Shown: positions 1-37,193 of the stretch, in pieces
Layout: each line of letters begins with the position of its first letter
Numbering within the stretch: the stretch's first letter is position 1
Notes under the pieces: model-generated
Seen by the model: only the letters and a program-made list of their open reading frames with translations
What the model was told of the DNA's origin: nothing
Database searches by the model: none
DNA from: Candidatus Saccharimonadota bacterium
GTDB lineage: Bacteria > Patescibacteriota > Saccharimonadia > Saccharimonadales > Saccharimonadaceae
Direction of reading: 5' to 3'
Assembly (NCBI GenBank): GCA_017514105.1
Contig: JAFWKY010000007.1
Coordinates: 1-37,193 of the forward strand
Length of the DNA stretch: 37,193 nucleotides
Position numbers and translations under genes: made by a program

Positions 1-42
1 GTATTGATTGTCAAGGCATCCACTATCAGTGCCCTTAATTAC
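1..42 (-). rRNA. 23S rRNA, 5' end only (gene runs out of the window)
   Basis: On the minus strand the sequence contains GTGGATGCCTTGACA preceded by GGTAATTAAGGGCACTGA. This matches the conserved 5' end of bacterial 23S rRNA (the GGTGGATGCCTTGGCA region). The mature 5' end is placed near 42 by analogy with E. coli. The bulk of the gene lies beyond the left edge. Upstream, at higher coordinates, there is no 16S rRNA or tRNA before the AbiEii-like gene at 383, and a dedicated promoter is present, so this 23S appears to be transcribed apart from 16S. Confidence 0.88.
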
Positions 43-243
43 CTTTTTATGCATTGACATAACTAGCAATCGAAGTTCGATTGCGATGCTACGTCTTTAA
101 AATCTTTTCATCGTTAATCTCAAATTGTTAATCGGAGAGTCTTCAAGAATTGGTCTGAGTCGTTAAAAGCGGCCTCAAATTAATTCCTCGCTTTCCTATC
201 TTTCTGTAGAGGTCGCAAAGGCGACTTGCTTTAACTGTTACCC
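43..243 (-). other. 23S rRNA leader (pre-rRNA 5' spacer)
   Basis: This is the roughly 195-nt region between the predicted start (about 237) and the 23S 5' end. It contains no ORF or tRNA. A perfect 8-bp inverted repeat, GCAATCGA (66-73) with TCGATTGC (77-84) around a 3-nt loop, lies close to the 23S end. A second short hairpin (GTCGC/GCGAC around a 4-nt loop, near 212-225) lies near the start. Such stems are usual in rRNA leaders as processing or antitermination structures, but no specific box A was identified. Confidence 0.6.
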
Positions 244-272
244 ATTATATCGCACATTTCCGGGCATGTCAA
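244..272 (-). promoter_or_regulatory. Consensus sigma70-type promoter of the 23S unit
   Basis: On the minus strand, -35 TTGACA (267-272), a 17-bp spacer and -10 TATAAT (244-249) match the consensus at all 12 positions. The predicted start is near 237, about 195 nt upstream of the 23S 5' end. A promoter of this strength fits stable-RNA transcription. Confidence 0.88.
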
Positions 273-351
273 CACCTTTTTTGGACTTTTTTTGAGTTTT
301 TTGTGCATTTTGCATCTCCACAACTCCCTACGGAGGTGCGCACTGTTACTT

Positions 352-378
352 GTTACGAAAACTCGGAGTTTTCGTAAC
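352..378. repeat. 27-bp palindrome, copy 1 (left flank of the AbiE module)
   Basis: Two 13-bp arms, GTTACGAAAACTC (352-364) and its exact reverse complement (366-378), surround a single G at 365. The exact reverse complement of the whole 27-mer is found at 2081-2107, on the other side of the toxin-antitoxin pair. There is no T-tract on the minus strand after it, so it is not a typical intrinsic terminator although it lies just downstream of the AbiEii-like stop codon. Confidence 0.85.
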
Positions 379-382
379 AGCT

Positions 383-1408
383 CTATCCCAATTCGTTTAT
401 TTCTTTCTCAAGTTTCGCCATTTCATCAGTTATCATATTAAAATCTGGATATTCGCCATAAAACATCGACTGCATCGCATCGTAGTCTTTGCGCAAGACC
501 TCTTCATTGTCCGCAGACGGCACAAGCCTCAATGTCCCCGGCTTAGCCATATCATATCTCGCCCAGCCTGCATGATAAAACTTATCTTTGAACTCAGCAA
601 CATCCCTCAACAACTGTATATTATCCAACGCCGACTTCTTGAACGGTGATTTCGCCATACAATACATATCGTAGTAATGTCTAGAATATCTTTGCGGGGT
701 ACGATTCCCGTCCGGTCTGTGTGCCTCAGCGTGTAAGATTGTTGCTTTCTCCCAAAAACTTCTCTCCGCAGTAGTTGTCAAGATAACCGTTCCTACCTCC
801 ACAAAAAGATCGGAATAACATTCTGCTACATACGGCGTGATTAATGCGTTTTGAGTTGGTGTCCAGGCTGCAAGAGGGCCAATTTCCAGACGAATAGCCG
901 GCGTCAACGCAAAATCTCTGAAAATACTTGGATAGTGAAACAGTACAGTCAGCTCACCATTTTCTTCATACAAAGAAAACTTGCTACTTTTTGGCAAAAT
1001 ACCACCGATATCTTCCGAAATCTTTGGAATAAAGTCATCTGCCAAAAATTTCCTAAACTTCTCCGCACATTCAGCTTTAAATTTCTCCCGTTGATTATTA
1101 CTAGATAATCCCAATGGATAATCCTTTGCATATCCCAAGACTCGCCAATCCAAAATTAGATCAACATCCTCAGAAAATCTCTTAATCAGATGATATGCTT
1201 TCGAAAGGCTCGTCCCGCCCTTGAATGCCAAATGATCTCTCCACGGGCTTTCATGAAAAAGATAGTCCAGAATAAAACAAACCCAAAAATCTTTTTCTAC
1301 AATCCCCTCAGACATCCCAATTTTTGCGGCGGTATTACGAAACAACGCTTCGCGATCTTTAGCTGATAATCTAGCAACTTTACGCATCGTTTTTGTCACG
1401 ACTCCCAT
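383..1408 (-). CDS. AbiEii/AbiGii-type nucleotidyltransferase toxin
   Basis: The 341-residue product belongs to the nucleotidyltransferase AbiEii/AbiGii toxin family, the toxin half of AbiE-type (type IV) toxin-antitoxin and abortive-infection systems. The diagnostic region is FKGGTSLSKAYHLIKRFSED at about residues 62-81, giving the GG(S/T) nucleotide-binding loop, followed by the D81/D83 acidic pair. A later segment, RSFWEKATILHAEAHRP near residue 220, is also typical. Related toxins transfer nucleotides, probably to tRNA; the target here is unknown. The gene overlaps the upstream AbiEi-like gene by 29 bp, so the pair is translationally coupled. Neither candidate start (ATG at 1408 or at 1387) has a clear Shine-Dalgarno. 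The catalytic residues appear intact. Confidence 0.88.
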   Translation of the reverse strand: MGVVTKTMRKVARLSAKDREALFRNTAAKIGMSEGIVEKDFWVCFILDYLFHESPWRDHLAFKGGTSLSKAYHLIKRFSEDVDLILDWRVLGYAKDYPLGLSSNNQREKFKAECAEKFRKFLADDFIPKISEDIGGILPKSSKFSLYEENGELTVLFHYPSIFRDFALTPAIRLEIGPLAAWTPTQNALITPYVAECYSDLFVEVGTVILTTTAERSFWEKATILHAEAHRPDGNRTPQRYSRHYYDMYCMAKSPFKKSALDNIQLLRDVAEFKDKFYHAGWARYDMAKPGTLRLVPSADNEEVLRKDYDAMQSMFYGEYPDFNMITDEMAKLEKEINELG

Positions 1409-2027
1409 TCACGGCATCTACCGACGCAATTTCCTTGAGACAATTATAAATCCAAAGCGGCAAGTTATTCCCCTCTGCTAGCATTTTTTCACGCTCCGCT
1501 TGGTCAAAATGCGCCGCAAAGTTCGCAATCATTTCTTCTGTAATGCGCTCTTGCCCTATAGCACGCAGGGCCTGCACTGCCATAATAGTCTTCGGAGAAA
1601 GCGCAGCGAATTCGCGGTCTTCTCTATGAGTGAAAATGAGTTTTGCGTTTTTTAATTCATATTCTCTAGATGGCCCAGAACTGATAAATTCCCAGGTATT
1701 AGGAACCTGCGTAGAAATCCCCAAATAGTTTAATGCAGTTTCGCCACTTGGCGCAATCATCCAGCCATTTTTCTCAGCAAGGGCTTTGGCAACCTTTTGC
1801 GGATTTGGCTCGACCAACTCACCCAACATAGAATTATAAACAGGCTTTTCGTAAACACCTCTGACCATTCTGCGTATTAGTCCAGATGATTCCAAGCGTG
1901 CCAGAATTGCCTTTATTGAATCGTAATCACCGAGATCCAAAAATTTTTGGATATAAAAAATCTCACCCTCCGGATACGAGTTAATTCTGTCCATAATCTT
2001 TTTCGTAATATCTGTATTTTCTTGCAT
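1380..2027 (-). CDS. AbiEi-like antitoxin (DUF6088-type)
   Basis: The 215-residue product is the likely antitoxin partner. An N-terminal winged-helix-like region (about residues 1-70) is followed by a conserved block containing PNPQKVAKALAEKNGWMIAP and TALNYLGLSTQ-like sequence, typical of DUF6088 proteins paired with AbiEii toxins. The start at 2027 is chosen because AAGGA lies at 2034-2038, 6 nt upstream. An ATG at 2054 abuts the -10 box and cannot be used from that promoter. Antitoxins of this type usually repress their own operon; the palindrome at 2081-2107 overlaps the expected -35 position and is a natural operator candidate. The assignment to the family is from remembered motifs. Confidence 0.82.
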   Translation of the reverse strand: MQENTDITKKIMDRINSYPEGEIFYIQKFLDLGDYDSIKAILARLESSGLIRRMVRGVYEKPVYNSMLGELVEPNPQKVAKALAEKNGWMIAPSGETALNYLGISTQVPNTWEFISSGPSREYELKNAKLIFTHREDREFAALSPKTIMAVQALRAIGQERITEEMIANFAAHFDQAEREKMLAEGNNLPLWIYNCLKEIASVDAVNGSRDKNDA

Positions 2028-2054
2028 AATTAATCCTTTTGTATGACTAAACAT

Positions 2055-2060
2055 ATTATA
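2055..2060 (-). promoter_or_regulatory. Extended -10 promoter of the AbiE pair
   Basis: TATAAT at 2055-2060 (minus strand) is preceded by TGT, an extended -10. The expected -35 position (2078-2083) reads AACACT and is poor; it overlaps the edge of the palindrome at 2081-2107. The predicted start is near 2048, leaving a leader of about 20 nt that contains the Shine-Dalgarno. Confidence 0.6.
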
Positions 2061-2080
2061 ACATATTTTTTAACATAAGT

Positions 2081-2107
2081 GTTACGAAAACTCCGAGTTT
2101 TCGTAAC
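2081..2107. repeat. 27-bp palindrome, copy 2 (right flank, upstream of the AbiE promoter)
   Basis: Arms GTTACGAAAACTC (2081-2093) and its reverse complement (2095-2107) flank a single C at 2094. The 27-mer is the exact reverse complement of copy 1 at 352-378. It lies between the AbiE promoter and the terminator of the neighbouring surface-protein gene. It could be a mobility or recombination end, or an AbiEi operator. Confidence 0.85.
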
Positions 2108-2125
2108 AAATTCGAAAACAAAACC

Positions 2126-2156
2126 AGAAATACCGCTCTATTGGAGCGGTATTTCT
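2126..2156 (-). terminator. Intrinsic terminator of the DUF916-like gene
   Basis: A perfect 13-bp stem, AGAAATACCGCTC (2126-2138) with its complement at 2144-2156, surrounds a 5-nt loop. On the minus strand it is followed by GGTTTTGTTTTC. It lies 45 bp beyond the stop codon at 2202. Confidence 0.78.
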
Positions 2157-2201
2157 GCTACATTATCTTATGCGCAACTATTTCTTGCTTTGCCTCAATC
2201 A

Positions 2202-3185
2202 TTACGCGGCCGCAGCATCCTGTGCTCTCTTATTCTTTCCACGGCTTCGCGCACGCATCACGATCCAGATAATAATCGCAATGATGACGAAGAAGATCAA
2301 GAATAGTAACCATACCGGACAAACGATCACCAATTTTTCCGTCACGCTCGGTTCAGTATCGGTTGAATCATAATATACAGTCTGTCGCACTCTAAATATC
2401 CCCACCGCAGGAGTCTTGTCCCAAGTCTGAGTAATCATGCGCGTTGCTCCAGGCAACACATAACTTGACCCCATATCTTCCTCAGTAGTATAAACTTCTT
2501 CGTCAGAAAATAGCGGGAATACTTGCATGTTATAACTTATCTTTGCATGCGTATTTCCTTCATTTTTTACCACAAATGAGGTGGTAATCGGTGGCGTCAA
2601 CACAAATGATTGAATATTGTTATCCATAATCTCGCCTTTCACCACGATATCACCTGACACTTCTACGTAGACCAACGAAACTATCCCTAGTACTTCCCTA
2701 ATGGCCACGGTATCATCACTACTTGCTTTCTGTGTTGCTTCTGCATCCGTTTTTACTCGCACGCCGAAGTATTGTCCTCCTCCCCTTGCATCCTTCGGTA
2801 CCGTAATTGTATAATACGCCTTTCCTTTCTCCCCTGGTTTTAATACTCCGTGCACTTCTTCCGCCGCCGATTCGTCATCATCCGATATCGTCACCCAGTT
2901 TATAATATCCGTATAATCATTCTCGGCGTCAAAACTCGGCGAGTATTTTCCGTCATCACTTACCGAAAATGGTACTGCTTCCACAATGTAGTAGAAATCT
3001 CCTTCCGCATCACTCGGATTAAATGCGCTCACTTCCCCAGTCACCGACTGCCCAGGTGTCAACACATATTCCTGATCCTGTGGCGACACCGTAAAAGCCG
3101 ACACGCTAGCACAAGGAGCCAACGCACTCACTAACATCATCATGGTGCCAACTAAACTAACCAATATATTTTTATTTTTTGCCAT
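2202..3185 (-). CDS. Membrane-anchored surface protein, DUF916-like
   Basis: The 327-residue product has a Sec signal peptide (residues 1-30), an exported beta-rich body, and a C-terminal transmembrane helix (about 291-312) followed by a basic tail, giving a type I topology. The body starts with a segment like the DUF916/WxL-interacting fold: a PGQSVTGEV turn, NPSDAEGDFYY, INWVTI, then LKPGEKGKAYYTITVPKDARGGGQYFGV. In Firmicutes such proteins bind peptidoglycan or partner WxL proteins. No WxL partner was recognised here, so the role on this cell surface is unknown. Start: AAAGGAGG lies 5 nt upstream of the ATG, behind a TATAAT at 3211-3216. A hairpin terminator follows at 2126-2156. Confidence 0.75.
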   Translation of the reverse strand: MAKNKNILVSLVGTMMMLVSALAPCASVSAFTVSPQDQEYVLTPGQSVTGEVSAFNPSDAEGDFYYIVEAVPFSVSDDGKYSPSFDAENDYTDIINWVTISDDDESAAEEVHGVLKPGEKGKAYYTITVPKDARGGGQYFGVRVKTDAEATQKASSDDTVAIREVLGIVSLVYVEVSGDIVVKGEIMDNNIQSFVLTPPITTSFVVKNEGNTHAKISYNMQVFPLFSDEEVYTTEEDMGSSYVLPGATRMITQTWDKTPAVGIFRVRQTVYYDSTDTEPSVTEKLVIVCPVWLLFLIFFVIIAIIIWIVMRARSRGKNKRAQDAAAA

Positions 3186-3219
3186 TAATACCTCCTTTAT
3201 ATTACTCTATATTATACAC

Positions 3220-3786
3220 TTAATCAGATATTTCGCAAGAGAAACCTTTAGCTTCGTACTGTTTTTTTAGCCCATCTAGCGACTTTACTACATTCGTCCC
3301 CCGATCCAAGAGAAAATACTCTACTGTATTTTCATTTATTCTGCCTATATCTCGTGTCGTTTGCACGAATTGCATCTTCGTCCCATCAACGGAAAAATTA
3401 GACGAAAATATCTCTATATCCTCACCATACCTTTTGATCAAAACATCGTTGTAGTCTGACCTAGCATAAGTCTCCGCCGACTCCGCATTCTTTGCCGTTC
3501 CGTAATCTCCTTCGTATAACAGGGAAATAGACGACAGCTTATCGTCGCGAAAATTCGCCGTTATTGTATTCGCATAAGAGTTCGCTTGCACGCTGGTAAG
3601 CGCAGGATGCAAAGATGTTGCACTTTTACATACTATTCCTGTCACCTTTGCCTCGCCGCCAATTTTTACATCTCCGGTCGCCTCACCTCTCATCGCATTT
3701 ATTATTACTACTACAATCAGTACTACTGCAACTAGCACAAGCGCTAATCCTATCCATAACTGATTCTTTCCGTTATTTTTACTCAA
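3220..3786 (-). CDS. Hypothetical membrane-anchored extracytoplasmic protein
   Basis: The 188-residue protein is not assigned to a family. It has one N-terminal transmembrane helix (about residues 10-32) and a soluble extracellular domain with two cysteines, one early (GIVCKS) and one near the C terminus (FSCEISD), possibly a disulfide. The TTG start at 3786 is preferred because GGAGG lies just before it. An in-frame ATG at 3816 overlaps the -10 box (TGC-TATAAT, 3805-3810). It is followed within 35 bp by the DUF916-like gene, so the two may be co-transcribed, although the latter has its own -10. Confidence 0.65.
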   Translation of the reverse strand: MSKNNGKNQLWIGLALVLVAVVLIVVVIINAMRGEATGDVKIGGEAKVTGIVCKSATSLHPALTSVQANSYANTITANFRDDKLSSISLLYEGDYGTAKNAESAETYARSDYNDVLIKRYGEDIEIFSSNFSVDGTKMQFVQTTRDIGRINENTVEYFLLDRGTNVVKSLDGLKKQYEAKGFSCEISD

Positions 3787-3804
3787 TTTACCTCCTTTCC
3801 TACC

Positions 3805-3810
3805 ATTATA
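3805..3810 (-). promoter_or_regulatory. Extended -10 promoter of the 3220-3786 gene
   Basis: TATAAT on the minus strand is preceded by TGC, with no clear -35. It is nested directly behind the terminator hairpin at 3817-3842 of the upstream surface-protein gene. The predicted start near 3798 leaves a short leader that is nearly all Shine-Dalgarno (AAAGGAGG). Confidence 0.6.
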
Positions 3811-3816
3811 GCACAA

Positions 3817-3842
3817 AAATCCTCCCGTCTCCGGGAGGATTT
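3817..3842 (-). terminator. Intrinsic terminator of the 3861-4481 gene
   Basis: A perfect 11-bp stem, AAATCCTCCCG (3817-3827) with its complement at 3832-3842, surrounds a 4-nt loop. On the minus strand it runs into TTTTTGTGC, 19 bp after the stop codon. Confidence 0.85.
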
Positions 3843-3860
3843 ACCCGAACTAATCTATAA

Positions 3861-4481
3861 TTAGTTAGTTGCTAACAAGTTATAGGTAATCGTACCTTGG
3901 TAGTTACCAGCCTTGGTCTCAGAACCAATCTTAGCGGTGTAAGTTGCCTTCCAAGCATCACCAGCAGTTGCGGTAGTGCTGTTGCTTCTAGTAATAATAG
4001 TACCAGTAGCGGTACCAGCCGAAGTGCCCTCCGTTGCACTATCAGGCAACTGAGCAGCCGTAATACCGCTAGTTATGGTCTCAATCGCAGCATGCCATCC
4101 ACTTGTAGTGGTAAGACCGGACAAATCAGCCAAGTATACAAACTTGTCAGAAATCGCTGGGCTTGCGTTGTCAATGTTAGCCAAATCTTGCGCAGTAGCA
4201 GTTACGGTATAACCTTTGTTATTGTTGCAGAATACATTAAATGTGTGAACATTCGTTCCAGAATCACCACTGGTTGATGGATTGACAGTTTCACCATTTG
4301 CACCAGTAGCGGTATAAGTACCATCAAGCGTACCAGTACCAGAAGCCCTAAAAGTACAAGAAGGGCTAACAGTTACCTTAATGGTATCCTGCACATCAAT
4401 GTCATCAGCAGCAAACACGCCAACTACTGGCATGGCTGCGAGAGCTACTGAAGCTACACCTGCGATTAAAGCTTTTTTCAT
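3861..4481 (-). CDS. Secreted two-cysteine surface protein (paralogue of 5623-6669)
   Basis: The 206-residue protein has a signal peptide ending near VFAADD (residue 26) and no C-terminal anchor, so it is probably secreted or assembled on the surface. It shares DTIKVTV-PSCTFR, then F-V/L-FCNNN-GY-VTAT, and a closing T-IG/VGSET-AG-Y-GTI-Y-L block with the protein at 5623-6669. The two cysteines (about C42 and C85) are conserved between them and could form a disulfide. The family is not recognised; pilin-like or surface-layer roles are guesses. Strong expression is likely: a TTGACA/17/TAAAAT promoter, a 72-nt leader with GGAAGGAG, and a strong terminator. Confidence 0.75.
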   Translation of the reverse strand: MKKALIAGVASVALAAMPVVGVFAADDIDVQDTIKVTVSPSCTFRASGTGTLDGTYTATGANGETVNPSTSGDSGTNVHTFNVFCNNNKGYTVTATAQDLANIDNASPAISDKFVYLADLSGLTTTSGWHAAIETITSGITAAQLPDSATEGTSAGTATGTIITRSNSTTATAGDAWKATYTAKIGSETKAGNYQGTITYNLLATN

Positions 4482-4559
4482 AATTATTATTCTCCTTCCA
4501 CCAAATGTGGAAAATTATTTTGTATTTTGTGTTAAATGTAATGACCTTTAACATTTCTT

Positions 4560-4588
4560 ATTTTACATAACCAGAATGACTTTGTCAA
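4560..4588 (-). promoter_or_regulatory. Strong promoter of the secreted-protein gene 3861-4481
   Basis: On the minus strand, -35 TTGACA (4583-4588), a 17-bp spacer and -10 TAAAAT (4560-4565) are present. The predicted start is near 4553, giving a 5' leader of about 72 nt. This is long for this window and includes a small inverted repeat (CCACATTTGGTGG, near 4498-4510) just before the Shine-Dalgarno. Confidence 0.75.
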
Positions 4589-4664
4589 CAAATATTTTAA
4601 TGATTTTTTAAGTTTTTTATTTCGGTTTTCCACAAGCCGACAGATATGCTATAATGACAAAAGT

Positions 4665-5366
4665 ATGAGAATACAATTACAAAAGAGGTTAAACATTTTT
4701 GCCGACGAAACTGGAGAATTCGGCTTTACGAAGGGATCTGCTAGATTCTACGGCGTCTCTTTTGTTTTTCATGAACAGGACGACAGTATTTCTAAGTATG
4801 TAAACGAACTAAACGTCCGTCTCGGATTGCTCGATTTTTATTCAATGGTGCATATGGGCGATCTCGTTTCTGGTCATGAAGACTTCGCCGGAATGGATAT
4901 TGCAGAAAGACGGCGTATATACACCCAACTATACAGATTTTCTACAAAAGTTCCGGCAAAATATCATTCCGTGATAATTGACAAAAAGGCTTTCAACGAC
5001 GATACTTTGCTTAGCGAAGCGATTGAACGTGAGTTGCAAAAGTTTGTTCTGGATCATCTGGCATACTTACAGCAATTTGACGAGATAAAAGTATATTATG
5101 ATGGTGGTCAGAAGCAACTAGGTAAAATTATAGACGAAGTATTTAGTAAGTTATCGGGTTATCATCGAGAAAGCAACTTTGACCATCTTGAAAAGAAATT
5201 ATTTCAAGTGGCAGATATGTTAACATATACGGATAAGCTGATCTATAAGTATAATAAGAATATCAAGTTCTCAAATACAGAAAAGGGATTTTTTGACGTA
5301 AAGACAATTATACGGATAAAGCGGGAACTTAAAAAACATCGGTTCGAACAAAATAACGGCCATTAA
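4665..5366 (+). CDS. DUF3800 domain protein
   Basis: The 233-residue product resembles DUF3800, a family with an RNase H-like fold. The N terminus (NIFADETGEFGF) carries the acidic D-E pair, VYYDGG (about residue 145) a further aspartate, and FQVADMLTYTDKLIY the C-terminal aspartate motif. Function is unknown; DUF3800 genes often occur in accessory or defence-associated regions. An extended -10 (TGC-TATAAT, 4650-4655) ends 9 nt before the ATG, so the mRNA would be nearly leaderless. The stop codon lies inside the loop of a hairpin (5350-5378). It sits in opposite orientation between two paralogous surface-protein genes, suggesting later insertion. Confidence 0.72.
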   Translation: MRIQLQKRLNIFADETGEFGFTKGSARFYGVSFVFHEQDDSISKYVNELNVRLGLLDFYSMVHMGDLVSGHEDFAGMDIAERRRIYTQLYRFSTKVPAKYHSVIIDKKAFNDDTLLSEAIERELQKFVLDHLAYLQQFDEIKVYYDGGQKQLGKIIDEVFSKLSGYHRESNFDHLEKKLFQVADMLTYTDKLIYKYNKNIKFSNTEKGFFDVKTIIRIKRELKKHRFEQNNGH

Positions 5367-5468
5367 GACCGTTATTTTGGCGGTGCATTCGCACCAACTC
5401 GAGGCGAATCGGAGCCACTGAAAGCAGCGGACGACTCTAGGGGTATCTTCTATAGACAATACCCTGTA
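5348..5468 (-). ncRNA. Candidate structured small RNA (about 120 nt)
   Basis: No convincing ORF explains this stretch, but a minus-strand promoter (5475-5502), several stems and a terminator are arranged as in a small-RNA gene. Stem 1: GGGTAT/ATACCC (5459-5464 with 5441-5446). Stem 2: GAGTCG/CGATTC (5432-5437 with 5406-5411, one G-U) enclosing CCGCTG/CAGTGG (5425-5430 with 5415-5420, one G-U that exists only in the minus-strand RNA). Stem 3: GGTGC/GCACC (5391-5395 with 5382-5386) around GAAT. An alternative ATTCGC/GCGAAT pairing could compete with stems 2 and 3. The RNA would overlap the 3' end of the DUF3800 gene in antisense. It matches no RNA family known to me; 4.5S, 6S and tRNA were considered and rejected. 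Confidence 0.45.
5350..5378. terminator. Bidirectional hairpin terminator
   Basis: AAAATAACGG (5350-5359) pairs perfectly with CCGTTATTTT (5369-5378). The stop codon of the DUF3800 gene lies in the loop. U-rich sequence follows in both directions (TTTTGG on plus, TTTTGTTC on minus), so it can end both the DUF3800 mRNA and the candidate minus-strand RNA. Confidence 0.65.
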
Positions 5469-5474
5469 TATATT

Positions 5475-5502
5475 ATTATACAAAAGTTTTAATATTTTTC
5501 AA
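5475..5502 (-). promoter_or_regulatory. Promoter of the candidate small RNA
   Basis: On the minus strand, -35 TTGAAA (5497-5502), a 16-bp spacer and -10 TATAAT (5475-5480) are present. The predicted start is near 5468. No protein gene follows on the minus strand before the hairpin terminator. Confidence 0.6.
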
Positions 5503-5571
5503 GAGTTTTTTGACATTATAATTACGTATAGATGTAGCCGTCGAATATAAGAATTTTTACTAAGGCAAGAC

Positions 5572-5604
5572 AAAAAAACTAAGCGTTTCACCGCCTAGTT
5601 TTTT
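5572..5604 (-). terminator. Intrinsic terminator of the 5623-6669 gene
   Basis: On the minus strand, CTAGGCG pairs with CGCTTAG (one G-U) around a 6-nt loop, followed by seven T. It begins 19 bp after the stop codon at 5623. Confidence 0.82.
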
Positions 5605-5622
5605 GCTCAGTAGTTTCGGTTT

Positions 5623-6669
5623 CTACTTTTCTTCTTCTTTCTTATCCTTCGCCAATGCGACTACTGCCACGCCAGCCACAGCCAATGCTCCAGCCGCTAC
5701 CAATATAGGCATCAGATCTGTTCCAGAATCCTTGTTCGATGTCATCGCACTGGTGGTTACGCCAAGTGGTTTCTCATAACTACTACTTGACCCAGAATTA
5801 CTGTTGCTCGCAACGGCATCATTTGCGCTTGTAGAGCTGCCCGTGCTTCCACTTGCAGCAAGCTGCGTACCTGTCGCAACTGGCGTGCTATTCCCGTTAG
5901 CGTAATTAGTTGTATTGTGGGTGTTATAAGTGTTGTAAGTATTGTTAAAAACCGTCGGCGTAGTATTTTGCGCGTCATTTGACGAATTGCTAGAGTTGCC
6001 AGAATCAGTACCGCTGTTTTCGCTACCATTGCCGTTGTCGTCATTTTGATTAGTGCCGCCCGAACCAGAGCTAGAACCGCCATTGTTCGACGTTCCTGAC
6101 GCAGTCAGAGTGTAAATAATTGTTCCCGTGTAAGTTCCTGCCGGTGTTTCAGAACCAACGTAGGCTTTATAGGTCGCAGTAAAACTAGCGCCTGCAGCAG
6201 TTGTACTCGAATCAGACGAGATAACCGTTCCGCCGCCAACTGGCACTGGACTTACCGCAGTCACTCCTACCGTTTCCGTCGCAATCTCGGCCGTCCACAT
6301 ACTGTTCACTCCAGTATGCGTATAATTATCCGTATAGGCAATCACGTCACCTGCACCTGTCATTTCCAAATCATACGGCGTCGCCGTCACGATATAACCA
6401 TTATTATTGTTACAGAAAAGATTAAACTCGTGTACGCCAGAATCGTTAAAGTTATCTACTTCAGTTCCGTTTGCTGCCGAACCGACATAAGTTTTATCTT
6501 CTGTGCTTCTAAAAGTACAACTCGGCTGCACAGTTACTTTAATCGTATCAGTAACCGACGTTACATCTGCTGCCGAAACTCCGTCCGACAACACCCCAAT
6601 CCCAACTACGCCAAGCCCAGCAGCCACTGCTACTGCACACGCCTTGCTGCGCAAGTTTGTTTCTTTCAT
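5623..6669 (-). CDS. Surface protein: two-cysteine domain, Ser/Asn stalk, C-terminal anchor
   Basis: The 348-residue protein has a signal peptide (about residues 1-34) and an N-terminal domain homologous to the secreted protein at 3861-4481 (cysteines C51 and C86 in PSCTFR and LFCNNNNGY, ending TGTIIYTLTAS). A long Ser/Gly/Asn/Thr-rich stalk follows (about 190-310, with short NTYNTYNTHNTTNY-type repeats). A C-terminal transmembrane helix (about 319-341) with a charged cytoplasmic tail completes it. No LPxTG sortase motif is present. It may be the membrane-tethered form of the secreted paralogue. A weak promoter (TTGCGT/17/TATCAT, 6711-6739) and an AAGGAAGG Shine-Dalgarno precede the ATG. Confidence 0.78.
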   Translation of the reverse strand: MKETNLRSKACAVAVAAGLGVVGIGVLSDGVSAADVTSVTDTIKVTVQPSCTFRSTEDKTYVGSAANGTEVDNFNDSGVHEFNLFCNNNNGYIVTATPYDLEMTGAGDVIAYTDNYTHTGVNSMWTAEIATETVGVTAVSPVPVGGGTVISSDSSTTAAGASFTATYKAYVGSETPAGTYTGTIIYTLTASGTSNNGGSSSGSGGTNQNDDNGNGSENSGTDSGNSSNSSNDAQNTTPTVFNNTYNTYNTHNTTNYANGNSTPVATGTQLAASGSTGSSTSANDAVASNSNSGSSSSYEKPLGVTTSAMTSNKDSGTDLMPILVAAGALAVAGVAVVALAKDKKEEEK

Positions 6670-6710
6670 TTTTGTATTACCTTCCTTAATGTATGACCTT
6701 ATATACTTAC

Positions 6711-6739
6711 ATGATACACCAATTTTTATTTTAACGCAA
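6711..6739 (-). promoter_or_regulatory. Probable promoter of the anchored surface protein
   Basis: On the minus strand, TTGCGT (6734-6739), a 17-bp spacer and TATCAT (6711-6716) precede the gene. The predicted start is near 6704, leaving a leader of about 35 nt with AAGGAAGG. The -35 is only a partial match. Confidence 0.45.
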
Positions 6740-6764
6740 GCGTTTTACTGTTAAAATATCCACC

Positions 6765-7316
6765 CTAAAAATACTCCGAAATCCACTCCCTAAACGCATC
6801 TTCATTATTGTACGCGTTCGCATCCGCATTCTCATCTGCTCTCAACCACACTACAGGCTTGCCGTGCGATATCAGCACCACTGACGGATAGTACTTTACA
6901 CTATCATGCAACGAACATTCCCTTACCTCGCTAAACATCATCCGGTACACCTTTGTGCCGGTTGCATCAGCCCAATTCAGCACAAACTCTCTCAACCTAT
7001 CTGCCGTATGACATCCACTCTGGTCCACGAATAATACAAAAGAGTCACCTTCCGCCACCTTCTCCTCGTATTCCGGCACCGTCAAATCCATGAATTCCCG
7101 CGCGCAATTCTCACCGCAGCGATCATCCTCATCTAGCACGATTTTCGTACCGCCAGAGAACCATCCGCTCACTGCGCCCACGAACAATATTCCACCTATC
7201 ACCACCGCAACTAGTGCCGCCACCAAAATCACAATTTTCGGCCATTTTTCCCTGTTTTGCGGAAGATTTTTACGCGCTCCCTTGAGCCGCCCAGCCTCAG
7301 TCTTTTTCTCTTTCAT
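6765..7316 (-). CDS. Membrane-anchored thioredoxin-fold protein, single active-site Cys
   Basis: The 183-residue protein has one N-terminal transmembrane helix (about residues 27-47) and an extracellular thioredoxin-like domain: FVLFVDQSGCHTADRLREF, then YYPSVVLISHGKPV with the cis-proline (P144). The active-site position reads C102-H-T-A, so the second cysteine of CXXC is missing. Extra cysteines lie at C67 and C71 (CGENC) and C134. It may therefore act as a monothiol, use the CGENC pair, or have lost redox activity. The ATG directly abuts the stop codon of the rhodanese-like gene, indicating co-translation. A role in oxidative folding of the two-cysteine surface proteins nearby is only a guess. 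Confidence 0.7.
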   Translation of the reverse strand: MKEKKTEAGRLKGARKNLPQNREKWPKIVILVAALVAVVIGGILFVGAVSGWFSGGTKIVLDEDDRCGENCAREFMDLTVPEYEEKVAEGDSFVLFVDQSGCHTADRLREFVLNWADATGTKVYRMMFSEVRECSLHDSVKYYPSVVLISHGKPVVWLRADENADANAYNNEDAFREWISEYF

Positions 7317-8003
7317 CTACTTCTCCGTCAAGACATCAAAATCTATCTCGTGATACGGTACTTTATAGAAATCATACACCGTCTTGCCATCAGGATTCAC
7401 GCGTTTCACCGCTACATTGTTGTCTCCCTCGTAGAACCAATATCCACCAGTATTGTATATACGCGATTCATCCCAGCCCAGCGCCACTAGCATCTTTTTC
7501 ATCATTCCAGAGTATCCGCCTCCACCACACATCAAGAAAATCACCTTGTCCTTCGGGAACAAAGCCTCCAAAATCTCCATCGACTCCTCATAATTCGCCG
7601 TATAAGTTCCGTCGCCGTTATCTGTAAACAGGGTATCACCATCATAAGTATCGCCCACTTCCGCCGGCAGTCCCGAAACATTCACCAGATATGGCAAAGG
7701 CACCACTTCATAACCATTCACAAACCCTGACAGATACGAATCTCCACCAATCGCCTCATAGTTCCCTGGATCTTTTAACATCCTAAGATCGCGATACACA
7801 GCGTCGCTGCGACCCAAATACTTATCTATCGTTGCTTCGTTTACGTTTTTGTCTATGCCTAATTCTCCACGTTGTCCTTCTGACACTTCTGGTGCCGGCA
7901 AAGGCGCCAACTGGACGTCCGGGAACGCATATCTCCCCAGCAAAAACCCTCCAACCGTCAAAACAAGCGCCACTATAGACATACTCCAAATCCACTTTTT
8001 CAT
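7317..8003 (-). CDS. Membrane-anchored rhodanese-like protein
   Basis: The 228-residue protein has an N-terminal signal anchor (about residues 7-23) and an extracytoplasmic rhodanese-like domain. The active-site loop is IFLMCGGGGYSGMMKKMLV (C159), followed by the usual LGWDESRIYNTGGYWFYEG block. Rhodanese-fold proteins carry persulfide or phosphate-like groups on the loop cysteine; the substrate here is unknown. It follows the secreted HNH nuclease by 21 bp and is followed without a gap by the thioredoxin-like gene. GGAGG is 4 nt before the ATG. A TATAAT (8024-8029) overlaps the stop codon of the nuclease gene and could act as an internal promoter. Confidence 0.75.
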   Translation of the reverse strand: MKKWIWSMSIVALVLTVGGFLLGRYAFPDVQLAPLPAPEVSEGQRGELGIDKNVNEATIDKYLGRSDAVYRDLRMLKDPGNYEAIGGDSYLSGFVNGYEVVPLPYLVNVSGLPAEVGDTYDGDTLFTDNGDGTYTANYEESMEILEALFPKDKVIFLMCGGGGYSGMMKKMLVALGWDESRIYNTGGYWFYEGDNNVAVKRVNPDGKTVYDFYKVPYHEIDFDVLTEK

Positions 8004-8024
8004 ATTTCCTCCACTTTTTTATTA

Positions 8025-8750
8025 TTATATACCAAGTGCCGGCTCGTTTGGACAATTTTCCAAAATTCGCAAAATCGCCTCTTTCTCGGCCTCTGTCACC
8101 CACAGGCTGTATTTGTATTTTACAGATACTTGTCTCGCCACATACTGACAACGAAATCTCTTGTTCGGCGGCAGCCAAGTCGCCGCATCACCATCAGATT
8201 TCTTTTCGTTCGCAGCGGCATCCACCGCCAAGAGGTTCAATGGGTCAGTTGCTATCTTGTATCGCACTCCCGGCTCCATATATTGTGCACCCTTCTGCCA
8301 AGCGTCAGACAACGCCACTACGTGATCTATTTGTATTCCCTTAGATATATCCTCTCGCTTTGCAAAAACCTTGTGCTCCCCTGTATATGGCTCATCATAT
8401 TCACCAGAAAGCACATTACAACCGTCCAACACCGCACTATCGCCAAATTCTCTCTTGATAATGCGTTGCCGCAAATTACAACCTTCCACCGTTGGCCAGC
8501 CACTATAGAACTCGTCTCTCTTGTATCCAGTTTTTGGCGCACGCCCCTTCACTTCCAACTTTTCCAAAATATCTCTCGCCAGAGGCGCATCCACATCCTT
8601 CTCGCTCACCGCTATGGCGCTATAATCTTCCTCGCTATTTTCCGCCGACGTATAAATTCGCTCATAACTCGCTGGATTACAAATCACCCACACCGCCACC
8701 CCGACAAGTGCCACGATTACTGCAAACAACCTCCGTTTTTTTAGTTTCAT
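8025..8750 (-). CDS. Secreted or anchored HNH nuclease (DUF1524, GmrSD C-terminal type)
   Basis: The 241-residue protein has an N-terminal hydrophobic signal or anchor (about residues 7-24), so it acts outside the membrane. The nuclease core shows IQIDHVVALSDAWQKGAQ (D142, H143), TDPLNLLAVDAAANEKKSDG and DAATWLPPNKRFRCQYVARQ, a His-Me/HNH layout typical of secreted DUF1524 nucleases of Actinobacteria and Saccharibacteria. Two cysteine pairs may form disulfides. Likely role: degrading external DNA or RNA for nucleotide salvage, since relatives lack nucleotide synthesis (family knowledge). The start at 8750 is fixed by TGC-TATAAT ending 6 nt upstream (leaderless). It heads a probable operon with the rhodanese-like and thioredoxin-like genes. 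Confidence 0.83.
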   Translation of the reverse strand: MKLKKRRLFAVIVALVGVAVWVICNPASYERIYTSAENSEEDYSAIAVSEKDVDAPLARDILEKLEVKGRAPKTGYKRDEFYSGWPTVEGCNLRQRIIKREFGDSAVLDGCNVLSGEYDEPYTGEHKVFAKREDISKGIQIDHVVALSDAWQKGAQYMEPGVRYKIATDPLNLLAVDAAANEKKSDGDAATWLPPNKRFRCQYVARQVSVKYKYSLWVTEAEKEAILRILENCPNEPALGI

Positions 8751-8756
8751 ACCAAC

Positions 8757-8762
8757 ATTATA
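8757..8762 (-). promoter_or_regulatory. Leaderless extended -10 promoter of the HNH nuclease
   Basis: TGC-TATAAT on the minus strand is followed by 6 nt and then ATG (8750), so the predicted +1 is the A of the start codon. No -35 is evident. It is divergent from the plus-strand promoter at 8773-8801. Confidence 0.7.
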
Positions 8763-8772
8763 GCATGTAGAC

Positions 8773-8801
8773 TTGATTTTTCTCGCGAAATGCGGTAAAA
8801 T
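8773..8801 (+). promoter_or_regulatory. Promoter of the 8856-9299 gene
   Basis: TTGATT (8773-8778), a 17-bp spacer and TAAAAT (8796-8801) lie on the plus strand. The predicted start is near 8808, giving a leader of about 48 nt with AAGGGGGTG before the ATG. Confidence 0.68.
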
Positions 8802-8855
8802 ATCATGGTGTCTTTTTAAATTGCACAAGCATTTATTAACTAAGGGGGTGAAAAA

Positions 8856-9299
8856 ATGCGCACTTTAGAAGGAAAAAGAGTCGTTGAAAAAATCATAAAC
8901 CTTACAGGTAAGGCGTTCTGCGTCTATGAGGAATCATCTGGAGTCATACTTACGCTAATACCTAGCACCGAAATCTTACCAGATACACCTCGCTATGGTA
9001 TCAACAAACTTCCCAACACTTACTACGTTGTGGAACGTGAGAAGATTTACAAAATCAAAAAATACAGGACGCTGACAGATATTGCGTTTGTCAAAAATAC
9101 GTCAACTGGACGCGATGGAATAGAAGTTAGCACTCTAGTCCTAGCAAATCGGCCAGACATTCGCATTGGTATTCGGCGAGTATATTATCACCCAGAACCA
9201 ATCAACAGCAATCTTCCCAACGCAAAATCGCCTAATGGCGAAACGCAAAAAGAAGATATTCAACGATTCGAATCTCGGCATTACGCCGAAGTACTTTAA
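8856..9299 (+). CDS. Hypothetical cytoplasmic protein
   Basis: The 147-residue protein shows no signal peptide, membrane helix or motif I recognise. It is mixed alpha/beta by eye, with a proline-rich charged C terminus. Expression signals are clear: a good promoter (8773-8801), a strong Shine-Dalgarno (AAGGGGG, 7 nt from the ATG) and a GC-rich terminator (9299-9324). Its leader shares ATTAA-N2-AAGGGG(G)TGA with that of the orphan gene at 32371, although the proteins are not visibly related. It is divergent from the HNH nuclease gene and convergent with the 9371-9901 gene. Confidence 0.65.
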   Translation: MRTLEGKRVVEKIINLTGKAFCVYEESSGVILTLIPSTEILPDTPRYGINKLPNTYYVVEREKIYKIKKYRTLTDIAFVKNTSTGRDGIEVSTLVLANRPDIRIGIRRVYYHPEPINSNLPNAKSPNGETQKEDIQRFESRHYAEVL

Positions 9300-9324
9300 A
9301 GCCGGCAATTCTGCCGGCTTTTTC
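9299..9324 (+). terminator. Intrinsic terminator of the 8856-9299 gene
   Basis: AAGCCGGC (9299-9306) pairs with GCCGGCTT (9313-9320) around a 6-nt loop, followed by TTTTC. It starts directly at the stop codon. Confidence 0.85.
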
Positions 9325-9370
9325 TTGCTAACAGATATAGTATAATAATATTTCTACCCAAACTCCAATT

Positions 9371-9901
9371 CTAAGCAGGCTGCCATTCTACGTAGTCGCC
9401 ATTGACCCACACAATGCCGTCTCTTTGCTCACCTTGTTCTTTTTTAATTATTTTGTCTTTAGCCTCTTCATCAATATAAGAAGATTCGTACAAGGCATCA
9501 GCAAACTTCTCCGCCGAAAAACCAACCCACTCGCCATTTGCATCGTCACGCGGATCGTATACGTATATACTATCATTATATTCAGAAAGCACAATATCTT
9601 GATCACTATTGCCCAGATCAATTATTACATTGCTCGCCTCTTCGCCGCTAGGAACCTCTGGGTTAATGCGGACATTCGGGCCGCCATGAAAACTAACTGA
9701 GTCAACTTCTATTATTTCAGCATTCCTTTCAAATTCCTCCGACAGCCCCACGTCTTTGTTTGCTGCCTTACTTACTTCCGAGTACACTCCTACCCCCATC
9801 GCAACGAGCGCTACCGCACCAATTTTCTTTAATTTGCCCCTAAGTGAGTCTTCCTCACTCTTCTCTTTGTTATTATTTCTTATCTTATTACCATTTGCCA
9901 T
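9371..9901 (-). CDS. Hypothetical membrane-anchored protein
   Basis: The 176-residue protein has a charged cytoplasmic N terminus (about residues 1-25), one hydrophobic segment (about 27-42) and an acidic extracellular domain. It ends WVNGDYVEWQPA, possibly a small beta-domain. No family is recognised and it has no cysteines. It is leaderless: TGC-TATAAT (9908-9913) is followed by 6 nt and the ATG. Confidence 0.6.
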   Translation of the reverse strand: MANGNKIRNNNKEKSEEDSLRGKLKKIGAVALVAMGVGVYSEVSKAANKDVGLSEEFERNAEIIEVDSVSFHGGPNVRINPEVPSGEEASNVIIDLGNSDQDIVLSEYNDSIYVYDPRDDANGEWVGFSAEKFADALYESSYIDEEAKDKIIKKEQGEQRDGIVWVNGDYVEWQPA

Positions 9902-9907
9902 ACCCTC

Positions 9908-9913
9908 ATTATA
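9908..9913 (-). promoter_or_regulatory. Leaderless extended -10 promoter
   Basis: TGC-TATAAT on the minus strand lies 6 nt from the ATG at 9901, so the predicted +1 is the A of ATG. No -35 is visible. Confidence 0.68.
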
Positions 9914-9965
9914 GCATCTTTATGTATAACCGTCGCCATATCTCCGCCATAACACTATTTCATGA

Positions 9966-9971
9966 TATAAT
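9966..9971 (+). promoter_or_regulatory. Extended -10 promoter of ychF
   Basis: TGA-TATAAT lies on the plus strand with a predicted start near 9978, about 26 nt before the ATG. This is one of the minority of -10 boxes here not tied to a leaderless ATG. Confidence 0.55.
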
Positions 9972-10003
9972 TATACTTATATTAACAGATACACAGGTTG
10001 GTT

Positions 10004-10993
10004 ATGAATTTAAAGATCGGCATCGTCGGCTTACCTAATGTCGGCAAATCTACACTATTTAATGCACTTACAAACGCTGGCGCACTTGCAGCGAATTATC
10101 CTTTTGCTACCATTGAACCAAACGTTGGCATCGTTCCCGTCCCAGACGAACGTCTAGACGTGCTCGCCAAGATGTACGACACCGACAAAGTCGTTCCTGC
10201 CACCGTAGAGTTTGTTGATATTGCGGGCCTCGTTGCCGGCGCCTCCAAAGGCGAAGGTCTCGGCAACAAATTCCTCGCCCATATTCGCGAATGTCAGGCA
10301 ATTTGCCACGTTGTACGCGCATTTGTCAACGATGACATTGTCCGTGCTGATAACAAAATAGAACAAGACGTCATCAAGCAAGCCAAAGACGACATTGACA
10401 TCATCAATCTAGAACTTCAACTCGCCGACGAAGAAACTCGCGCCAAAATCGCTGCCAAACGCAAAAAAGACCCTGCCGACGAGAATATCCCTTTCCTCAC
10501 CGACAAGCCAGTAATCTATATGTTTAACGTTGATGAACAAGGTCTCACCGACGCCGATTTCCAAACAAAACTAAAAAATCTTGTTACTCCCGCTGAATCC
10601 ATCTTCGTGAATGCAAAACTCGAAGAAGAAATGTCTGGCATGAGCCGTGATGAACGCAAGGAATTTCTCCAGTCCTATGGCGTTAAAGAAGATGCTCTCG
10701 GCGAACTCATCAAAGCCGCCTACAAGACACTCGGACTTCAATCTTTCCTAACCGCTGGCAAAAAAGAATGTCGTGCTTGGACTATTAGGCAAGGCGCCAC
10801 TGCACCAGAAGCGGCCGGCACCATCCATACCGATTTTGAACGAGGCTTTATCGCTGCTTCTATCTGTAATTTCAACGATCTAAAAGAGCTCGGCTCCGAA
10901 CAAGCCGTCAAAGCCGCCGGCAAACTTCGCACCGAAGGCAAGACCTACATCATGCAAGACGGTGACGTCGTCGAATTCAAATTCAACGTTTAA
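10004..10993 (+). CDS. ychF: YchF/OLA1-type ATPase
   Basis: The 329-residue translation-associated P-loop ATPase of the Obg family has a Walker A at GLPNVGKST (residues 9-17), a DIAGLVAGASKGEGLGNKFL switch region, and NVDE in place of the GTPase NKXD motif. The last feature explains ATP preference in the family. The C-terminal TGS-like domain includes RQGATAPEAAGTIHTDFERG and ends DVVEFKFNV. Length is slightly short of the usual 360 or so. The ATG at 10004 is preferred over an in-frame TTG at 9998. An extended -10 (TGA-TATAAT, 9966-9971) gives a leader of about 26 nt. It converges on the beta-helix gene through a shared terminator. Confidence 0.97.
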   Translation: MNLKIGIVGLPNVGKSTLFNALTNAGALAANYPFATIEPNVGIVPVPDERLDVLAKMYDTDKVVPATVEFVDIAGLVAGASKGEGLGNKFLAHIRECQAICHVVRAFVNDDIVRADNKIEQDVIKQAKDDIDIINLELQLADEETRAKIAAKRKKDPADENIPFLTDKPVIYMFNVDEQGLTDADFQTKLKNLVTPAESIFVNAKLEEEMSGMSRDERKEFLQSYGVKEDALGELIKAAYKTLGLQSFLTAGKKECRAWTIRQGATAPEAAGTIHTDFERGFIAASICNFNDLKELGSEQAVKAAGKLRTEGKTYIMQDGDVVEFKFNV

Positions 10994-11004
10994 CGTGAGC
11001 AACC

Positions 11005-11030
11005 AAAAGAGCCTCCGGAGAGGCTCTTTT
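11005..11030. terminator. Bidirectional terminator between ychF and the beta-helix gene
   Basis: AAAAGAGCCTC (11005-11015) pairs perfectly with GAGGCTCTTTT (11020-11030) around CGGA. T-runs follow on the plus strand; on the minus strand the run is TTTTGG. It serves the convergent genes ending at 10993 and 11032. Confidence 0.85.
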
Positions 11031-11031
11031 T

Positions 11032-12393
11032 TTACTCAACGATACTTGCGCTAGATATCGAGTCTACGACTACATTTGTATTAGTCGTTTCTGTATTAGT
11101 CAAACTATACTGCACTATACCGCCATTTACGCCAGACTGTCCCCACTCGTTAGTTCCTATAGCCGTAATCAAACTTTGTTCAGGACTATAATTAATTACT
11201 GAGTTTATTGCGACAATTTTTGCAGTAGTATTCGTCACAAAGAAGAATGGTGTCGCTGTATAAACGCTAGAACTATCCAGCACCGTGAGAACCGAATCCG
11301 TCACATTAAAGATTCCCATTCCTTCATCTGCGTCTCCAGACATGGATTGATAAATCATTACGCCAGCATTATCTACCCCATTACGATTGCCGTTTCCGTT
11401 AGCCGAGAACTCACAGTTCGCAAACTCTACCATATTTTTTCCTTCTACAACTGCAATCTGTGAGCCAGTTGCCGTACCAGTAGAGCCAGAAACCACAATC
11501 TCGCCGGTAGAATAGACCAGCGGTGAACCAGCGCCCGCCGTTTCAAGTTCCATGGCTTCGGCCTTTATCGCTCCAGAACCCCTATCTGTCGCAAGTGCCG
11601 CACTAGAGCCACCCTGAGTTGAGATTTTTACTTCATACGCATCAATACCACCACCGTATGTCGCATGTAAGCCACGTGAACCATCTTTCGTTGTGGTTAT
11701 TGTAGTCTGCCCAACCACCGCATGTGCACTATCTATCGCAATTACCGCATTTGCTCCAGGAGTACCTGTCTCGATTGTTGCACCCTTCACTGTCAGACTA
11801 GATCCTTCGCCTACCACCACAATTGCAGAATTCAGCCCATAAAAACTATAATTATCGCCACGCCCGTCAAAATCCGCACTACCAGTCTTAGATATTTTCA
11901 CATCGCCATCAATAGTCAATGTCCCACCGTTGGCCACGACGAATACCGCCTGATTATCGGTCGCAGAGGCATACTCGCCAGAACTAATTGTCGCTTCTGT
12001 ACCATCTACAATATATGCGCCCGAATAGGTAATACTCTTCCCGTCTACTTCTACCGTCACTGTCCCGCCCTTTAGATCGGTATTTTCCGCAACTACCTCG
12101 GTTTCATTCGTTGCTGTATTGCTCGTACCAAACCAATTATTCCAATTCGTTGCGAGCAACACTCCTCCAATTACCAACAAAATCGCAATCAATAGCACCA
12201 GCAGAATCACAATTGTTTTATTATTATTCTTATTTTCAAACGGTGGCAATTCATTCCCAGACGGTAGCGGCGCACCAGAGTCCATCGTCGGTTCATTAGT
12301 CGCCTGCGGCGTCGCGTTCGCTGGCGGCTCTCCACCAACTTGTCCATCAGGCTGTTGTAATAATTCTTCTATTTGTGATTTTGCGTCTTCCAT
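11032..12393 (-). CDS. Membrane-anchored beta-helix surface protein
   Basis: The 453-residue protein has a Pro/Asn-rich cytoplasmic N terminus (1-58), one transmembrane helix (about 60-82) and a large extracellular C-terminal region. That region is built of short beta-strand repeats rich in G, T, S, V and N (GGTLTIDGDVKISKTG, GSSLTVKGATIETG, GEIVVSGSTG), typical of a right-handed parallel beta-helix. Such folds occur in pectate-lyase-like enzymes and adhesins; no catalytic signature is evident, so binding or adhesion is the more cautious guess. TATAAT (12404-12409) lies 10 nt before the ATG, giving an almost leaderless mRNA. It shares the terminator at 11005-11030 with ychF. Confidence 0.72.
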   Translation of the reverse strand: MEDAKSQIEELLQQPDGQVGGEPPANATPQATNEPTMDSGAPLPSGNELPPFENKNNNKTIVILLVLLIAILLVIGGVLLATNWNNWFGTSNTATNETEVVAENTDLKGGTVTVEVDGKSITYSGAYIVDGTEATISSGEYASATDNQAVFVVANGGTLTIDGDVKISKTGSADFDGRGDNYSFYGLNSAIVVVGEGSSLTVKGATIETGTPGANAVIAIDSAHAVVGQTTITTTKDGSRGLHATYGGGIDAYEVKISTQGGSSAALATDRGSGAIKAEAMELETAGAGSPLVYSTGEIVVSGSTGTATGSQIAVVEGKNMVEFANCEFSANGNGNRNGVDNAGVMIYQSMSGDADEGMGIFNVTDSVLTVLDSSSVYTATPFFFVTNTTAKIVAINSVINYSPEQSLITAIGTNEWGQSGVNGGIVQYSLTNTETTNTNVVVDSISSASIVE

Positions 12394-12418
12394 AATACTT
12401 ATGATTATACACGAAAAA

Positions 12419-13378
12419 TCAAACGATTTCCACCCACTCTTTCACTACAAAATCTTCCCCAGCCACATCCGCTGCCGCCAAAATTGGATTCAATTCTCCA
12501 AATTCTCTCTCATGATATTTGAGGAAACATTCTGCTGCATATCTCATTTTTTTTAATTTTTCGGCACCAACTGCCATCATTCCACCACCATAATCATCAT
12601 TTTTACGATATTTCACTTCTGTAAAATACAGGTTACTCCCCTGTCGCGAAACAATATCAATTTCATAAAAATACGTCCTGAAATTACGCCCTATAATCGT
12701 GTGGCCCGCTTTCTCTAAATACTTCACCGCCGCATCTTCACCAAGCGTACCCACAAAAGTTGTATTTTTCTTCTTTGCCTCACTCCGCGAAAAACCTACC
12801 AAACTCTTTATCGGCTCAAAACTCCGCCTATGTTCTTCACAAGGCCCATTTTCACGTATTGCCGCTATATGCGCCGCCGTTCCATACCCAACGTGTTTGT
12901 CAAAACCATATGCCGGAAATCGTTTTCCCGCCTCCAACATATACTTATCACGCGCTACTTTCGCAATAATTGACGCCGCCGAAACTTCCTTTACCAAATC
13001 GTCCGCTTTCACCATTGTTGTGACATATTTCGCTAATGTTGTCAAGGATAAAAAATTTACTTTTCCATCAATTACTATCTGCGAAAAACTCGTGTGAAGC
13101 GCCCGAACCGACTTCACAGCGCGTCTAGTCGCCAGTCTAAGAGCCTCCGAAATGCCCAACTCATCTATCTCGCGCGGCGACACCCAGCCGAGCCCAGTCG
13201 CTGGCGCCTCCCTCATGATAATTTCCGCATATTTTTCTCGCTTTTTCGCACTTAGTTTCTTAGAATCTTTTAGTTCTGCCACCCACTCAGGTTTTTCATC
13301 GGGCAAAATCACCGCTCCCACCACTAGTGGCCCTGCTAGCGGACCTCTTCCTACCTCGTCAATTCCCAAAATCGCCAT
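12419..13378 (-). CDS. rnhB: RNase HII fused to a YraN-type nuclease-like domain
   Basis: Two proteins that are normally separate are joined in this 319-residue product. Residues 1-195 are RNase HII, which removes ribonucleotides from DNA: GIDEVGRGPLAGP with D7/E8, VIDGK with D104, and SIIAKVARD with D144. Residues about 208-319 match the YraN/UPF0102 family: GTLGEDAAVKYLEKAGHTI, RNFR, then E239-I-D241 and FTEVKYR (E254, K256), a PD-(D/E)XK-like active site. The linker is short (SRSEAKKKN). The genes rnhB and yraN are neighbours in many bacteria, so the fusion is plausible. It is leaderless: TGT-TATAAT (13385-13390), 6 nt, ATG. Confidence 0.93.
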   Translation of the reverse strand: MAILGIDEVGRGPLAGPLVVGAVILPDEKPEWVAELKDSKKLSAKKREKYAEIIMREAPATGLGWVSPREIDELGISEALRLATRRAVKSVRALHTSFSQIVIDGKVNFLSLTTLAKYVTTMVKADDLVKEVSAASIIAKVARDKYMLEAGKRFPAYGFDKHVGYGTAAHIAAIRENGPCEEHRRSFEPIKSLVGFSRSEAKKKNTTFVGTLGEDAAVKYLEKAGHTIIGRNFRTYFYEIDIVSRQGSNLYFTEVKYRKNDDYGGGMMAVGAEKLKKMRYAAECFLKYHEREFGELNPILAAADVAGEDFVVKEWVEIV

Positions 13379-13384
13379 ATCACC

Positions 13385-13390
13385 ATTATA
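13385..13390 (-). promoter_or_regulatory. Leaderless extended -10 promoter of rnhB-yraN
   Basis: TGT-TATAAT on the minus strand is followed by 6 nt and ATG at 13378. It sits immediately behind the rplS terminator, so the fusion gene is transcribed separately from rplS. Confidence 0.7.
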
Positions 13391-13392
13391 AC

Positions 13393-13422
13393 AAAAAGAA
13401 CCCCGTTACCGGAGTCCTTTTT
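13393..13422 (-). terminator. Intrinsic terminator of rplS
   Basis: A 13-bp stem pairs 13393-13405 with 13410-13422 (two G-U pairs in the minus-strand RNA) around a 4-nt loop and ends in five T. It lies 7 bp after the rplS stop. Confidence 0.85.
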
Positions 13423-13429
13423 GTAATCT

Positions 13430-13876
13430 TTATTCAGATTTTTCTTCAGCCTTGTCTTCGGCCTTTGTTTCTTCAGTGACAACTTCAACTTCCTCAACAG
13501 TCACATCATTAACTGCTGCGCGGTCAAAATCCTTGCCAGTGAGACGTGCAGATTTACCAGAACGATCGCGGAGATATCCGAGATTGTTGCGGCGCACCTT
13601 TGAACGCTTAGTAACTTCAATTTTCTCTACTAATGGCGAGTGGATGAGATACGACTTCTCCACACCAACACCAGAAGTAACCTTACGCACTACGATACGT
13701 GCAGTATGAGACTCTTTGCGGTCTACGCGAATTACTACGCCTTCAAAAGTCTGCAAGCGGAACTTATTGCCTTCTTTAATTTTCTGTGTCACCTTTACGG
13801 TATCACCGGAACGCACATCAACCACAGCCTTCTTTTTCTGTGCATCACCAATTTGCTTTAGGATAGAAAAACTCAT
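13430..13876 (-). CDS. rplS: Ribosomal protein L19 with acidic C-terminal tail
   Basis: This 148-residue large-subunit protein lies at the 30S-50S interface. Family features include GDTVKVTQKIKEGNKFRLQTFEGVVI, the central SGVGVEKSYLIHSPLVEKIEV block and KVRRNNLGYLRDRSGKSAR. Typical L19 is about 115 residues. The extra residues form an acidic tail (VEEVEVVTEETKAEDKAEEK) of a kind often seen on CPR ribosomal proteins. The ATG at 13876 (MSFSILKQ) is chosen over one at 13897 because AAAAGG lies 6 nt upstream. The promoter is TTGAAA/17/TAAAAT (13907-13935), whose -35 lies in the last codons of ruvA. Confidence 0.96.
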   Translation of the reverse strand: MSFSILKQIGDAQKKKAVVDVRSGDTVKVTQKIKEGNKFRLQTFEGVVIRVDRKESHTARIVVRKVTSGVGVEKSYLIHSPLVEKIEVTKRSKVRRNNLGYLRDRSGKSARLTGKDFDRAAVNDVTVEEVEVVTEETKAEDKAEEKSE

Positions 13877-13906
13877 ATTATACCTTTTATTTATCAATTA
13901 CATTTA

Positions 13907-13935
13907 ATTTTACCATACTCTGTCTATTTTTTCAA
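13907..13935 (-). promoter_or_regulatory. rplS promoter overlapping the 3' end of ruvA
   Basis: On the minus strand, -35 TTGAAA (13930-13935) is formed by the final codons of ruvA. A 17-bp spacer and -10 TAAAAT (13907-13912) follow. The predicted start near 13900 gives rplS a leader of about 24 nt with AAAAGG. Confidence 0.72.
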
Positions 13936-14502
13936 GGCCATTTTAATTCGTTCTTCTACCGACAAAGTCTTGTCAATATTTTCAAGCGCCGCCGTGGCTT
14001 CTTTGAGCGGAAATCCTAACGCAATCAACGCATCTAGTGCCTCATCTGGCTCTGCCGACATCGCCACACCTTTTCTTACCTCAGTAGCACCATAATGTGA
14101 CGGAATGCCTACTTTATCCCTCAAATCTACAATCACGCGCTCCGCAGATTTCTTGCCCACACCAGAAGCCTTCGCGATGAACGCCGCATCAGCATTCGCA
14201 ATCGCATTTCTTACTTCTTCTGCTTCCGCCAGTGATAGAATCGCAATTGCGGCTTTCGGTCCCACACCTTGCACACCAATCAATAACTCAAACAACTTTT
14301 TCGCCGCCAAACTAGAAAATCCATACAAATCTTCCGCATTCTCTCTCACCACGTGATACGTATAAAACTTACTTTCCGTATCCAGCAAGGCATCCTCATA
14401 ATCCGGTACCGGCACCATCAATTCGTACCCGACCCCGTTCACGTCAATTACTAAAGAATTTCCGAACTTTTCCGCTATTATTCCTTTAATATGTGCTATC
14501 AT
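13924..14502 (-). CDS. ruvA: Holliday junction DNA helicase subunit RuvA
   Basis: The 192-residue protein binds Holliday junctions and loads RuvB. Domains run in the usual order: an N-terminal OB fold (residues 1-65, GVGYELMVP), tandem helix-hairpin-helix motifs (LLIGVQGVGPKAAIAIL and ASGVGKKSAERVIVDLRDK), and a C-terminal RuvB-binding domain (EALDALIALGFPLKEAT). Length is close to the normal 200 or so. The start overlaps the ruvC stop by 4 bp (ATGA), giving tight coupling in the radA-ruvC-ruvA operon. RuvB is not in this window. Confidence 0.97.
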   Translation of the reverse strand: MIAHIKGIIAEKFGNSLVIDVNGVGYELMVPVPDYEDALLDTESKFYTYHVVRENAEDLYGFSSLAAKKLFELLIGVQGVGPKAAIAILSLAEAEEVRNAIANADAAFIAKASGVGKKSAERVIVDLRDKVGIPSHYGATEVRKGVAMSAEPDEALDALIALGFPLKEATAALENIDKTLSVEERIKMALKK

Positions 14503-15044
14503 TTTATCTTCCTCCTTGTAAATTTTTTGCCACGCGTATTAGAAAACTCATATTTTTGCACCGTCGGTCCTTCACGATAATAAAACCCACACGTTATCGC
14601 CGCTGCTAACGCATCCGCCGCATCATCTGGTTTTGGCTTTTCTTTGAGACCGAGATGCATCCTCACGATTTCCTCTATTTGTGCTTTATCTGCTGCACCA
14701 TATCCAGTCAAGGCTTTCTTGATCTCATTCGGCGAATATTCATACACCGGAACATCATTCTGCGCAGCAACCAAAAGCACCATACCTCTCGCCTCCGCCA
14801 CCGCAATACCAGTCGTAATATTCTTTGAAAAAAACAGTTTTTCCACCGATACCACATCTGGCTTCGTTTCCTTAAAAAGCAAAACTAGAGATTCGTATAA
14901 TTCTTTCAGGCGACTCGGAATCGGCGCATCAACAATGGTAGTAATTACGCCATAATCCATCAGTTTCGCATCAGCACCAGTCGTCGTACTAATCATACCA
15001 AAACCGCACCGTCCAAGACCCGGATCAATACCAAGCACTCTCAT
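14499..15044 (-). CDS. ruvC: Crossover junction endodeoxyribonuclease RuvC
   Basis: The 181-residue RNase H-fold resolvase cleaves Holliday junctions. The acidic residues appear complete: GIDPGLGRCGFG (D7), VSVEKLFF (the family glutamate), and KPDDAADALAAAI (C-terminal aspartates). YSPNEIKKALTGYGAADKAQ is also typical. The C-terminal tail beyond residue 160 is basic. The start overlaps the radA stop by ATGA, and the stop overlaps ruvA in the same way. Confidence 0.97.
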   Translation of the reverse strand: MRVLGIDPGLGRCGFGMISTTTGADAKLMDYGVITTIVDAPIPSRLKELYESLVLLFKETKPDVVSVEKLFFSKNITTGIAVAEARGMVLLVAAQNDVPVYEYSPNEIKKALTGYGAADKAQIEEIVRMHLGLKEKPKPDDAADALAAAITCGFYYREGPTVQKYEFSNTRGKKFTRRKIK

Positions 15045-16390
15045 TTCACATACCTTATTAGAGTTTCACGTAAATCTTTCACCGGTATCACAAATTTATC
15101 ATGCACGGTTGCCGGACCAATTGCATGTTTGAACCCAAGTTTTTTGGCCTCGGCAATTCTCTGATCTGCCCGAAAAGCCGAACGGATTTCTCCACCCAGA
15201 CCAATTTCACCAAACACCACATATTCATCATCAAGTTTTCGCCCAGCCACCGCCGACGCAATCGCCATACAAATCGCGAGATCTGCCGCCGAATCTTGTA
15301 TTTTCATCCCACCAACTACGTTAATAAATATATCTCTATTGGACAATTTTAGTTTTGTTCTTCTTTCCAACACTGCAATTAACAAATTCAACCTATTAAT
15401 ATCAAATCCGCTAGATGTTCGTTTTGGATAACCAAAATTCGTTGTCGTCGCAAGCGCCTGTATCTCTACCAGAATCGGACGATTTCCTTCCAATGTAGCC
15501 AAGATTACCGAACCATCCGTATTTGTTCTTTCCGCCAATAGCGCTGCCGAAGGATTTTGCACTTCTTTGAGTCCAGTCCCCAGCATCTCAAAAATCGCTA
15601 CTTCGTTTGTAGAACCAAAACGATTTTTCACCGCTCGCACAGTCTTAAAGCCACCATATCTATCGCCTTCAAAATTCAACACTACATCTACCAAATGCTC
15701 CAGTACTTTCGGTCCAGCAAACGTCCCCTCCTTCGTCACGTGCCCCACAATAACTACCGCCGTATCCGTCGCTTTTGCCGCGCGTATAATCAAATTACCA
15801 CAGTTGGTTACTTGCGAAACAGTCCCAGGCGCCGAGGCTATTTCATCCATTGCGAGCGTCTGGATGGAATCTACTATTACCAAGTCAAATTCGCCACTTT
15901 CTATAGTCTTCGCTATATCATTACCAGATGTTGAAGCGGCAAAGTTCAGCCTATCACTGCTTGCACCCAAACGCTCTGCGCGCATTTTTACTTGTCCTGC
16001 CGACTCCTCGCCAGAAACATAGAGCACATCATGAGTTTTTGCGACTTCAGCACAAATTTGCATCAATAATGTAGACTTACCAATACCAGGCTGTCCAGCC
16101 AAAAGCGACACTGAACCCATCAATATCCCACCACCGAGAACTACGTTAAGATCTTCAAATTCTGTTTTTAATCTCGCTTTTTCGTCTGATGGCTCAATTG
16201 TAGATATTTTTACAAAATCTAATTTTTTTCCAGACAAGCGTCCTTTTTCTATTGCGGCCTTTTTTGCGGTTTCTGTTTCTGATATCTGCTCAACCAACGA
16301 ATTCCACGCATCACAATTACTACATTGCCCAACCCACTTGCTATAAGTATGCCCACACTCCTGGCACACATAAACAGAACTCTTCTTCAT
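15041..16390 (-). CDS. radA: DNA repair protein RadA
   Basis: The 449-residue RecA-like DnaB-type helicase assists branch migration in recombination. It has an N-terminal C4 zinc finger (C9, C12, C23, C26), Walker A GQPGIGKST (about residues 99-107), LVIVDSIQTL (Walker B), the RadA-specific KNRFGS motif near residue 255, and a C-terminal Lon-protease-like domain (DLAICMAIASAVAGRKL). Length is normal. It is leaderless: TGT-TATAAT (16397-16402), 6 nt, ATG. First gene of the radA-ruvC-ruvA operon. Confidence 0.97.
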   Translation of the reverse strand: MKKSSVYVCQECGHTYSKWVGQCSNCDAWNSLVEQISETETAKKAAIEKGRLSGKKLDFVKISTIEPSDEKARLKTEFEDLNVVLGGGILMGSVSLLAGQPGIGKSTLLMQICAEVAKTHDVLYVSGEESAGQVKMRAERLGASSDRLNFAASTSGNDIAKTIESGEFDLVIVDSIQTLAMDEIASAPGTVSQVTNCGNLIIRAAKATDTAVVIVGHVTKEGTFAGPKVLEHLVDVVLNFEGDRYGGFKTVRAVKNRFGSTNEVAIFEMLGTGLKEVQNPSAALLAERTNTDGSVILATLEGNRPILVEIQALATTTNFGYPKRTSSGFDINRLNLLIAVLERRTKLKLSNRDIFINVVGGMKIQDSAADLAICMAIASAVAGRKLDDEYVVFGEIGLGGEIRSAFRADQRIAEAKKLGFKHAIGPATVHDKFVIPVKDLRETLIRYVK

Positions 16391-16396
16391 ACGTAT

Positions 16397-16402
16397 ATTA
16401 TA
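16397..16402 (-). promoter_or_regulatory. Leaderless extended -10 promoter of the radA operon
   Basis: TGT-TATAAT on the minus strand lies 6 nt before the ATG at 16390. No -35 is visible. Confidence 0.68.
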
Positions 16403-16418
16403 ACAAATTTATGCGATT

Positions 16419-19403
16419 TTAGTATCTTGGCGCAAGTTCGGTACGATACACCTCGGTCATCGTATTAGACTCACTGGCGCCTGCCATATATCGCGCCCAC
16501 AATAGCGATGAAGAATCGTAGTTTATCGTTTCTGCCGGTGTACCAGAATATCCATCCACCGCTGCACCATAGGTTCTATATAGATATGCATAGTCCGCAA
16601 TTACCACGCCGCGAATTGTTAATGGATGAGAAGCATTAGGATTGTTCAAGACCGGCAAACCATAATTTCCATTAATATATCCATCAATACTAGCACCAGA
16701 ACATGTATTCACGGCTCCTTTAGCTATCAAGATCGCATCAATTTGTGTAACGTCACATCTAATCGAGATATTATTCGCATAAATAATCACTTGAGGAATA
16801 TCTCCAGCGGAATTGATCTTATGACTATCATCAGATTCGGAGTAACGAATATTACCCGTAATTTCAATATCACCAGATGCCTTCACCAACCTCGTGGTGC
16901 TATTTGGAATGTCCATTCCAGAAAGCGCAAATACATTACCACCATTATTAATATATGTATAATAAATGTTCTTACCGGTATTACTGTAATACTTCGTAGA
17001 CTCACCCCAAGCGTCACTCGTCTTTTCTCCAGTATCCAAGGAACTGCGCAACCAAAAGTCCACATAAGAATCTTTATCAACAGAGATCTCGTCTATCTCA
17101 CCCATAAACCCAGCCGCTCCGCTATTACTGCCGTTACATGCCGTATTTCCCGCATTTGCAAAAGTTATCGGAATCAAATTATTGCAATAGTCATTATTGG
17201 ATATGCCGATATTCTCCAAGTATGCCGAACCTGACGCTAGACCAGTTATCGCATTTATCCCAAACACGCTTTGCTCAGCAAACGAACCGAAGTATTTCTT
17301 AGCTTTAATACCATTAACCCAAACCTGATGAAAATCATAATCTCCATCACCAAATATATTAGTTTTTCCCATACTCGTAGTAGCAATTTTTGCCGCAGAA
17401 TAAACACTTCCACCATACACACCAAAATTTGGTTTTTTTGCGATTTTAACACATTGAGGTTGAGAATAAGACCATTGATGATTACCTTCCGGATCCTGCC
17501 AATTCCAGTCTGCTCCGCTATGAGAAGGGTATATCGCCATTGCATAACACATATAGTCACCAGCATTAGCATCAAATACTACATGGGTACCTCTCGCGTC
17601 TGCAAAATCTTCTTTGTCCCCTGCCAAATTACCAGTTGAGTTCAGATTTCTATCAGCCAACGCCGAAGCCTCACAAAGTCGTCGTCCATTTATATAAGAG
17701 GCAGCAACTGCAGAACACAAGTCGTCGCCGCTCGTAGGTGAAAATGTATTTGGATCGGATGTGGCGTAAGCAACCAAACGAACCTTAGCATTCCTAACTA
17801 CTGTAGCATATACATCTTCCACGAGATTGTTTCCTTTTACGCCAACCGTAGCAGAAGCCTCCAATATATTAAGCGTGTCACCGGAATAAACAACGCCATC
17901 ACTAGGCTGCTCAATTCTAAGTGTTGTGCTATTCACAAAATTATAAGGTACATACACCGAAGCAGTCTCTCCAGTTGGGCTTTCAATAAAATATGCCGAC
18001 TCCCAACTTCTATTATGCCTATTATAGTCAGAATGCGTCACCCAGCACCACTTTGCCTCAGCATATTCATCATAATATGGCTCACTATACACCCAGTGTC
18101 CTGGACCCGACCAATCATCCCAATACGACCAAGCATAGCCAGCAGGTCGCCAAGCGCCATTATATCCACACGCCGAGCCATTTTGCTCCCAGACTTCCCA
18201 CTCACAGCCACCAGTTCCGCACCACGTATGATAATTGCTCCACATGGAGTACCTAGTTGGCTCACCTGTATAACTTGAATCAAATTTCATCGTCCCTACA
18301 TCACCGACCTGATTAATTTGATAGTCGTCAACTCGTTGTTTTGATACTGCGGACCCCAAACTATAGTCTCCACCATCATCACCAAACGAAGATGGTAATG
18401 GACTAAAATTACGGTCAATTCTAAAGAAATTTTGCCATCTACTTTCCGCGAAGAAACGATTTATGTTTATCACATCAATATTTGTAGTGATATGGTTATG
18501 GTTATAGTGCACAGAATAATCTGGTTCAGGATCATCACTCCGCCAATAATATGAGCCTGTTATCTCCGAGAACTCATGACTTCTAGCCCAATATTTATTC
18601 TGGACGCCAGCGGTGTAGCAGTTATTCCAACGTACCTGATCAGTTGGCTTCGCGTAAATCTCGTTCACCCAACCCTTATGGGCAAGACGGTAATCCATTA
18701 CTTTAGTGGTCATATATGTAGTATCGCCGCTCACGCCACCGCATGATGGATTTGGATTGCTAGGAAGTCCATCACCACTAGAACAAAACATTGAAAGCCC
18801 AGCACCATTTCCCCAACCGATATGCACTAAACCCTGGTTGTACAGCGAATTATACGTATTTGCCACAGAATCAAAGTCCAAAGCTCCAGGTACACTCGTG
18901 TCATATCTCGTGCCACCACCAAATTCGCTAGAATTATAAACAGCAGAATTGCCATCCATACCCATCAAACCAACCAAATCGCCCTTATTATATCCATAAT
19001 CGCTTCTTTGCGCTACTAATGAATACATATAAAGGTGCGTCGTACCTGCTGGACACTGAATTGTGCCACCACTCGCGTGAAACCCACCGGTCCCATCAAA
19101 ACCTTTAATCGTAATCACACCATTACCATCCATTGAAACACCTGGAATATTTCCAGCCGCAATATCGTTCAGATCCTGTGCTTTCCAAGCAGCGCTAGCC
19201 GTTGAAATAAACAGGCCTCCATTATCAGCTACGCCACCAGCACTATTACCACTAGCATCCGCACCCCCACCTGCAGCAATAACTTGCGAAGTAAGTCCAA
19301 CGTTTGTTAAAATACCCAATGCAACAAGAAAAGATGCAGTAGACAAAATACCTATTTGACCAATGGCTAGTTTAATTCTTGTTCCTATTTTTTTCGTCCT
19401 CAT
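16419..19403 (-). CDS. Giant secreted surface protein of unknown family
   Basis: The product is about 994 residues, with a basic N terminus and signal peptide (cleavage likely near VIAAGGG) and no C-terminal membrane helix or sortase motif. The middle (about residues 370-480) is very rich in Trp, Tyr, Gly and Ser and carries cysteine pairs. The C-terminal 170 residues look like a beta-helix or polymer-forming domain (SGDIEITGNIRY, QVIIYANNISIRCDVTQID, LTIRGVVIADYAYLYR). It may be an adhesin or appendage tip for host contact, by inference. The start at 19403 is chosen because it directly follows the stop of the TPR-like gene (1 nt between) with GGGG upstream; an ATG at 19454 would overlap that gene by 50 bp. 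Confidence 0.7.
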   Translation of the reverse strand: MRTKKIGTRIKLAIGQIGILSTASFLVALGILTNVGLTSQVIAAGGGADASGNSAGGVADNGGLFISTASAAWKAQDLNDIAAGNIPGVSMDGNGVITIKGFDGTGGFHASGGTIQCPAGTTHLYMYSLVAQRSDYGYNKGDLVGLMGMDGNSAVYNSSEFGGGTRYDTSVPGALDFDSVANTYNSLYNQGLVHIGWGNGAGLSMFCSSGDGLPSNPNPSCGGVSGDTTYMTTKVMDYRLAHKGWVNEIYAKPTDQVRWNNCYTAGVQNKYWARSHEFSEITGSYYWRSDDPEPDYSVHYNHNHITTNIDVININRFFAESRWQNFFRIDRNFSPLPSSFGDDGGDYSLGSAVSKQRVDDYQINQVGDVGTMKFDSSYTGEPTRYSMWSNYHTWCGTGGCEWEVWEQNGSACGYNGAWRPAGYAWSYWDDWSGPGHWVYSEPYYDEYAEAKWCWVTHSDYNRHNRSWESAYFIESPTGETASVYVPYNFVNSTTLRIEQPSDGVVYSGDTLNILEASATVGVKGNNLVEDVYATVVRNAKVRLVAYATSDPNTFSPTSGDDLCSAVAASYINGRRLCEASALADRNLNSTGNLAGDKEDFADARGTHVVFDANAGDYMCYAMAIYPSHSGADWNWQDPEGNHQWSYSQPQCVKIAKKPNFGVYGGSVYSAAKIATTSMGKTNIFGDGDYDFHQVWVNGIKAKKYFGSFAEQSVFGINAITGLASGSAYLENIGISNNDYCNNLIPITFANAGNTACNGSNSGAAGFMGEIDEISVDKDSYVDFWLRSSLDTGEKTSDAWGESTKYYSNTGKNIYYTYINNGGNVFALSGMDIPNSTTRLVKASGDIEITGNIRYSESDDSHKINSAGDIPQVIIYANNISIRCDVTQIDAILIAKGAVNTCSGASIDGYINGNYGLPVLNNPNASHPLTIRGVVIADYAYLYRTYGAAVDGYSGTPAETINYDSSSLLWARYMAGASESNTMTEVYRTELAPRY

Positions 19404-19404
19404 A

Positions 19405-20067
19405 CTAATTTGACCCCGTAAAATCACCCCAAATATCGCGATAAGCCTGCTCATACAACACTATGTACTCATTCCTTTTTGTTATATCACCAAGACTCTC
19501 ATACGTATAAGCCATGGCGTTGTAATACTCGGACTTATTCCACTTGCTTAACTCATCAACGTTATCTACTTTTTTTGCTTCCTCCAGAGCTTCTTCATGC
19601 CTATCCGCATTGTTAAGCACATTTATTTTTAGCAATCTCATACCGAACTTGTCGTTAGCATTTACTGTATTGGCAATTTGTTCATCCAAATACGACAACG
19701 CCTCATCAACAGTTAGTGTACTTAAATATTGCTTTACAGAATTCATGACTGCAATTTGATTCTGTACTTGCGTCTGCTCTTCCTCAGTTTCGTTTGGACT
19801 GCCATTATTTTCGTCAGAACTCTCTTCGCCGCCATTATCTACTATTACAGGCGCTACTTCTCCCTCTCCGGTTTTCGTAGAACTCTCATCATCTTCATCC
19901 TCGTCTGTACTGTCATTTTCTTCCTCCCCCTCCTCTTCACTCGCGGTCTGATTATTTCTATTCACCTGCACCACGACAATTCCCGCAATCAAACCTACCA
20001 TAATTGTTGCGAGTACACACAAAATAATAATCCAAAACTTATTATTACTGCGTTTCCGCTCATTCAT
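19405..20067 (-). CDS. Membrane-anchored protein with acidic linker and TPR-like domain
   Basis: The 220-residue protein has a basic N terminus, one transmembrane helix (about residues 11-34), a very acidic Glu/Asp/Ser linker (about 42-98) and an extracellular helical region. That region contains repeats resembling tetratricopeptide units (NDKFGMRLLKINVLNNADRHEEALEEAKKV, then SEYYNAMAYTYESLGDITKRNEY). TPR domains bind protein partners. As the gene is translationally coupled to the giant secreted protein at 16419-19403, the two may assemble together. The -10 is TGC-TAAAAT (20075-20080), 7 nt from the ATG, so the mRNA is close to leaderless. Confidence 0.68.
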   Translation of the reverse strand: MNERKRSNNKFWIIILCVLATIMVGLIAGIVVVQVNRNNQTASEEEGEEENDSTDEDEDDESSTKTGEGEVAPVIVDNGGEESSDENNGSPNETEEEQTQVQNQIAVMNSVKQYLSTLTVDEALSYLDEQIANTVNANDKFGMRLLKINVLNNADRHEEALEEAKKVDNVDELSKWNKSEYYNAMAYTYESLGDITKRNEYIVLYEQAYRDIWGDFTGSN

Positions 20068-20106
20068 ACTATTAATTTTAGCATAAACGATTTGATTTTT
20101 GAATAA

Positions 20107-21402
20107 TCATTTTTTTATCATTTTTCTCAGCCACGCATCCGCCGGGCCGGCTGTCATTAACAAAACTAAATAGCCACCGTCAATATATCTTTTAATAACA
20201 TCCCTTATTTCCGACGATAATTCCGCCGGTTCTGCCTTTTCGGCATTGCTCAATGTTTCAATAAAATCTTTCGGTTCCAATACTGGCAATTCTGGATTCT
20301 CACGCGTGAGATATGTCGGCAGCCAAAATACCTTGTCTGCGCCGACAAAAGCGTCCTTGTACCCCTCCATCACTTCATGCTGCCGCGTATTCTGATGCGG
20401 TTCATAAATTACCACTACGCCTTTTTTGCCATCAATCTTCGCTTGTTCCATGGCAACCTCTATTGTCGCCCTGACTTCTTCAGGATGGTGCGCATAATCA
20501 GAATATGCTCCATCACAAATCCTCTCAAAACGCCTTCCAACACCAGGAAACTTATTTAATACTTTTATGATTAAGTCAGTGTCGATTATTCTGTCGTCTA
20601 TCATACCATCATTAGACCTTAACTCGCTCGTCATCATCTCAAAAACCGCATCCGCCGCCAGTCCAGCGTCAATTCGTCGCGCCTCACCTGCCAGCCTAAA
20701 ATCTTCTGCTTTGTAAATTGGCTCGCCCATGTTTTTCCATCTATAGCCACTCGGTGTTTTTTCAACCACCATTTCACTCTGTCCTTTGAACTTTTCAAAA
20801 GCCTCCAAATAGTCTTCTCGCGTCGGATAAATATCCGGGTGATCATAACTTACGCAAGGTATTACAGACAACCACGGATGATACTTCAAAAAATTCCGGT
20901 CATACTCATCCGCCTCATACACAAAAAACTCATCACCTTTATGGTATGCTCCGCTCGGAGCGAAACCAAGCGTTGTTCCCACAATATACGATACTGGCAA
21001 TCCTAACTTCAATGCCGCCCATACAATCATCGCCGTCGTCGTAGTTTTGCCATGCGTTCCGGCCACAGCGACCATCTTCAAATTTAATTTTTCTACCAAA
21101 TATGCAGTCAAATCATCACGTTTAGAAATCTTAACTCCCGCTTCTCGTGCAACCTTTAACTCTGCGTGGTCTTCCGGCAAAGCAGAAGTATGAACGAACC
21201 ATTCCACTCCTTCCGAAATTTTCTCACGCAAAAACTCCCCGTCTTGTTTACCGATTTTTACTTCTATGCCAGCTTTTCTTAATTCCGGCATAATTGCACC
21301 CTCAGCCAAATCCGAACCAGATACATCTATTCCAGCCTCTTTTGCCATCAATGCCAGCGGCCCCATACCAGTACCAGATATCCCAGATATATATATTTTC
21401 AT
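20107..21402 (-). CDS. murC: UDP-N-acetylmuramate--L-alanine ligase (MurC)
   Basis: The 431-residue enzyme makes the first peptide-stem addition of peptidoglycan synthesis, joining L-alanine to UDP-MurNAc with ATP. It shows the Rossmann-type GISGTGMG (residues 7-14), the Mur ligase P-loop AGTHGKTTTT (about 114-123), YEADEYDRNF, SYDHPDIYPT, and the MurC-type DYAHHPEEVRAT with EPHQNTR. Mpl is a related alternative, but wall-recycling enzymes are not expected in such a reduced genome. It is leaderless, with its -10 overlapping that of divergent tsaE. Confidence 0.92.
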   Translation of the reverse strand: MKIYISGISGTGMGPLALMAKEAGIDVSGSDLAEGAIMPELRKAGIEVKIGKQDGEFLREKISEGVEWFVHTSALPEDHAELKVAREAGVKISKRDDLTAYLVEKLNLKMVAVAGTHGKTTTTAMIVWAALKLGLPVSYIVGTTLGFAPSGAYHKGDEFFVYEADEYDRNFLKYHPWLSVIPCVSYDHPDIYPTREDYLEAFEKFKGQSEMVVEKTPSGYRWKNMGEPIYKAEDFRLAGEARRIDAGLAADAVFEMMTSELRSNDGMIDDRIIDTDLIIKVLNKFPGVGRRFERICDGAYSDYAHHPEEVRATIEVAMEQAKIDGKKGVVVIYEPHQNTRQHEVMEGYKDAFVGADKVFWLPTYLTRENPELPVLEPKDFIETLSNAEKAEPAELSSEIRDVIKRYIDGGYLVLLMTAGPADAWLRKMIKK

Positions 21403-21416
21403 GGTATAATTATATA
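21402..21416. promoter_or_regulatory. Overlapping divergent leaderless promoters (murC / tsaE)
   Basis: Plus strand: TGG-TATAAT (hexamer 21405-21410), then 6 nt, then the tsaE ATG at 21417. Minus strand: TATAAT (21409-21414), then 6 nt, then the murC ATG at 21402. The two -10 hexamers share two base pairs, and only 14 bp separate the two start codons. The polymerases must exclude each other. Confidence 0.75.
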
Positions 21417-21818
21417 ATGAAAATTAGTTCCGAGCAAGAAATGTTACAATTCGGTAAACAATTCGGCGAGGCAATTGCCGACAGTATGGTTATTGAACTT
21501 ATCGGTGACGTTGGCGCCGGCAAGACCACCTTCGTTCGTGGTCTAGCCCAAGGTCTCGGTATTAAAGAACCTATCACTAGTCCAAGTTTCACAATTTCCA
21601 AAACATATGCTATTCCTTCTGGCGGTACACTCACGCACTATGATTTTTATCGCCTTTCAGACCCTGGACTTATGTCAGACGACCTACAAGAATCTATCAC
21701 AAATAGCAAAATCGTAATCGCTGAATGGGCAGATTCCGTCGCGAATATTCTGCCAAAAAATCGCACCACTATCCACATAAAATATAACGACGAAGGCTCA
21801 CGGGAGATAATATTATGA
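21417..21818 (+). CDS. tsaE: TsaE, ATPase of tRNA t6A synthesis
   Basis: The 133-residue P-loop ATPase works with TsaB and TsaD in making N6-threonylcarbamoyladenosine on ANN-decoding tRNAs. It has Walker A GDVGAGKTTFVRG (about residues 30-42), SPSFTISKTY, HYDFYRL and IAEWAD, all typical of the family. Length is normal. An ATG at 21417 is fixed by the TATAAT 6 nt upstream. Its stop overlaps the tsaB start (ATGA). Confidence 0.95.
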   Translation: MKISSEQEMLQFGKQFGEAIADSMVIELIGDVGAGKTTFVRGLAQGLGIKEPITSPSFTISKTYAIPSGGTLTHYDFYRLSDPGLMSDDLQESITNSKIVIAEWADSVANILPKNRTTIHIKYNDEGSREIIL

Positions 21819-22147
21819 AACTATACCTAGACACTAGTACGCCTACCACCATCCTAAAATGCGACGACCAAACCTACGAATGGGAATCTGGTCGCAATCT
21901 AGCCGAGCAACTACTCGCCTTCATACACGAAAAACTTCAAGAAAATCACGCCGACTGGCACGACATCACAGAAATCACTTTCATGTCCGGTCCAGGTTCT
22001 TTTACCGGACTTCGTATTGGAGCCAGTGTTGTCAACACTTTAGCCCACGAACTAAATATCCCACTCAAAAATCACAAAGGCGAACAGTTGAAAATCATTA
22101 TTCCCGATTACGGCCACGCGGCGAATATCTCAAAGCCACGGAAATAG
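21815..22147 (+). CDS. tsaB: Short TsaB-like protein
   Basis: This 110-residue protein matches the N-terminal ASKHA half of TsaB: MKLYLDTSTPTTIL, then FMSGPGSFTGLRIGAS at about residues 57-71, the family signature. Normal TsaB has 210-230 residues; the second half is absent, and the reading frame closes with a short basic tail. TsaB is a non-catalytic partner of TsaD, and the N-terminal half forms much of that interface, so a minimal form could still work. The last 50 bp overlap the convergent gene at 22098-23228. It is coupled to tsaE by ATGA. Confidence 0.82.
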   Translation: MKLYLDTSTPTTILKCDDQTYEWESGRNLAEQLLAFIHEKLQENHADWHDITEITFMSGPGSFTGLRIGASVVNTLAHELNIPLKNHKGEQLKIIIPDYGHAANISKPRK

Positions 22148-23228
22148 AAATTATCGTTATAGCCATCAATACCACTACAATTGCAACTAGAGCAATTGTG
22201 GATGCTACCATCGCACTACTTTTATTCGGACCCTCTACTAAACTTTCGCCTAGCGGCGCAATATATGATGGATTTGTTGGGTCATACGCGACTTCCACAC
22301 TATCACCCTTTGCTAGAGTGGAATCTTTCGTAAGATTCAATACCATTTTTGAGAACCTCACATTAAATACTGAGTCCACACTATCGCGATCTGCATGAAA
22401 AATTCTCACGACAGCACCAGTATCGCACGTCAACTTAACACCAGTATATGCCATTTCTTCACCATCCACAGCAGAATAAACTTCACCTTCGTTATTAATC
22501 TTAAACCTTGCTGTAGTAGCATCATGTACGCCACCCATATCAATCACGATTTTGTCACCAACATACACCCAAGTATCATCATCGGCATAAATGCTAAATT
22601 CTTCGTTTCCGTCCGCCAACACCTGCACTGGCACGCCAAGATTGAATGTGAACAAATGATTATTTCCATCACGATTCACTGCCTCGTCTGGCACCGAAAT
22701 ACTATTCAATGGATAAAATTCATTATTTTCGTAACTAAAACTCGCAGTGCTTTTGTTGAACTTCAAGCCGAGCGTTCCAGCGTATGCTTTGCTTTTGCCG
22801 TCCACCGCACTAAACCACCTAGTAAAATTATCTCCTTTGACGCCACGATTAGGAATATGGCTTCCACCGTTTGCCTCCGGAAGATATTCCTTATTCAAAA
22901 CCGGTGCAACAATTTCAGTTTCTATATTTTTATTATAATAGCCACATTTTGACCACTCAAATTGACGCTCGCTTAGTGCACCAACCATGCCAGCATCATA
23001 CAAATCTACGCATTCATCCGCGACTTGATCGTAATACAAAATCGGCACAGACACCACAGTGTCGTTCTCTACGTCGGCACTCGCCAAAATCGCATCCGCT
23101 TGGCTACGACTAATCTCCGTCCTAAGTTCCCCCATTGTTTGCGACAAGTTGAAAAGCGCCACCGAGAGAGCAATCATAGAAAGCACCGGTACAACAGTAC
23201 AGACTATAGGAATTATTTTCCTGCGCAT
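22098..23228 (-). CDS. Membrane protein with a fibro-slime/PA14-like domain
   Basis: The 376-residue protein has an N-terminal signal anchor (about residues 8-28), an extracellular region and a C-terminal transmembrane helix (about 343-364). The extracellular domain matches the fibro-slime (PA14-related) fold: EWSKCGYYNK, LFTFNL, then FSIYADDDTWVYVGDKIVID (211-230), MGGVHDATTA and VVRIFHADRDSVDSVFNVRFS. PA14-like domains bind carbohydrate in many adhesins, and the aspartate-rich DDD loop suggests calcium. Host glycan binding is a reasonable inference. It is leaderless: TATAAT (23235-23240), 6 nt, ATG. It converges on and overlaps tsaB by 50 bp. Confidence 0.78.
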   Translation of the reverse strand: MRRKIIPIVCTVVPVLSMIALSVALFNLSQTMGELRTEISRSQADAILASADVENDTVVSVPILYYDQVADECVDLYDAGMVGALSERQFEWSKCGYYNKNIETEIVAPVLNKEYLPEANGGSHIPNRGVKGDNFTRWFSAVDGKSKAYAGTLGLKFNKSTASFSYENNEFYPLNSISVPDEAVNRDGNNHLFTFNLGVPVQVLADGNEEFSIYADDDTWVYVGDKIVIDMGGVHDATTARFKINNEGEVYSAVDGEEMAYTGVKLTCDTGAVVRIFHADRDSVDSVFNVRFSKMVLNLTKDSTLAKGDSVEVAYDPTNPSYIAPLGESLVEGPNKSSAMVASTIALVAIVVVLMAITIISISVALRYSPRGRNRE

Positions 23229-23234
23229 AATTAA

Positions 23235-23240
23235 ATTATA
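23235..23240 (-). promoter_or_regulatory. Leaderless -10 promoter of the fibro-slime-domain gene
   Basis: TATAAT on the minus strand lies 6 nt before the ATG at 23228. There is no TG extension (ATA precedes it) and no clear -35. Confidence 0.55.
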
Positions 23241-23242
23241 TA

Positions 23243-23833
23243 TTATTTTATAATTTCGTCAATAATACCGTATTCTTTTGCCTCTTCGGCGCTCATCCAG
23301 TTATCACGATCCATATCTTTTTCTACTTGTGCAAGGCTCTTACCAGTATTCTTTGCAAAAATCTCTGCAAGACGCTTTTTTAGGAAAATACCTTCCTTCA
23401 ACATAATTTCCTGATCAGTAATTTTGCCTTCCGTACCAGACGATGGCTGATGAATCATAATGCGCGCATTTGGCAACACATAACGCTTACCCTTAGCACC
23501 ACAAGAAAGTAACATCGCTCCCATAGATGCTTGCAAGCCAATGCCTATTGTCTCTACGTCAGGCTCAATGTAATTCATCGTGTCTATAATTGCAAGTCCA
23601 TCATACACGCTTCCGCCAGGAGAATTAATATACAACTTAATCGGTTTCTTCGGATCTTCGTGTGCCAGATATAGTAGTTGCGCCACTACCAAATTGGCCG
23701 TATGCGAATTTACGTCTTCGCCGAGGAACACAATTCTATCATTCAAAAGACGCGAATAAATATCATACGCCCGCTCGCCTTTATTTGTTTCTTCTACCAC
23801 AGTTGGTACTAAATAATCGCCAGGTTTTTTCAT
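23243..23833 (-). CDS. clpP: ATP-dependent Clp protease proteolytic subunit ClpP
   Basis: The 196-residue serine protease forms the barrel that degrades substrates unfolded by ClpC. The catalytic triad is intact: S103 in [12 protein letters not shown]128 in IMIHQPSS, D177 in [21 protein letters not shown] forms the oxyanion-side strand. Length is normal. It follows clpC after a single nucleotide, with AAAGGAG 4 nt before the ATG inside the end of clpC, so both subunits come from one mRNA under HrcA/CIRCE control. Confidence 0.98.
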
Positions 23834-23834
23834 A

Positions 23835-26303
23835 TTACTCCTTTACTAATTTTAATTTACCTTTACTGAGTTTCAAAGTTGGAATATCGCCCTTCGTGAG
23901 TTCCTCCGCAATAATTGCTTCTGACAGTAACGATTCTACTTCGTCCTCAATTTCCCTGCGAAGCGGCCTTGCGCCATTCTTCGGATCATAACCTTTCTGA
24001 ATCAAATATTCCTTTGCCTTCTCATCAACTTTCAGACCAATTCCTTTTGTCGCCAATCTCTTTTTGAGATCATTAATCAAATTGTCAAAAATTTTCTCCA
24101 CATTCTTTTTGGTCAATGCATGAAATACGAGTATATTATCCAAACGATTAATAAGTTCCGGACGCATAACTTTCTTTAACGCTTTCATCGCATAAGACTT
24201 ATTTTCTTCATATTCTTCCGCCAACGCTTTTTTGTCTTTCGCAGTTTTTGCAGTAAAGCCCAATTCACTTTCGCGATACATGTCCGCCGAACCAAGATTA
24301 GATGTTAGGATAACAATTGTATTATTAAATTTAATTTTATTGCCCTGACCATCCGTCAGTATTCCATCCTCCAAAATTTGCAATAACAAGTTAAACACAT
24401 CTGGATGCGCTTTTTCTATCTCGTCAAATAGAATCACCGAATATGGCTTGCGTCGTACGGCTTCAGTCAATTTACCACCATCATCATAACCGATATATCC
24501 AGCCGGCGCGCCCACAAGACGCGATACATTATGCTTCTCGCCGAACTCACTCATATCAATTTTTACAAGCGCGTTTTCGCCGCCAAACACTTCGCGAGCA
24601 ATCACGCGAGCAAGTTCAGTCTTGCCCACACCAGTTGGTCCCATGAAAAGGAACGAGCCAATTGGTCTGCGCGAATCAGCAATACCACTCCTGCCACGAC
24701 GAATCGCCTTTGCCACCGCATCAATCGCTTCATCCTGACCAATTACCGATTTCTTCAACTCGTCTTCCAGATTCATTAACATTTTCATTTCACTACCATG
24801 TACTTTTGAAACCGGAATACCAGTCTTCAATGATACAGCCGTAGCCAAATTTTCTTCAGTCAGAACCGGAGTTTCTTCATCTTTTACGCCAGCCTTTTCA
24901 AGTTTTTTAATTTCCTCTTCTAGTTTTGCTAGTTCGGTCTTATAGTTTGCGGCTTTTTCGTAATCTTCCTTTTCGGCAGCATCCGCAATCTTCTCTCCAA
25001 GCGATGATTTTTCAATCTTCATCTTCTTGTATTTACCACCGCCTTTTTTGTCTGCCGCTACCTTCGCAATTGCTGACGCCTCATCAATAATATCAATAAT
25101 CTTATCCGGCATAAATCTGTCATTTATATAACGCTGACCCATCGTAATTGCTGTACTTAGAATCTCATCCGGAATTACTACGCCATGATGTTTTTCATAA
25201 TGTCCCTTAATTCCCTTAAGAATCCTTAGTGTTACCGTCGCCGAAGGTTCTTCCACCATCACAGTTTGGAATCTGCGACTAAGCGCCTTGTCTTTTTCAA
25301 TACTTTTGCGATATTCGTCCAAAGTCGTCGCACCAATCAAATTGAGTGAGTTCCTTGCAAGTGCTGGCTTCAAAATATTCGCCGCATCCATCGTACCTTC
25401 CGAAGAACCAGCGCCACAAAGCAAATGCAATTCGTCAATAAATAGCAAAATTGTATCGTCCGCAATTGCCTCGTCAATTACCCCTTTAATACGCTCTTCA
25501 AAATCACCACGGAACTTTGCACCGGCCACTAGGCTAGACAAATCTACTTGCCAAATATGCTTGCCGATCAAACTCCCCGGCACTTCATTCTTGACGATTC
25601 TCGTAGCTAATCCTTCCACAATTGCCGTTTTACCCACACCAGCTTCACCAATTAACACAGGGTTAGATTTTGTTCTGCGGCTTAAGACCGTTACCACACG
25701 CTCAATTTCATTCTCACGTCCAATCACTGTGTCTAGTTTTCCCGCACGCGCTTCCTCGGTCAAATCTTTTCCGTACCGTTTCAAAAACCGGAGATCTGAA
25801 TTTTTTACATATTTTGCTTTTTCGGCTTTTAATTTTTCGTCTTTTGTTTGTTCTTCTACAAGTTTCTCAATATCATCAAGCAACTTTTCGTTGTCTACTT
25901 TCAAACCTTGTAAGATTAACGAAGCACGCGAATTCGGCTGGCTGAGAAGTGCATATAATATATGCTCTGTTCCAATTACCGACAAACCTTCTTCATGAGT
26001 AAAATTCTGCGCCATGCGAAGCGTCAAAATCACCGATTCCGACAACGACATCATCGCCATATCGCTACCAGGCACTTCTACCGCGGCCTTATTCAAGGCT
26101 TTTTCTATCTCTTCCAGTGTCGCACCTTCTTCACGAATCATTTTTGCGGCCGTACAAGTATCAATCGCCATTAGCCCCAAGAGCAAATGTTCCGTACTCA
26201 TATAGCCATTGTTATACCTCTTACTATAATAGTCTGCCTTCTGCAACGCAAACCGCGCATTTTCAGACAATTTATTCATTATTTCACTAAATTCTGCTTG
26301 CAT
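23835..26303 (-). CDS. clpC: ClpC AAA+ unfoldase
   Basis: This 822-residue Hsp100 feeds ClpP. Domains: double Clp-N (1-150, [26 protein letters not shown]), AAA-1 with Walker [10 protein letters not shown] and LFIDELH, a UVR-type coiled insert ([21 protein letters not shown]) that separates ClpC from ClpA/ClpB, AAA-2 with [12 protein letters not shown] and LFDEIEKAH, and the C-terminal D2-small domain ([20 protein letters not shown]). The start at 26303 (MQAEFSEIM) is fixed by TGC-TATAAT 6 nt upstream; an ATG at 26333 lies inside the CIRCE element. Heads the clpC-clpP operon. Confidence 0.97.
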
Positions 26304-26309
26304 ACCCCT

Positions 26310-26315
26310 ATTATA
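26310..26315 (-). promoter_or_regulatory. Leaderless extended -10 promoter of clpC-clpP
   Basis: TGC-TATAAT on the minus strand is followed by 6 nt and the clpC ATG at 26303. The CIRCE operator begins 5 bp upstream of the hexamer. Confidence 0.75.
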
Positions 26316-26320
26316 GCAAA

Positions 26321-26347
26321 TTAGCACTCCCATTGCAAGAGTGCTAA
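26321..26347. promoter_or_regulatory. CIRCE operator (HrcA binding site)
   Basis: TTAGCACTC (26321-26329), nine bases, then GAGTGCTAA (26339-26347) match the CIRCE consensus at every arm position. CIRCE is bound by the heat-shock repressor HrcA. Here it covers the -35/spacer region upstream of the clpC -10, so repression by blocking polymerase is expected, with release under heat or misfolding stress. The hrcA gene is not in the window. Confidence 0.95.
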
Positions 26348-26367
26348 TTCATGATTTTAACCTTGTT

Positions 26368-27201
26368 TTAATTTCCAACAACTACGTTATTCGCATGTAG
26401 CCAACCTTCTACCGAACCACCATCTAAATATTCGCCGTTAGTAGGCGCAACACGCATTATGCCGCCGTTTTTTATAAAATCATCAATTGGATCCGTTACC
26501 ATATATTCTTGGTCTTTTGGTCCGAAATCATGCTCATCTACGTATTTTATTATTTCCGAAAGCAAATCTGGCGTCATAATATATTTTGATACGTTAATCA
26601 GATTTGATGGGGATTCTTCTGGAGTTGGTTTTTCCACTACACCAACCAAATTGCCGTTTTCAGCGGAAAGAACTCCGTATTTTTCTACTTTTTCGCGTGG
26701 TATTTCTACGCCCAAAATTGCTGAATGTTTGCCATTTTCTGAAGCCTTGATTAGAGCTTCTGCTGCAGATTCTCCGCCTGGATTCCAGACAAAATCATCT
26801 CCCATAAATACTAAAACTGGCTCGTTGATACGATATTCATTTACCACCATTGCAATCGGCACTGCGGTACCGTATTTTGCTGAAGGGTCCTGCACCGTAT
26901 AATGAATAGTGACGTCGTCTGGCAGAGTTTTTGCCAATTTTAATCTATCTTCTTTGCCGCGCTCAATCAGATATTTATTAAGCGCCAAATTGTCTTTGTA
27001 GTACTCCTTTACCTGACATGGTTCAGAATCTGAAATCACCATATAGATATCTTTCACGCCGGCCTTGATTAACTCCTGCACCGAATAATCTACAAGTGGA
27101 CGATTCCCGACGGGTAGCATTGATTTTTCAATAATTTTAGTAATTGGTAGACGTCTGGTTCCCCATCCAGCAACCGGAACGATGGCTTTCGTAATACTCA
27201 T
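26368..27201 (-). CDS. galU: UTP--glucose-1-phosphate uridylyltransferase
   Basis: The 277-residue nucleotidyltransferase makes UDP-glucose for glycolipids, wall polymers or glycosylation. N-terminal signature: IVPVAGWGTRRLPITKIIEKSMLP, the GalU form of the GXGTR nucleotide loop. It is followed by RPLVDYSVQELIKAGV, PVLVFMGDDF (metal-binding aspartate region), GVVEKPTPEESPSNLINVSKYI and the C-terminal GEYLDGGSVEGWLHAN. The W-R version of the loop (usually GLGTRFLP) is slightly unusual. The extended -10 TGA-TATAAT (27211-27216) lies 9 nt from the ATG. The stop is 20 bp from the clpC CIRCE element, with no obvious terminator between. Confidence 0.94.
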   Translation of the reverse strand: MSITKAIVPVAGWGTRRLPITKIIEKSMLPVGNRPLVDYSVQELIKAGVKDIYMVISDSEPCQVKEYYKDNLALNKYLIERGKEDRLKLAKTLPDDVTIHYTVQDPSAKYGTAVPIAMVVNEYRINEPVLVFMGDDFVWNPGGESAAEALIKASENGKHSAILGVEIPREKVEKYGVLSAENGNLVGVVEKPTPEESPSNLINVSKYIMTPDLLSEIIKYVDEHDFGPKDQEYMVTDPIDDFIKNGGIMRVAPTNGEYLDGGSVEGWLHANNVVVGN

Positions 27202-27262
27202 AATATCTAAATTATATCATATACCAATTAAGTAGGATAATATATCTCACCCAAGCAGACCA

Positions 27263-27598
27263 CTATTTCCCAATTCCCAACGCCTCATCGCTCAAAGCAT
27301 TAGTATCAAAAGGCTTCTCATACCCTTTTAATCCATCCACCTCCACTTGCATTTTTTCCAAATATTCGGTCAAAACTTCTTTCGTTACTGGCCCAGTTTT
27401 TTCAAATTCATACAAGCCTTCTTCAGTTTCTTCTTCCTCCTCTTTTTCTTCCTCATCAGGCAAATAACCAGGACGTGACCTATCTAGATAAATATCGCCC
27501 GAATAATGATACATCGCCAGCGACACGCTAGTAGAAGCAAGGGCCACGATCGCTGCCGCTATCCCCAAAATCACCAAATTACGTCCGCCCTTCGTCAT
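27263..27598 (-). CDS. Hypothetical small membrane protein with acidic linker
   Basis: The 111-residue protein has a basic N terminus, one transmembrane helix (about residues 8-29), a Glu-rich linker (about 47-65) and a short soluble tail. No family is recognised and there are no cysteines. It overlaps the upstream secreted-protein gene by 4 bp, so the two are coupled and may act together at the cell surface. Confidence 0.6.
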   Translation of the reverse strand: MTKGGRNLVILGIAAAIVALASTSVSLAMYHYSGDIYLDRSRPGYLPDEEEKEEEEETEEGLYEFEKTGPVTKEVLTEYLEKMQVEVDGLKGYEKPFDTNALSDEALGIGK

Positions 27599-28095
27599 TT
27601 CAGTTCGTCCTTCAATTTCGTTACCAATTTTACTTGCTTGTTCGTAAGCTCGTTCATTTTTGCAACATCTTGGTTGACCGTTTCGCGTTTTTCTCTCGCA
27701 ATTTTCAATTTATCATAAAATTTTTGCGGCTCAGTTTTGCAATCAATACCAACCAACTCTTCCAAAGCCTGTTGATAAACAATATAATCACTAATAAACA
27801 CCGTCCGTCTATCCACAAACTGTTCTTGATTCGCAATCAATGCTGTATCAGAAATATTATTCTCCACTAGACGTACATTGAGCGGCGTAATAAATTTTGT
27901 CAAAATTGATTCATAATATCTACCCAAATACACACGAATTCGCGAATCCTCACGCTGCACCGCGTGAAGACTATCTTTGATTGCACTACAATTATCCACG
28001 ATGGTTATTTTTTGCGTCGTAGAAATCTCCGCCGCCGACACTGGCACGCTCGCAAAACTCAAACCCAAAGCCAAAACCAAGGCAATCTTCCTCAT
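27595..28095 (-). CDS. Hypothetical secreted helical protein
   Basis: The 166-residue protein has a clear signal peptide (residues 1-22, cleavage after VSAAE) and a mostly helical, charged mature part. The C terminus (about 120-166, KFYDKLKIAREKRETVNQDVAKMNELTNKQ) looks like a coiled coil. Two cysteines (NCSAIKD and GIDCKTE) may pair. Family unknown. It is leaderless (TGA-TATAAT, 28102-28107, 6 nt, ATG) and coupled to the 27263-27598 gene by a 4-bp overlap. Confidence 0.62.
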   Translation of the reverse strand: MRKIALVLALGLSFASVPVSAAEISTTQKITIVDNCSAIKDSLHAVQREDSRIRVYLGRYYESILTKFITPLNVRLVENNISDTALIANQEQFVDRRTVFISDYIVYQQALEELVGIDCKTEPQKFYDKLKIAREKRETVNQDVAKMNELTNKQVKLVTKLKDELK

Positions 28096-28101
28096 ACACT
28101 C

Positions 28102-28107
28102 ATTATA
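28102..28107 (-). promoter_or_regulatory. Leaderless extended -10 promoter
   Basis: TGA-TATAAT on the minus strand is followed by 6 nt and the ATG at 28095. Confidence 0.66.
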
Positions 28108-28131
28108 TCACAAACAAAATCAACAAATCAT

Positions 28132-29913
28132 CTAGTTTCGCTTTAGCATCACAGTAAAAGCCTCGCTCGGAATATCAATTTTTCCAAATCTCTTCATCCT
28201 AGCCTTACCACGTTTTTGTTTCTCCAATAGTTTTGCCTTGCGATCACGGTCACCAGTATGAATCTTCACCGTCACATCCTTACGATAAGCGCCAATTGTT
28301 TCGCGTGCAATAATTCTTGCACCAATCGCCGCCTGGAGTGCCACTTCCCAGTTTTGTCGCGGAATCACTTCTTTTAATTTCTTCGTGGTTTCTCGCCCAA
28401 TTGCATCTGCCTCGGATCTGTGACACATTACCGAAAGTGCATCAATCTTATGCCCGCCAACCAAAAAGTCTACTCTCACCAAATCTTCCGCTCTGTAACC
28501 ATTCAATTCGTAATTAAACGAAGCATATCCACTCGTTGCAGATTTCAACTGATCATAAAAATCCGTCAGCAAATTTGCCATCGGTGCCTCAAAATCAATT
28601 ACTGCACGTTCTTCAATATATGACAAATTAGTTTGATGACCACGTTTTTCATTAATCAGATTTAGCACATTTCCTATCATCTGCTTCGGCAAAATTATCT
28701 CGCCTTTCACCCACGGCTCGCGTATTTCACTGATTTCCGAAACATCCGGCAAATCTGCCGCAGATTTTATCTCCCGAATTTCGCCATTCGCCATCACTAC
28801 TTCATAATTCGTAGACGGATTAGTAACAATGAGGTCTAGTCCGAACTCCCGTTCCAAACGCTCCTTAATGATATCCATGTGGAGTAACCCCAAAAATCCA
28901 ATTCTTAGTCCAAATCCCAGTACCGGCGAATTCTCTGGCTCATATTTTAACGCCGAGTCCGACAGGGCCAACTTCTCAATCGCCTCTTTCAAATCTTTAT
29001 ATTGATCATTGGATACTGGGAAAAATCCCGCATAAACAAATGGCAAAACATTCTTGTATCCCGGAAGCGCTTCATCCGCTGGACGCTTGGCTAGAGTTAC
29101 CGTATCACCCACACGTGCTTCACGCGTAGATTTCAAATTCGTCACAATATAACCAATTTCACCCTGTGACAACTCTTCGCGTGGTGACATTTTTGGTGTC
29201 AAAACACCAACTTCCAGCGCCAAACCTTTCGTATCCGCTGCCATCATTTTTATTTCAGAATTCTTTGGGATTTTTCCATCAAAAATCCTCACATATAGCA
29301 CTACGCCACGATAATCATCAAAATACGAGTCAAAAATCAATGCGCGTGTCGGCGAAACTAAATCCTTTTTTTCTGAAGAAAAAATAGGTTTAGTTTCAAC
29401 CACCCTATCAAGGATTTTTTCTACTCCAAACCCCGTTTTACCAGACGCTTCGATTATATCCTCCCGTTTGCACCCAAGTAGATTTATTATCTGCGCCGCC
29501 ACGCCTTCCACATCTGCCGCCGGCAAATCAACTTTATTAATCACTGGAATGATCGTTAAGTCTTGCTCTATCGCTAGATACACATTCGCGAGAGTTTGCG
29601 CCTGAATCCCTTGCGTCGCATCCACTACCAATACCGCAATTTCTACCGCCTGCAAACTACGCGACACCTCATAAGAAAAATCCACGTGCCCAGGTGTATC
29701 TATCAAATTAAGCGTGTATCCCTTCCACTGCATCGTCACCGGTGCCAATTTTATCGTAATTCCCTTTTCGCGTTCTAGTTCCATGGAATCAAGAAGTTGC
29801 GCTTTCATCTCACGCTTTTCCACCGTCCCAGTTAATTCCATCATCCTATCCGCAATTGTGGACTTCCCATGATCAATATGCGCAATAATACAAAAATTAC
29901 GAATCTTGTCCAT
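28132..29913 (-). CDS. lepA: Elongation factor 4 (LepA)
   Basis: The 593-residue ribosome-binding GTPase is implicated in back-translocation and 30S biogenesis. P-loop AHIDHGKST (residues 10-18), DTPGHVDFSYEVSRSL (G3), NKVDLPAAD (G4). The LepA-specific C-terminal domain includes NWEVALQAAIGARIIARETI and ends with the basic KQKRGKARMKRFG. The start at 29913 (MDKIRNFCII) is chosen because TGT-TATAAT (29921-29926) lies 7 nt upstream; an ATG at 29952 would lie inside the pnp terminator. Confidence 0.97.
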   Translation of the reverse strand: MDKIRNFCIIAHIDHGKSTIADRMMELTGTVEKREMKAQLLDSMELEREKGITIKLAPVTMQWKGYTLNLIDTPGHVDFSYEVSRSLQAVEIAVLVVDATQGIQAQTLANVYLAIEQDLTIIPVINKVDLPAADVEGVAAQIINLLGCKREDIIEASGKTGFGVEKILDRVVETKPIFSSEKKDLVSPTRALIFDSYFDDYRGVVLYVRIFDGKIPKNSEIKMMAADTKGLALEVGVLTPKMSPREELSQGEIGYIVTNLKSTREARVGDTVTLAKRPADEALPGYKNVLPFVYAGFFPVSNDQYKDLKEAIEKLALSDSALKYEPENSPVLGFGLRIGFLGLLHMDIIKERLEREFGLDLIVTNPSTNYEVVMANGEIREIKSAADLPDVSEISEIREPWVKGEIILPKQMIGNVLNLINEKRGHQTNLSYIEERAVIDFEAPMANLLTDFYDQLKSATSGYASFNYELNGYRAEDLVRVDFLVGGHKIDALSVMCHRSEADAIGRETTKKLKEVIPRQNWEVALQAAIGARIIARETIGAYRKDVTVKIHTGDRDRKAKLLEKQKRGKARMKRFGKIDIPSEAFTVMLKRN

Positions 29914-29920
29914 AGCACAT

Positions 29921-29926
29921 ATTATA
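29921..29926 (-). promoter_or_regulatory. Near-leaderless extended -10 promoter of lepA
   Basis: TGT-TATAAT on the minus strand lies 7 nt before the ATG at 29913, directly behind the pnp terminator. Confidence 0.65.
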
Positions 29927-29938
29927 ACATAATTCACC

Positions 29939-29966
29939 AAAAAACTCCCCATTAGGGGAGTTTTTT
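29939..29966 (-). terminator. Intrinsic terminator of pnp
   Basis: AAAAAACTCCCC (29939-29950) pairs perfectly with its complement at 29955-29966 around ATTA. The minus-strand RNA ends in six U. It starts 2 bp after the pnp stop. Confidence 0.9.
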
Positions 29967-29967
29967 G

Positions 29968-32145
29968 CTATTTCTCCACCCCGATCATAGAAAGCGAAAG
30001 TTTGCCGCGCTCAATCGCAACCAATCTCACACGTACCTTATCACCCACATGCAAAACTTCCTCTACGTTCTTTAGACGACGACCTTCCACGATCTGTGAA
30101 ATATGCAACATGCCATCAATTCCTGGCATAATATTCACAAATGCGCCAAAATCTTTAATTGTTACTACTGTACCATTATAGATTTTTCCTACTTCTGGCT
30201 CCTCAGTAAGGCCTTTTACCCATTCAACTGCTTTTGCAATCTTCTCTGGGTCATTACCAGAAATCGTCACCAGACCTTCTTCGTCAATATTTACTTCGGC
30301 ACCCGTCTCAGAAGTAATCTTATTAATCGTCTCGCCACCTTTACCAATTACAGCACCGATTTTATCTTTAGAAATCTTGATTTTCTCAATCCTCGGTGCA
30401 TAATCAGAAATCTTTGCGCGTGGCTCTTTAATTACTTCAAGAATATGATTGAGGATGAACATTCTACCAGCATGACTCTGTTTGATCGCCTTCTCTAGAA
30501 TTTCTACCGGCAAACCATGTACTTTCATATCCATCTGAAGTGCAGTAATTCCTTCCGTTGTGCCAGTCACCTTAAAGTCCATATCACCAGCAAAATCTTC
30601 TGCATCCATCAAATCTGTAAGCACGTAAGCCTTATCAATGTCCGAAGCCTCAATTGGCTGTCCTTTAGGCACATCCACCATCAACCCCATGGCCACACCA
30701 GATACCGGACGCTTCAGAGGCACACCGGCATCCATCAAAGCCATACAAGACGAACAAGTCGCTGCCATTGAAGTAGAACCGTTCTGCGACATGATTTCGG
30801 TTACCGAACGAATTGCATACGGGAAATCTTCTTCCGAAGGAAGTACCGGAATCAAAGCGCGCTCAGCCAAGTAGCCGTGCCCAATCTCGCGCCTACCAGG
30901 AGAGCCCATTCTACCAGGCTCGCCCACCGTATAAGATGGCGCATTATAGTGGTGCATATAGCGACGCTTGCCGTCAGTCACTTCCATCGTATCTACATCT
31001 TGTGCATATGAAAGTGGTGCGAGTGTCACAATATTCATAGCCTGAGTTACGCCACGCGTAAAGAGAGACGAACCATGCACTCTCGGCAAAATTCCCACCT
31101 GCGAAGATAGAGGTCTTACTTCGTCAAGTTTGCGCCCGTCTGGACGTACACCCTCTTCAACAATACCGCGACGAACTTCCTTGAACACTGCAAGTTCAAA
31201 CGCCTGATCATAGACATCACGCAAATTCTCATCATACCAAGCGACTTTCTCGTTGTCAGTTTCGCCCTGACCCTTAGCGAGTGCAAATTCATCATGCATT
31301 GCATATTTAATATCATCAAGCATGTGCGCCCGTTCCATTACATTACCGCGAATCTTTGAACCAAATTTACCATCAGTCCATTTTGCCACTTCTTCAATCA
31401 CTTCTTCAGATGGGAGCACCAACTCATACTCCTGTTTTGGCGCATCTACCTGCTTTGCAAGTTCCCTCTGCAAATCTAGTACCGGTTGCACGTTCTCTAC
31501 CGCCCAATGCATCGCCTCAATAATCGTATCTTCTGGCACCTCTTTTGCGCCGGCTTCCACCATCACAACTTTGCCGTCTTTGCACGCCACCACTAAATCA
31601 AGCGGAGAAATCTCACGCTCTTCTGGCGACAAAAATCCCTTGAATTCCCCACCTATCCGGCCAATACGAATACCAGCCACTGGCCCATCAAATGGCACTC
31701 CAGCGTTCATCAATGCCGCCGAAGCCGCAATCATCGCCACGCAGTCTGGACGGAATGTTGGGTCCATTGATAACACCGTACAAACCACCTGCACCTCTTG
31801 ACGATAACCTTTCGGGAAAAGCGGACGAATCGGACGATCAATCAAGCGACCAACCAACACTGCTTCATCAGCAGGTTTGCCCTCACGCTTAATAAAACGA
31901 GATGACGAAATCTTCCCTGCCGCATAAAACTTTTCTTCGTAATCAATTGATAGAGGGAAGAAATCTTGTACCACAGGCTTCGTCCCTACGACTACAGAAC
32001 CGAGCACCACAGTATCCCCGTAAGTCACCAAAACCGATGAAGTCGTACGAAAACCAACTCTATTTACTTCTAGAGTAAGTTTACGTCCTAGCCACTCAGT
32101 AGAAACCTGCAAGGTTTTCTTACCATTAGGATTAATAATATCCAT
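29968..32145 (-). CDS. pnp: Polyribonucleotide nucleotidyltransferase (PNPase)
   Basis: The 725-residue 3'-5' phosphorolytic RNA exonuclease has two RNase PH-like cores (DTVVLGSVV, RPLFPKGYR; then RPDGRKLDEVRPLS, HGSSLFTRGVTQAM and SPGRREIGHGYLAERAL), a KH domain (IGAVIGKGGETINKITSETG) and a C-terminal S1 domain (GKIYNGTVVTIKDFGAFVNIMPGIDGMLHISQI). All domains are present and length is normal. ATG at 32145 (MDIINPNG) has AAAGGA 7 nt upstream; an ATG at 32181 is rejected because it lies inside the leader hairpin. A 100-nt structured leader precedes it. Unlike in many bacteria, it is not in one operon with rpsO; an opposite-strand gene separates them. Confidence 0.97.
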   Translation of the reverse strand: MDIINPNGKKTLQVSTEWLGRKLTLEVNRVGFRTTSSVLVTYGDTVVLGSVVVGTKPVVQDFFPLSIDYEEKFYAAGKISSSRFIKREGKPADEAVLVGRLIDRPIRPLFPKGYRQEVQVVCTVLSMDPTFRPDCVAMIAASAALMNAGVPFDGPVAGIRIGRIGGEFKGFLSPEEREISPLDLVVACKDGKVVMVEAGAKEVPEDTIIEAMHWAVENVQPVLDLQRELAKQVDAPKQEYELVLPSEEVIEEVAKWTDGKFGSKIRGNVMERAHMLDDIKYAMHDEFALAKGQGETDNEKVAWYDENLRDVYDQAFELAVFKEVRRGIVEEGVRPDGRKLDEVRPLSSQVGILPRVHGSSLFTRGVTQAMNIVTLAPLSYAQDVDTMEVTDGKRRYMHHYNAPSYTVGEPGRMGSPGRREIGHGYLAERALIPVLPSEEDFPYAIRSVTEIMSQNGSTSMAATCSSCMALMDAGVPLKRPVSGVAMGLMVDVPKGQPIEASDIDKAYVLTDLMDAEDFAGDMDFKVTGTTEGITALQMDMKVHGLPVEILEKAIKQSHAGRMFILNHILEVIKEPRAKISDYAPRIEKIKISKDKIGAVIGKGGETINKITSETGAEVNIDEEGLVTISGNDPEKIAKAVEWVKGLTEEPEVGKIYNGTVVTIKDFGAFVNIMPGIDGMLHISQIVEGRRLKNVEEVLHVGDKVRVRLVAIERGKLSLSMIGVEK

Positions 32146-32245
32146 AAAAATATCCTTTCTTGGGAAAACTCCAGATATCAAGGGCTAAATGCAATAATGT
32201 ATTTGGCCATTCGTATCTGCCGTCTTCCCTTGTTAATAAATACCT
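32146..32245 (-). promoter_or_regulatory. Structured 5' leader of pnp
   Basis: The leader runs from a predicted start near 32245 to the ATG. It can fold into one long stem with three nested helices: GGGAA/TTCCC (32225-32229 with 32162-32166), CAGATA/TATCTG (32214-32219 with 32172-32177), and an 8-bp helix with one C-A mismatch (32201-32208 with 32183-32190). In E. coli, PNPase represses its own mRNA through a leader stem cut by RNase III; a similar arrangement is inferred here. Confidence 0.5.
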
Positions 32246-32251
32246 TTTCTC

Positions 32252-32257
32252 ATTATA
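32252..32257 (-). promoter_or_regulatory. Extended -10 promoter of pnp
   Basis: TGA-TATAAT on the minus strand gives a predicted start near 32245. The -35 region is not a good match. It faces away from the consensus plus-strand promoter at 32299-32327. Confidence 0.6.
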
Positions 32258-32298
32258 TCATAAATCTCGCAGCCAAACCACCCAAACCACTCAAATTC

Positions 32299-32327
32299 TT
32301 GACATTTTTCCCACACTGTGCTATAAT
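32299..32327 (+). promoter_or_regulatory. Perfect consensus promoter of the orphan gene 32371-32895
   Basis: TTGACA (32299-32304), a 17-bp spacer ending in TGC, and TATAAT (32322-32327) give a consensus -35/-10 pair plus an extended -10. This is as strong by sequence as the 23S promoter. The predicted start is near 32334. Confidence 0.85.
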
Positions 32328-32370
32328 AAAGACAAGAGTGATTTTTGAACTCTCGTAGATTAAGAAAGGG

Positions 32371-32895
32371 GTGATTAATATAAAATACGAGATTTGCGAA
32401 AGCGACGCAAGTCGCGAATTATTGATATCCGGCATCAGTTTTCCACGCACCGCCGAATTTGACCCTCTGGCCAAGATATGGGCTAGCGTCAGGAAACGTT
32501 GTAAAGAAGAATATGGAGTGGATGTCATTGCGGCATTCTTCCATGATGACACAGAGAAAAAAGTTCTCTGCAAATTCTTCTTAAATTATTGCGACTGCGA
32601 TGTCACAATAAAGACATACAGAAAGAAGTATCGCAAGAACTTCACAAAGATTATCGCAAAATTTGCTAACGTCGTAACTCTGTTTATAGCCAACACAAAC
32701 AACAGCTACGCAGAGTATTGCAACTTATGGAAAAAAGGTGAAGACATCTCAAAGTACAACGAGTGTCTTAATGAATTCCTCAAGTCAGCCGGTCTTCGCA
32801 CCGACGAAGACGAAAAAATGGCTGCCGAAAAAGCCGAAAGGCTAAAAGCAGCAAAAAGCCGCTCCCGGGGGCAAAATAGATTATCTACCTTTTAG
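32371..32895 (+). CDS. Orphan hypothetical protein with unclear start codon
   Basis: The product is 174 residues if started at GTG 32371. It is soluble and charged, with a cysteine-rich middle (CKFFLNYCDCDV) and a basic, coiled C terminus (EKMAAEKAERLKAAKSRSR). No family is recognised. The GTG overlaps the Shine-Dalgarno block AAAGGGG and would be a poor start. At the normal distance the only in-frame codon is ATA (32380), at exactly the spacing seen for ATG in the similar leader of the 8856 gene. A consensus promoter implies high expression. The region after the stop is highly structured and ends in a bidirectional terminator. Confidence 0.6.
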   Translation: MINIKYEICESDASRELLISGISFPRTAEFDPLAKIWASVRKRCKEEYGVDVIAAFFHDDTEKKVLCKFFLNYCDCDVTIKTYRKKYRKNFTKIIAKFANVVTLFIANTNNSYAEYCNLWKKGEDISKYNECLNEFLKSAGLRTDEDEKMAAEKAERLKAAKSRSRGQNRLSTF

Positions 32896-33037
32896 GTAAC
32901 ACCGATCAGAAAAGGAGTCCCCGTTATGCATAGTGTCAGGTGCCTGAACCACACCTGACGCGCCACCCCCCTATGGTCTCCTATTCTATGCCTCACCATA
33001 GAATAGGCGACACGTCCCTGACTTTCGAGTCGGAGAC
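32896..33037 (+). other. Structured 3' region with a 10-codon ORF
   Basis: This 140-bp stretch after the orphan gene can form several strong hairpins. H1 is GTCAGGTG/CACCTGAC (32935-32942 with 32952-32959). H2 is a perfect 11-bp stem (32980-32990 with 32997-33007). H3 is GACT-TTCG-AGTC extended by GTC/GAC (33014-33037). A short ORF, ATG 32926 to TGA 32958 (MHSVRCLNHT), begins 8 nt after AAAGGAG. It matches no RNA family I know. It may be a 3' UTR element, a processed small RNA, or a leader-peptide-type ORF without a downstream gene. Confidence 0.45.
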
Positions 33038-33072
33038 AAAAATCCCGCTGCTGTTACAGAGCGGGACTTTTT
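33038..33072. terminator. Bidirectional terminator between the orphan gene and rpsO
   Basis: TCCCGCT (33043-33049) pairs with AGCGGGA (33060-33066), extended inside by CTG/CAG with one bulge. Five A precede and five T follow, so it works on both strands for the convergent transcripts. Confidence 0.85.
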
Positions 33073-33090
33073 ATTGCCAAATTTAATTTT

Positions 33091-33183
33091 GAGCAAGAGA
33101 CAAGGCAACACTGAGCAACGCAAAGGAGACGTACTAATCGTACGTCTCCTGTGTAGCGCAAGTGTTAACGCTGTATCTTGCCA
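33091..33183 (-). other. Structured 3' UTR element of rpsO
   Basis: Directly after the rpsO stop, the minus-strand RNA can fold into nested helices. These are GCAAGA/TCTTGC (33176-33181 with 33093-33098), AACACT/AGTGTT (33161-33166 with 33107-33112), and a perfect 10-bp stem GGAGACGTAC/GTACGTCTCC (33140-33149 with 33125-33134) around a 5-nt loop. The terminator follows at 33038-33072. No protein is encoded. It may protect the mRNA end from 3' exonucleases such as PNPase, or be a separate small RNA. Confidence 0.5.
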
Positions 33184-33187
33184 AAAT

Positions 33188-33454
33188 TTATTTCCTGAGG
33201 CCAAGTTTTGCAACAGTTTTCTTATATAGCTCAAAATCAGTCTCTTCAAGGTATCCAAGAAGCTTCTTACGCTTCCCGACCATCTGCATCAGACCTCTTT
33301 TAGCCATAAAGTCATGCTTATTATTCTTCACGTGCTCAGTCACTTCCTTGATGCGCTCCGTGAGAATAGCCACTTGAACTTCAGGAGAACCAACATCGTT
33401 CTTATTGCGAGCGACCTTGGCAATAGCCTTGTTCTTATTCTCTTTTGTTATCAT
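33188..33454 (-). CDS. rpsO: Ribosomal protein S15
   Basis: This 88-residue protein of the 30S platform binds 16S rRNA early in assembly. The family core is present: DVGSPEVQVAILTERIKEVTEHVKNNKHDF, then RGLMQMVGKRKKLLGYLEETD. Length is normal. The extended -10 TGA-TATAAT (33464-33469) lies 9 nt from the ATG, so there is no room for a Shine-Dalgarno or a classical S15 autoregulatory leader. Instead, structure is found after the stop codon. It lies 15 bp downstream of truB. Confidence 0.97.
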   Translation of the reverse strand: MITKENKNKAIAKVARNKNDVGSPEVQVAILTERIKEVTEHVKNNKHDFMAKRGLMQMVGKRKKLLGYLEETDFELYKKTVAKLGLRK

Positions 33455-33469
33455 AGTGTTGTAATTATA

Positions 33470-34126
33470 TCACACCTCTGAAAAATCTTCAAGTCTCTTT
33501 GCATTCGCCACGTCGTACTTCCCCACTTTTGTTCGTCTTAGCGCCGTAAGATATGCCCCAGTACCCAGCTTCTCGCCAATATCTTCTCCGAGCGTACGGA
33601 TATACGTCCCTGACGACACATGGCAACGTACCCTCAGCTCAGGATAAGTATAATCAAGTATTTCTATATTATATATCTCCACCTCGCGCGTCGGCGTTTC
33701 AAAATCTTCACCTTTTCGCGCCAGTTGGTACGCGCGTCTACCGTTTATTTTTACCGCCGAAAATTTCGGTACCTTCTGCTGAATCTTGCCAACAAATCCA
33801 TTAACCACCTTCTCTATTTCACTCTTCTCTGGTACTCGTTCATTCACTTTCGTAATCTCACCCTCTGGGTCTCCGGTCGAAGATACGCATCCTAGTCTCA
33901 CTGTCGCCTCATAGACTTTATCTAGCTTCAAAAACTCATTAGACTTCTTTGTCATTTTACCAGAAAGCAAAATCAAAAGCCCAGTTGCAAACGGGTCCAA
34001 AGTTCCAGTGTGTCCCACTTTTATCTTGTGTCCAAACTCGTCGCGAAGCCTTCGCCTCACTCTCGCCACTACACCAAAACTCGAAATCCCAGCTGGCTTG
34101 TCCACCAAAATAATCTTATCTTCCAT
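33470..34126 (-). CDS. truB: tRNA pseudouridine(55) synthase TruB, short form
   Basis: The 218-residue enzyme makes the universal pseudouridine of the tRNA T loop. The catalytic loop is VGHTGTLDPFATGLL with D44; VDKPAGISSFGVVARVRR, KVYEATVRLGCVSSTGDPEGEI, VSSGTYIRTLGEDIG and ALRRTKVGKYDVANA are all family motifs. It lacks the C-terminal PUA-like region present in 300-residue enzymes, which is common in reduced genomes. TGT-TATAAT (34134-34139) lies 7 nt from the ATG. It is divergent from the PRC-barrel gene, with 33 bp between the start codons. Confidence 0.96.
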   Translation of the reverse strand: MEDKIILVDKPAGISSFGVVARVRRRLRDEFGHKIKVGHTGTLDPFATGLLILLSGKMTKKSNEFLKLDKVYEATVRLGCVSSTGDPEGEITKVNERVPEKSEIEKVVNGFVGKIQQKVPKFSAVKINGRRAYQLARKGEDFETPTREVEIYNIEILDYTYPELRVRCHVSSGTYIRTLGEDIGEKLGTGAYLTALRRTKVGKYDVANAKRLEDFSEV

Positions 34127-34133
34127 ATTTCAC

Positions 34134-34153
34134 ATTATAACATATGGTATAAT
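34134..34153. promoter_or_regulatory. Divergent leaderless promoters (truB / PRC-barrel gene)
   Basis: Minus strand: TGT-TATAAT (hexamer 34134-34139), 7 nt to the truB ATG at 34126. Plus strand: TGG-TATAAT (hexamer 34148-34153), 6 nt to the ATG at 34160. The TG elements lie back to back between the hexamers, leaving no room for separate -35 sites. Confidence 0.72.
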
Positions 34154-34159
34154 TAAACT

Positions 34160-34756
34160 ATGTTAATCACTGCTTCTCGCCTTATCGGCACACCAATTCT
34201 CAGCGTCCAGGCTTCCGCCAAAATTGCCGAAGTCGCAGAGCCTATTGTCGACCCTGACACCCTGAAGATTATCGCTTTTCGCGTTATTAGTCCTCTCGTC
34301 AGAACTGCCAACATCCTAGACGTAAAATCCATTCGCGAATACTCCAACTACGGTATGGTCGTTGATTCCATTGAAGAATTCGTTGAGCCAGATGATATCG
34401 TCAAAATATCAAACATTCTGAAGCTTAATTTCGCTCTCCCAGGCCTCAAAGTTGAAACCAAAAAAGGCAGCAAACTCGGCAAAGTTGCCGACTATACAAT
34501 TACCGACAACGACTTCATCGTCCAACAAATAATAGTCAGGCGTCCTATCGTCAAATCTTTCATTGACCCTACACTTACCATTTCCCGCAAAGAAATTACC
34601 GAAATTACCGATTACAAAATCATCGTCAAAGACGAAGAAAAAACAATCAAAGCCCGTGCCGAAAAAGAAGATTTTGTCCCAAATTTCGTCAATCCTTTTC
34701 GCAATCACGAACCAGGTTTTGCTCCGAGCGATTCCAGCGATTCTACGACTCGTTAG
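34160..34756 (+). CDS. PRC-barrel domain protein
   Basis: The 198-residue protein has two tandem PRC-barrel-like beta domains: residues about 1-75 (LIGTPILSVQASAKIAEVAEPIVDPDTLKIIAFRV) and about 80-155 (LKVETKKGSKLGKVADYTITDNDFIVQQIIVRR). A disordered charged tail follows. PRC barrels occur in RimM, photosynthetic reaction centres and many small proteins that bind RNA or proteins; the role here is unknown. It has no signal peptide. It is leaderless and divergent from truB, and its last 14 bp overlap convergent recX. Confidence 0.8.
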   Translation: MLITASRLIGTPILSVQASAKIAEVAEPIVDPDTLKIIAFRVISPLVRTANILDVKSIREYSNYGMVVDSIEEFVEPDDIVKISNILKLNFALPGLKVETKKGSKLGKVADYTITDNDFIVQQIIVRRPIVKSFIDPTLTISRKEITEITDYKIIVKDEEKTIKARAEKEDFVPNFVNPFRNHEPGFAPSDSSDSTTR

Positions 34757-35492
34757 CAAACTCTTCAACCACGTTTTTTACCACATCATACTGAAAACCT
34801 TGTCGGCACAAATATTGAATTAGTTTTTCATCAGAATATCGCGCTCGTTTTTTTGCGACGATTTTTTTGATTTCTTCTTCATCGTTCCTCTCTGAGTTAT
34901 CCAAAACTCGCTCAATTATATCTCTCGCCACACCTTTTTTCATGAGTTCCATCTTAAGACGCTTGGTCGATACACCTCTTTTAACGAACCGATTCTCAAC
35001 ATAATATTGCGCAAACTTATAATCATCAACGTATCCACGTTCAGTTAATCGTTTGATAATCAAATCATCAAAATCATATCTCGGTCTTGTTTTTGGCTTT
35101 ACTCCGTTCTTCTTATCTTCCCATTCTTTCTTTCGTTCTTTTGCGTTCGCCTGCATTCGTCGTCGTTTCAGATAATCTGCCAATTCCCGCTCAGAATGCG
35201 GTCTAGTCAGTGCCCATTCCAAGGCTCGCTGATACGCTTTTCCAAACTCCGAAGCTTTTTTACAATCGGCGAGTTGCTCCTCTGTGATGGCTAACCCTTT
35301 TCTTATTCCCAATTCCACCACTTGCGCAATATCTAACGAAAAAGAATATTTTCCATTCACAAAAATGTTTACACGGTTCTCGTTTTTTACGGCCTGACGA
35401 ATATCCGTAATTATTAGACTTTCTTCATCCGAATTCCGCTCATCACGACTTGTCTCGGATCGAATATTATCGCCTAACTTATAGATATCCAT
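34743..35492 (-). CDS. recX: Recombination regulator RecX
   Basis: The 249-residue protein is built of three-helix RecX repeats that bind the RecA filament and limit its activity: ALEWALTRPHSERELADYLKRR, then YDFDDLIIKRLTERGYVDDYKFAQYYVENRF, VSTKRLKMELMKKGVARDIIERVL, and a last repeat ending LCRQGFQYDVVKNVVEEF. A charged insertion (AKERKKEWEDKKNGVKPKTR) and an extra N-terminal domain make it longer than the usual 150-200. The start overlaps the NUDIX gene by 14 bp. Third gene of the recA-NUDIX-recX operon. Confidence 0.9.
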   Translation of the reverse strand: MDIYKLGDNIRSETSRDERNSDEESLIITDIRQAVKNENRVNIFVNGKYSFSLDIAQVVELGIRKGLAITEEQLADCKKASEFGKAYQRALEWALTRPHSERELADYLKRRRMQANAKERKKEWEDKKNGVKPKTRPRYDFDDLIIKRLTERGYVDDYKFAQYYVENRFVKRGVSTKRLKMELMKKGVARDIIERVLDNSERNDEEEIKKIVAKKRARYSDEKLIQYLCRQGFQYDVVKNVVEEFANES

Positions 35493-36036
35493 TTTGCCTA
35501 AACCATCTCTTCAAGCACTTAAAGGTAATTTTGTCTTTCTGCAAAGGCTTCTTTGCAAATTTCTCACGAAAATCTTCCATCTCCGCATACGAAATCCATC
35601 TCACTTCTGACACCTCGCCATCATCAAACCTAAAATCTTCCTCTTTTCCCGTGTAATCTACCGCATAAATCCAAGCAAAACGATTTTTGTTAAACGGACT
35701 CATTGTCACAAAACGTAATTCCTCGGGTGTAATCTTCGCGCCGATTTCTTCCCAAGCCTCGCGCGCTGCAGCCTCAACCAAACTTTCGCCCAAATTGATA
35801 TGTCCACCAGCCGAAATATCCCACATCCCAGGATGACGACTAACTTTATCTGAACGTCTTTGCCATAGCACTTCCAAAACGCCCTCCTCATTCACACGGA
35901 ACAAAAACACTATTGCAACGCCAACGATTTCATCCGCACCAGAATCTTCCGGGTTGTCTAGCGCCGCATTCCACCCTTTTCCAGGAATCACTTCACCATT
36001 CGGCGCATAGACTTGCCACAACTCGTCTGTATGCAT
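35479..36036 (-). CDS. NUDIX hydrolase
   Basis: The 185-residue protein has a complete Nudix box at residues 78-100 (G78-X5-E84-X7-R92-E93-A-W-E96-E97-I-G99), so Mg-dependent pyrophosphohydrolase activity is likely. The N terminus (ELWQVYAPNGEVI) and LWQRRSDKVSRHPGMWDIS resemble the isopentenyl-diphosphate isomerase-like Nudix branch, though substrates of that branch vary. Its ATG overlaps the recA stop (TAATG) and its end overlaps recX. This placement suggests co-expression with recombination functions, perhaps sanitising nucleotides; that is inference. Confidence 0.88.
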   Translation of the reverse strand: MHTDELWQVYAPNGEVIPGKGWNAALDNPEDSGADEIVGVAIVFLFRVNEEGVLEVLWQRRSDKVSRHPGMWDISAGGHINLGESLVEAAAREAWEEIGAKITPEELRFVTMSPFNKNRFAWIYAVDYTGKEEDFRFDDGEVSEVRWISYAEMEDFREKFAKKPLQKDKITFKCLKRWFRQNGYL

Positions 36037-37064
36037 TATTCAACCTTCGCTTTTTCGCGTACTTTCGCCTCAATTTCTTCCATCAGTTCTGGCTTTTCTT
36101 TGAACAACTTTTTCACTGCTTCGCGTCCTTGGCCGATCGTCTCGCCATTATATTTGATGAACGCACCAGCCTTATCTAACACACCATACTGAATACCGAG
36201 ATCTAAGATATCACCAGTCTTCGAAATCCCCTCATTATACATAATGTCAAATTCCGCTGTCCTAAATGGCGCCGCAATCTTGTTCTTTACAACCTTAATC
36301 TTCGTACGGTTACCGGCGATGTTATCACCATCTTTAATCTGACCAATTCTACGAATATCCACGCGCACCGACGCATAGAATTTAAGCGCATTTCCGCCTG
36401 TCGTAGTCTCTGGGTTACCAAACATCACACCTATCTTCATGCGAATCTGATTAATAAAGATTACCGTCGCGCGAGATTTTGAGATAATTCCGGTTAGTTT
36501 GCGCATCGCTTGCGACATCAAACGCGCCTGAAGTCCCATTTGAGCATCACCCATATCGCCATCGATCTCGGCTTGCGGTACCAACGCTGCGACAGAGTCC
36601 ACTACGATAAGGTCCACCGCGTTAGAGCGCACCAAGGTTTCACAAATTTCCAAAGCCTGTTCACCATTATCTGGCTGGCTAATCAGCAAATCTTCTGTTT
36701 TCACGCCGATTTTCTTAGCGTACGCCGGATCTAGAGCATGTTCTGCATCAATAAATGCCGCCTGTCCACCCTGCTTTTGAATCTCCGCAATTGCATGAAG
36801 CGCCAAAGTCGTCTTACCAGACGATTCTGGTCCATAAATCTCAATAATACGCCCTTTCGGCCAACCGCCACCGAGCGCCAAGTCCAACGACAGAGAACCA
36901 GAAGGCAAGAGTTCCACATCCATTCTTGGCGTCTCACCCAATTTCATAATTGAGCCGTCACCAAATTGTTTCGTAATTTGTGAAATTGCTAATTTTAGTG
37001 CTTCAGACCGTCCGTCATCTTTCTTCGTTTTTGTATTATCCACCGCCGCATCTTTTTTTGCCAT
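36036..37064 (-). CDS. recA: Recombinase RecA
   Basis: The 342-residue DNA strand-exchange ATPase shows Walker [10 protein letters not shown] (about residues 78-86), [18 protein letters not shown] (Walker B and L1), [32 protein letters not shown] (L2) and a C-terminal domain. The N terminus is extended by a lysine/aspartate-rich stretch. A TATAAT (37089-37094) gives a leader of about 18 nt with AAAGG 10 nt from the ATG. No LexA-type operator was seen, so SOS control is not supported. Heads the recA-NUDIX-recX operon. Confidence 0.98.
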
Positions 37065-37082
37065 AATAGTATTACCTTTCTA

Positions 37083-37149
37083 TTGACAATTATATCTTAT
37101 TTTATAAAATGAAGGTAGGGTTGACTTCTACAATCTTGTATGGTAGAAT
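37083..37149 (+). promoter_or_regulatory. Tandem plus-strand promoters for a gene beyond the right edge
   Basis: P2: TTGACT (37121-37126), a 17-bp spacer, TAGAAT (37144-37149). A second possible promoter P1: TTGACA (37083-37088), 16 bp, TAAAAT (37105-37110). Predicted P2 start is near 37156. The remaining bases to the edge contain no start codon with a clear Shine-Dalgarno, though GGCAGGAGA at the very end could be one. P1 overlaps the recA promoter region. Confidence 0.55.
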
Positions 37150-37193
37150 CAGTTTAGATTATTTTAAGATTTCTTCTGCTTATCGGCAGGAGA

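Follow-up and report, generated by a model that had tools for sequence, protein, structure and literature searches.

Genes and promoter of the AbiE operon

In this study, a stretch of 37,193 nucleotides (in the following called the window) from a Candidatus Saccharimonadota bacterium, a small gut member of the Saccharibacteria, was analyzed; the source assembly comprises 0.5 Mb in 17 contigs. At its left end, all on the minus strand, lie the 5′ end of a 23S rRNA gene (1–48, cut by the contig end), a two-gene toxin-antitoxin operon and a further gene, here called gene X (2202–3185). The position beside a 23S gene, proposed in the original prediction, was confirmed on the homologous stretch of a related genome (L011 of genome G210, see below), where LSU_rRNA_bacteria was found at positions 1–120; this rRNA-end stretch aligned to window positions 1–302 with 82% identity, the window piece itself being too short for Rfam. 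A consensus scan located the promoter of the 23S gene at 244–272 (TTGACA-17-TATAAT, 12/12 positions).

The antitoxin gene abiEi (1380–2027) comes first in the operon, and its frame overlaps that of the toxin gene abiEii (383–1408) at 1380–1408. The toxin is a nucleotidyltransferase (Pfam PF08843, E = 9.9e-39, 134 bits at a cut-off of 22.5; PADLOC AbiEii, E = 2.3e-103) with the GGTS...D.D motif conserved in the alignment. The antitoxin is of the DUF6088 type (Pfam PF19570, E = 8.5e-31; PADLOC AbiEi, E = 4.4e-61). Against NCBIfam TAA_AbiEi it scored only 29.6 bits, far below the cut-off of 150, and is therefore placed outside that narrower subfamily. Its open frame extends to 2054, but the start codon at 2027 appears better placed, since the −10 box TATAAT of the operon is located at 2055–2060 and homologues align from the second methionine. 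By both proteins and by the operon order, the pair is assigned to the AbiE type IV toxin-antitoxin systems; a dyad is present in its promoter, and its binding by the antitoxin is a prediction. Sequence searches gave no safe-scoring match of AbiEi or AbiEii to a solved structure, and an AlphaFold prediction of the antitoxin from two sequences (mean pLDDT 39) was not used.

Gene X encodes a protein of 327 amino acids with a signal peptide and a C-terminal membrane segment, for which no Pfam family scored above cut-off. It is followed by an intrinsic terminator (2125–2157, minus strand) with a T-rich tail to 2109, and relatives that lack AbiE have similar hairpins in the corresponding position. 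Elsewhere in the window, a ribonuclease HII is fused with a UPF0102 (YraN-like) domain in one frame (12419–13378), and a protein with an apparent N-terminal membrane segment carries a GmrSD C-terminal (HNH-type) nuclease domain (8025–8828).

Sequence, number and distribution of the palindromes

The two AbiE genes are enclosed by a pair of perfect palindromes of 29 bp, TGTTACGAAAACTC[G/C]GAGTTTTCGTAACA, at 351–379 (downstream of the toxin gene) and 2080–2108 (upstream of the antitoxin gene), with G and C, respectively, as centre base on the plus strand. They had originally been described as 27-bp palindromes; the palindromy holds, whereas each copy is 2 bp longer. The toxin stop codon occupies 383–385, so that 3 bp separate it from the left palindrome, instead of the 5 bp given before. 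For a window of the same size and composition, about 0.0002 perfect 14-1-14 palindromes are expected by chance; two near-identical ones in one window are beyond chance. The copies had also been called exact reverse complements, and in the window the inverted pair does match at 30/30 positions if one flanking base is counted. Since each copy is palindromic, however, this means merely that they are identical save for the centre base, and the orientation of such a palindrome is carried by that base alone.

A search of the window's genome with up to 3 mismatches returned these two copies and no third, in agreement with the earlier observation, and a generic REP or scattered repeat was thereby ruled out. 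Scanning 84,980 species genomes for the exact palindrome gave a single match, in Candidatus Saccharibacteria RGIG2371 from goat ileum (genome G210), and in 174 genomes of the genus, searched with up to 3 mismatches, the palindrome occurred elsewhere only on one contig of RGIG2371 (JAFRCN010000001.1 = G210:C5, locus L011). The suggested search of related genomes thus yielded only one further genome, with the same module between the pair; the spacing of the palindromes is 1730 bp there and 1729 bp in the window, and the downstream copy lies 3–4 bp past the toxin stop in both. In G210 both copies share one centre base; together with a flanking GAATT they constitute a 34-bp direct repeat, so the inverted arrangement is not a conserved trait. 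Around other cargo, or elsewhere, the palindromes were not found in the window's genome, the 174 genus genomes, the 84,980 species genomes or IMG/VR. As IMG/VR contained neither the exact palindrome nor a relative of the antitoxin, carriage of the module by viruses is unsupported.

An upstream dyad conserved across DUF6088-type operons

For comparison, the 130 bp upstream of abiEi were scanned in 26 DUF6088-type operons by a fixed rule (ends TG...CA, span 27–32, at least 9 of the 11 outer pairs matching). A dyad was detected in 17 of the 26 operons, from several phyla, and in 0.9% of shuffled upstream regions; as the loci were picked for diversity and some are related, the comparison with the shuffles gives no formal probability. 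Under this strict search, no clear dyad was found in the other 9 family members. The gapped upstream dyads have half-sites of the type TGTnAcgAAAA and span 28–30 bp. More distant abiE operons of the genus (40–50% amino-acid identity) each bear one dyad directly before the antitoxin gene, namely TGTAACGAAAA..TTTTCGTTACA, TGTCACGAAAA..TTTCGTGACA and TGTCACAAAAT..TTTTGTGACA. A relative occurs in 490 plasmid records, and plasmid-borne DUF6088 operons of Firmicutes and Proteobacteria with a dyad were found in Anaerococcus, Agrobacterium, Mesorhizobium, Cupriavidus, Sphingomonas, Sinorhizobium, Pseudomonas and Tistrella (TGTCACGAATA.., TGTCAGAAAAA..TTTTCTGACA and similar forms). Downstream of the toxin gene, the same rule detected a dyad in only 2 of the 26 operons, those of the window and G210.

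Because position and half-site of the dyad are kept across the DUF6088 family, the upstream palindrome is very probably the operator of AbiEi, as one of the two original readings had it. The overlap with the promoter noted originally is supported by the −10 box at 2060–2055, from which the −35 region falls in or next to the proximal arm of the palindrome. An overlap with the −35 region is the classical position for repression. AbiEi would therefore be expected to bind the upstream palindrome with one half-site TGTTACGAAAA per arm and to repress its own operon.

Limits of the DNA shared with G210

In the toxin-antitoxin genes, window and G210 differ at 10–13% of the third codon positions. This divergence is far below that of the neighboring genes, which indicates that the module was exchanged after the hosts had split. 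To the right, the shared tract passes the upstream palindrome and enters gene X, which is 85–93% identical to its G210 counterpart over 2229–2428 and only 52–68% in the rest; beyond this switch point it resembles the gene of a third genome, G181 (mostly 75–93%). A single breakpoint at about 2431 accounts for 390 of 464 informative sites, with 107 of 126 favouring G210 on one side and 283 of 338 favouring G181 on the other, and the imported tract reaches about 320 bp beyond the right palindrome. Judged from these sites, gene X joins two lineages in a sharp chimera, as left by homologous recombination and not by a site-specific exchange at 2080–2108. Gene X (2202–3185) is also noteworthy by itself as a clear-cut case of Saccharibacteria species recombining with one another. 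Within the otherwise 80–100% identical tract, positions 2158–2201 are only 48% identical to G210.

To the left, identity between window and G210 begins exactly at the first base of the downstream palindrome (351, corresponding to 8045 in L011). Further out, the window continues with 48 bp that could not be placed and then with the 23S promoter region, whereas G210 has 7.6 kb of other genes, a flank for which no close relative was found in the genus. The G210 gene nearest to the palindrome is a pseudogene, the 5′ part of which is missing from the palindrome edge on. Since this cut and the break in synteny both lie at the palindrome edge, at least one of the two left junctions was made at the palindrome, to all appearance without homology. 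Its source might be a replication break at this palindrome or a rearrangement in which the operator was copied; either would suffice. The 7.6 kb between the 23S gene and the AbiE module of G210 also contain a diversity-generating retroelement (L011 1409–4757), absent from the window, with a reverse transcriptase, a FISUMP-domain variable protein and a 218-bp repeat pair (2732–2949 and 3176–3393), of which all 13 differences are at T on the plus strand (A on the coding strand).

Many genomes of the genus lack the module, and in them the 23S promoter follows immediately on gene X and its terminator. The spot between this promoter and the terminator of gene X (303–350 in the window, with relatives L077–L096) holds almost nothing in many of the genus genomes and different cargo in others; the interval beside the 23S gene is a variable spot in the genus. 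The empty site of the window could be bracketed only, the intergenic DNA being too diverged to fix the left junction within 303–350.

These limits bear on the other original reading, in which the palindromes are the ends of a mobile cassette. Taken more broadly, they could be its termini or the sites at which it recombines, comparable to inverted terminal repeats or pdif modules, and would travel with the toxin-antitoxin genes. It would fit this reading that they closely flank the two genes, that synteny breaks and the adjoining G210 gene is cut at the outermost base of the left palindrome, and that the module is clearly younger than the divergence of its hosts. Such a cassette should, however, leave a lone palindrome at an empty target, and no lone copy, be it scar or target, was present in the 174 genus genomes with up to 3 mismatches; the only exact match among the 84,980 species genomes surrounds the same module. 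The shared tract continues for about 320 bp outside the right palindrome, and a chimeric breakpoint in this place means that, on that side, the palindromes are not the ends of the moving unit. Furthermore, the copies are direct in G210 and inverted in the window by the centre base alone, a recombinase gene is absent from the module, and conservation of the operator already accounts for the palindrome sequence. Taken together, we regard a mobile cassette as very improbable. The genus genomes lacking the module have no palindrome, and on the right the shared tract ends near 2431 and not at 2108; only the left edge coincides with a palindrome. Exact flanking, as claimed originally, thus applies to the two genes but not to the transferred DNA, which runs past the right palindrome. 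A Xer/dif-type site was considered as well and is unsupported, given a half-site equal to that of the DUF6088 operators and the lack of any site without the module in the 84,980 species genomes and the 174 genus genomes.

The operator reading leaves the left synteny break at the palindrome edge unexplained. In principle, the operator could double as a site of breakage or recombination, with AbiEi or a host nuclease acting at the palindrome and turning the module's outer edge into a hot spot for the exchange of flanking DNA. If true, the exact coincidence of the synteny break with the downstream palindrome would be accounted for, yet we give this idea hardly any credence.

Possible roles of the downstream palindrome

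The unusual part of the locus is the downstream copy of the predicted operator, which was seen in one lineage of the module only (window and G210). Its sequence is the same as that of the upstream dyad, in line with the initial suggestion of a second operator or decoy, and with the same 29 bp it should be bound by the same AbiEi. Placed between the toxin stop codon and the 23S promoter, with 78 bp to the −35 box of the latter, it would most likely act as an auxiliary operator or roadblock. Candidate roles are formation of a loop with the upstream site at a distance of 1.7 kb, titration of AbiEi, or shielding of the 23S promoter from transcription coming from the operon, perhaps aided by the RNA hairpin that the palindrome encodes. 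Between the two module copies of this lineage, divergence is too small to prove selection on the downstream palindrome.

Alternatively, the downstream palindrome might act as RNA, its hairpin ending the transcript or protecting the 3′ end of the mRNA, so that the operator identity would mark its origin only. It can fold into a 13-bp stem closed by a loop of 3 bases (about −15 to −17 kcal/mol, z about −2.3), at nearly the same distance from the toxin stop in both genomes. The stem is A+T-rich, though, no T run follows it, and the other abiE operons of the genus have no hairpin at the corresponding site after the toxin gene; we therefore consider this role unlikely. An intrinsic terminator at this position was not called by the terminator scan.

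Somewhat more weight, although still well short of an even chance, is given to a functionless relic, left by a tandem duplication of the module with loss of the second gene pair or by repair of a break at the palindrome. A repeat matching at 34/34 positions in G210 (GAATT plus palindrome) is what a duplication would be expected to produce, and the junction at the palindrome cuts the adjoining gene in that genome; palindromes are known weak points during replication. A relic is harder to reconcile with the finding that both arms are intact in both genomes, which differ in the centre base only, and no remnant of a promoter or of abiEi was found past the downstream copy in the window or in G210.

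Overall, we consider it likely, on the strength of the sequence comparisons, that the locus is an AbiE operon with its operator present twice and that the upstream palindrome is bound by AbiEi. The sequences themselves show that Saccharibacteria species exchanged the module and, along with it, the 3′ end of gene X, with a chimeric breakpoint of the kind that homologous recombination is expected to leave.

Comparison with known systems and significance

Like the AbiE system of Streptococcus agalactiae (PMC3985639), the window has a two-gene operon with the antitoxin first and a nucleotidyltransferase toxin second, and a promoter inverted repeat with 11-bp half-sites beginning with TGTT. The S. 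agalactiae AbiEi binds TGTTGCTTTTA-N27-TAAAAGCAACA in its own promoter (PMC3985639); in the window, by contrast, the antitoxin is of the DUF6088 type, the half-sites are 7–8 bp apart instead of 27 bp, and a second whole dyad lies past the toxin gene. More than one set of operator repeats also accompanies the AbiEi-like antitoxin of Rv2827c-Rv2826c in Mycobacterium tuberculosis (PMC7319586), but all four repeats are in the promoter there, whereas the second, predicted operator of the window lies at the opposite end, behind the toxin gene. A precedent for a functional extra site is provided by ICESsuHN105 of S. suis, the AbiEi of which binds, and has been shown to act at, a second palindrome outside the promoter, the oriT (PMC11062541); in the window, binding to a further palindrome is predicted. 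That extra site belongs to a mobile element, while the one in the window adjoins the 23S promoter and no element was found. In pdif modules of Acinetobacter plasmids (e.g. PMC6449649), toxin-antitoxin genes often lie between two short sites, as in the window; however, pdif sites are Xer sites that surround cargo of many sorts, whereas the window palindrome matches a predicted antitoxin operator and was found nowhere else.

An AbiE toxin-antitoxin operon is of a kind already known, and the putative operator copy past the toxin gene is what is new here. The conserved dyad offers an operator model for the large and little-studied DUF6088 type of AbiE antitoxins. The locus would be a naturally occurring example of an operator duplicated behind the last gene of a toxin-antitoxin operon, beside an rRNA promoter. 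It also documents that Saccharibacteria species have recently exchanged a toxin-antitoxin module through homologous recombination, in a variable spot next to the 23S gene.

What the first reader, a model, noticed from the sequence alone, without database searches (positions are those of the whole stretch)
5341..5505. Possible new small RNA, antisense to the end of the DUF3800 gene
A promoter (TTGAAA/16/TATAAT), three hairpins and a bidirectional terminator define a 120-nt minus-strand unit with no credible ORF. In stem 2, base pairs include G-U positions that exist only in the minus-strand RNA, which supports that strand. Alternative pairing between ATTCGC and GCGAAT (5387-5392, 5404-5409) would allow switching. 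It may regulate the DUF3800 mRNA or be independent.
Basis: partly seen in the sequence, partly recalled or inferred. Interest (0 to 1): 0.58.

Follow-up and report, generated by a model that had tools for sequence, protein, structure and literature searches.

The report
New RNA partner of DUF3800 nuclease
This stretch encodes a small folded RNA that travels with a neighbouring nuclease-like gene across two unrelated groups of gut bacteria, which suggests that RNA and protein work as a pair rather than the RNA merely silencing that gene.

Summary

The antisense idea fails. Relatives in three other Saccharibacteria and in gut Bacilli sit beside the same clade of DUF3800 gene, usually convergent behind it, sometimes upstream without overlap (L003, L155). 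Of 55 loci found by protein alone, 48 carry the RNA, one has a weak upstream match, five end at the contig edge, one distant protein lacks it. Found by RNA alone in one order, 26 of 36 copies have a DUF3800 neighbour. Other DUF3800 genes of the genus carry Rfam's DUF3800-XI RNA instead; RNA class follows protein clade. The protein models as RNase H-like.

Best reading: a new class of DUF3800-associated RNA, the dedicated partner of an RNase H-like nuclease, probably holding it in check or licensing it. The mechanism is inferred.

The parts
5497..5502 (-). -35 box TTGAAA of the RNA promoter
   Evidence: position conserved in relatives
5475..5480 (-). -10 box TATAAT of the RNA promoter, ending 7 nt before the modelled RNA start
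5441..5464 (-). Hairpin P1 (GGGUAUU..GAUACCC); one A-U to G-C double change between relatives
5406..5437 (-). Hairpin P2 (GAGUCG..CGAUUC with inner CCGCUG..CAGUGG); G-U to G-C change in L003
5382..5395 (-). Hairpin P3 (GGUGC GAAU GCACC); three of five pairs with double changes; the part best conserved in Bacilli
5349..5379 (-). 13-bp hairpin flanked by A and T runs: terminator of the RNA and probably of the DUF3800 mRNA
   Evidence: sequence, fold
5345..5468 (-). Whole small RNA, about 120 nt; ends approximate (no transcript data)
4665..5366 (+). DUF3800 protein, 233 aa, RNase H-like fold; Pfam PF12686 just under the cut-off here (18.5 of 21 bits), over it in three of the four relatives tested
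4627..4655 (+). Probable promoter of the DUF3800 gene (TTTCCA/17/TATAAT)
   Evidence: consensus match only

Best explanation
5345-5470 (minus strand) encodes a free-standing structured small RNA of about 120 nt that is the dedicated partner of the RNase H-fold DUF3800 protein encoded next to it. Shown by comparison: the RNA is conserved in structure, has its own promoter and terminator signals, and is inherited with one clade of DUF3800 proteins in Saccharibacteria and gut Bacilli, whatever its strand and side relative to the gene. Inferred: the DUF3800 protein binds this RNA, and the RNA sets the nuclease's state, most likely by holding it inactive or licensing it, in a two-part RNA-plus-nuclease module of the toxin-antitoxin or defence sort.
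For: Structure and covariation: 4 sequences, 100% of 79 cells paired, 4 pairs with double changes; 35 sequences, 97.4% of 694 cells, 6 pairs with double changes. Pairing with the protein: starting from the protein, 48 of 55 loci have the RNA (45 by R2, 3 by R1), 1 has a weak upstream match (L028), 5 have a contig that ends within about 116 nt of the match, 1 distant protein (L068, 32%) lacks it. Before any Bacilli model existed, R1 built from 4 Saccharibacteria hit 14 Bacilli-type loci, all at the same spot behind the gene on the opposite strand (E 0.0012 to 0.35 each). Starting from the RNA: 26 of 36 copies in 288 genomes have a full or partial DUF3800 neighbour; among the 20 copies in genomes not already chosen by protein, 11 of 20. 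G249 has four copies, each beside its own full or partial DUF3800. RNA class follows protein clade: the five DUF3800-XI carriers in the tree form one side of a branch with 100/100 support. RNA and protein distances correlate in 31 loci (r 0.64, 0 of 2000 permutations). Protein: AF2 pLDDT 89.5, best Foldseek matches RNase HII/H2; D14, E15 and D146 in 50 of 51 and D184 in 51 of 51 rows. Setting: AbiE genes lie 2.6 kb away.
Against: No transcript, no binding and no activity data. 10 of 36 RNA copies have no DUF3800 nearby; several look decayed (L141, L144, L147), so they may be relics, but L137 looks intact. Fold matches are weak (no Foldseek E at or under 0.001; best VIA Z 7.8, within the range that unrelated models can reach), enough to suggest the RNase H-like class but not an activity. 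Flanks of 25 Bacilli loci are largely housekeeping with only scattered defence hits (94 proteins), so a defence role is not shown by context. The Bacilli and Saccharibacteria RNAs cross-match only weakly by model score; their homology rests on position, architecture and the P3 segment.
Confidence: 0.55

Rival explanations
1. The RNA is a positive cofactor or guide: DUF3800 is a nuclease that uses it to recognise or cut invading nucleic acid, as in other RNA-guided RNase H-fold effectors.
For: Near-obligate pairing; RNase H-like fold with Argonaute PIWI domains among the matches; DUF3800 proteins sit in CRISPR loci (PMC10910872 and PMC12669027, passages only; G027 Cas9 locus).
Against: No guide-like stretch that varies in sequence at fixed length: the variable apical part of P2 changes in length and largely pairs with itself. 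No array and no sign of spacer uptake at this locus.
Confidence: 0.27
2. The RNA is a cis-antisense or trans-acting regulator of the DUF3800 mRNA.
For: In the window, L002 and L004 it is convergent with the gene and shares the terminator region. In L004 pairing with the start region was matched by only 7 of 200 shuffles.
Against: Overlap is confined to a self-complementary terminator; upstream placement without overlap in L003, L155, L117 and probably L028; no significant pairing with the start region in 3 of 4 genomes.
Confidence: 0.07
3. The RNA unit is the recognised end of a small mobile or excisable cassette, and DUF3800 (an RNase H-like fold, as in integrases) or a neighbouring tyrosine recombinase moves it.
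For: DUF3800 flanked by direct repeats of the RNA unit: L039 240 nt at 96%, L048, L051; tandem copies in L052 and L055. Orphan RNAs. Different gene neighbours in the Saccharibacteria copies; phage-type integrase beside two of four.
Against: One copy per genome in most cases; no target-site duplication or empty site was examined; promoter and stem conservation point to a transcribed RNA. Repeats could equally arise by tandem duplication.
Confidence: 0.09
4. It is only a strong two-way terminator with chance hairpins.
For: A terminator-like hairpin is present.
Against: P1-P3, promoter spacing and sequence are conserved across phyla with double changes.
Confidence: 0.02

Closest known systems
DUF3800-XI RNA (Rfam RF02975) and the other Rfam DUF3800 RNA motifs
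   Same: Small structured RNA encoded directly beside a DUF3800 gene; found in the same genus at other DUF3800 genes and on one viral contig.
   Different: No match to any Rfam DUF3800 family at E up to 10; about 120 nt and three hairpins plus terminator against a 48-position model; usually convergent behind the gene, where XI lies just upstream on the same strand; separate protein clade.
Type III toxin-antitoxin systems (ToxIN and kin; features recalled)
   Same: A nuclease-like protein paired with a small structured RNA gene of its own; protein rarely without the RNA, RNA sometimes alone.
   Different: Single RNA copy instead of tandem repeats, separate promoter, usually opposite strand, RNase H-like fold rather than the ToxN fold.
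RNase HII / RNase H2 (cellular)
   Same: Closest solved folds; a DE pair near the N-terminus and later conserved aspartates (the RNase HII active site is recalled).
   Different: No sequence match in the PDB below E 1; obligate RNA neighbour.
TPR-DUF3800 proteins of Cas12a2 and other CRISPR loci (PMC10910872, PMC12669027; passages read)
   Same: Same Pfam family, described there as RNase H fold and as linked to putative ncRNAs.
   Different: No CRISPR-cas gene named by the scans of the window proteins tested; no Pfam TPR match in this 233-aa protein.

Membership tests
DUF3800-associated structured RNAs (as a kind) | Conserved RNA structure with covariation | tested here: met
DUF3800-associated structured RNAs (as a kind) | Consistently adjacent to DUF3800 genes | tested here: met
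   48 of 55 loci; of the other 7, one weak match, five contig ends, one distant protein without it; RNA-first 26 of 36
An existing Rfam DUF3800 family (e.g. RF02975) | Score over the family's gathering cut-off | tested here: not met
   window; relatives
DUF3800 protein family (PF12686) | Pfam score over cut-off | tested here: inconclusive
   Window protein 18.5 of 21 bits, just under; relatives L034 23.7, L028 23.5 and L053 28.8 over, L020 20.3 under; family membership is clear through the relatives
RNase H-like fold | Fold match to RNase H superfamily structures | tested here: met
   Foldseek E 1.3e-3 to RNase HII, VIA Z 7.8 over 161 residues; weak, but RNase H-like proteins fill the top of both lists
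RNase H-like nuclease | Metal-dependent cleavage by conserved acidic residues | not testable with these tools
   Acidic residues conserved; activity unknown
Type III toxin-antitoxin | Tandem-repeat RNA antitoxin upstream of the toxin on the same strand | tested here: not met
   single RNA, opposite strand
Type III toxin-antitoxin | RNA binds and neutralises a toxic protein | not testable with these tools
   needs experiment
cis-antisense RNA | Conserved overlap with the target mRNA | tested here: not met
   L003, L155, L117 without overlap

The most novel reading that the evidence does not exclude
DUF3800 proteins are a broad, undescribed class of RNA-dependent RNase H-fold nucleases, each clade with its own small RNA partner; this one is spread between phyla in animal guts as a compact RNA-nuclease cassette that uses its RNA to recognise or license its target, and may even move by way of the repeated RNA unit.
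Probability: 0.2. Interest if true: 0.88.

Novelty: new member of a known kind. Interest (0 to 1): 0.55.

Why it matters
DUF3800 RNAs are listed in Rfam, and I found no stated function for them in the passages read. This case gives a clean, compact pair (one 233-aa RNase H-fold protein, one 120-nt RNA), shows that the RNA follows the protein and not the gene's layout, and shows that different DUF3800 clades in one genus carry different RNAs. That makes the question 'does DUF3800 bind its neighbour RNA, and what for?' directly testable.

Tried and rejected
Rfam, at gathering and at E up to 10, on the window region and on a Bacilli relative: only chance hits. DNA search in relatives: 8 of the 12 matching genomes, plus extra places in G000 and G026, matched only short stretches; their letters, where printed, look like AT-rich promoter matches, and none was used. 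R1 hit in G040 (L074, 28 bits) has no DUF3800 in its flanks and was dropped. Antisense pairing with the DUF3800 start region: not significant in three of four genomes, 7 of 200 shuffles in L004. Alternative pairing. Defence neighbourhood: AbiE genes in the window, but 94 flanking proteins of 25 Bacilli loci (of 114 entries listed) gave only scattered defence hits. PADLOC has no match for five of these DUF3800 proteins at E up to 10. No relative in the PDB by sequence below E 1. R1 in the wider order: only the window genome of 294; filters were stricter and the other known carriers were not among the rows listed. R2 in the class: 6 of 346 genomes. Literature: searches for DUF3800, candidate structured RNAs and Saccharibacteria small RNAs gave no account of this RNA; the 2017 paper that I recall as the source of the DUF3800 motifs is not held, so its text was not seen. 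Supplements were not searched.

Full report
What is there. On the minus strand between about 5468 and 5345 lies a compact transcription unit: promoter TTGAAA/16/TATAAT, hairpins P1, P2 and P3, and a 13-bp hairpin flanked by A and T runs that could end transcription from both sides. The minus strand folds at -51.7 kcal/mol with z -6.4 (0 of 200 shuffles as good), the plus strand with z -3.9. It has no Rfam match.

Relatives in the same genus. A DNA search of 99 genomes gave three real relatives beside the window's own copy (G007, G019, G059). A covariance model of these four (R1) found them again and one weak, dropped hit in 174 genomes of the genus. In the four, all 79 countable cells of the proposed stems are standard pairs and four pairs show changes on both sides; sliding the partners by one to three columns drops pairing to 27-51%. 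In all four the RNA is next to a DUF3800 gene, but not in one layout: convergent behind the gene in the window, L002 and L004; upstream and divergent in L003.

Across phyla. A protein search with the four DUF3800 proteins brought 55 loci, four from Saccharibacteria and nearly all others from gut Bacilli and their kin, mostly 39-49% identical to the query. R1, which had seen no Bacilli sequence, placed its new minus-strand hits (14 loci, E 0.0012 to 0.35) at one spot only, some 40 nt behind the DUF3800 gene on the opposite strand; two further weak hits on the plus strand of L015 and the window overlap or adjoin the RNA's own 5' part and were ignored. Reading that spot shows a clear RNA family there: promoter, AU-rich P1, P2, the invariant AAACCCG stretch, P3 and terminator. 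In 35 of these, 97.4% of 694 cells pair and six pairs have double changes. A second model, R2, was built from them. Counting both models, 48 of the 55 loci carry the RNA; L028 has a weak upstream match; L046, L058, L062, L065 and L067 end within about 116 nt of the match; L068, a distant protein, has none. R2 was built from many of these loci, so this count describes the set and is not an independent test.

The independent test. R2 was run on 288 genomes of one order without regard to the protein: 36 copies in 34 genomes. After fetching the four copies without a locus, 26 of 36 have a full or partial DUF3800 within the fetched flanks, 24 of them convergent and two (L117, L155) upstream; of the 20 copies in genomes not already picked by protein, 11 have one. 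The other nine of those 20, and L121, are orphans; L137 looks intact, while L141, L144 and L147 look decayed. In whole genomes the RNA is mostly single-copy (41 of 46 genomes hit, 49 matches; the misses include the Saccharibacteria, whose RNAs R2 barely sees), and the genome with four copies has a full or partial DUF3800 beside each.

Not antisense. The overlap with the DUF3800 gene is only the terminator region, which is complementary to itself. L003, L155 and the first copy in L048 (L117) sit upstream without overlap; L028/L128 probably does too, on the same strand. Predicted pairing with the DUF3800 start region is no better than shuffles in three of four genomes.

The kind it belongs to. 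Five other DUF3800 genes of the same genus carry Rfam's DUF3800-XI RNA directly upstream, four over the cut-off and one just under it, and so does a DUF3800 gene on a viral contig. This is a built-in positive control: Rfam finds its DUF3800 RNAs here, and ours is not one of them. In a tree of 59 proteins, the five XI carriers in it and L129 fall on one side of a branch with 100/100 support and all proteins with our RNA on the other. RNA and protein distances agree in 31 Bacilli loci (r 0.64). So the RNA class follows the protein clade.

The protein. The AF2 model is good (pLDDT 89.5) and its best matches are RNase HII and H2, followed among others by PIWI domains, Prp8 and integrase cores, all weak. 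D14, E15, H63, D146, D184 and others are near-invariant in 51 proteins. That RNase HII also uses a DE pair and two later aspartates is recalled, not tested. PMC10910872 (passages) describes DUF3800 as an RNase H fold with a catalytic rearrangement and as linked to putative ncRNAs.

How it probably works. In this clade the protein is almost never without the RNA, the RNA is sometimes without the protein, the layout does not matter, and another protein clade has another RNA. That is what a protein-RNA pair looks like. I favour an RNA that restrains or licenses a nuclease (toxin-antitoxin or defence sort), with an RNA cofactor or guide as the main rival; the sequence data do not decide between them. 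The direct repeats of the RNA unit around DUF3800 in L039 (240 nt, 96%), L048 and L051, and tandem copies in L052 and L055, leave room for a mobile cassette.

Noticed in passing
L158 (G027:C3) 27-6672: A Saccharibacteria Cas9 locus with cas1 and csn2 has a DUF3800 gene between csn2 and the CRISPR array (repeats spaced 66 nt), with its own structured-looking stretch upstream of DUF3800.
   Followed up: partly
window 383-2054: AbiEii and AbiEi-like genes (type IV toxin-antitoxin / abortive infection) about 2.6 kb from the DUF3800 gene.
   Followed up: partly
window 8025-8828: Protein with a GmrSD C-terminal (restriction endonuclease) domain.
   Followed up: no
window 3861-4481 and 5623-6669: Two secreted-looking proteins with similar stretches flank the DUF3800-RNA pair; similar-looking proteins lie beside it in G007 and G059; no Pfam match for those scanned.
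   Followed up: no
L159 5297-6145 and L160 3964-4815: Phage-type integrase genes directly beside the DUF3800-RNA pair in two of four Saccharibacteria.
   Followed up: partly
L039 2686-2925 and 3668-3907; also L048, L051: DUF3800 flanked by direct repeats of the RNA unit.
   Followed up: partly
L137, L140, L141, L143: Orphan RNAs beside HipA-like (L137), Fic-like (weak; L141, and L140 by likeness) and DUF4143 ATPase (L143) genes.
   Followed up: partly
L157 1925-2612: A viral contig carries a DUF3800 gene with a DUF3800-XI RNA upstream.
   Followed up: no
L020 1390-2652: A gene beside one Bacilli DUF3800 locus matches Pfam's ADP-ribosyltransferase exoenzyme family.
   Followed up: no
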